41,363 nt of DNA. Origin: Leptolyngbya sp. DLM2.Bin27. GTDB lineage: Bacteria > Cyanobacteriota > Cyanobacteriia > Phormidesmidales > Phormidesmidaceae. Under the pieces are notes generated by a model, which was not told the DNA's origin, made no database searches, and was given only the letters and a program-made list of their open reading frames with translations. Shown piece after piece: positions 1-41,363 of this stretch. The stretch spans positions 1 through 41,363 of the forward strand of contig RECJ01000159.1 of the NCBI GenBank assembly GCA_007694115.1. The letters run 5' to 3'. The number at the start of each line of letters is the position of its first letter. Position 1 is the first letter of the stretch. A program made the translations under genes and the position numbers.

Positions 1-2
1 CC

Positions 3-683
3 GGCCCCAACGCCAGCGGCAAGAGCTGCTACCTGCGCCAGGTGGGGCTGATTCAGCTGATGGCCCAGATGGGGAGTTTCGTGCCGGCGAAAGCGGCAAG
101 GCTGGGGGTGTGCGATCGCATCTTCACCCGCGTCGGTGCCGTAGACGACCTCGCTAGCGGCCAGTCCACCTTCATGGTGGAGATGAACGAGACGGCGAAT
201 ATTCTCAACCACGCCACGCCCAGGTCGCTGGTGCTGCTCGACGAAATTGGCCGGGGCACCGCCACCTTCGACGGTCTCTCCATCGCCTGGGCCGTGGCCG
301 AGTACCTAGCGGTCGAGATCGAGGCCCGCACCATTTTCGCCACCCACTACCACGAGCTCAATGAGCTAGCGGCGCTGATCCCCAACGTGGCCAACTACCA
401 GGTCACAGTCAAAGAAATGCCCGATCAGATCATCTTTCTCCACCAGGTGCAGCCCGGCGGGGCCGACAAATCCTACGGCATTGAGGCCGGGCGGCTGGCG
501 GGGCTGCCGCCCTCGGTGATCCAGCGCGCTCGCGATGTGATGCGCGAAATCGAGCGCAACAGCACCATCGCCGTGGGCCTGCGGGGAGAAGTGCCCAAAT
601 CTACCAAACCCCGCCGTCGCGCCAGAGATATGGCCGCCCCCTACGACCCCTCTGAGCAGCTCGACCTATTTGGCAAGGCCTGA
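3..683 (+). CDS. mutS: DNA mismatch repair protein MutS, C-terminal part (5' truncated by window edge)
   Basis: Reading frame open from base 3: GPNASGKS Walker [48 protein letters not shown]. Confidence 0.97.
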
Positions 684-711
684 TTGGCTGAAGAACTAGC
701 CTGACCGAGGG

Positions 712-759
712 CCAAAACGTAAAAGGCCCGCCCCATGGGGCGAGCCTTTTACGTTTTGG
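712..759. terminator. Bidirectional intrinsic terminator between convergent mutS and ftsH
   Basis: Near-perfect inverted repeat CCAAAACGTAAAAGGC-ccgccccatggggcga-GCCTTTTACGTTTTGG with A/T tracts in both arms; lies between convergent stops. Confidence 0.85.
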
Positions 760-769
760 TTGAGCAATC

Positions 770-2656
770 CTACAGCTGAGGCACGTATTGCTGCTTGTCG
801 GGCACCAGGGTGTACTCAGACACAATCCGACGCAGCTCATCGCCGTCGATGGTTTCACGCTCCACCAGCAGGTCAACCAGGCGGTCGATCAGCGCTCGGT
901 TATCGCGCATCAGGCGCTTGGCGTCTTCGTAGCATTTATCGACAATCAGCTTCACCTGACCATCAATGCCAGCCGACACCTCCTCAGAGTACTCCGAGCG
1001 AGACAGCCAGTCGCGCCCTAGGAACACCTCGCCCTGAGAGCTTTCGAGGGAAAGCGGACCCAGGTCAGACATGCCAAAGCGAGTCACCATCTGGCGGGCC
1101 ATGCCGCTGACCTGTTGCAGGTCGTTGCCCGCTCCGGTCGTGACCTCAGCGTCGCCAAAGATAATGTCTTCAGCCGCGCGACCGCCCAGCGCCCCGGTAA
1201 TGCGGGCCAGCAGCTGAGAGCGCGAAATCAGCATCTGCTCTTCGCTGGGGGTAAACCAGGTCAAGCCCTGGGCCTGACCACGGGGAATCAGCGTAACTTT
1301 TTGCACCGGGTCGTGATCTTTGACCAGGGTGCCGACAATGGCGTGGCCAATTTCGTGGTAGGCAATCAGTCGCTTGCTCTTGCTGTCGACTAGGGGAGTG
1401 CCCTCCATTCCGGCAATCACCCGGTCGACGGCGTCGTCGATTTCGCCCATGGTGATGGCATCTTTGCGGCGGCGGGCGGTGAGAATAGCTGCCTCATTGA
1501 GCAGGTTGGCCAGGTCAGCCCCGGTAAAGCCGGGGGTGCGGCGGGCAATCGTCTCCAGCGAAATATCCTCAGCCAGCTTTTTGTTGCGGGCGTGGACGCC
1601 GAGGATCTCGACTCTGCCTTTGATATCGGGCGGGTCAACCATCACCTGACGGTCGAAGCGGCCGGGCCGCAGCAGGGCCGAGTCGAGCACGTCGGCCCGG
1701 TTGGTGGCGGCAATAATAATGATGCCGGTGTTGCCCTCAAACCCGTCCATCTCGGTGAGCAGCTGGTTGAGGGTCTGCTCCCGCTCGTCGTTACCGCCGC
1801 CGATGCCAGCGCCGCGCTGACGACCCACCGCGTCAATCTCGTCAATAAAGATGATGCAGGGGGCGTTTTCTTTGGCCTTCTTAAACAGGTCGCGCACGCG
1901 GGACGCGCCCACGCCCACAAACATTTCTACAAACTCAGAGCCAGAGATGCTGAAGAAGGGTACCCCAGCTTCGCCTGCGATCGCCTTGGCCAACAGTGTC
2001 TTACCGGTACCGGGAGGGCCGACCAGCAGCACACCTTTAGGAATACGGGCTCCAATGGCGGTAAATCGCTCGGGCTTTTTCAAGAAGGTCACGACCTCCT
2101 CTAGCTCTTCTTTGGCTTCATCAATCCCGGCGACATCATCAAACATCATGCCGGTCTTGGCTTCCATCATGAAGCGGGCCTTAGACTTGCCAAAGTTCAT
2201 CGCCTGGCCAGGGCCACCCATCGAGCCGTTAGAGCGGCGGAACAAAAAGAACAAACCGCCAATCAGTAAAATCGGGAAGAGCAGATTGCCCAGGGCACCG
2301 ACCAAAGCGCCGTCGCTGCGGGGCGGGTGAGAGTCAAGGCTGATATTGGCATCGCGCAGACGGCTCACCAGATCGGGGGAGCTGCCCGGCAGATCGACCC
2401 GCCAGCGCATAACTCGGTTGTCTAGGTCGGGGTCAACCGCTTCGACAATGGCGGTTCTACCGCCGTCGTAGAGGTCAACCGCCGTCACTCGACCAGCATC
2501 GAGATAGTCGAGAAAGCGACCATAGGTGAGGCGGGTATTGGCCGCATTTCGACCCATGTCAGCAGGGGCCGACGAAAACGCCCCTTGCCACAAAAAGAAC
2601 CCTACTACCAGCAGTGGTAGGGTCCACAGTAAGGCTACTCGCCAGGAAAACTTCAT
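770..2656 (-). CDS. ftsH: ATP-dependent zinc metalloprotease FtsH
   Basis: N-terminal [28 protein letters not shown] motif region, HEIGH zinc motif. Confidence 0.97.
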
Positions 2657-2960
2657 ACCAATGGCCTCTTCTGACTAACGTGCACAGTGTTAACGCGTAT
2701 TCAGTTAACGGGGGTTGACTAACGATTGGCCCTGCGTCCATCGTGCCTAAACTCTGATTTGACCAGATGAGTTGACCAGATCTGGCAGGGCTATATCCCA
2801 ACTTGAAAAAGAAATATGAGATAAATCTTTACTTAATGTAACGTAAGCACCGCAACTGGATCAAATCTTCCCCAAAAATGTGGCTAATCCAGAGGTTGTA
2901 ACCACAGTCTATCGCTTCCTGAAGGTGAGAGCGCTGAGCTGAGCCTGCCCTTGAGCCACG

Positions 2961-3002
2961 GGGCCGATTGACCAGGGCCGATTGACTAGGGCCGATTGAC
3001 TA
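2961..3002. repeat. Three tandem 14-bp repeats (gggccgattgacya)
   Basis: gggccgattgacca / gggccgattgacta / gggccgattgacta. Confidence 0.9.
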
Positions 3003-3044
3003 GAGTAATGACAACCCCTGACCCTGGGCCCGGCAATTGCCCAC

Positions 3045-4484
3045 CTATACCAACGCCAAGGCCTGCTTCAGGCGCGGCACATCAAACCCGCGCTGGCGCA
3101 AAATCAACCACGACTCCATCAGATCTGGCCCCTGGAGAGCACCCATCAGCGCAGCCCGCAGCGATTTCATCACCAGCCCTTTCTTCACGCCCTGGGCCTT
3201 TGTGACATCGTTCACCAGGGCTTTGAGGTCGTCGAGGGTGAGGGGGTTTTGTCCAGTGAGCCCGTCTAAAATTCCCTGGAGAACGGCAGGCACACCGTCG
3301 AGCTGCACCTGGGTCTGGGCATCCTCAGCAAAGGGCACGGTTTCGGTGACAAAGAAATGGCTCTGATCGACAACATCGCTCAGGCGGGTGAGACTGGGGC
3401 CAAGCAGGGCGATCAAGGGCAGCAGCCAGAGCTGATCGGCATCGCTGAGGGTGTGCCCCGCTGCCTCTAGGAAGGGTTGTGCCAAAACTAGTAGTTCAGC
3501 CGGATCCATTGTGTGGAGGTACTGGCTGTTGAGCCAGTCGAGCTTGTCCCAGTCAAACTTGGCCCCGGCTTTGTTGACGCGATCAAAGCTGAACTGCTGA
3601 GCGGCTTCGTCGAGGGTAAACTGCTCGGCGGCGTCGGGGGCCGACCAGCCCAGCAGGGTCATGTAGTTGACCAGGGCCGGGGCCACAAAGCCCAGCTGCT
3701 GAAAGTCAGAAATTGAGGTGACGCCGTCGCGCTTCGAGAGCTTTTGGCCACTCTGGTTGAGAATCAGCGGCGTGTGGGCAAAGGCGGGCACCGCCGCCCC
3801 CAGGGCTTCGTAGAGCAAGATTTGCTTGGCGGTGTTGGCAATGTGGTCTTCGCCGCGAATGACGTGGGTAATGGCCATATCAATGTCGTCGACCACCACC
3901 GCCAGATTATAGAGGGGCTGGCCGATGGTGCTGGCCGAGGAGGCGCGGGCCACCACCATGTCGCCGCCCAGATCGCTGGCCTGCCAGGTGACGGGGCCAC
4001 GCACCAGGTCATGCCAGGTGATGGTGCGGCTGTCGTCGATTTTGAAGCGAATTACCGCTGAGCGGCCCTCGGCCTCGTAGGCGGCCTGCTGGTCGGGGGT
4101 GAGATCGCGGTGGCGGTTGTCGTAGCGGGGGGCCTGGTTGTTGGCCTTTTGGGCCTCGCGCATGGCGTCGAGTTCTTCGGGGGTGTCGTAGGCGCGGTAG
4201 GCCAGACCTCTGTCTATCAAGGTTTGAATGGCCTGGCGGTAGAGGTCGAGCCGCTGCGACTGAAAGAAAGGACCTTCGTCCCATTCCAGGCCCAGCCACT
4301 TGAGGCCCGCAAGAATATTTTCGGTAAACTCAGGTTTGGATCGCTCTTCGTCAGTGTCTTCGATGCGGAGAATGAACTGGCCACCCTCGTGGCGGGCATA
4401 GAGCCAGTTGAAGACGGCGGTACGGGCGGTGCCAATGTGCAGAGTCCCGGTGGGGCTAGGGGCAAGGCGAACGCGAACGGTCAT
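3045..4484 (-). CDS. gltX: Glutamyl-tRNA synthetase
   Basis: [22 protein letters not shown] (HIGH motif), GQKLSKRDG (KMSKS-like). Confidence 0.96.
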
Positions 4485-4619
4485 GGGATTTCCTGCACTC
4501 TCGGGGAATGGAACAGTTTTCTATTCTAGGGGCTGGGGCGATGGCTCTCAAGGCAGCTCTTTGGCCATCGCCTGGGCGATCAACGACAGGAGAATGCTTT
4601 TACAGAAGGCTCCGCCGTC

Positions 4620-4840
4620 TCAAACAGGCACCACCGGCAACGGGGGCTGCACCAGGCCGACCAAAATGCCCATAATGCTCTCTAGCTGGTCAATATAGTA
4701 GTCTCGCTGGTCAACGTAGGCGGTTTGGTCGATTGGGCGTAGAACCTTCCACTGGTTGCCGGTAGTCACAGCCCCATCGATCTTTTTCGAGGGTGAAGTC
4801 TTGGTAAGGCACCGGCAGCTACCCCATGCAGGGGCTTCTG
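4620..4840 (-). pseudogene. Possible decayed ORF remnant of unknown family
   Basis: Manual minus-strand translation: ...KIDGAVTTGNQWKVLRPIDQTAYVDQRDYYIDQLESIMGILVGLVQPPLPVVPV*, protein-like, no good start. Alternative frames upstream give QFLQFVQKPLHGVAAGAL and VPYQDFTLEKDRWGCDY, suggesting frameshifts. Absent from the supplied ORF track. Confidence 0.35.
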
Positions 4841-4913
4841 GACAAACTGTAGGAACTGCGTGGAGCGGCTGGGGCCGATTGTGCTGGCGTACCTCCCCAT
4901 CTCCCCATACTCC

Positions 4914-6677
4914 CTACTCCCCTACCGCCTGCCGCACCCACAGCTCTACGCCCTCCGCCAGGGTCTCGGCCAGTCGCACCTGCTCTTGCGGGTCGACAAT
5001 CCACTCAAACTCGTCGGGGTTGATCATAAAGCCCAGTTCTAGCAACACCGAGGGGGCGACATGGGGGCGGGTAAGGCCGAGGTTGTTCCAGAAAACACCG
5101 TAGGAGGGGCGATCTAGCTCGGCCACTAGGTAGTCGTGCAGAAACTGGGCCAGGCTGTGGGCCTGGGGATGAAACCAAAAGGCCCCGATGCCCGCTGTAT
5201 TCTCAGCGTCGCCAGCGTCGGGCAGGGCGTTGTAGTGGATGCTGAGGGCCAGGGTCGGTTCATCCTGGTTGATCTGGGTGGCGCGATCGTTGACGCCGAG
5301 GAAGCTGTCGTCGGTGCGGGTCATGATCACGCGGGCACCCCGCGCTTCCAGGGCCGTTTGCAGCAGCAGGGAGACATCGAGGTTGGGGGTTTTTTCGGGG
5401 GTGCCGTCGGGGCCGAGGGCACCGAGTTCGTCGCCGCCGTGGCCGGGGTCGATGAGAATGGTGGTGCCAGAGAGGGGGCGATCGCGCTGAACTGCGGGCG
5501 GCTGCCGCAGGGAGAGCACCAGGGTGGTGCCCTCGTAGCGCAGCTTGTAGCCCCACTGCTGAGGGGTTTTGAGGTTAATGCGGTATTCCACCTGATCGGG
5601 CAGCACGGGCGACCAGTCGAAGCGCTCGATCAGCCCGTCGTCGGTGACGAAGATGGTGTCGGTTTGGGGCACGGTGTTGTGCAGGGTGAGGATGAACCTA
5701 TCGGTATCCTGCCGCACGCTGACGGGTACGGGGACTTGCAGGGGAAAGTGGATTTCTGTCCAGCCGGGTACCTGGCGGGAGGTGACGCCGCGAATCTGCG
5801 ATCGCACCCCCGAGGCCCCCGCCACCGCCTGCGTTTCCGCCGCCCGAATCCAGCCGCCGTAGTCGAGGCGCAGCCAGTCACCCGCCCTGGCCGTCACCCG
5901 GGCGCGGCTGCCCTGGGGTAGCGGCGTCAGGCGCGAGTAGCTAGTGCTAGGGCCGGTGCGGGCCACCCCGGCGGGCACGGTGACTTCAACCACTTCCACA
6001 GCGCTGGGGTTGACAATGCTGATCGCCCCTGGGGCCTGGGCGGTGACGGTGGAGCCAGCCTGGGTGAGGCTGTAGGTGGGCTGGCCCAGGCTGCCCGGTG
6101 TCGCCGCCATAAAGCAGCTTTCGTAGGTGGTGGGGCCAGCAGCGGTGGGGCTGGTCTGGTCGATCAGCACTGCCGAGTTGGGGGGCAGGGTCTGGCTGAT
6201 CTGGGGCAGCAGGGCGTAGGTCTGCCCCGCCAGGGAGGCCGTCACCGTGGCGTTGGCGGGGGCAATGGCCCCCAAGCAGACCCAGTCGCCGGGGGCATGG
6301 GCCACATCCACCGCTGGGGCCAGGGATCCTTCGGCAAAGCCCAGGGTAGGGGGCAACTGCGGCCCTGGGGCTACCCGCGTCACGGTAAGGGAGAGGGTGT
6401 GATCGCCCTGGGTGAGGGTAAAGCGATTTTCGCCTAGCTCCAGCGGCAGTGAGGGGGCAAAGTGGCCGGCTGGGCTGCGCCCGGCAATCGGTTCGCCGTT
6501 GATCAGCACGGGCTGGCCCGCCGCCCCGGTGCCAATGAAAAAGATCTGCGCTGCCGTGGTCTGGTGGCCGTCGGGGGGATACACCACCTGCAAGGGGGAA
6601 TCGGCTCTAGCGATCGCAGCTACCGTCACCGTACTCAGACCCGCCAGCGCTGCCGCGCCCCAAACCCACTGCGCCAT
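4914..6677 (-). CDS. N-acetylmuramoyl-L-alanine amidase (Amidase_3) with SH3-like domain
   Basis: ILIDPGHGGDELGALG, TRTDDSFLGVNDRATQIN, ALSIHYNALPD, LELGFMINPDEFEWI; N-terminal TM/signal; SH3b-like VARTGPSTSYSRLTPLPQGSRARV. Confidence 0.9.
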   Translation of the reverse strand: MAQWVWGAAALAGLSTVTVAAIARADSPLQVVYPPDGHQTTAAQIFFIGTGAAGQPVLINGEPIAGRSPAGHFAPSLPLELGENRFTLTQGDHTLSLTVTRVAPGPQLPPTLGFAEGSLAPAVDVAHAPGDWVCLGAIAPANATVTASLAGQTYALLPQISQTLPPNSAVLIDQTSPTAAGPTTYESCFMAATPGSLGQPTYSLTQAGSTVTAQAPGAISIVNPSAVEVVEVTVPAGVARTGPSTSYSRLTPLPQGSRARVTARAGDWLRLDYGGWIRAAETQAVAGASGVRSQIRGVTSRQVPGWTEIHFPLQVPVPVSVRQDTDRFILTLHNTVPQTDTIFVTDDGLIERFDWSPVLPDQVEYRINLKTPQQWGYKLRYEGTTLVLSLRQPPAVQRDRPLSGTTILIDPGHGGDELGALGPDGTPEKTPNLDVSLLLQTALEARGARVIMTRTDDSFLGVNDRATQINQDEPTLALSIHYNALPDAGDAENTAGIGAFWFHPQAHSLAQFLHDYLVAELDRPSYGVFWNNLGLTRPHVAPSVLLELGFMINPDEFEWIVDPQEQVRLAETLAEGVELWVRQAVGE

Positions 6678-6680
6678 AGT

Positions 6681-6716
6681 TGTTTTACCTGCTGTTTTAC
6701 CTGCTGTTTTACCTGG
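6681..6716. repeat. Three tandem 12-bp repeats immediately upstream of the amidase start codon
   Basis: tgttttacctgc x2 + tgttttacctgg; start codon complement CAT at 6675-6677. Confidence 0.95.
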
Positions 6717-6852
6717 TGCGATCGCTACTTCGCCAGTCTACGACCCTGGGTAACCTTCTCCAACCCTGAGCCCAATGTAGGGGCGCAGCCCCTGCGCCCT
6801 CAGAAGGAAGCAAAATTCTGCGGCATTTTGGTGGTCGAATCGGCCTGAATAT

Positions 6853-8274
6853 TTAGAGCGGCTCTCCCAGGCCATCCATCCAGTCTTCGCCCAGCTGAAT
6901 GGTGATGTCGGAGTTGAGGGCACCGGTGCTTTCCACTCGCACCTCACCCATACCCAAAAAGCGATGCACCAGTTCAGCCGTGGCCCCATCGCCCCGCTGG
7001 GCCACAATGCGGCTAATGGGCAGCGGTTGGTTCAGAGTTTTGTCAATGTAGATGTTGGCATAGCCGCTGTCGCGCAGAGTCCGGGTGAGGGCCTCTACCG
7101 CCACCGCGCTGCCAGTGCTGTCTTGAATGGCGATGCGCACGCGGCTAGGGCTGCTGCCGGCAGCAGCCCGCTGGGTGCCAAAGCCAAAGTACTGGTCAAC
7201 CAGGCTGGCAATCTCGCTGTGGTTGGGCAACCAGTAGCTGAGGGCAAAATCTTGATAGCTGCTGAAGTTGCCGGGCAACATCAGCATTTGCACATTAGAA
7301 CGATTGATTTGGGCACCGTAGCCCACCAGAGCCACCAGTTCCTCTACCGTTAAATTTGTGTCTACGTTGGACTGAATCACCGACAAAATTTGGGGCAACC
7401 GAGCAATGGTAGCCGGGTTGAGTGCCTGCTCCGTGAGGGCGCGCATAAACATCTGCTGGCGCTGCACCCGGCCAATGTCGCCTTGGGCATCATAGCGAAA
7501 CCGCAAAAACTGGAGCGCCTTGTTGCCATCGAGGGTTTGCTCGCCCGCCTTGAGATTGATGTAGAGGTGCTGGCTGTCGTCTTGGTAGCGCATATCGACG
7601 GGGACGTTGACGTTAACCCCGCCCAGGGCGTCGATCAGCTTCTCGACCCCCTGCACGTTGATGCGCACGTAGCGGTCGATGGCCACGCCCCCCAGCAGGT
7701 CGCTCACTGACTCTGCCGCCAGGGCCGGGCCGCCGTAGACATTGGCTTCATTTAGCTTGGTCAGGCGGCCCCGCACCCGAGTGCGAGTGTCGCGGGGCAG
7801 TGACAGCACCACCAGCTGCTCGGTCTGAGGGTTAAACCGCAGCAACAGCATTGAGTCTGACCGCCCCTCAAATGAGTCAACTAGGGCGTGGTGGCGCAAG
7901 CCCCTTAACTCAGGCGGCACCTCGTTGATATCAGAGGTGAGGACTTTAATGCCCAGCACCAAAATGTTGACCGGGCGCGTCAGTCGCGGCAGACGGAGAT
8001 TGCCGGTCGATGAAATCGGCGTCTCGTGGCTAAATACCTCTTCTTCTGCGGCACTGAGCGGCTGCTGTTGCAGTGGTGCCGACGAGAGCGACACCGCCAG
8101 CAGCCCTCCGGCTACCCCAGACACCCCGGCCACCGTCGCCAGGGCAAGGCCTACCCCCAGCATCCGAGACAGCCGCCGTCGCCCTGGGGGCGGGGTAGGG
8201 CGGCCCTGGGGCGATTCGTACCGCGTTCCCTTTGAGTGTGGCGGTTGCATCTTTGGCTGGTTACGCTGGGACAC
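6853..8274 (-). CDS. LytR-CpsA-Psr (LCP) family protein
   Basis: N-terminal TM; VNILVLGIKV, GRSDSMLLLRFNPQTEQLVVLSLPRDTRTRV, KLNEANVYGG, LLGGVAIDRYVRINVQGVEKLIDALGGV. Confidence 0.92.
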   Translation of the reverse strand: MSQRNQPKMQPPHSKGTRYESPQGRPTPPPGRRRLSRMLGVGLALATVAGVSGVAGGLLAVSLSSAPLQQQPLSAAEEEVFSHETPISSTGNLRLPRLTRPVNILVLGIKVLTSDINEVPPELRGLRHHALVDSFEGRSDSMLLLRFNPQTEQLVVLSLPRDTRTRVRGRLTKLNEANVYGGPALAAESVSDLLGGVAIDRYVRINVQGVEKLIDALGGVNVNVPVDMRYQDDSQHLYINLKAGEQTLDGNKALQFLRFRYDAQGDIGRVQRQQMFMRALTEQALNPATIARLPQILSVIQSNVDTNLTVEELVALVGYGAQINRSNVQMLMLPGNFSSYQDFALSYWLPNHSEIASLVDQYFGFGTQRAAAGSSPSRVRIAIQDSTGSAVAVEALTRTLRDSGYANIYIDKTLNQPLPISRIVAQRGDGATAELVHRFLGMGEVRVESTGALNSDITIQLGEDWMDGLGEPL

Positions 8275-8320
8275 TGGAGAACCTTAGACAGGAAGACAAA
8301 TCAGCAGGGGCAGCAGTAGG

Positions 8321-9724
8321 CTAAAGTGACTTTCCCAGCCCCTGGGCCCAGTCTTCGCCTAGCTGAATGGTGATATCGGAGCCTAAAGCACCGGTGCTCT
8401 CAACCCGCACCTCACCGATGCCCAAATAGCGGTGGACGATTTCGGCGGTGGCCCCGTCGCCTCGCTGGGCCACAATGCGACTGATGGGCAGTGGTTCGTT
8501 GAGAGAGCGATCGACAGAGACATTAGAGTAGCCGCTATCGCGTAGGGCTTTGGTCAGCGCCTGCACCGCCACCGGGTTATTGGTGCTGTCTTGAATGGCT
8601 ACCCGCACCCGGCTGGGGTTGCCAGTGGCGGCCACCCGCTGGGTGCCGAAGCCAAAGTACTGGTCGACCATGCGGTCAATCTCGCCGTAGTTGGGCAGCC
8701 AGTAGCTTAGGGAAAAGTCTTGGGGATTGCTAAAGGTGCCGGGCAGCATCAGCATTTGCACGTTAGCACGGTTGATCTGTGCCCCATAGCCCATCAAAGC
8801 CAGCAGTTCTTCGACCGATAAGTTGGTGTCAACGTTGGACTGAATCACAGAAAGAATTTTGGGCAGTCGGGTAATGGTTGCTGGGTTGAGAGTCTGCTCG
8901 GTGAGGGCGCGCATAAACATCTGCTGCCGCTGAATGCGGCCAATGTCGCCGTAGGCATCATAGCGAAACCGCAAAAACTGGAGGGCTTGATTGCCGTTGA
9001 GGGCTTGCTCACCGGCCTTGAGGTTGATGTAGAGGTGCTGACTGTCATCCTGATACCGCATATCTTGGGGCACGTTGACGGTGACTCCGCCCAGGGCGTC
9101 GATCAGCTTTTCGACCCCCTGCACATTGATGCGCACGTAGCGGTCAATCGCCACGCCCCCCAGCAGGTCGCTCGCCGACTCCGCCGCTAGGGCCGGGCCG
9201 CCGTCGCGGTTGGCCTCGTTGAGCTTGGTGAGGCGACCCCGCACATAGGTGCGGGTATCGCGGGGCAGCGAGAGTACCACCAGTTCTTGGGTTTGAGGGT
9301 TAAACCGCAGCAGCAGCATTGAGTCTGACAACCCGTCAAAGGAGTTGACCAGAGCGTGGTAGCCCAACCCTTGGAGTTCGGGGGGGACATTGCTGACATC
9401 AGAGGTGAGTACTTTAATGCCCAGCACCAAAATATTCACTGGCCGGGTCAGGCGCGGTAGCCGCAGATTGCCGCTAGAGGTGATGGCAGCAGCTTGGTTA
9501 AACACCCCGGCATCTTCAGTGCTCATCTGCTGCTGCTGTAGCGGCGCTGCCGACAGCGATACGGCCAGCAGTGCCCCAGCTACTCCAGAGACCCCGGCAA
9601 CCCCGGCCAGGGCAATGCCTAGACCCAGCAGGCGAGGCATGCGCCGCCTTGTTTTTGCCGATGGCTTTAGCGGTCGCCCCTGAGGTGAATCAGATGGAAG
9701 CGGTTGGGGGTTACGTTGAGACAC
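8321..9724 (-). CDS. LytR-CpsA-Psr (LCP) family protein, tandem paralog
   Basis: Same motifs as upstream-adjacent LCP; GTG start (VSQRNPQ) aligns with MSQRNQP of the paralog, so the longer ORF (to 9805) is probably over-extended. Confidence 0.9.
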   Translation of the reverse strand: MSQRNPQPLPSDSPQGRPLKPSAKTRRRMPRLLGLGIALAGVAGVSGVAGALLAVSLSAAPLQQQQMSTEDAGVFNQAAAITSSGNLRLPRLTRPVNILVLGIKVLTSDVSNVPPELQGLGYHALVNSFDGLSDSMLLLRFNPQTQELVVLSLPRDTRTYVRGRLTKLNEANRDGGPALAAESASDLLGGVAIDRYVRINVQGVEKLIDALGGVTVNVPQDMRYQDDSQHLYINLKAGEQALNGNQALQFLRFRYDAYGDIGRIQRQQMFMRALTEQTLNPATITRLPKILSVIQSNVDTNLSVEELLALMGYGAQINRANVQMLMLPGTFSNPQDFSLSYWLPNYGEIDRMVDQYFGFGTQRVAATGNPSRVRVAIQDSTNNPVAVQALTKALRDSGYSNVSVDRSLNEPLPISRIVAQRGDGATAEIVHRYLGIGEVRVESTGALGSDITIQLGEDWAQGLGKSL

Positions 9725-9843
9725 CAGAAACCTCAGAGGCAATGGGGATAGGCAGCATAGATTGCAGAGCCGTAGATGCGAAACCTGCAAAATTTTTAGC
9801 TGCATGTTAGCAGCAATTTAGTCAGGTAACCCACGTAATATAA

Positions 9844-9884
9844 GCCACTGCCGCAGAATTTACGCTAAATTCTGCGGCAGTGGC
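9844..9884 (-). terminator. Perfect 19-bp stem / 3-nt loop hairpin downstream of the 9892-10251 gene
   Basis: GCCACTGCCGCAGAATTTA-CGC-TAAATTCTGCGGCAGTGGC, 7 nt after a minus-strand stop; only a short, imperfect T-run follows. Confidence 0.7.
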
Positions 9885-9891
9885 CAATTCC

Positions 9892-10251
9892 CTAGGGCAA
9901 CCGCTTGCTCAACGGGCTAAAGCCTGGCAACTTGACTGACTTACCCTGGAGCAGCCGGATCATCAGTACCAGATTGGTGAGGGTATAGCCCGTGGTCACT
10001 AGGGTGTTGGTGACTAGCAGCCGCAGCGACAGCCCCGGTGACAAATGACTGCCGACGCTGAGCACGCCATAGGCGACGACCCAGGTCAATGCCAGGGTCA
10101 CCACTAGTCGACTAACCGCCAGTTCTTGTCGACTACCCTGCTTGCTCCACAGGCTATAGACCGCTGGCACCACCCCAAAGACAGGCACCAGGTAGATGGT
10201 TAGCTTCAATCGCTCAAGGGTTTCGCCCGCTGCGGGGCTGGCTTGTTTCAT
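9892..10251 (-). CDS. Small integral membrane protein of unknown function (119 aa)
   Basis: ORF with 3-4 hydrophobic segments; terminator-like hairpin downstream. Confidence 0.65.
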   Translation of the reverse strand: MKQASPAAGETLERLKLTIYLVPVFGVVPAVYSLWSKQGSRQELAVSRLVVTLALTWVVAYGVLSVGSHLSPGLSLRLLVTNTLVTTGYTLTNLVLMIRLLQGKSVKLPGFSPLSKRLP

Positions 10252-10393
10252 CGACAGAATGTGCTTGGCAATATAGGACGGAGGGAAAAAGCTGTTATAA
10301 GGTTGTAGGCCCAGTTTTGCCTGGAAAAATCAGTGCATATGGACTAAATACCCTAATTGTGCCACTGATGTTTAGGCGTTGGCAGCCTCTATG

Positions 10394-10420
10394 TATTTAA
10401 GCCTGCTGGTATTTAAGCCT
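10394..10420 (+). repeat. Direct repeat TATTTAAGCCT x2 just upstream of the mscS-like RBS
   Basis: TATTTAAGCCT at 10394-10404 and 10410-10420, 16-bp period. Confidence 0.85.
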
Positions 10421-10437
10421 ATTGAAGGAGAGATGAC

Positions 10438-11256
10438 GTGGGAAATTTGACTCAGTGGATCGCCACCGCTCAGGAAATGGTCACTCGGCTAGGCCTCAGC
10501 ATTATTGCTGCGTTATTTATTCTCTTTGTGGGGCAGTGGGTGGCCAAGCTCGTTGGCCGTGCCACTCGGCGATTGATGGTCAAACAAGGGGTTGACCCCA
10601 CCCTAGTTCACTTCACCGCCAGTTTGGTGTACTACGCGGCCCTGGCCTTTGTGATCATTGCGGCCCTCAACCGCCTAGGCATTCAAACCGCATCGCTGAT
10701 TGCGGTGCTGGGGGCGGCGGGTCTGGCGGTTGGTCTGGCGTTGCAGGGGTCGCTCTCAAACTTTGCCGCTGGGGTGCTGATGCTGATCTTTCGCCCCTTT
10801 AGCGTGGGCGATTTCATTGAAGGCGGCGGCACCCTGGGCACCGTCGATAGCCTGCAGCTGTTTACCACCACCATTATCACCCCCGAAAACGCGACGGTGA
10901 TTGTGCCCAACTCAAAGCTGGGGGGTGACAATATCACTAACTTTACGGCTCGACCCACCCGCCGGGTCGAAACCTTTGTCGGCATTAGCTACGGCGACAG
11001 CATTGAGCACGCCCGCCGGGTCATTCTAGATGTTATTGCCAACGACAGCCGCATTTTGGCCGAGCCGCCCCCACGGGTCAGCGTGGCTGAGCTGGCCGAC
11101 AGCAGTGTCGATCTACAGATTTGGACTTGGACTCAAACCGCAGACTTTTTAGGGGTGAAGCTAGACCTGCCAGAGCGCATTAAAGCCCAACTCGATGCAG
11201 AAGGTATTTCAATTCCCTTTCCCCAGCAGGATGTGCGGATGTTTCAGCAGAATTAG
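10438..11256 (+). CDS. Mechanosensitive ion channel, MscS family
   Basis: GTG start after GAAGGAGAG RBS; AAGLAVGLALQGSLSNFAAGVLMLIFRPFSVGDFIEGGGTLGTVDSLQLFTT. Confidence 0.93.
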   Translation: MGNLTQWIATAQEMVTRLGLSIIAALFILFVGQWVAKLVGRATRRLMVKQGVDPTLVHFTASLVYYAALAFVIIAALNRLGIQTASLIAVLGAAGLAVGLALQGSLSNFAAGVLMLIFRPFSVGDFIEGGGTLGTVDSLQLFTTTIITPENATVIVPNSKLGGDNITNFTARPTRRVETFVGISYGDSIEHARRVILDVIANDSRILAEPPPRVSVAELADSSVDLQIWTWTQTADFLGVKLDLPERIKAQLDAEGISIPFPQQDVRMFQQN

Positions 11257-11296
11257 GGGATGGTCGGGTTTTGGATTTGGGGCTTTACTTGATACC

Positions 11297-11445
11297 TAGT
11301 GCAACGTCAAACTTAAAAATTAGGGTTCGCGTAGGTTGGGTGCAACGAATGGGTGCAACGAAGTGAAACCCAACAGCAGCAAGCCCTGGTTGGGCTCCGC
11401 TGGCGCTCTACCCAACCTACAAATCAAAGCTTGACCAAGCACTAG
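11297..11445. mobile_element. MITE-like element with imperfect ~24-bp terminal inverted repeats and internal 11-bp inverted repeat
   Basis: Left CTAGTGCAACGTCAAACTTAAAAATT versus right end reverse complement CTAGTGCTTGGTCAAGCTTTGATTT; inner GTAGGTTGGGT (11331-11341) / ACCCAACCTAC (11410-11420); no ORF. Confidence 0.65.
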
Positions 11446-11455
11446 CCCCTGACCC

Positions 11456-12670
11456 CTAAAACCTGACCCCTAAAACCTCAAAAATCTGATGGGCCATTTC
11501 TAGCTTGGTGCAGGGGGGAATAGCAATTTTTTCGCCCGCTTGGGTGAGGAGGATGGCTTGGTTGCGATCGCAGCCAAACCCGCTGCCCGCCACGTCAATG
11601 GGGTTGGCCACAATGGCGTCTAGGCCTTTGCGCCGCAGCTTCTCTAGCGCTGGCGGCACGATATCGCCGGTCTGGGCGGCAAAGCCAATCAGCCGCTGGT
11701 GGGGCTGCCGCCGCTGGGCCAGATCGGCCACAATATCGGGTACCGGGGCCAAGGGCAGAGACTCGGGCAGATCGGCCTTAGCCAGCTTGGTGGCAGCCTG
11801 CGTCGCGGGTTTGATATCGGCCACCGCCGCCGCCATCACCACCCAATCGACCTGGGGCAAGTAGGTCAGCATGGCCCGGTGCATCTCCTCGGCAGTGGTT
11901 ACCTCGATGGCTTGAATGCCGCCCAGACGGGCTTTGAGCGCATCCTCTAGGGGGCCGTGCACCAGGGTGACGGTGGCCCCGCGATGAATGGCCGCCTGGG
12001 CTAGGGCAACGCCCATTTTGCCGCTGGCGGGGTTGCCGATGAACCGGACGGGATCGAGAAACTCACGGGTGCTGCCGGTGCTGATCAGCAGGTGCTTGCC
12101 CGCTAAGTCGCGCCGCCCGCCGCTGTGCAGCAGCGAGTAAATGTGAGCTAAGAGATCTTCGGGTTCGGCCATGCGCCCGGTGCCGATGCGATCACAGGCC
12201 AGCACCCCACTGCCAGGGTTGATGGCGTGGTAGCGGGCATCCTCTAGCACCCGGTGCCAGTTGCGCTGCACCGCCCGCTGCTGCCACATATCGGTGTTCA
12301 TGGCCGGGGCCAAGAGCACCGGGCAGGTCGAGGCCAGCACCGTATTGGTCAGCAGGTTGTCGGCCAGACCGTGGGCTAGCTTACCTAGGGTGTTGGCGCT
12401 CAAAGGCGCAATTACCAGCAGCTCGGCCCATTCCCCCAGCTCAATGTGTAGCGGTCGCCCCTGGGTGGCCTGCCAAAAGCTCTCGTCGGTGTAGGCGGGG
12501 CGGCGCGACAGCGTGGCCACCGTCAGCAGCGGAATAAACGCCTGCCCCTGCTGAGTCAGCACAGCCTTCACCGCCACGCCTGCCTTGGCCAGCGATGAAA
12601 TCACCGAACACACCTTGTAGGCCGCAATGCCGCCGCTGATGCCCAGCAGCACCCGCCGGGAGTCTGCCAT
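11456..12670 (-). CDS. coaBC: Bifunctional phosphopantothenoylcysteine decarboxylase/phosphopantothenate-cysteine ligase
   Basis: GISGGIAAYKVCSVISSL, APAMNTDMW, ISTGSTREFLDPVRFIGNPASGKMG. Confidence 0.95.
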   Translation of the reverse strand: MADSRRVLLGISGGIAAYKVCSVISSLAKAGVAVKAVLTQQGQAFIPLLTVATLSRRPAYTDESFWQATQGRPLHIELGEWAELLVIAPLSANTLGKLAHGLADNLLTNTVLASTCPVLLAPAMNTDMWQQRAVQRNWHRVLEDARYHAINPGSGVLACDRIGTGRMAEPEDLLAHIYSLLHSGGRRDLAGKHLLISTGSTREFLDPVRFIGNPASGKMGVALAQAAIHRGATVTLVHGPLEDALKARLGGIQAIEVTTAEEMHRAMLTYLPQVDWVVMAAAVADIKPATQAATKLAKADLPESLPLAPVPDIVADLAQRRQPHQRLIGFAAQTGDIVPPALEKLRRKGLDAIVANPIDVAGSGFGCDRNQAILLTQAGEKIAIPPCTKLEMAHQIFEVLGVRF

Positions 12671-12688
12671 AGCTACCCCAGAGATGCC

Positions 12689-12901
12689 CTACGACTCGTC
12701 GTAGGCTTCAAGGTCGAGCAAGTACACGTAAGACTCCACCAGCTCAGGTCGCTGAAATGCGATCGCCCGCAGCAGGTGCCAGTCTTGCAGCCCCTCAAAG
12801 GCGGTTTCGTAGGCATCGGTCTCTAGACGAGTTGCCAGCTCAGCCACCGTATCCGGTGTCATATCTGAGACGGTTTGCGGCGAAACATGTAGGCTCAGCA
12901 T
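12689..12901 (-). CDS. Small conserved cyanobacterial protein, DUF2555-like
   Basis: 70 aa ORF 18 nt upstream of coaBC start, same strand; resembles DUF2555 (from memory). Confidence 0.65.
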   Translation of the reverse strand: MLSLHVSPQTVSDMTPDTVAELATRLETDAYETAFEGLQDWHLLRAIAFQRPELVESYVYLLDLEAYDES

Positions 12902-12972
12902 AGTCTTTTCCCCCTTGGTGACGGTTACCCCGGCGCTGGATGACCCCAGCCCAAAGTCAGTTCACTCTCCCC

Positions 12973-13653
12973 CTATCCTAAAGGGTTACCCAGGGGATTT
13001 TGGCTGGCCTGCCTCAAATCTTCGCAAAACCCGCTAATTAGACCGAGCGCCTGGGGCGAAATTTCATGACCCATGGCCAATTCATGCCAGGTCACAGGCT
13101 GCCCGAGGCTAGTCAAGGCCGCCTTTGCCTGGTGGGCCAGAGCCACGGGCACAACCGGGTCACCAGAGCCATGCACCATCAATACAGGGCGGGGGCTGAC
13201 CGGGGCCAGAGCAGCCCGGTGCAGGTAGCCACTGAGAATGATTTGCCCCGCCAAAGGCAGTTGTGCCCCCACATCGAGGGCCATGGCCCCGCCCTGGGAG
13301 AAGCCAGCCAAAATCGTCCGTTCTAAGGGAATGCCAGTGGTGTTTGCCAGCTCCAAAATACAGGTCTTGAGCTGCGCTTGGCTGGTTTGCAGATCGGCCT
13401 GGGCCGCAAAATCGTGGGGCCGACGAAAGTCATACCCCGCCGGGAAGCCGTACCACATGCGCCCCCCCGGTGCCTGGGGATGGGGCCAGGGCGCATCGGG
13501 AAACACCATCGCCATATGGCTCAACCTGAGGTAGGGAGCCAGCCCCACCAGGTCGGCGGCGTTGGCTCCCCAGCCGTGGAGCGCCACCAGGCACCAGTCA
13601 GCGGTGTCGGGGCCATAGGTGAGCGTCTGAAGGGGTAAGGCTGGGGCGGTCAT
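12973..13653 (-). CDS. Phospholipase/carboxylesterase family alpha/beta hydrolase
   Basis: LVALHGWGANAADL, LAGFSQGGAMALDVG nucleophile elbow, MVHGSGDPVVP, HEI. Confidence 0.9.
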   Translation of the reverse strand: MTAPALPLQTLTYGPDTADWCLVALHGWGANAADLVGLAPYLRLSHMAMVFPDAPWPHPQAPGGRMWYGFPAGYDFRRPHDFAAQADLQTSQAQLKTCILELANTTGIPLERTILAGFSQGGAMALDVGAQLPLAGQIILSGYLHRAALAPVSPRPVLMVHGSGDPVVPVALAHQAKAALTSLGQPVTWHELAMGHEISPQALGLISGFCEDLRQASQNPLGNPLG

Positions 13654-13663
13654 GAGACTGTCC

Positions 13664-14539
13664 TTAACGATAGCGGTGGCGCTGGCGATCGGCTAGCCGG
13701 GCCCGTTTGGTCGGGGTGAGAGCAGCATAGCAGTGGGGGCAGCTAATGCCCGCCGCGTACTCAGGGGTTGCCTGCTCGGCAGGGCTGACTGGGTGGCCGC
13801 ACCCCAGGCAGAGATCGTGGTCGGTGGGGGCAAGGTGGTGGTCGACGGCAACGCGATCGTCAAACACAAAGCAGTCGCCCTGCCACAGACTGCTGCCCTC
13901 TGGCACCGTTTTCAGGTAGTTGAGAATGCCGCCCTGGAGGTGGTAAACCTGCTCAAAGCCCTGGTCTAGGAGATAGGCGGTGGCTTTTTCGCAGCGAATG
14001 CCGCCGGTACAAAACATCGCCACTTTTTTGTGTTGGGCCGGGTCGAGCTGGCTAGCCACGTAGGCGGGTAGTTCCCTAAAAGAATGGGTCTGGGGATTCA
14101 CCGCGCCTTTAAAGCTACCCAGCTCCACCTCAAAATTGTTGCGGGCGTCGATCACCACCACCTCAGGGTCGCCAATCAGCTGGTTCCACTTTTGTGGCTC
14201 GACGTAGGTGCCGACCGCTTGCTGGGCAGGGTTGATCTCCGGTCGCCCCAGGGTGACAATTTCCCGCTTCAGTTTCACCTTCATGCGCTCAAAAGGCGCG
14301 CCCACGGTGGTGGATTCTTGATGGGGGAAGGGGCCGATCTCGGGGTGGTTGTGCAGCCAGGTGAGGAGATCGTCAAGGCTGGGGCGATCGCCTGCCACGG
14401 TGGCATTTAGCCCCTCGCTGGCCAGCAAAATTGTGCCCCGCAGCCCCCAGCCCAGGCAGCGCTCCAGCAGCTCGGCTCGCAATGCCCCTGGCTCGCTCAG
14501 CGGCACAAATTTGTAAAAGGTGGCGACGACCCAGACCAT
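13664..14539 (-). CDS. trhO: tRNA uridine(34) hydroxylase / rhodanese-domain protein (YceA/TrhO family)
   Basis: VATFYKFVPL, VVIDARNNFEVELGSFKGAVNP, MFCTGGIRCEKATAYLLDQGF, C-terminal Cys-rich CLGCGHPVS...CPHC. Confidence 0.92.
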   Translation of the reverse strand: MVWVVATFYKFVPLSEPGALRAELLERCLGWGLRGTILLASEGLNATVAGDRPSLDDLLTWLHNHPEIGPFPHQESTTVGAPFERMKVKLKREIVTLGRPEINPAQQAVGTYVEPQKWNQLIGDPEVVVIDARNNFEVELGSFKGAVNPQTHSFRELPAYVASQLDPAQHKKVAMFCTGGIRCEKATAYLLDQGFEQVYHLQGGILNYLKTVPEGSSLWQGDCFVFDDRVAVDHHLAPTDHDLCLGCGHPVSPAEQATPEYAAGISCPHCYAALTPTKRARLADRQRHRYR

Positions 14540-14579
14540 GACAGCATTTTGACAGAGAAGTCTCTCATTATAAAAGGTG

Positions 14580-14760
14580 ATGTTGGCACACCCCAGCCCA
14601 CACGGGTGTTTTAGTGCAAACCGCGAAGGTCGAAAGACTAGAGCAGCCCGCCTTCTCCGCGAAGCTGGAGGGCCGGGAGTATGTCACAAATCCCCTGGCG
14701 GGCCACTATCCCAAAGAACAGAGGTTTCAGGCAGGGCGATCGCACCGCTGGCGTTCCCTG
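14580..14760 (+). ncRNA. Candidate structured RNA of uncertain class
   Basis: GTC-GAAA-GAC (14629-14638) GNRA hairpin; CTCC-GC-GAA-GC-t-GGAG (14655-14670) closed by CCCG (14647-14650)/CGGG (14674-14677); words GTGCAAACC, GAGCAGCCCGCC, GGGCCGGGAGTATGTCAC; no supported protein. Confidence 0.3.
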
Positions 14761-14818
14761 ACATAACGGTTTCCGTCGAGCAATTGCTCCTTCAGGCCCA
14801 AATCTAGCTCACGGCATC

Positions 14819-15760
14819 CTATAGCCGGTAGGCCTGGTACACCTCAGTCGCCGCCCGATGTAGTAGCGAGTGGCGAAAGATCAGGTCATCCATGGATTTG
14901 CCGTAGCCGCCGCCGATGACGCAGGCGACGGGGTAGCCCGCTTTAACACAGGTCTCTAGCACGTAGCGATCGCGCCCAAAAATCCCCGTATTGCTCAGCG
15001 CCAGCTTGCCCAGCAGGTCGTCGCGGTGGGGGTCGGCCCCGGCGTCGTAGAGCACCAGGTCGGGCCGCACCTGGGCCAGCAGATCGGGCAGGTACTGGGC
15101 CAGGCAGTCTAAATAATCTCGATCTTCCAATCCCAACGCTAGGGGCACATCCAGATCGCTGGCCTGCTTGCGGGCCGGAAAGTTCTCCTGGCAGTGCATC
15201 GAGAAGGTGAACACATTGGGGTCATCGCAAAAAATCCAGGCGGTGCCGTCGCCCTGGTGGACATCGAGGTCGAGAATGAGCACTCGCTGGACGCGGCCTT
15301 GCTTTTGCAGCACGCGGGTGGCGATCGCCAGATCGTTAAAAATGCAAAACCCTGACCCGTAGTCGGGGAAGGCGTGGTGGGTACCTCCGGCGGTGTTGCA
15401 GGCCAGTCCCTGCTCTAGGGCCAGTTTGGCGGTGAGAATGGTGCCCCCCACCGCCGTACAGGTGCGCTTCACCAGGGCCTCGCTCCAGGGCAAGCCAATC
15501 CGCCGCTGGGCCTTGGCCTCCAGCGTGCCCTGGCGGTAGGCATTTACATAGTCGCGGTGGTGGACGTACTCTAGCCAGGTCTGGGGTGGTTCGCCGGGCT
15601 GGTAGATCTGATCAGGGGTAATCACACCGTCTTGCAGCAGGCGATCGCGCAGTAGCCGAAACTTGGGCATCGGAAAGCGATGCCCGTCGGGCAAGGGGGC
15701 GACGTAGTCGGGATGATAGATAACCGGCAGCTGACTCAATGCCCCTAAATGCCCCAGCAA
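14819..15760 (-). CDS. Histone deacetylase/AcuC/AphA family protein
   Basis: YHPDYVAPLPDGHRFPMPKFRLLRD, GGTHHAFPDYGSGFCIFND, ILDLDVHQGDGTAWIF, YDAGADPHRDD, GGGYG. Confidence 0.93.
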   Translation of the reverse strand: MLGHLGALSQLPVIYHPDYVAPLPDGHRFPMPKFRLLRDRLLQDGVITPDQIYQPGEPPQTWLEYVHHRDYVNAYRQGTLEAKAQRRIGLPWSEALVKRTCTAVGGTILTAKLALEQGLACNTAGGTHHAFPDYGSGFCIFNDLAIATRVLQKQGRVQRVLILDLDVHQGDGTAWIFCDDPNVFTFSMHCQENFPARKQASDLDVPLALGLEDRDYLDCLAQYLPDLLAQVRPDLVLYDAGADPHRDDLLGKLALSNTGIFGRDRYVLETCVKAGYPVACVIGGGYGKSMDDLIFRHSLLHRAATEVYQAYRL

Positions 15761-15770
15761 AATGGTTGCT

Positions 15771-15870
15771 ATAGCGATCCTGTGTGAATCGTGAACATCT
15801 GTAGGGCAGGCATCTCGCCTGCATGGGCAAGATGCCTGCCCTACCTACCTAAATCAATTCGGATTGCTAT
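15771..15870. repeat. MITE/REP-like palindromic element
   Basis: GTAGGGCAGGCATCT (15801-15815) / AGATGCCTGCCCTAC (15830-15844), perfect 15-bp arms; outer ATAGCGATCC (15771-15780) / GGATTGCTAT (15861-15870), one mismatch. Confidence 0.7.
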
Positions 15871-15901
15871 ATATATTTCTATCTTTCTATTGAATATGCT
15901 G

Positions 15902-16771
15902 CTACATCAACGATGACAGCGATCGCCGCTGCCGCATATCTAGGGCGTGGGCCACGCTGCCCTCAGACCAGTCGAGGGGCAGGTCGGTGCCCTCAGGTAC
16001 CACCGCTGGCGTGCGGGCTGGGGGCTGGGCTTGGGCCTCGGCGGCCGCCTGCCCCCCCGGCTGCGGCCTAGATCGGCGAGCGGCAAGGGTTGACCGCTGG
16101 GCCACGGCGGGGGCCGTAGCCGCTCTCGCCGTGGCCCTAGCCACCGGGCGAAACGCGGGGGGCGCTGGCTGAGGCGAGAGGGGTTGAGGTGGCGTGGCTG
16201 GTGGCGACGCAGTAACCGCCCTAACCCCTGGCACCACCATGTCATCGCGCTGGGGCAGGTAGGGGGTTAAGCGTTTGGGCTGAGGCGGCCGCACCGGGGC
16301 CGGGGTCTTGGCTGCCGGGCGCACCTTTTTGCGCTTGGGGCGAGCTGAGGCCTTAATTTGCTGGGTCAGCACAAAACAGCCAAAGGCACATAGCCCTACC
16401 AGGCTAAACAACCCCCAAAGGATGACGGTGCCTGAGTGGGGGGCCTCGGTCGGTTCCACCTCGGGAGGCGTATCTAAGGGGGGTAACGAGTTAGGGGCTG
16501 CGTTAGGGGCTGCGCTAGGTAAGGGCGGGGTGACGATGGCGATGGGTAAGTCTCGATGGCTGGTGTCTTCGATCGGCTGGTTAAACATCAGGCCGTGGTA
16601 AGCGATCGCACTCACGCACACCAGAGTCAGCCACAGCCCACCCAGCAAAAACAGGGGCCGATAGGTCAGCAGCCTGGCCCAAAACAATCCCGAGGTCAAC
16701 GACGGATCTTGGGCTTCAGAGAAGGGTCGCGGGGCAGCACTCAAGGGCTGTTTTGAAAAAAGCTGTGCCAT
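15902..16771 (-). CDS. Hypothetical membrane protein with two TM segments and a Pro/Ala/Arg-rich cytoplasmic-type region
   Basis: Long ORF; FLLGGLWLTLVCVSAIAYHG and VILWGLFSLVGLCAFGCFVL hydrophobic segments. Confidence 0.6.
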   Translation of the reverse strand: MAQLFSKQPLSAAPRPFSEAQDPSLTSGLFWARLLTYRPLFLLGGLWLTLVCVSAIAYHGLMFNQPIEDTSHRDLPIAIVTPPLPSAAPNAAPNSLPPLDTPPEVEPTEAPHSGTVILWGLFSLVGLCAFGCFVLTQQIKASARPKRKKVRPAAKTPAPVRPPQPKRLTPYLPQRDDMVVPGVRAVTASPPATPPQPLSPQPAPPAFRPVARATARAATAPAVAQRSTLAARRSRPQPGGQAAAEAQAQPPARTPAVVPEGTDLPLDWSEGSVAHALDMRQRRSLSSLM

Positions 16772-16995
16772 AGGGTCACTCGGGGCGATCGTCTATATCA
16801 GGTCGAGATCGAGATCTGTAGTTTTCCCACAGGCAAAACTCTATTTCTAGACTGGGATGAGGGGTATTTACCGATTTCAGCCTTGCCAGTATGCTCCCTG
16901 GGGCCAATTGTAAGCGCTCCTGCTCCCAGGCGCTAGATCTGCGCTGGGGCAGGAGACTGAGCCATGGGATCATCGGGTCTGTTGGGGGCACTAGG

Positions 16996-17973
16996 CTATT
17001 GCTGCACCATGGCGGGCACAAACTCGCGGGGGTTTTGGGCTACCCAGCCCATGGGTGAATTGAGTCGCACCTCAAAAAACAAAAACGAGTCCCCCCCTTC
17101 CTGGGGTGCGATCGCACCGAGGCGATCGCCCTGGCGCACAGTCTGCCCCGCCCGCACCGACAGCGTGGCAAGGTTAGCATAGCGGGTCTGCAGCCCCTGG
17201 GCATGGTTGACTACCACCAGGTTGCCGTAGGTGTCGTCGGTGCCAGCAAAGGCGACGGTGCCCGGCCCGACGGCTAGCGCAGCGGTGTTGGCCGGGCTGG
17301 CCAACGCCAGCCCAGTGTTAAACACCAGCTTGCCCTGGGCCGGGTCAGGCTGCCAGCCATAGTTGATCACTACCTGCGATCGCTGGGGCAGCGGATATCC
17401 CTGGAGCGGGCTTTCGCTGGCTGCCACGGTCGTAGCAGCAGTGGAGGTGCGCACCCCTGGGAACCAGTTCACCCCCGGCACAAAAACGCTGGCAGGCACC
17501 GTGCTGACGCAGCCATTAACCTCAAACAGCACGTCGGCGCGGCTGTCGTAGGCCGCTGCCACCTGCTGCCAGGTCTGGCCCGGCGTTACGCTCACCCGAA
17601 TGCCGTTGAAGGGCGGTACCAGTAACTCTTGCCCAGGGCTGACGCTACCCCCCTGAAGGGCGGGGTTGAGGCCCATCAGCGTGGTGGGCAGCAGACCATA
17701 CTGCTGGGCAATGGCCTCTAGGGTTTCCCCTGGGGCGACCCGGTGGCGGGTGAGTCGCGACAGCACTGGCTCGCGGCATGGGGGGCTAGGTTGGGCGATC
17801 GCCCCAGGCGGCATGACTCCTGCCAGGGTGAGCACTGCGGCCAGCCCCGCCCCCAGCCCCCCCAGCCTCAAACCGCTAGCAGAGCCGCTTGTAGCCTGGG
17901 GCCGCTTGTGCTCTGGAGGTGGGCCATAGGCTGACTGAACCCCAAAAAACCGTTTAGAATAGAAGAAAATCAT
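16996..17973 (-). CDS. LysM-domain M23-family peptidase-like protein
   Basis: HRVAPGETLEAIAQQYGLLPTTLMGLNPAL (LysM); GPGTVAFAGTDDTYGNLVVVNHAQGLQTRYANLATLSVRAGQTVRQGDRLG (M23 fold). Confidence 0.88.
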   Translation of the reverse strand: MIFFYSKRFFGVQSAYGPPPEHKRPQATSGSASGLRLGGLGAGLAAVLTLAGVMPPGAIAQPSPPCREPVLSRLTRHRVAPGETLEAIAQQYGLLPTTLMGLNPALQGGSVSPGQELLVPPFNGIRVSVTPGQTWQQVAAAYDSRADVLFEVNGCVSTVPASVFVPGVNWFPGVRTSTAATTVAASESPLQGYPLPQRSQVVINYGWQPDPAQGKLVFNTGLALASPANTAALAVGPGTVAFAGTDDTYGNLVVVNHAQGLQTRYANLATLSVRAGQTVRQGDRLGAIAPQEGGDSFLFFEVRLNSPMGWVAQNPREFVPAMVQQ

Positions 17974-18045
17974 AAAAATTGGCGCTTCAATCCATCTGAG
18001 CTTGGCCTTAATATTCTCTCTGTGCCCCTAAGTGGGCTAGACCTC

Positions 18046-18051
18046 TATAAT
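18046..18051 (+). promoter_or_regulatory. Consensus -10 box TATAAT upstream of the putative structured leader/ncRNA
   Basis: acctcTATAATaggcaaaac; no convincing -35. Confidence 0.4.
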
Positions 18052-18057
18052 AGGCAA

Positions 18058-18275
18058 AACAAGCTCAATGCTGTCAGCCCGACGCTGGCTGGCCTGGTTG
18101 GCTCAGAGGTCAACGAGCCTCCAGCTGGCGGTTTTGGTTCCAACCCGTGGCATGACCGCTATTCTCTGACGGGATCATTCGCTCAAGTCAGTATCGGGAG
18201 CGTAGACACGGGCAGGCCTGGGTAGCTGAGTTAGTGAGAGTCGAGATCGGGCTGACAGCCAAGGTCGGGGCAAGA
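18058..18275 (+). ncRNA. Candidate ~190-200 nt structured RNA (6S-like or htrA 5' leader)
   Basis: 13-bp perfect closing stem GCTGTCAGCCCGA (18070-18082) / TCGGGCTGACAGC (18247-18259), internal pairable GGCCTG/CAGGCC, TATAAT just upstream. Confidence 0.35.
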
Positions 18276-18391
18276 AGCTAGTTGGCGGTTGACCAATTCA
18301 GCTGTCTAACTCAATCGTCCAAGCGGCTGAGGCAAGCGACTTAGACTAGGCGGGCCAAGTCAGTGCAGACACACAACCAGAGAGCGTAGGC

Positions 18392-19654
18392 ATGAACTCG
18401 TTGCCAAAACAGTTTACCCAACAGGCGGTGTGGATAGCAGCGGCCCTCATGGTTGGGGGCGGAGCCGGTTGGGCCGGACACCGCTATGTGTCTCAATCAG
18501 ATCGGGCACCCGCAGCCACAGCACCCGATTTAGCCTCGGGTATGCCGTCGCTGCTCAGAACTTCGCTGACCCAAGAGGCCGATTTAGCCCCCGAGGCGCT
18601 GCTGCCTGGTCAAGGGAGCAATAGCAATCAAAACTTTATTGCCCAGGCCGTAGAGCGAGTCGGGCCAGCGGTGGTGCGCATTGACGCCGAGCGGTCAGTG
18701 CCTAGCCTAGCCCCCGACGCCTTCAATAACCCCTTCTTCCGTCGCTTTTTTGAAGAAGAACGGCCCTCGTCAAGCCTGCCCGATCGCCTGGAGCAGGGCA
18801 CTGGCTCAGGGTTTATTCTCGATGCCTCGGGCCAAATTCTCACCAACGCCCACGTGGTAGAAGGGGCCGAAACCGTGCAGGTCACCCTGCGCGACGGGCG
18901 CAAATTTGAGGGCGAGGTGGTCGGAGTTGACTCAGTCACCGATGTCGCAGTGGTCAAAATCGACGCGGCAGACCTACCCACCGTCACGTTAGGCAGCACC
19001 CAAAGCCTGGCCCCTGGCCAGTGGGCGATCGCCATTGGCAACCCCCTCGGCCTCGACAACACCGTCACCGCTGGCATCATCAGCGCCCTGGGGCGCAGCA
19101 GCAATCAGGTGGGCATCCCCGACAAGCGGGTGCAGTTTATCCAAACCGATGCCGCCATCAACCCCGGCAACTCGGGCGGGCCATTGCTCAATGACCGGGG
19201 CGAAGTCATCGGTATGAACACCGCTATTCGCGCCAATGCTCAGGGGCTGGGGTTTGCCATCCCCATCGAAACCGCCAAACGTATCGCCGATGAGTTGTTT
19301 GCCAACGGCGTCGTGCAGCATCCCTTCTTGGGCATTCAAATGGTAGAGCTGTCGGCAGAAATGGTAGAGCGGATCAACCAAGAGCAGCAGCTCAACCTTC
19401 AACTCGCCGATGACAATGAACCCGGTGTCTTAATTGTGGGCGTGCTGCCCAATAGCCCCGCTCGATCGGCGGGCCTAGAGGTGGGGGATGTAATTCGCGC
19501 CATTGATGGCATCTCCGTAGATAGCCCGCCCGACGTGCAGGCCAAGGTAGAAGCTAGCAATATTGGCGACACCCTCAACCTAGAAATTCACCGCGATGGT
19601 CGCGATCAAACCATTGCCGTCAAACCCGCCGCCATGCCCTCTGATTTGCGCTAG
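18392..19654 (+). CDS. HtrA/Deg-family trypsin-like serine protease with PDZ domain
   Basis: GTGSGFILDASGQILTNAHVVEGA, TDVAVVKID, AINPGNSGGPLLNDRGEVIGMN; PDZ VLIVGVLPNSPARSAGLEVGDVIRAIDG. Confidence 0.95.
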   Translation: MNSLPKQFTQQAVWIAAALMVGGGAGWAGHRYVSQSDRAPAATAPDLASGMPSLLRTSLTQEADLAPEALLPGQGSNSNQNFIAQAVERVGPAVVRIDAERSVPSLAPDAFNNPFFRRFFEEERPSSSLPDRLEQGTGSGFILDASGQILTNAHVVEGAETVQVTLRDGRKFEGEVVGVDSVTDVAVVKIDAADLPTVTLGSTQSLAPGQWAIAIGNPLGLDNTVTAGIISALGRSSNQVGIPDKRVQFIQTDAAINPGNSGGPLLNDRGEVIGMNTAIRANAQGLGFAIPIETAKRIADELFANGVVQHPFLGIQMVELSAEMVERINQEQQLNLQLADDNEPGVLIVGVLPNSPARSAGLEVGDVIRAIDGISVDSPPDVQAKVEASNIGDTLNLEIHRDGRDQTIAVKPAAMPSDLR

Positions 19655-19693
19655 TAAGAGGGGGCAGGGCATCAGGGCGATGCCCGCCTCTGC

Positions 19694-20476
19694 CTATCTT
19701 TCCTGTTTCCCCAGCCGTGCTCCAGTGCGCAAAATCTGCCCAGCCAATACCGCTGCGCCAAAGCCGTTGTCAATGTTGACCACGCCGATGCCTGCGGCGC
19801 AGGAATTGAGCATGGTCAGTAGGGCCGACAGCCCGTTGAAGCTGGCCCCGTAGCCGACGCTGGTGGGCACCGCCACGATCGGACAGTCGGCCAGGCCCGC
19901 AACTACGCTGGGCAATGCGCCTTCCATGCCCGCTACCACAATCAGCACATCTACATCGCGAATCAGCTGGCGGTGGCGCAGCAGCCGGTGCAGCCCGGCC
20001 ACCCCCACATCCCACAGGCGCTTGACCGCAAAGCCGCTGAGCTCAGCGGTGATGGCAGCTTCTTCGGCCACGGGCAGGTCGGCGGTACCAGCGGTGAGAA
20101 TGCCGATGGTGCCAGGGTGCTGGGCCTTCCAGTTGAGGGGGACTAGGGCGCAGATGCGGGCCATATCGTAGTACAGCGCCGCTGGAATCTGCTGCTGCAC
20201 CTGGGCAAATACCTCTGGCTCAATCCGGGTCGCCATCACCACCGGGTTTTGCTGGTGCAGGCTGCGCATGATCTGGACAATCTGGGGCACGGTTTTGCCC
20301 GGCCCCCAGATCACTTCAGGAAAGCCTGTTCTAAGGGTGCGGTGGTGATCGACCTTGGCAAAGTCGTCAATGGGTTCAAAGTCGAGGTACTTAAGCTGGT
20401 CAAAGGCGGTTTCGGGGCTAAGCTGCCCTTGGGAAACAGCGTTGAGCAAGGCGCGCAGGGTATCGGGCTGAGTCAC
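19694..20476 (-). CDS. larB: Nickel pincer cofactor biosynthesis protein LarB (AIR carboxylase-like)
   Basis: FAKVDHHRTLRTGFPEVIWGPGKT, ILTAGTADLPVAEEAAITAE, VVAGMEGALPSVVAGL, PTSVGYGASFNGLSALLTMLNSCA. Confidence 0.93.
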   Translation of the reverse strand: MTQPDTLRALLNAVSQGQLSPETAFDQLKYLDFEPIDDFAKVDHHRTLRTGFPEVIWGPGKTVPQIVQIMRSLHQQNPVVMATRIEPEVFAQVQQQIPAALYYDMARICALVPLNWKAQHPGTIGILTAGTADLPVAEEAAITAELSGFAVKRLWDVGVAGLHRLLRHRQLIRDVDVLIVVAGMEGALPSVVAGLADCPIVAVPTSVGYGASFNGLSALLTMLNSCAAGIGVVNIDNGFGAAVLAGQILRTGARLGKQER

Positions 20477-20552
20477 AGAGCAAGGAGTGGCGGGGTTAGG
20501 AAAAACAAACGCTCAGTCAGCCCCGGTAAGAGCTTTAAAAAACGTCACAGGG

Positions 20553-20581
20553 TTGACATATCTAGGCTACCTCAGTGACAT
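20553..20581 (+). promoter_or_regulatory. Putative promoter (-35 TTGACA at 20553-20558; weak -10 at ~20576-20581)
   Basis: TTGACA-17 nt-TGACAT. Confidence 0.4.
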
Positions 20582-20587
20582 ACGCGG

Positions 20588-20658
20588 CCTCTACATTAAT
20601 TATTAATCGTTCACTCCTCAACACCCTCAGCGCCGGACCTAGCTCCGGCGCTTTTTTG
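20588..20658 (+). ncRNA. Yfr1-like small RNA candidate
   Basis: ~70 nt: promoter-like TTGACA, AT-rich ATTAATTATTAAT, CU-rich single-stranded UUCACUCCUCAACACCCUC, then intrinsic terminator AGCGCCGGA-cctagc-TCCGGCGCTTTTTT. Confidence 0.5.
20629..20657 (+). terminator. Rho-independent terminator with T6 tract
   Basis: AGCGCCGGA (20629-20637) / TCCGGCGCT (20644-20652) followed by TTTTTT; no plus-strand protein gene ends here. Confidence 0.9.
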
Positions 20659-20843
20659 TTCGTCCTTTTTTGTTTGTCTGTGGGGGAGGGTCACCATCGG
20701 TCGTCGCTGCTGGCTCGCTGGCTTTTTAGGGCCTGGGCATCCGGAAAGCCCAGGGAAGCGCTGTATTAATTAAACACAGTCCATCTGGCCCGCCTTTGGG
20801 CCTAGAGGGTATCAGCTTCTGTCCTGACGCTAATGTAAATCCT

Positions 20844-21206
20844 ATGAAACGGCATCTATGTGCGATCGCCCTGGCCAGTCTGGGGCTCAGTTTCCTCTCG
20901 CTGCCCGCCAGCGCTCGGCCTGAGATTGCCAGTGGTGACCAGCTTTTGACTACCGACATCGACGGCTGCCTGGCCCGGGCCGATCGCCTAATTGCCAACC
21001 TGGGGGTACAGTCTGACCAGGGCAGTATTGACCGCACCGGCTATTTCGAGGATGGTGCCTTTCGCATTCTTTGCTACGGGGCTGGCGATGACAGCAGTCT
21101 AGCGGTGGTGTTTGCCACCCACGAACAGTCAACGGAAGTGGCCTCTAGCTTTGTTCAGATGATGCTGAGCGAGCTGTCGAGCAGCGAGGCGGTTTCTCAG
21201 CAGTAG
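20844..21206 (+). CDS. Secreted hypothetical protein
   Basis: Internal ATG at 20844 gives signal peptide MKRHLCAIALASLGLSFLSLPASA. Confidence 0.7.
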   Translation: MKRHLCAIALASLGLSFLSLPASARPEIASGDQLLTTDIDGCLARADRLIANLGVQSDQGSIDRTGYFEDGAFRILCYGAGDDSSLAVVFATHEQSTEVASSFVQMMLSELSSSEAVSQQ

Positions 21207-21376
21207 GAGCCCTAGCAGCAGATGCCTGCCGACCCGTTACTTGACCCAGCTGGTGGTGGTTAATGCTCACAGCCTGGGGTCTACGGTTCCCGACTGGCCT
21301 TGAACCGTAAACCGCAAACCCCCTAACCGGCCACTGTGGGCTAGGCGGGTTGCTAGATGTCCTTTGGCCAGTCTAC

Positions 21377-22318
21377 CTACTGGTAAATATTGGCCGCCTT
21401 GAGTACGTGGTAGGTGATCAGCAGCTGGGTCAGCGCCAGGGGATAGCTTTGCAGGGTTTCGCCCGTCGTGCCCACCACCTTGCCGATGTCGGTATTGCCC
21501 TCAATGCTGCAAAACTGACCCAGGTAAGGAATCTCATTGCACAGGGTGCGCTCTAGCTCTTGCACCGGCTTTTCGGTGGCGTGACCGTCAATTTCGAGCA
21601 CGTCTACGGGCTTACCCATGTCGCGATCGAGGCCCATGCGCACCGCATCGCTGAGGGAGCCGCCGTTTTTGTCTTCTAAAAGGTGGGTAAAGTCGGGGTG
21701 GGGAATGGTGGGCCGCATTACCAGGCGCACATTGAGCAGTAGCTCATCTTCGCTGCTTTCGTCTTCGGGGGGGTAAAAGCTCACCACTACGTCAGCCCAC
21801 TGCCGCTGGGGGCGAATGAACGCTTCAGAATCACCCTCCCGCGCTTTGATTTGATCGATCACCTCTTCGGCGGTATAGCCTCGCTTGCGGGTGTCGCGCT
21901 TGATCTTCCAGGTGGCACGCAGGTCTTCGGGCGGGGCCAGGTAAACCTTGACATCGTAGGCGTCGCGGCAGGCTCGGGTCGAGTAGCCCAGCAGCCCTTC
22001 GACAATCACAAACCGCTTGGGTTCGATGTATTCGGGGGCGTCAAACCCGCCGCTGGTGTGGTTGTAGATGGGTTTGAGAATGGGCTGCCCGGTACGCAAC
22101 AGACCCAGGTGCTGCTGAATGATGTCGATATAGTTACAGTCGGGGTGCAGGGCAGAGATCCCCATCTCTTTGCGCTGTTTGCGATCGTAGCGGTGGTAGT
22201 CGTCCGTGCAGATGGTGGTGACCTGGTGTTCGCCTAAAATTTGAGCAATGCCTCGCGTCAGGGTTGTTTTACCCGCCGCACTATCACCCACAATGCCAAG
22301 GATTACTGGACGACTCAT
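21377..22318 (-). CDS. Phosphoribulokinase/uridine kinase family protein, PRK paralog
   Basis: GIVGDSAAGKTTLTRGI P-loop, ICTDDYHRYDRKQRKEMGISALHPDCNYIDI, PIYNHTSGGFDAPEYIEPKRFVIVEGLLGY; C-terminus differs from the Calvin-cycle enzyme. Confidence 0.88.
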   Translation of the reverse strand: MSRPVILGIVGDSAAGKTTLTRGIAQILGEHQVTTICTDDYHRYDRKQRKEMGISALHPDCNYIDIIQQHLGLLRTGQPILKPIYNHTSGGFDAPEYIEPKRFVIVEGLLGYSTRACRDAYDVKVYLAPPEDLRATWKIKRDTRKRGYTAEEVIDQIKAREGDSEAFIRPQRQWADVVVSFYPPEDESSEDELLLNVRLVMRPTIPHPDFTHLLEDKNGGSLSDAVRMGLDRDMGKPVDVLEIDGHATEKPVQELERTLCNEIPYLGQFCSIEGNTDIGKVVGTTGETLQSYPLALTQLLITYHVLKAANIYQ

Positions 22319-22569
22319 AGATTTCTCCAGGGGTTTATAGCTAACAGTTAGTTACACCATTGTAGGAACCTGCGGGATCATCACCAAATTTTTCTTGCGC
22401 TGCGTCCAATGGCCTGAGGCCAAAGAGGCCAAAATTGAACAGTGGAGTATGCTCAGTAGCCCATGCGGGTAAGGGCACGGCACTTGCGCCTAGAGTTTTT
22501 TGCGTGAGTTGCCGGAGCCCGTGGCCCCCTCGACCCCAACCACCAACCACGGCTTTGCCAGAGGTTAAC

Positions 22570-22677
22570 TGATCCCAAATCTGAATTACATAACCCCGAT
22601 GCCCCAAAGGCCAAACCCTAGGGGCGAACAGGATTTGCCCTGGTCAATCGGGGGTACCCAAGCAGAATTTGGGATCA
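22570..22677 (-). other. Long imperfect hairpin downstream of the 22682 membrane protein gene
   Basis: TGATCCCAAAT (22570-22580)/ATTTGGGATCA (22667-22677) and CCCCGAT (22594-22600)/ATCGGGG (22647-22653) nested pairing. Confidence 0.6.
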
Positions 22678-22681
22678 GGGG

Positions 22682-23158
22682 TTAACTCAGCAAAGTGTCA
22701 ATGTCCTGGTCGCGTAGGTAGCCCACTAGCATGGGGCTAACCCCGGTGACTAACGTGATAAACACCACCAGTACCCGCTGCCCCATGTCCAGGCTGCCCA
22801 GCAAATCTCCCAGGGCTACGCTATCGGTAGCCCGTTGGGTGCCGATAAACCAGGCGTTGCAGGTTAGCGATGTCCACAGGTCTACCCCTAGGGCCATGAG
22901 CCACACCAGCCGCAGAAGCAACAGCTGGAAACCGAAGGCACTGTAGCGCTGCCGCCGTTGCCAAATGGGTCGAGTCGAGAAATTGAAGGCCACCACGATT
23001 AGCGCGCCGATCACCCCTAGGCTGATCGTAACTAGGTTGCGGCTGTCTAAAATAATCAAAATTCCCAGCAACGTGGTGATTAAGTCCCACACGGTGCTGA
23101 GCTGGAGCGCCGCCATGAGCACCAGTTTGCGGAGACTGACCGGCGGAGACTGATGCAT
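22682..23158 (-). CDS. Multi-pass membrane protein of unknown function
   Basis: Likely start MHQSPPVSLRK; four hydrophobic segments. ORF track start (23236) also possible. Confidence 0.65.
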   Translation of the reverse strand: MHQSPPVSLRKLVLMAALQLSTVWDLITTLLGILIILDSRNLVTISLGVIGALIVVAFNFSTRPIWQRRQRYSAFGFQLLLLRLVWLMALGVDLWTSLTCNAWFIGTQRATDSVALGDLLGSLDMGQRVLVVFITLVTGVSPMLVGYLRDQDIDTLLS

Positions 23159-23419
23159 CGTGCGACCACCCCTGTAGTTAAACTCTTTTGCGATATCTAG
23201 GCCGCGATGGCTGGCTACGTCCTGATGCCAGGTCATAGCCTCCTAGTCGATGTCTTTACTCTAGGCCTGGAAGGCGAGAACATGCCGCCAAGGATAGGTT
23301 TCTTTCAAATTTGTTGCGGATGTTTAGGCTAGGCTGCTGGCTTAGGGTTGGGGTTACCCTGACTAGGTTCGGTAAAATGCAGGGAAAACTGACCTTGACC
23401 TGCACTCTCGGTAGACGGC

Positions 23420-24052
23420 ATGGCGATCAAACCCATTCAGTATGAAACGCTGCTCTCGGTCTGCACCGACCACGAAGGAGCGCTAGAACTGCTCAAGCAC
23501 CACCGTCCTTATCTAGAAGCGGTGCCTAGCATGCGGCGACCCGAGGAGAGCGTCATCACTCTGCCCCTGCCCAACATTCGCCTGCGCGATGCCGTACACC
23601 TCAACCCCCACAGCCCCTGCATCGCCCCCGGCGCGGTGATGCCCCTGCCCGGTGATGTGGCGCTGCTGATGTGCGACCCCGAGTGGAAGATCAAAACCGG
23701 CATCGAAATTGTGATCTATATTCATCGCCCCCAGGAAGATTTCTCAGATCTGCTGCTGCGCTGGCGGCATACGCAGATCCTGTGCGATCGCGGCTACGAG
23801 TGGCTGCTGCCGCAAAAATACGATCACCTGCTCAGCGATGGCACCGACAGGCTCCATCCTCTATTTGTCTTGTTTGCAGAAACCCCCGATCACATTCTCA
23901 AGGGGCTGCGGGGGGCGGGCCTGCCCACTGTGGTACTGCCCTTTGAGGCTGAGGCCGCAGCTGATCCTGAACCAGAGAGCACCCTGGAGCTTGGCGACAT
24001 GCCAGGGTTTGACGACATTGATACCAGCGCCCTAGAATCCCCCGATGAGTAA
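23420..24052 (+). CDS. Hypothetical conserved-type protein (210 aa), translationally coupled to the downstream GT
   Basis: ORF overlaps next start by 8 nt (ATGAGTAA), same strand. Confidence 0.65.
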   Translation: MAIKPIQYETLLSVCTDHEGALELLKHHRPYLEAVPSMRRPEESVITLPLPNIRLRDAVHLNPHSPCIAPGAVMPLPGDVALLMCDPEWKIKTGIEIVIYIHRPQEDFSDLLLRWRHTQILCDRGYEWLLPQKYDHLLSDGTDRLHPLFVLFAETPDHILKGLRGAGLPTVVLPFEAEAAADPEPESTLELGDMPGFDDIDTSALESPDE

Positions 24053-25664
24053 ACGCTGGGATCTGTTTGTGTCGCCGGTCTGGTACTGGGGCCGCTGGTT
24101 TTTGCTGGGGTTTTTGGCCCTGCGGCTGGTGTTTTGGCTGACGGCCTTTCCGAACCCCGACGAAGCCTACTACTGGCTGTGGGGGCAGCGGCCAGGCTTT
24201 TCCTACTACGACCATCCGCCCTTTCACGCCTGGGTGCAGGGGGCCTTTGGGGCGGCCCTGGGGCGATCTCTCTTTGTGCTGCGGCTGCCCAATGTGGTCA
24301 GTAGCGGCATTTTAGGGTTTACGTTCTACCATATCTGTCGCTACCTCTATGGCGATCCGGGGGGCAATCCGGGGGGCAATCCGGGGGGCGATCCGGCGCG
24401 CGATCGCTTCTGGCTGGTGATGCTGCTCGGGGTGGCGTCACCGCTGTACTTCTGGTATCTCGGGCTGGCCTGGCACGACCACTGGCTGGTCACCTTTGCG
24501 GTGGTCAGCAGTTTTTTATTTGTCCGCTACGTCGATCGCAGCGTCGAGCATCCGGGCCAGGGCAGCGGCTGGGATCTCTACGGGGCGGCGTTTTTTCTGG
24601 GCCTAGCGGGGCTGTGTAAGTACAATGCAGTGTTTGTGGGTCTGGGCTTTTTGGCCCTGATCTTGGTCGATCAGCGCAGGCGACAGGTGCTGCGCGATCG
24701 CCGCCTCTACCTGGCCCTGGGGCTGCTGGCCCTGGTGCTCTCGCCGATTCTGATCTGGAATATTCAGAACGACTTTTTCTCGTTTCGGTTCTACCGCGAT
24801 CGCACCGCCGGCGGCGGGTTCACCCTCAACCTGATCCAGCCCTTGGTGTTTTTGGCCCTGTGTGGCCTCATCCTCGGCCCCATTCAGTCCTGGAGCATTG
24901 GTCGGCTGGTGCGCCAAGGGGGGCGCACCAGCATCGCCCGCAAATCTTGCTATCCAGCCCTGGCGCTATGGGTGTTTGGCCTGTCTACCGCCGCCTTTAC
25001 CGCCCTCTCCACTGTCTCCGTTGCCCTGTTCTACTGGAATATTCTGGCCTACCCGCTGCTGTTTCCCCTGCTCACCGATCAGTTTTACCGCCCCCCATGG
25101 CCCCACCTCGCCCGGCCTCGGCAGTTGGCTACCGCCCAGGGTTTGGGGCTGGTCGTATCAGCGGTTCTTGTGGTCTATTACACCCTGATCCCCCTCGGCA
25201 CCTTCTTTGGTGCTGTGGACCCCGACGGTGCTGCCCTGTTTGGCTGGCCCCAGGTCGCCCAGGCGGTGACAGCCCAGGCCGAAGAGCTTGAGAACCCTCT
25301 GCTGCTCACCACCGACTACCGCTCGGCCTCGGCCCTGGCCTACACCCTCAACAACCCCAACGTGCTGGCCATCTCAGGCCGCCTTGACCAGTTCGACTTT
25401 TGGTACGATGCCCCAGCCCTAGAGGGGCGCGATGCCGTGTTGCTGGGCAACACCTGGCACCCGATTTGCCCCACCCACCGGGCCATGTTTGACCGCGTAG
25501 ACCCAGCCACAACGGTGGAGGTGCGCCGCTTTGGCCGGCTGCTGCAAACCTACGAAATTGTCAGAGGCTACGGCTTTAGGGCAGGGCCAGAGGGCTACCC
25601 CCTCAGCCCTGACTATCCCCTGGCCTTTACCAGCGACGGCGAACAGTGTTTGCCGGAGGAATGA
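24045..25664 (+). CDS. Glycosyltransferase family 39-like multi-pass membrane protein (ArnT/PMT-type)
   Basis: AFPNPDEAYYWLWGQRPGFSYYDHPPFHAWVQGAFG, many TM segments, SPLYFWYLGLAWHDHWLVTF. Confidence 0.88.
   Translation: MSKRWDLFVSPVWYWGRWFLLGFLALRLVFWLTAFPNPDEAYYWLWGQRPGFSYYDHPPFHAWVQGAFGAALGRSLFVLRLPNVVSSGILGFTFYHICRYLYGDPGGNPGGNPGGDPARDRFWLVMLLGVASPLYFWYLGLAWHDHWLVTFAVVSSFLFVRYVDRSVEHPGQGSGWDLYGAAFFLGLAGLCKYNAVFVGLGFLALILVDQRRRQVLRDRRLYLALGLLALVLSPILIWNIQNDFFSFRFYRDRTAGGGFTLNLIQPLVFLALCGLILGPIQSWSIGRLVRQGGRTSIARKSCYPALALWVFGLSTAAFTALSTVSVALFYWNILAYPLLFPLLTDQFYRPPWPHLARPRQLATAQGLGLVVSAVLVVYYTLIPLGTFFGAVDPDGAALFGWPQVAQAVTAQAEELENPLLLTTDYRSASALAYTLNNPNVLAISGRLDQFDFWYDAPALEGRDAVLLGNTWHPICPTHRAMFDRVDPATTVEVRRFGRLLQTYEIVRGYGFRAGPEGYPLSPDYPLAFTSDGEQCLPEE
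24354..24401. repeat. In-frame 12-bp tandem repeat in the GT39-like gene
   Basis: gatccggggggc aatccggggggc aatccggggggc gatccggcgcgc, encoding DPGGNPGGNPGGDPARD. Confidence 0.92.
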
Positions 25665-25690
25665 GATTTTTTGCAAAATGCCGCTTCACC

Positions 25691-27175
25691 TCAATACCGT
25701 TCCACACCGGGAAATGCTGCGGTTGTTGCATTGCGAGCCATATCACGAGCGGCTTCGCCGCAGGTGCGGGGGGTGGGCAGCAGCTTGGTTGGGTTGGCCA
25801 GTCGATCAGGGTCAAAGGCCTGCCGTACCCAGCCCATTGATTCCAGGTCTGACGGCGAGAACATGTCGGGCATATAGCAGCGCTTATCGGCCCCAATGCC
25901 GTGCTCACCCGAGATGCTGCCGCCCACCCGCACGCACAGCCTGAGAATATCGCCGCCCAGTTCTTCTACCTGCTCTAGCTCGCCGGGGATCGCGTTGTTG
26001 TAGAGAATCAGCGGGTGCAGGTTACCGTCGCCTGCGTGGAAGACATTGGCCACTCGGTAGCCGTGCTGATCGCCCAGCGCCTCAATTTCTTTCAGCACGT
26101 AGGGCAGCTGCGTGCGCGGAATCACGCCATCCTGCACGTAGTAGTCAGGGCTGAGTTTACCCATGGCAGCAAAGGCTGCCTTGCGCCCCTTCCACAGACG
26201 CAGGCGCTCGTCGGGGTCGGTGGCAACGGTGATGGTGCGGGCACCGTTTTGGCGGCAAAGATCAGCGATGCGATCGCCCGTTGCCGCCACCTCCGCCGGT
26301 AGCCCATCGATCTCGATCAGCAAGATCGCCGCCGCGTCGCGGGGGTAACAGTTGGTGGCCACCACATCTTCTACCGCGTTGAGGCTAAAGTTGTCCATCA
26401 TCTCCATCCCAGCGGGGATGATGCCCGAGCTGGTGATCGCCGATACGGCACCACCCGCCGCCGCCACCGAGGTAAAGTCGGCCAGCAGCACCTGAATCGA
26501 CTGGGGTGCTTTGAGAATGCGCAGGGTAATTTCGGTGGCGATGCCCAGGGTGCCTTCAGAGCCGACAAATAGGCCGCAGAGATCGTAGCCAGGGGTTTCG
26601 GCCACCTCACCGCCGAGGTCGGCAATCTCGCCGCTGGGCAGCACCACCTTAAGCCCCAGCACATGGTTAGTGGTCACCCCATACTTGAGGCAGTGCACCC
26701 CGCCCGAGTTTTCAGCCACATTGCCGCCCACCGAGCACACCGATTGGCTAGAGGGGTCGGGGGCATAGTAGAAGCCCGCGCCGCTGACCGCCTGGGTGAC
26801 CCAGTTGTTGATCACCCCTGGCTGCACCACCACCCGCTGGTTCTCAAAATCCACCGAGAGAATCTGATTCATGGTAGCGGTGACAATCAGCACCGAGTCT
26901 TCGATCGGTAGCGCCCCGCCGGAGAGGCCCGTGCCAGCGCCCCTGGCCACAAAGGGTACCTGAAACCGGTTGCAGATTTTTACCGCCGCCGCCACCTGGG
27001 CGGTGGTCTTGGGCAGCACCACCACAGCGGGGCGCTGACGGTAGCTGGTCAGCCCATCGCACTCGTAAACCAAAATTTCTTCTTTGCGGCGCACCACACG
27101 GTCTGCCCCTAGGGCTACCGTAAAGGCGTCAATGATCGGTAACCAGTTGATGGCGGCTGGTGCTGCTACAGTCAT
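25691..27175 (-). CDS. glcD: Glycolate oxidase subunit GlcD / FAD-linked oxidase
   Basis: VPFVARGAGTGLSGGALPIEDSVLI, GGNVAENSGGVHCLKYGVTTNHVLGLKVVLPSGE, FHAGDGNLHPLI, SISGEHGIGADKR. Confidence 0.95.
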   Translation of the reverse strand: MTVAAPAAINWLPIIDAFTVALGADRVVRRKEEILVYECDGLTSYRQRPAVVVLPKTTAQVAAAVKICNRFQVPFVARGAGTGLSGGALPIEDSVLIVTATMNQILSVDFENQRVVVQPGVINNWVTQAVSGAGFYYAPDPSSQSVCSVGGNVAENSGGVHCLKYGVTTNHVLGLKVVLPSGEIADLGGEVAETPGYDLCGLFVGSEGTLGIATEITLRILKAPQSIQVLLADFTSVAAAGGAVSAITSSGIIPAGMEMMDNFSLNAVEDVVATNCYPRDAAAILLIEIDGLPAEVAATGDRIADLCRQNGARTITVATDPDERLRLWKGRKAAFAAMGKLSPDYYVQDGVIPRTQLPYVLKEIEALGDQHGYRVANVFHAGDGNLHPLILYNNAIPGELEQVEELGGDILRLCVRVGGSISGEHGIGADKRCYMPDMFSPSDLESMGWVRQAFDPDRLANPTKLLPTPRTCGEAARDMARNATTAAFPGVERY

Positions 27176-27275
27176 GGGTTTGCGTTGCTCAAGATGACTT
27201 TGATCCTAGCGCGAATTACAGACTGTCCAGTCCGATTGCGGGTCAGCGTTATCTCTGGAGTTTAATGAGAGGCAG

Positions 27276-30200
27276 CTACTCAGCTTGTTTGGGCACCATG
27301 TTTTCGCCCTTGAGCATCCGCTTGGCCGCATCCAGCAGCATTTCCTCCAGGTAGGGCTTGGTAAAGTAGCCCTTGGCTCCGAGATCTACGGCCATCTGCC
27401 GGTGGCGATCGGCCCCACGCGAGGTCAGCATCGCCGTGGGAATCTGGCCCAGGGCACTGTCTTTCTGCATCCGAGACAGCAGCTCTAGACCGTCCATGCG
27501 CGGCATTTCAATATCGCAGAAGACCAGGTCACAGGGCAGGCCAGAGCGCAGTTTTTCCCAAGCCTCCTGGCCGTCGCGGGCCTGCTCAACCCGGTAGCCC
27601 ACTTTGTTGAAGCTCATTGACAGCAGCTCGCGTACTGTAATCGAGTCATCCACAATCAGCACGGTTGGATCAGTGTGAACCACGACCTCAATCGGTTCTT
27701 CATCCACCGTCTGGGTCCACAGCGAGGTAGACGCGTCGCGTCGCAGGCGACCACTAGCTAGATCAATTAGCTCCAGCACATCAGCAATGGGCATCACTCG
27801 CCCGTCCCCTAGCACCGTAGCACCGGCGATCCCGACGGGCTTGGGCACCGGCCCTTCTAGCTGTTTAATCACAATCTCTTGCTCGCCAATCACCTGGTCA
27901 ACCTGAAGCGCGATAAAGGTACTGGCGCTGCGCAGCACCACCATCGAGACCACGTCTTCGTCCTGGGGGCCACCGTAGACCCGGCCCCGGCCCAGGCTGC
28001 GGTTAAAGCGCAGCAGATCGCTCAGGGGGCGGAAGGGCAGCAGCGTGTCGCGCCAGAGAATGCAGGCGTGACCCTGGTCATCGGTTTGAATGCGCTCCCT
28101 GGGCACGTCGAACATATCTTCCACCCCGTCCATGGGGAAGGCGATGCGGGCCTGGTTATTGACGCAGCTGAGCGCTTTGGTGATGCTGAGGGTGAGGGGC
28201 AGGCGAATAGTAAAGCTGGTGCCCTTGCCCACCTCAGACTCAATGGTGATCGAACCACGAATGTCAGCCAGAGCCGTGCGCACCACGTCCATACCTACGC
28301 CGCGCCCAGAGAAGTCATCGGCCTGGTCGCGGGTGCTAAAGCCCGGCAAAAACAGTAGATCGTAGACTTCAATCTCGGTCATGATCTGGGCTTCGGCGGG
28401 GGTGATCAGCCCCTGCTTGAGCGCCTTGGCCTTGACCACTGCCGAGTTGATGCCGCCGCCGTTGTCGGCGATATAGATCACGGTCTGGTTGCCCTGGTAG
28501 AAGGCCCGCACGGTAATGGTGCCCACTCGACCTTTGCCTGTGGCCATGCGCTCTTCGGGGGTTTCAATGCCGTGGGTGATGGCGTTGTTGACCAGGTGGG
28601 TCATGGGGTCGTAGAGGCGTTCGAGGATCATTTTGTCGATCAGGGTGTCGCGCCCTTCGACCACCAGCTGGGCCTCTTTGCCACACTTGAGCGAAATATC
28701 CCGCACGGCGCGAGGCAGGCGATCGGCGGTCTGGCCAAAGGGCACCATGCGCGCCTTGTTTAGCCCCTCTTGCAGCTGGGTGGTGACCTGGCGAAACTGG
28801 CGGGCAATCTGGTCGGTAGAGTCAATGGTGAACTCGATGTCTGACGAGGCCTCTCGCACCCGCACAATCAGTTCGATCATCTCCTGGGAGAGGGTGTGAA
28901 AGCCGGTGAAGCGATCCATTTCTAGGGCGTCGAAGGTAGCCCCGGTGGCGTGGCTGCCGCCCCCCCGGTCTGAAGCAGACACTCCCAGGGCAAAGGCTTG
29001 ACGGTTGGCAATGAGCGAACTTTCGAGCAGCGATCGCTCGTAGAGGTCGCGCATGCGCTGACCGACATCATTGAGCTGTGACACCTGGTGCAGCAGGTTG
29101 TCGAGAAACTGTCGTAGGCGTTCCTGGTCTTGCTCTAGGGAGTTGCGGTTGACCACCAGTTCCCCCACTAGGTTGCTGAGGGTGTCGAGATGGCCAACCG
29201 AAACCCGCATGGTTTGGTCGGCGGTGGCCGATGACCGGCGGGGCGATCGCCGGGTCGATTGAACTGAGGCCGCCCGCCTTGTTCCCAGGGCTGGGGCAGA
29301 GCCGCCCAGCTGATCGGCTTCTTCTAGGAGTTTTTCAAGGTCGCCAAACTCATCGTCAATGTCGGCCATGGAGCGATCGGCTGCGGTACTGTTGGCCTTG
29401 GCTCCAGCGGCGCTGTCAGACTGAGAACCACCTGCAGGTATGTCGTCGAAGGAGTTCTCGTCGAGCAGGGCATCGAGATCGTCAAACCCGGCGTCATCAA
29501 ACCCGGTGTCATCAAACCCGGCGTCAACTTCGGCGATTGGTGCAGAGCTGTCTCCGTTGCGATCGCGCTGGTTCTGCCAAGACGCAGCCAAGGCATCGGT
29601 GAGGGGGTCATCCAAACTATCTGACCCAGCGGCATCGGCCTCAGGGGGGGGCGGTGGCTCCAGCAGGCTCTCTAGATCGCTAAAGTCTAGATCTTCTCCG
29701 CCAAAGTCTTCGGTCTCAAATCTGGCCTCTGTCTCGCTCTCTTCGGTCTCGGCAATCTCCTCGGCACCATCATCCACTGGGGCCTCAAAACTGATATCAG
29801 CCTGAGCTGCTGTCACTGGGGCTGCATTGACCTCTGCCTCTGCAGGCGATGTCAGTGAGGCTTCATCAGTGGCCAAAGCCTCATCATCCAACTCAGATCG
29901 GCTGCTCCCAAGCACCAATTCCCCAAAGGGGTCGTCCTCTGCAAAATCGTCAGCTTGCTCAAAGAAGTCGGCTGTCGCGCTCCCGAAGGCTGCGCTCTCA
30001 AACGCATCGTCATCTAAATTGACAGAGCCAGGGCCAAAAATATTGGCTGCCGGCAGGCCCAGATCAGCATCTGAAAACAGTCCATTGCCGGAGTTGGTGG
30101 CTCTGCCTGAATCCTCCACGTCAGCCTCAAGGTTGAGCTCGGGCATGGTGTGGGCATCGGCATCGTCAGCAAAGCTATCCGCCGAAAAATCATCTGCCGA

Positions 30201-31871
30201 TAAAGCGTCGAAGAAATTGTCAACTTCATCTAGGGCCGCGACGCTGGTCGTGATTTCACTGTCAACCCCATTGATTTCAAAAAAGTCATCGCCGTCAGCA
30301 GCCATGTCCATCGCCTCGCCCCCATCGCTGGGAGAACTGTCGCTCAGCAAGTCATCGAGGGGATCGGTCATTGGGCTGGGGGCAGCGGGGGTGTCTGCCA
30401 TCAACTCAGCCAGCGGGTCAGGGGGCTGCTCGGGGGCTGCGGCTGACTCAGCCCTAGTCGCCGCTGGCTCTAGATCCAGCGGTGATCCGATATCTAGGTC
30501 GTAGCCAAACAGGCTGGCCATGTCATCAATGGCTTGGGAGTCCCGGCTGTCTGCCAACTCACCAGCCGCGCCATCGTCGGCCAAAAGGTCGGCAAATTCG
30601 GCCTCTAGATCGTCGCGGCTGTCGGCTCCGCCGTCGCGGTCTAAATCGCCTGTGGATGTCTCTGGGAGGTCTTCATCTTCCCAAATGTCGGCAAACCCAT
30701 CGGGTACTCCTTCAAACAGATCGGCTAGACTGTTGAGCTCAGCGGCCCCCACCTCGGGGCCAACTCCACCGTTGCCGGCTTGACGCGGTGTCGACTGCTC
30801 GGCGGTCAGTGGCGGTTCGTCCATCTGGCCAAAGACCGCTTCCAGCCCGCTGTCGGTCACGTTGTCGGTGTCATCTAGGGCGAGCTGGTCAAGCCAGCTA
30901 TCGGCGTCAGCCAGGGCCAGGTAGTCGGTTTCCTCAGCTTCGGCGGCGGCAAAGAGATCGGCTAGGTCAGACGATGGGGAGTCCTCGTTGAGCGCCTCGG
31001 CCAGCAGCGCATCTAGGGTGGAGTCGTCGTTGGCTGAAGTCGCGGCCACCGGGCCTGGTAGCAGAGCCTGCAGCGCCGCTGAGATGACCACCTGGTTGAC
31101 AGCCCCAGCCAACACCCGGTCTTGGGCCTGTTTGAGGTTGGTAATCACCACTGGCGCTAGGGTGCGATAGGTCTGCTGGGGGCTGGCGATCGCCTGATCA
31201 ACGGCCTGGGTTAAGAGGCACCACTCGCTCAGCTCAAACTGTTCGCCAATGCTGCTGAGGCGCTGACACAGCCGCCCTAACTCCTGACGAGAGGCGCTGT
31301 CATCAGGCCGCTTAAAGGTCGCCAGCATATCCCGCAATAGGGCCGGAATGTCGCTGCGAAACACCAGCTGTAGGGCGCTGGTTTCGAGGTGGGCGGCGGC
31401 AACTGCCGGGCGCGCCGCCGGGGCCGGGGCCACCGGAGCCGCCGGGGCGGCAGTCACCAACGCTTCTAGGTGGGCCTCTGCCTGGGCAAAAATGGGCTCT
31501 AGGGGGGCCATGATTTCCTGGGCCTGGTCATTGGTGAGGCCAAAGGGGCTTTGCAGCTGCTCCAGCTGTTCTTGCAGCCCGTCGAAGATTTGCAGCAGCA
31601 TCGTTTCGAGGTCGCGGTCGGGGCGCACGGGCGACTCTTTCATCACCTTGAAGAAGTCTTCCATGCGGTGACTGGTGCGGGTAATGCTGTTGAGCCCCAG
31701 CATGGCTGCCCCACCTTTGACCGAGTGGGCCGCCCGGAACACCTCATTCATCATCTCTGAGTCGTTGACGGTGGCTGCCAGGTTCAGCAACCCCTGCTCA
31801 ATGGTGTTGAGGTGATCCTTGGCTTCTTCGATGAAGTACCCCAAGATTCGTTTTTGATCTTCAGGCAGCAT
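27276..31871 (-). CDS. Hybrid CheA-type histidine kinase/response regulator of type IV pilus chemosensory system (PilL/HmpE-like)
   Basis: N-terminal Hpt (AAHSVKGGAAMLGL), long acidic linker, HATPase (HLVNNAITHGIETPEER, GRGVGMDVVRTAL), CheW-like domain, C-terminal REC (VLIVDDSITVRELLSMSFNKVGY..CDIEMPRMDGLELLSRM). Confidence 0.95.
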   Translation of the reverse strand: MLPEDQKRILGYFIEEAKDHLNTIEQGLLNLAATVNDSEMMNEVFRAAHSVKGGAAMLGLNSITRTSHRMEDFFKVMKESPVRPDRDLETMLLQIFDGLQEQLEQLQSPFGLTNDQAQEIMAPLEPIFAQAEAHLEALVTAAPAAPVAPAPAARPAVAAAHLETSALQLVFRSDIPALLRDMLATFKRPDDSASRQELGRLCQRLSSIGEQFELSEWCLLTQAVDQAIASPQQTYRTLAPVVITNLKQAQDRVLAGAVNQVVISAALQALLPGPVAATSANDDSTLDALLAEALNEDSPSSDLADLFAAAEAEETDYLALADADSWLDQLALDDTDNVTDSGLEAVFGQMDEPPLTAEQSTPRQAGNGGVGPEVGAAELNSLADLFEGVPDGFADIWEDEDLPETSTGDLDRDGGADSRDDLEAEFADLLADDGAAGELADSRDSQAIDDMASLFGYDLDIGSPLDLEPAATRAESAAAPEQPPDPLAELMADTPAAPSPMTDPLDDLLSDSSPSDGGEAMDMAADGDDFFEINGVDSEITTSVAALDEVDNFFDALSADDFSADSFADDADAHTMPELNLEADVEDSGRATNSGNGLFSDADLGLPAANIFGPGSVNLDDDAFESAAFGSATADFFEQADDFAEDDPFGELVLGSSRSELDDEALATDEASLTSPAEAEVNAAPVTAAQADISFEAPVDDGAEEIAETEESETEARFETEDFGGEDLDFSDLESLLEPPPPPEADAAGSDSLDDPLTDALAASWQNQRDRNGDSSAPIAEVDAGFDDTGFDDAGFDDLDALLDENSFDDIPAGGSQSDSAAGAKANSTAADRSMADIDDEFGDLEKLLEEADQLGGSAPALGTRRAASVQSTRRSPRRSSATADQTMRVSVGHLDTLSNLVGELVVNRNSLEQDQERLRQFLDNLLHQVSQLNDVGQRMRDLYERSLLESSLIANRQAFALGVSASDRGGGSHATGATFDALEMDRFTGFHTLSQEMIELIVRVREASSDIEFTIDSTDQIARQFRQVTTQLQEGLNKARMVPFGQTADRLPRAVRDISLKCGKEAQLVVEGRDTLIDKMILERLYDPMTHLVNNAITHGIETPEERMATGKGRVGTITVRAFYQGNQTVIYIADNGGGINSAVVKAKALKQGLITPAEAQIMTEIEVYDLLFLPGFSTRDQADDFSGRGVGMDVVRTALADIRGSITIESEVGKGTSFTIRLPLTLSITKALSCVNNQARIAFPMDGVEDMFDVPRERIQTDDQGHACILWRDTLLPFRPLSDLLRFNRSLGRGRVYGGPQDEDVVSMVVLRSASTFIALQVDQVIGEQEIVIKQLEGPVPKPVGIAGATVLGDGRVMPIADVLELIDLASGRLRRDASTSLWTQTVDEEPIEVVVHTDPTVLIVDDSITVRELLSMSFNKVGYRVEQARDGQEAWEKLRSGLPCDLVFCDIEMPRMDGLELLSRMQKDSALGQIPTAMLTSRGADRHRQMAVDLGAKGYFTKPYLEEMLLDAAKRMLKGENMVPKQAE
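29482..29526. repeat. In-frame 15-bp tandem repeat x3 in the CheA linker
   Basis: tcaaacccggcgtca / tcaaacccggtgtca / tcaaacccggcgtca, encoding (D/T)(A/T)GFDD units. Confidence 0.95.
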
Positions 31872-31926
31872 GTCGATTTCCCTCTGAATGCTTGTCTACC
31901 GGGCGCGACTGGCCCACTGCACCATC

Positions 31927-34524
31927 CTATTTCTCGACCTTAAAGCGCTCTACCGAGGTCAGCAGGTCACGGGCAACCCCCACCAGGTTTTGCAGCGAAC
32001 CCGACACCCGCTGGGCCTCCTGGGAGGTCTCCTGGGCGGTGAGTTCGACTGACTGCATCACCTGGGCCACGGCGCGCGAGGTCTCGGTCTGCTCCACGGT
32101 GTCGGCGGTAATTGATCGCACCAGCACGTCAATCCGGTTTGACACCTGAATGATGTCTTCGAGCGATCGCTTGGCCTGTTCCGCTAAGCGGGTGCCCTCA
32201 ATTACCTGCTGGGTGCCCTCTTCCATGGCAGTCATCACCCCGCCGGTCTCACTTTGAATTTGCAGCACGATCTGCTCAATTTCTTTAGACGCCTTGGCGG
32301 CTCGGTCGGCCAGCTGCCGCACCTCGTCGGCCACAATGGCAAAGCCTCGGCCCGCTTCCCCGGCCCGAGCCGCCTCAATACTGGCGTTGAGGGCGAGCAG
32401 GTTGGTGCGCGAGGCAATCTGCGAAATCAACGCCACAATTTTTGAAATTTCCTGGGAAGACTCGGCCAGGCGTTTCACCTTGCGGGTGGTTTCTGCCACC
32501 GTTTCGCGAATCTCAAGAATACCCGCCACGGTGCGCTCCACCGACTCGCCCCCCTTGAGGGCGGTAGATGATGCCGTACGGGCCACTTCTTCCGCTTCGC
32601 GGGCGCTTTCGGCCACCCGCTGAATCGAGTCGGTCATCACCTGCACCGAGTTCAGCGTCACCGCTAGCTCTTCGGCCTGGCGGAGGGCGTCTGCCGACAG
32701 GCTGCGGGCAAAAATTTCGTTTTCGGTTGAGCCCTTGCTCACCTGGCGGGCAGCCACGCTCACCTGTTCCACAATCTCCCGCAGGTTTTGAATGGTGAGG
32801 TTAAACGAGTCAGCCACCGCGCCCAGCACGTCGGCGGTGACCTCTGCCTGCACCGTTAGGTCACCTCTGGCCGCCCCTTCCACGTCGTCTAGCAGGCGAA
32901 TCACCTGGCGCTGGAGGTCTTCTTTGGCCTGTTCCTGTTCCTGGGCCTTGCGCTGAGCCTCGCTGGTGGTGGTTAAAATCACCCGCGACATCTTGTTAAA
33001 GCTGCTGGCTAAACGGCCGAATTCATCTTCGGTATACACGGTGGCTCGGGCTGACAGGTTGCCCTGGATCACGGTGTCAAACTGGTGCTGGATGTCGCCA
33101 ACGCTCTTTTTGACCTGGCGATTGGCCAGCCGCCCTGCGCCCCAGGCTGCACCAAACCCTGCCACCCCACCGGCTAGGGCCATGGCCGCATGAACCGCCT
33201 TCGGCATGGGCCGACCCGGCTGGAGGGTAGACGCGGCAAAGTTGATCACCCCGACCGCCAGGGCTGAGGCCACCCCAGCTGCGATCGCTACCACCAGCTC
33301 CTTGGTGGCCAGGGGGGCATTGTCTAAAAACCCGAGCCAGTCTTGCTCAGCCGCCACGGGTTCTACCTCGTGGCCGTCAGCCTGGGTAAACACAGGCAGA
33401 TTGTCTGTACCTCCAGCAATGCTAAAAATATCGTCATCGCTCATCGTCCCCTGGTCGCCCATGTCGCTGAGGTCAAAGGCCGAGCTGCTATAGCCGCCGT
33501 TGTCATCGGTAGAACTCAGCCCTGAGGTGCCCACGGATGGGGTAGTAAACCCGGCTGAACTGTCAGACAGTTCAAAGTCAGGCAGATTGCCCAGATCATC
33601 AAAGTCACTAAATTCGTCGAGAAAATCGACGTTACTGCCCGGCTGACCACTGTCTTCTAAATCAGGCAGATAGCCATTTTCGGCGTAATCATCGCCGATA
33701 CTGTCGCTAGCGGTGTCTAAGTCATCGGCCAAAAGATCGGGCTCTGGGGCAAAGACTGTCATGTCGTCGCCGCCGTCATCTGCTGGGGGCCAGCTCTGAT
33801 CAAATTCCTGAGAGGCTAGATTCAGGCTGCCATAGGCATCGTCAGCCTCGGCTCCATCAAAGGGGTCATCGGACTCACCGATCTCTAGGGAATCAAAGGA
33901 GGCCTCGTCATCAAAGGTGATATTGTCTGCCTCGCTCTGTCTGTCTGACCAATCCTTGATGCCCGAAGAGGGAATCCCAAATCCAGCAGAGTGTTCTCTC
34001 GAAGATGCCGCAAACGGATCGTCAGTGCTGAGCCCAAAGGGATCGCTGGTAAAGGGGTCGGCCAGGTCATCCTCGGTCATGGAGGTGGGCAGATCCTCAT
34101 CGAGGCCAAAGTCGCCCAGGTCGAGCTGACTATCTAACAGATTGGCCTCACTGGCGATACCGGTTTCTAAGTCCATAGCCAGAGAAGCGTTCGTGTCGAA
34201 GATGGTGTCGCCGCCGTCGATGTTGTCGTTAGCGGCTGGGGTGCTGCTCGCAAACTGATTGGCGTAGTCGAGGCCATTGCTGGCGTAGTCTACATACTCA
34301 GGCTCAGAGGTCAGGTCAAGCACGGCGCTGTACTGGGCAGCGGCCACATCGTACTGTTGCAAGCCATAGCAGTAGATGTGGCCCCGCAGCAGCAGGACAC
34401 TGGGGTCGTCGGGATAGTCGCCCGCCAGCTGATCGATCATGATCGCTGCCTCCGGGTAGTTGCCCTGTACGTAGGCTCGTTCTGCTTTCTGATAGGCTTG
34501 AGAGTAATCGATGCCTGAAGCCAT
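31927..34524 (-). CDS. Methyl-accepting chemotaxis protein of type IV pilus chemosensory system (PilJ/HmpD-like), TPR-like N-terminus
   Basis: Likely start [41 protein letters not shown]; two TM, HAMP, MCP signalling hairpin ([61 protein letters not shown]). Confidence 0.94.
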
Positions 34525-34577
34525 GGTCTTCTCCTGCCGGTGCAAGTGTCCTAAGGGGGTGAGGATGGGGCTAGATC

Positions 34578-35108
34578 CTAAGTGGCCCAGCGAGCTGAGC
34601 GAATCACGGCGACGTGGTCGAGCAGCCTCAGAGTTTTGTTGTCTTCGGCATCCATGACCCATTCACCGCGCAAAAACGGGGCCATGGTATCGGGGCTATT
34701 GTCAGAGACCCGGCTCTTGTCTGGGTTGAGCCAGCGGGTACCCACAATTCGATTAACGGCCAAGCCTAACATAGTTCCCTGGTCTTCAATGGCAATCACT
34801 GAAATCTCGGGGCGGTCGGTGTTGAGCACGGCGGCGTACCCTAGAAACTGGCCCAGATCGGCTACCCATATGACCCGCCCCTGCTCGTTGAGAGTCCCCA
34901 GCAGCAGGTGCGAGACGTTGGGAATGGGCGTAATCCGGTCGGGGGGATGCTCAATGATGCGGCGAATGCCGGTGGCGGGCAGGGCAAATTCGTCATCGGC
35001 GGTGACAAAGAAGCGCAGAAATAGCTCGCCATCCGGTGTTTCCAGCTCTTGCAGCTCTGGATTTTGGTCTTGCCCCGTCTGGGTTAAAAAGTCAGGATTG
35101 CCTACCAT
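34578..35108 (-). CDS. CheW-like coupling protein (PilI/HmpC-like)
   Basis: [61 protein letters not shown]. Confidence 0.92.
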
Positions 35109-35122
35109 GGTTCTGTTGTTCG

Positions 35123-35500
35123 TTATCCCCTGAGTAGCTGCTTGACGGTGCCCACTAGCTCTGTGGGCTGAAATGGCTTGGCAATGTAGGCATCGGCTCC
35201 CTGTTTCATGCCCCAGTAGCGATCAAACTCTTCGCCCTTAGATGAGCACATCACCACGGGTACATTCTGCATAGATGGGTCAGCTTTGATGCGCCGGCAC
35301 AGCTCGTAGCCATTCATGCGGGGCATGACAATGTCGAGCACAACCATGTCGGGACGCTGGCTCCTGATCTGCTCTAGAGCTTCTATGCCGTCGCTGGCGA
35401 CGGTGACGGTGAGGCCAATACCCCGCAGTAGCTCGGTCATCATTTCCCGCTGAGGAAGGCTATCTTCGACTACCAAAACTGTACTCATAGGTTGGTTCAA
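35123..35500 (-). CDS. CheY-like response regulator (PilH/HmpB-like)
   Basis: VLVVEDSLPQREMM, VVLDIVMPRMNGYELCRRIKAD, GADAYIAKPF. Confidence 0.95.
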   Translation of the reverse strand: MNQPMSTVLVVEDSLPQREMMTELLRGIGLTVTVASDGIEALEQIRSQRPDMVVLDIVMPRMNGYELCRRIKADPSMQNVPVVMCSSKGEEFDRYWGMKQGADAYIAKPFQPTELVGTVKQLLRG

Positions 35501-35794
35501 AAAGGCCTATGTAATGGCCAAATATAACGATGGGGTGGCCCGGGGCGCTCTGCAACCCATCGTTACCGGAGGTTTGAAGTCTAGACAGCCCGCCATCAAA
35601 CAGCAGCATCTGCAGCTCCAAATCCTGTGACTCTAACGTACCCTCAAACGCAGGCAATGCTTGCGATCTAGACAAATTAGGCGACCCAGCTGTTTAGATT
35701 ATGGCGAATGTTATCGGAATTGATGCAAAAACCCCTGACTAGGCTAAAGAATCTTACCAAGATCTGCGATCGCATTGGCCATCATCACATTTTG

Positions 35795-37060
35795 CTATCG
35801 AGGTATTGAGGCTTCGCTAAAGTCAATGTCGAACTCATCTTCGATCGCCTCAGCCAGCAGAGTCTCGGGGCGAGGGCGGTTGACATCGCCGGGGCCGACG
35901 TATCGCTCGACTAGGGCCAGCAGTTCACCGGGGCCAAAGGGCTTGCTCAGGTAGTCGGTAGCTCCGACCATTCTGGCCTTCACCCGGTCTAAAAAGCCGT
36001 CCTTGCCCGTGAGCATCACAATCGGAGTCTGGCGAAAGGCACTCGAATGCCGGAGCATGGCGCACAGTTCGTAGCCGTCAAGCTCCGGCATGGTGATATC
36101 GCAGAGAATTAAATTGGGCTGAAGCTGAAACAGCAGCCCCAGCGCCTTGAGGGGATTGCCGATGGAGGTGGCCTCATAGCCTTGACCATCGAGAATTTGC
36201 TCTACCGCCTGGCGCACGGTGGTGCTGTCGTCAATGCAGACGATGCGGGGCAGCCGATCGGGGTCAGGGCGCTGGGTATTGAAGGTCGGGGTCTCGGTGG
36301 GGCCATAGACCAGGGAGACCTGCCCCTGCTGAATGGCGGGCACCAAACTGCGGGCCACGCTGAGCAGATCGCGGCTGAGGTAGCGGGCAATGCGCCGAAT
36401 TGAGGTACGACCGTCCATCCAGGTGACCATGCGCCGGTAGACCTGGTCAGATACGCTGGCGCGAAAGGCCTCGGGAGCTAGCAGCACCGGGCACTGACTG
36501 GGAGACTGAAGATGGGGGTGCAGCTGGTGCCAGGTCTGAATTTGCTGGGTGATGCCCGCCACCAGATCGCTGATGGCGTAGGTCATAAGCTGGGGGCTAA
36601 GGGCCGAGCTGAGCTGAAATACAAAGGCCCCGTGGTGCAGGCTGAGCAGATCAAATAGGGTCTCATGCACCATGTGACTCAGGATTGCTCGGCCCTGATC
36701 GGGGCTCAGCAGATGCCTTTCGAGCAAGGCCCAGAGGGTGCCGTATTCGAGGGAGTTAAAGGCTGCGATCGCAGCGGTAGCGCTGGGGTCTGGCAGCGCC
36801 TGGTCAATGCCGTAGCGATGCAGGTGATCGCGCAGGCGATCCAAGCGATTGTCGGTGGTGCCTGCATAGACCAGCTGTCCATTGGCCAAAAAAACAATCC
36901 AAGACGGCAGGTCAACCACCGTTAGCGCCCCGTCAAAGGTCTGCCCCAGGGGCTGGCCGCTGCTGCCATAGCTTTCTAGGTAGAGCTCGCCCGTGCGCTG
37001 CCCCAGCTCGATCAGCTGCAAAATGCTGCGAATATCAATCTCTGACAAATAACCCTGCAT
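35795..37060 (-). CDS. PatA-type response regulator, DUF4388-like N-terminus + C-terminal REC (PilG/HmpA-like)
   Basis: Likely start MQGYLSEIDIRSILQLIELGQRTGELYLES; REC IVCIDDSTTVRQAVEQIL, LILCDITMPELDGYELCAMLR, GATDYLSKPFGPGELL. Confidence 0.9.
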   Translation of the reverse strand: MQGYLSEIDIRSILQLIELGQRTGELYLESYGSSGQPLGQTFDGALTVVDLPSWIVFLANGQLVYAGTTDNRLDRLRDHLHRYGIDQALPDPSATAAIAAFNSLEYGTLWALLERHLLSPDQGRAILSHMVHETLFDLLSLHHGAFVFQLSSALSPQLMTYAISDLVAGITQQIQTWHQLHPHLQSPSQCPVLLAPEAFRASVSDQVYRRMVTWMDGRTSIRRIARYLSRDLLSVARSLVPAIQQGQVSLVYGPTETPTFNTQRPDPDRLPRIVCIDDSTTVRQAVEQILDGQGYEATSIGNPLKALGLLFQLQPNLILCDITMPELDGYELCAMLRHSSAFRQTPIVMLTGKDGFLDRVKARMVGATDYLSKPFGPGELLALVERYVGPGDVNRPRPETLLAEAIEDEFDIDFSEASIPR

Positions 37061-37236
37061 GAAGCAACCCAAGGATGGGAACGATGCTCGACTGGAAGAG
37101 CCCCACTGAGTGAGCCAGCGGCACAGCCCTAACACTTGACTCAGCATGCCCTAACCCGACGCTCAATGGCACTCCTAAGCCTGACACAACTTAGTGCCAA
37201 CATAGTTTGTGCCCATAGAACGTTGTCACACAGCTG

Positions 37237-37270
37237 GGTGCAGCCAAGATCACTGGTGCAGCCAAGCTCA
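37237..37270. repeat. Direct repeat in the hmpA-like upstream region
   Basis: GGTGCAGCCAAGATCA (37237-37252) and GGTGCAGCCAAGCTCA (37255-37270), 15/16 identical, 18-bp period. Confidence 0.9.
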
Positions 37271-38053
37271 TCCAATTCCAATGTAGACCATGAGGCATAG
37301 GTCGATGGCGGCCAATTGGGGAAACATACCAAAAACCTGAACCGGAAATTTGGATGCTAGTGAAACAACGGTCGAGGATGATTCCAAGCCAACTAGAGTT
37401 AATTCAATTCTAGCGGTTAGACAGCGCTGCTCCAGCCTAAAATCACCCTATAGGATCCTGATTTCAGTAATTCAGCCATATTGTTCTCGGCCAGGGGTTT
37501 AATTTCAGTTCAACCTGAGCCTGCTCAGTCAGAGAATTCTTGGGCATTCTAGTCGTCAGAGCAACGAAGTCAGAACATCGATCCAGGCTGAGGCAATAGT
37601 CTGTTCACCCCAAATCACCGCTGTGTAGGCCAAAATTAGCTAAGATGCCAAGTAGCTTTGGTAGCGCGACCGGCACCTCGCTAGGACAGTGATCCTGGGA
37701 GGCCGATTTCAAACAGGGGCAGACGGGATTTCTCAGGCAGCGATGACCGGGGCTAGTCTCAGCCATCGCCAACGACCAGCTGTCCTATCATTCCTCTCAG
37801 TCAGGGGTTTGCAATCGGGCTGATCGGCAACCCTAGATGAGGCTTGGATAGGCAGCAAGGCCGCAGATCCGGTCTCTAGCCTAAAACCGTGCCTTGCCTG
37901 GGGACAATATGTATATGTGGGCACAATCAAAAGCGCACCAGTTGAGTCTTTATTGGTTGAGGTAATGGGCCAACACCACTCATGTTGCTTAGCTGCCCAT
38001 ATCCCCTCCTGTTTCCCCTCAAGTTGACCTTCTAAGCCACAAGGATCACCAGC

Positions 38054-39805
38054 GTGCTGTACCTAGCAGAAGTCCAGAAAAAGACCGGATTTATTGGCAG
38101 CGGCAAACCCGAGTTCAAGCTGCTGGCCTGCCAGCGCAGTGAGCACAGCTGGAGCGCGGTGACCGGTGAAGAGTCTCTGTCAGCCCCAGACGACGCCTCC
38201 TACAACGCTGGAGCGCTGGTCATGGTCGAAGTCAGCAACAGCCGTCAGATCCAGCGCCACTACGAAGCCGGGCGTGCCCTGACCAACATCTTGCAAAATT
38301 TTTCTAGCCTGAGCAAAAAGTCTAAGACCCAGGAAGAAGAAATTGAGCAGTGGAAACAGTCGCTGACCTTTCAGAGTCAAGAACTCAACCGCCGCGAGCT
38401 AGAGCTAGAAACCCGTCAAGAACAGATTGAGCAAGCTGAGGTTGACCTAGATCAACTCGATGCCCAACGTCAAGAACTTGAGCAGCTGCGCCAGTCCCTA
38501 GAGCAGCAGCAGGAAGAGCTAACCCGCAAAAATCAGGATCTAGAAGGTGCCTGGGCCCACCTCAACGGCGAAACCCGTCGCCTAGAGGAAATGCGAGCCG
38601 AGGTGGCCCCCCAGGCTGGACTGGCCCCCGACCAGATAGACCATCTTCAGGGAGCCCTCAACCGGCTCACCGAGGCGGTAATGCCCGTTGAAGCCCTGCG
38701 CGAGCCCTTGACCCATGCCACCGACGGGCTCAACTACCACCAGGGGCTGTTGGGAGACTATCGCCAGGCCCTCGAAAACCAGCGCCAGGGCTTAGAACAG
38801 CGTCAGCATGAGTTAGACCAGCAGGCCACTGAGTTGCAGCAGCGCTGGGCTGACTGGCACCAAAACGCAGCTGTCTTAACCGCCAAGCGCGAAGATCTCA
38901 AGCTGCGGCAGCAGGTCATTAAACTCCAGCAAGAGCAGATTCACGGCCTGACGACGACTCTGCAAGCCCAGGGTAGTCTCCACCAAAAGATTTACGATCT
39001 GCTCAACACCACCGACAAAGTACGGCTGAGCAAAAAGGTGAATGTGGCAGCCCTAGAGGCCATGGATATCGACCAACTGCAAACCATGGTGAGCAATCTA
39101 GAGAAAGATCTAGAAAAAATGTCTCACTTTGTCTCTGACCAAGAGGAGGAACTCGCCCTAGAACAGCAGGCCCTCGATGAGATCAAGGCCAAAATTGAGC
39201 AGGCCAGCGAGTTTGACCGGCTTCAACTGGGCACCGAACTGGCCGAGGAGGAAGATCGCTACCAAATGCTTAACGCCACCCTAGTGGGTCAGCGCCGCAA
39301 CTTGATTGAGCGAGACGAGGTGTTGGCTCAGCACCAGGCTGTGCTGCGACGACGTCAGGGTCTAGCGGTGGAGGAGGTGCCAGTTAGCGCTATTGACCTA
39401 GAGCCATTGCTTAATACCATTGATGCCCAACGCCAGGAGACCACCAACAAAATCCAGACCCTAGAAGCAGAGATCAAACAGACCCAGGAAAGCATTGCCC
39501 GTCTCAAGCAAGACCTAGAGAATAGCGAAGCGACCCTGGCTACCCAGCGATCTGAAGTAGAGGCGTTTGAGTCTAGCCTACAGCAGCAGCGGCAAGACCT
39601 AGCGAGCCTGGCAGGCAAGCTGGCGGTCTGTGAAGAATTGCTCAACCCAGCTCAGGAAAGCGTGAACGGTCTGAAGCAGTCACTGGATAATCTGGCGGGT
39701 GGAGTCACTAAACTCCAAGAAGTCAACGACTACCAACTCCAGGCGATTGCCGAACTCCGTCAAACGGTAATTGGTGTAGGCGCACCCCAAATGGCGGCTT
39801 CCTAG
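38054..39805 (+). CDS. Coiled-coil pilus motility/taxis protein, HmpF-like
   Basis: GTG start; globular N-terminus MLYLAEVQKKTGFIGSGKPEFKLLACQRSEHSWSAV followed by long heptad-rich Gln/Glu coiled coil; adjacent to hmp-type cluster. Confidence 0.82.
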   Translation: MLYLAEVQKKTGFIGSGKPEFKLLACQRSEHSWSAVTGEESLSAPDDASYNAGALVMVEVSNSRQIQRHYEAGRALTNILQNFSSLSKKSKTQEEEIEQWKQSLTFQSQELNRRELELETRQEQIEQAEVDLDQLDAQRQELEQLRQSLEQQQEELTRKNQDLEGAWAHLNGETRRLEEMRAEVAPQAGLAPDQIDHLQGALNRLTEAVMPVEALREPLTHATDGLNYHQGLLGDYRQALENQRQGLEQRQHELDQQATELQQRWADWHQNAAVLTAKREDLKLRQQVIKLQQEQIHGLTTTLQAQGSLHQKIYDLLNTTDKVRLSKKVNVAALEAMDIDQLQTMVSNLEKDLEKMSHFVSDQEEELALEQQALDEIKAKIEQASEFDRLQLGTELAEEEDRYQMLNATLVGQRRNLIERDEVLAQHQAVLRRRQGLAVEEVPVSAIDLEPLLNTIDAQRQETTNKIQTLEAEIKQTQESIARLKQDLENSEATLATQRSEVEAFESSLQQQRQDLASLAGKLAVCEELLNPAQESVNGLKQSLDNLAGGVTKLQEVNDYQLQAIAELRQTVIGVGAPQMAAS

Positions 39806-39860
39806 GGGTTGACAGCCACCAGAAGTGCTAGAGTCGGCTGATGTGTCTAGGGAACTGCCC

Positions 39861-40067
39861 ATGATTTGGGTTAACGAGCAAATTGATCCTTCGGGAATTA
39901 TTTACTCCTGTATTGCCTGCTGTGACGAAGGTCAGGCGAAGGCCTGCTATCAGTCGTTTCAGGACAATCTGACCGAGGAGCAGCGGGCAGCGGGCTGGAT
40001 TGCCCAAATGCGCCAGGTTGACTCCTGGGAAGAGGTGCCTGTCAACGCCCTCAAGCTGAGTTTCTAG
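39861..40067 (+). CDS. Small hypothetical protein (68 aa)
   Basis: ATG at 39861, MIWVNEQIDPSGIIYSCIACCDEGQAKACYQSFQ... Confidence 0.55.
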   Translation: MIWVNEQIDPSGIIYSCIACCDEGQAKACYQSFQDNLTEEQRAAGWIAQMRQVDSWEEVPVNALKLSF

Positions 40068-40137
40068 AATGGTTGTCCTAGGTCCCTTACGGTGAATTGC
40101 TGTGCGTTGGCGGAGCCTCGCCTTAGTTTCCCCCATG

Positions 40138-40158
40138 GTGGGCAGTGCCCACCCTACA
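40138..40158. repeat. Short palindromic repeat ggtgggcagtgcccaccctac
   Basis: Shares GTGGGCA(G/C)TGCCCAC core with sequences at ~40977 and ~41227. Confidence 0.75.
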
Positions 40159-40207
40159 GCACCTATGGTCTAATTTTTAGCATTGACGCTGCACTAAGCG
40201 GATATTG

Positions 40208-40549
40208 CTAGCGGCTTGACTGCCGCCACCGCCACCGTTGATCGAGCAGGGTGCGACTTAACACCCGGACTGGGTCTTGGCTTTCCCCTGAAAATAGGGC
40301 AAAATCAACCGGCCCCCAGGTTTGCTCAGAGATTTCTGCTAGGGCCAGCAAAAACGGATCGTCAAGGGCAATGCGATGGTCAAACCGCAGGGTGAGCAGT
40401 GGTAGACCGCTGTGGCCAGCTCCGCTGACAATGCCCCAGTCGTGCTGGTCTAACATAGCCTGAAGCGGCTGGCCGACAGCGTGACGAAAATGCTCTAGCT
40501 GCTGTTGTTTTTGTCTGAGTTCTTGCAGGAGTTGTTGATTGGTCAACAT
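40208..40549 (-). CDS. Hypothetical protein (coiled N-terminus)
   Basis: Likely start MLTNQQLLQELRQKQQQLEHFRHAVGQPL. Confidence 0.55.
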   Translation of the reverse strand: MLTNQQLLQELRQKQQQLEHFRHAVGQPLQAMLDQHDWGIVSGAGHSGLPLLTLRFDHRIALDDPFLLALAEISEQTWGPVDFALFSGESQDPVRVLSRTLLDQRWRWRQSSR

Positions 40550-40671
40550 CGTGCCCCTTCGCGAGTAGCAGTAAACTAAACACCCCACTTTGAGTGTAAG
40601 GGGCGGTTTAGTCTGTAGAGTTAAAGACTTTCTATTGCTCTGTCTGCCGTTAATGTTTCTCTGATAGCGCC

Positions 40672-40881
40672 ATGCCTAGTATCGACTACATTAAGCTTGA
40701 TCAGTTTTTGAAGCAAACCCAGGCTGCTGGCACCGGGGGCCAGGCCAAGCTGATGATTCAAGACGGCGAGGTGAGGGTAAATGGCGAGATCGAGGTGCGG
40801 CGCGGACGCAAGCTGGTGACGGGCGATCGCATTGAGCTAGGGGATCAGATCTGGGTGGTTGACCTAGCCGCGCTCGATTAG
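40672..40881 (+). CDS. RNA-binding S4-domain protein (YaaA/YbcJ-type)
   Basis: YIKLDQFLKQTQAAGTGGQAKLMIQDGEVRVNGEIEVRRGRKLVTGDRIEL. Confidence 0.9.
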   Translation: MPSIDYIKLDQFLKQTQAAGTGGQAKLMIQDGEVRVNGEIEVRRGRKLVTGDRIELGDQIWVVDLAALD

Positions 40882-40991
40882 GCGGGCGGGGCGATTGCCA
40901 TCTTGCCCAGGCTGGGGCCTAAGGAGATTTCTGGGAAAGAAGATACCAGCTTTCATTGAGTGACTGTAGCTGTTGTAGGGTGGGCACTGCT

Positions 40992-41225
40992 AGCCCTGTC
41001 AAGGTGAGGCAGATTTAGGGGTCGATCCCTCGAATTGGCTTTGAGCCTTGGACTTCAGTCCAAGGCTCAAAGCCGAAATCCTCTGAAGAGGATTGGGAGC
41101 CGAGTTCCCCAGTCTGCTTTAGCAGACTTTGGCTATGAGCCAGGGAGTTCACTCCCTGGTGGTTGTGGCCGGAGTCCCTTAGCCGATGGGCATTTCGGGA
41201 ATAGTGTAGCCACCTTGACAGGGCT
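40992..41225. repeat. Multi-hairpin array bounded by 15-bp perfect inverted repeats
   Basis: AGCCCTGTCAAGGTG (40992-41006) / CACCTTGACAGGGCT (41211-41225); internal stems at 41037-41074, 41077-41094, 41111-41128 and 41140-41159. Confidence 0.85.
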
Positions 41226-41363
41226 GGGTGGGCACTGCCCACCATTTGAGAAACTCTTCTTCAGAAGTCGCCTAAGTAGGGTGGCGTCTTTATCGGTAAG
41301 GTGGCAGGCATTGGTGACAGGTTAAACCATTAGGCTAGAAGTCAAGGCTATTTCAGCGCAGAT

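Follow-up and report, generated by a model that had tools for sequence, protein, structure and literature searches.

To our knowledge, nearly all cyanobacteria possess the small RNA Yfr1 (RF01116), whose core motif shows full conservation across clades. In described Yfr1 RNAs a 5' stem-loop with 6-10 bp accompanies the fully conserved sequence ACUCCUCACAC (PMC2190773). Through this motif, Yfr1 of Nostoc acts as a repressor of envelope and porin mRNAs, mainly at the translation initiation region (PMC6974561). Prochlorococcus possesses second RNAs with the Yfr1 motif, namely Yfr10, Yfr12 and Yfr18 (PMC2518516, PMC6778093), so that the kind of RNA reported here is already known. Like Yfr10 and Yfr18, the RNA described below is a second Yfr1-motif RNA alongside a true Yfr1, but their motif is unchanged and their genes adjoin Yfr2-family RNAs (PMC2518516, PMC6778093), whereas here the motif forms a 5' tail, carries an inserted A and lies next to larB. 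In Yfr10, whose expression responds to light and darkness, the motif is situated in a loop atop a stem (PMC6778093), in contrast to the unpaired 5' tail of the larB-linked core. Yfr12 of Prochlorococcus MED4 is likewise a mutated-motif relative of Yfr1 and Yfr10, with two C-to-U changes (PMC2518516) instead of an insertion. An insertion within the motif, fixed in a genus, in an RNA without 5' hairpin and located at larB was not found in the literature searched. A genus that keeps Yfr1 together with a hairpin-less copy bearing a fixed insertion represents a natural experiment on the retargeting of an sRNA seed.

Gene architecture beside larB

The window is the entire analyzed stretch of 41,363 nucleotides of contig RECJ01000159.1. 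A Yfr1-like sRNA with a predicted transcript of ~53 nt is located at 20605..20657 on the plus strand (78 bits with the covariance model R1, whose alignment includes this sequence). It is divergent from its constant neighbor larB (19694..20476, minus strand; AIR-carboxylase-like, nickel-pincer cofactor gene, PF00731 E=1.5e-15), and position 20844 marks the start of the plus-strand CDS that follows. The sRNA gene consists of the apparently single-stranded block AAUCGUUCACUCCUCAACACC and a strong terminator; the block AATCGTTCACTCCTCAACACC begins at 20605, 5' of a GC-rich hairpin (20629-20652) and six T. The block AATCGTTCACTCCTCAACAC (20605..20624, plus strand), the predicted pairing region, is identical in 24/24 genomes, unpaired in the predicted fold, and corresponds to a Yfr1 core to which a single A has been added (ACUCCUCA-A-CAC); the core ACTCCTCAACACC is read directly at 20612-20624 (plus strand). 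The intrinsic terminator (20629..20657, plus strand), supported by fold and covariation, comprises a 9-bp stem (20629-20637/20644-20652), a 6-nt loop and T6 (20652-20657). Two elements of the original prediction are borne out here: a strong plus-strand terminator where no plus-strand gene ends, and an unpaired CU-rich segment 5' of it. The 5' end, originally placed at 20588, probably lies near 20604-20605, as derived from the position of a probable -10 box, TACATT (TANNNT; 20592..20597, plus strand).

The 71-nt stretch first singled out folds 5.15 sd better than dinucleotide shuffles. Terminator-like patterns are common by themselves (2 found in the region vs 1.7 expected), and the evidence for the element beyond chance is comparative, namely 20 invariant nucleotides in 24 genomes and a covarying terminator.

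The Rfam scan of the window yielded no family above cut-off. Under relaxed settings the best match at the element was Yfr1, with 20.6 bits against a cut-off of 38 and the core aligned with the inserted A; matches to suhB/mmgR and MIAT were far under cut-off and are attributed to chance. A search for Yfr1 elsewhere in the same genome (G000) detected a canonical copy on another contig (C232:13481-13546, 52.8 bits). A canonical Yfr1 at the larB locus is ruled out by the low score together with the true Yfr1 elsewhere, and because of the latter the element is not the divergent Yfr1 of its genome, which was one of the two readings originally offered. Canonical Yfr1 was above cut-off in 37 of the 40 genomes of the relatives search; these genes have the 5' stem typical of Yfr1, in which compensatory variants occur (CGGAGAC/GUUUCCG, CUGAAAC/GUUUCAG), and their upstream region is a different one.

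The larB-linked RNA and Yfr1 are both short and intergenic. In each, the CGUUCACUCCUCA...CACC core is unpaired and followed by a GC-rich terminator hairpin with U-tail, and an action on porin and envelope mRNAs at their Shine-Dalgarno regions is plausible, for the larB-linked RNA on the basis of computed complementarity. The larB-linked RNA differs in the extra A, in promoter and locus, and in its coexistence with Yfr1: ACUCCUCAACAC replaces ACUCCUCACAC in 24/24 genomes, and neither fold nor consensus contains a 5' helix, for which there would be no room since the -10 box leaves only ~7 nt before the core (predicted start). Regarding the Yfr1 layout suggested originally, the CU-rich, Yfr1-related core before a terminator in an sRNA-like unit holds, whereas the Yfr1 5' stem-loop is missing. 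Because it departs from Yfr1 in three defining features and from Yfr10 in one, the larB-linked RNA was filed under neither, although it very likely works like them.

Conservation in the genus and occurrence outside it

For the filamentous cyanobacterial genus concerned, Nodosilinea in GTDB, the larB loci were fetched and their upstream flanks inspected, which gave 25 loci with usable flank, including that of the window. The 20 nt of AATCGTTCACTCCTCAACAC, extra A included, are unchanged and followed by the terminator in 24 of these loci; the exception (G020) has only a degenerate CCTCAACACC and a hairpin. The additional A noticed in the core is genuine and is conserved in all 24 genomes that carry the block. 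The terminator varies in sequence while its pairs covary (98.8% of cells paired and double changes in 5/9 pairs across the 24 genomes), with a covariation score reached by 0/500 shuffles and far lower values in slid controls. The original prediction was to be given up if a canonical Yfr1 elsewhere coincided with a lack of conservation at this locus; the first was found, but the locus is conserved in 24/25 cases. In several genomes another gene lies downstream, while the sRNA and larB remain together. A role as leader of the downstream exported-protein gene was rejected, since that gene is replaced in some genomes and the sRNA stays.

The model R1, built from the larB-linked RNA, separated the genomes of the class bimodally: all 24 loci of the genus scored 62-83 bits, and everything else in the 291 genomes reached at most 37.3 bits. 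The best matches within the genus all adjoin larB. Outside the genus, a larB-linked relative (CACUUCUCACACC) was found only in one genome of a sister genus, G043, which also holds the best match in the remainder of the order (34.5 bits; larB-linked CGUUUCACUUCUCACACC and terminator), and the 28 larB loci of other genera of the family, two of them not orientable by the motif script, yielded a candidate in G043 only. The score of 37.3 bits belongs to a small-genome cyanobacterium in which an intact ACUCCUCACACC precedes a terminator. When all GTDB r220 species were scanned for an exact 18-mer, 18 loci were obtained, of which 17 are records of this cyanobacterial group and one belongs to the Anaerolineae; no terminator follows the latter, which is presumably a chance match. 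Near position 1500 of locus L317 (G286), from a small-genome cyanobacterium of another family, the Yfr1 motif GTCGACTCCTCACACC precedes a terminator and, with no clear Yfr1 5' stem in evidence, possibly belongs to a Yfr10-type RNA.

Start-site complementarity and its interpretation

A total of 67 SLH/OprB-type porin loci was collected in the genus, with the family assigned from the query and start codons assigned by script (a few of them uncertain); all energies given are bare duplex energies without accessibility. The Yfr1 complement GTGT(G/A)AGG occurs at most 60 nt before the assigned start in 55 of the 67 sampled loci, at whose start sites Yfr1 pairs perfectly with GGUGUGAGG. At GTGT(G/A)AGG sites Yfr1 typically reaches -23 to -28 kcal/mol vs -17 to -23 kcal/mol for the larB-linked RNA with its A bulged, a cost of several kcal/mol for the extra A. 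The larB-linked RNA, in contrast, pairs perfectly with UGUUGAGGAGUG sites, which lie 5' of a different porin gene and of the gene for a small exported protein. The order is inverted at the TGTTGAGGAGTG sites that precede a porin gene in genomes G001 and G015 (-25.6/-25.0 kcal/mol for the larB-linked RNA vs -19.5/-19.1 kcal/mol for Yfr1). Regarding the exported-protein gene (124 aa), GGTGTTGAGGAGTG precedes it in G007, G018 and G024, with a weaker inversion (-26.9 for the larB-linked RNA vs -24.3 for Yfr1), and a close variant does so in G041; in most genomes the site is GGTGTCAAGGAG, with which both RNAs pair about equally. The collected porin 5' regions provide clean target sets on which both RNAs can be tested.

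In the genus, almost every SLH/OprB porin gene (loci L190-L259; e.g., L234 and L203 in the genome of the window) carries GGTGTGAGGAG, a perfect Yfr1 site, just 5' of the start codon; it is wholly absent from the porin subgroup L250-L252. The gene of a ~132-aa exported protein (L295, L306, L310, L324-L344) has an almost invariant leader, GAGTTGAGGAGGCTTGGCCATGGGCATTCAA, genus-wide, which includes GTTGAGGAG.

No single genus-wide target with a perfect site of 12-13 nt emerged, and the matches of the exact 12-mer scan were mostly genome-specific; the only exact TGTTGAGGAGTG in the window's own genome is the complement of the sRNA gene itself. Although nearly invariant before the small exported protein, GTTGAGGAG is treated only as a lead because it has 9 nt, mostly Shine-Dalgarno, and exact counts of it near ATG were only modestly above a reversed-pattern control. 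Start-site complementarity is partly trivial, since CUCCUC is a general anti-Shine-Dalgarno string. The target list is thus a predicted one and is put forward as a hypothesis, because bare duplex energies were used and CUCCUC fits any Shine-Dalgarno sequence.

The genome of the window also encodes Yfr2, with GUGUGAGGAGCGAAC in its 5' part; the Cyano-1 family is taken here to be Yfr2. Its computed duplex is stronger with Yfr1 (-24.3) than with the larB-linked RNA (-20.5).

With a probability of roughly 0.6, the larB-linked element is a second, genus-level, trans-acting sRNA of the Yfr1 type, ~53 nt long, without 5' stem-loop and with a shifted register. Conservation, terminator, larB linkage, complementarity and the joint presence with canonical Yfr1 and, for the genome of the window, with Yfr2 are read from the sequences themselves. 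The RNA would be transcribed from its own promoter, divergent from larB, and would stem from a duplicated or re-derived Yfr1 that lost its 5' hairpin and gained one A in the pairing motif; a paralogous origin from Yfr1 is most likely, although the ~18 shared nucleotides cannot prove paralogy. Its exposed 5' tail AAUCGUUCACUCCUCAACACC may pair with Shine-Dalgarno regions of mRNAs and block ribosome access, as for Yfr1. Because of the extra A, the register GUGUUGAGGAGUG should be favored over the Yfr1 register GGUGUGAGG, and the Yfr1 antagonist Yfr2 would be expected to hold the RNA less tightly. The duplex energies suggest that the extra A is a specificity switch, which may redirect the RNA to a different set of cell-envelope genes. 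Going further, a single inserted nucleotide may have turned one regulator into two parallel sRNAs whose seed registers are nearly orthogonal (GGUGUGAGG vs GGUGUUGAGG), and mRNA start sites may have followed, so that one base would sort the envelope genes between the two; this is possible, with the odds somewhat against it.

That the RNA is a redundant second Yfr1 sharing the targets of the first, with the A accommodated as a bulge and the promoter (i.e., the conditions of expression) as the only difference that matters, as is partly the case for Prochlorococcus Yfr10, appears unlikely. In favor of this reading, a bulged A still allows pairing with the common porin site GGTGTGAGGAG at about -17 to -23 kcal/mol, the two upstream regions appear unrelated, as the boxes of the larB-linked RNA are not found before Yfr1, and in MED4 Yfr10 has the motif and part of the targets in common with Yfr1 (PMC6778093); yet the extra A has remained unchanged in 24 species even though losing it would re-establish Yfr1 pairing, and some porin and exported-protein sites are perfect matches to the A-containing register. 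That the RNA acts mainly on RNA regulators, setting the level of free Yfr1 as decoy for or partner of Yfr2 (Cyano-1) or another sRNA, is quite improbable: precisely the pairing with Yfr2 is weakened by the insertion (from -24.3 to -20.5), and no Yfr2-type RNA with GUGUUGAGGAG was recognized among the exact matches inspected, even though the GUGUGAGGAGCGAAC-bearing Yfr2 still pairs at -20.5 and pairing of Yfr1 and Yfr10 with Yfr2 is established in MED4 (PMC6778093). Very improbable, finally, is a cis element (leader, attenuator or larB promoter) instead of a free sRNA; the element always adjoins and diverges from larB, and part of the upstream block also occurs 5' of larB in genera without the sRNA, but the terminator is directed away from larB, the invariant block lies between the -10 box and the terminator, and the gene downstream varies.

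Divergent promoter region

The comparison of 24 genomes revealed a conserved divergent promoter region with TGACA-type boxes (GTCAC-AGGG-TTGACATA ... CAGTGACATA) at 20543..20582, the boxes being possible activator or larB promoter elements. The sequence TANNNT is found at the same offset in 23 of the 24 genomes and is shifted by one base (TATAGT) in locus L054. TTGACA (20553-20558), originally associated with the sRNA promoter, is disfavored as its -35 box: since 9 of the 24 genomes have TTGTCA (13 have TTGACA) and the distance to the conserved -10 box is 33 bp, an activator or larB element is the likelier interpretation. GTGACA is present in 18/24 genomes. The CTAGGCTA part of the upstream block probably serves larB, because it is also found 5' of larB in genera without the sRNA.

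At 20543-20559 the divergent larB/sRNA promoter contains GTCACAGGGTTGACATA (TGTCACAGGGTTGACA in relatives), an inverted repeat TGTCA-N6-TGACA and possible transcription-factor site. Between the sRNA terminator and the gene of the MKRHL exported protein, the motif ATCCGGAAA is kept in most genomes with that gene in this position; the copy of the window (GGCATCCGGAAAGC, 20735-20750) occupies the loop of a hairpin that CCTGGGC/GCCCAGG may form.
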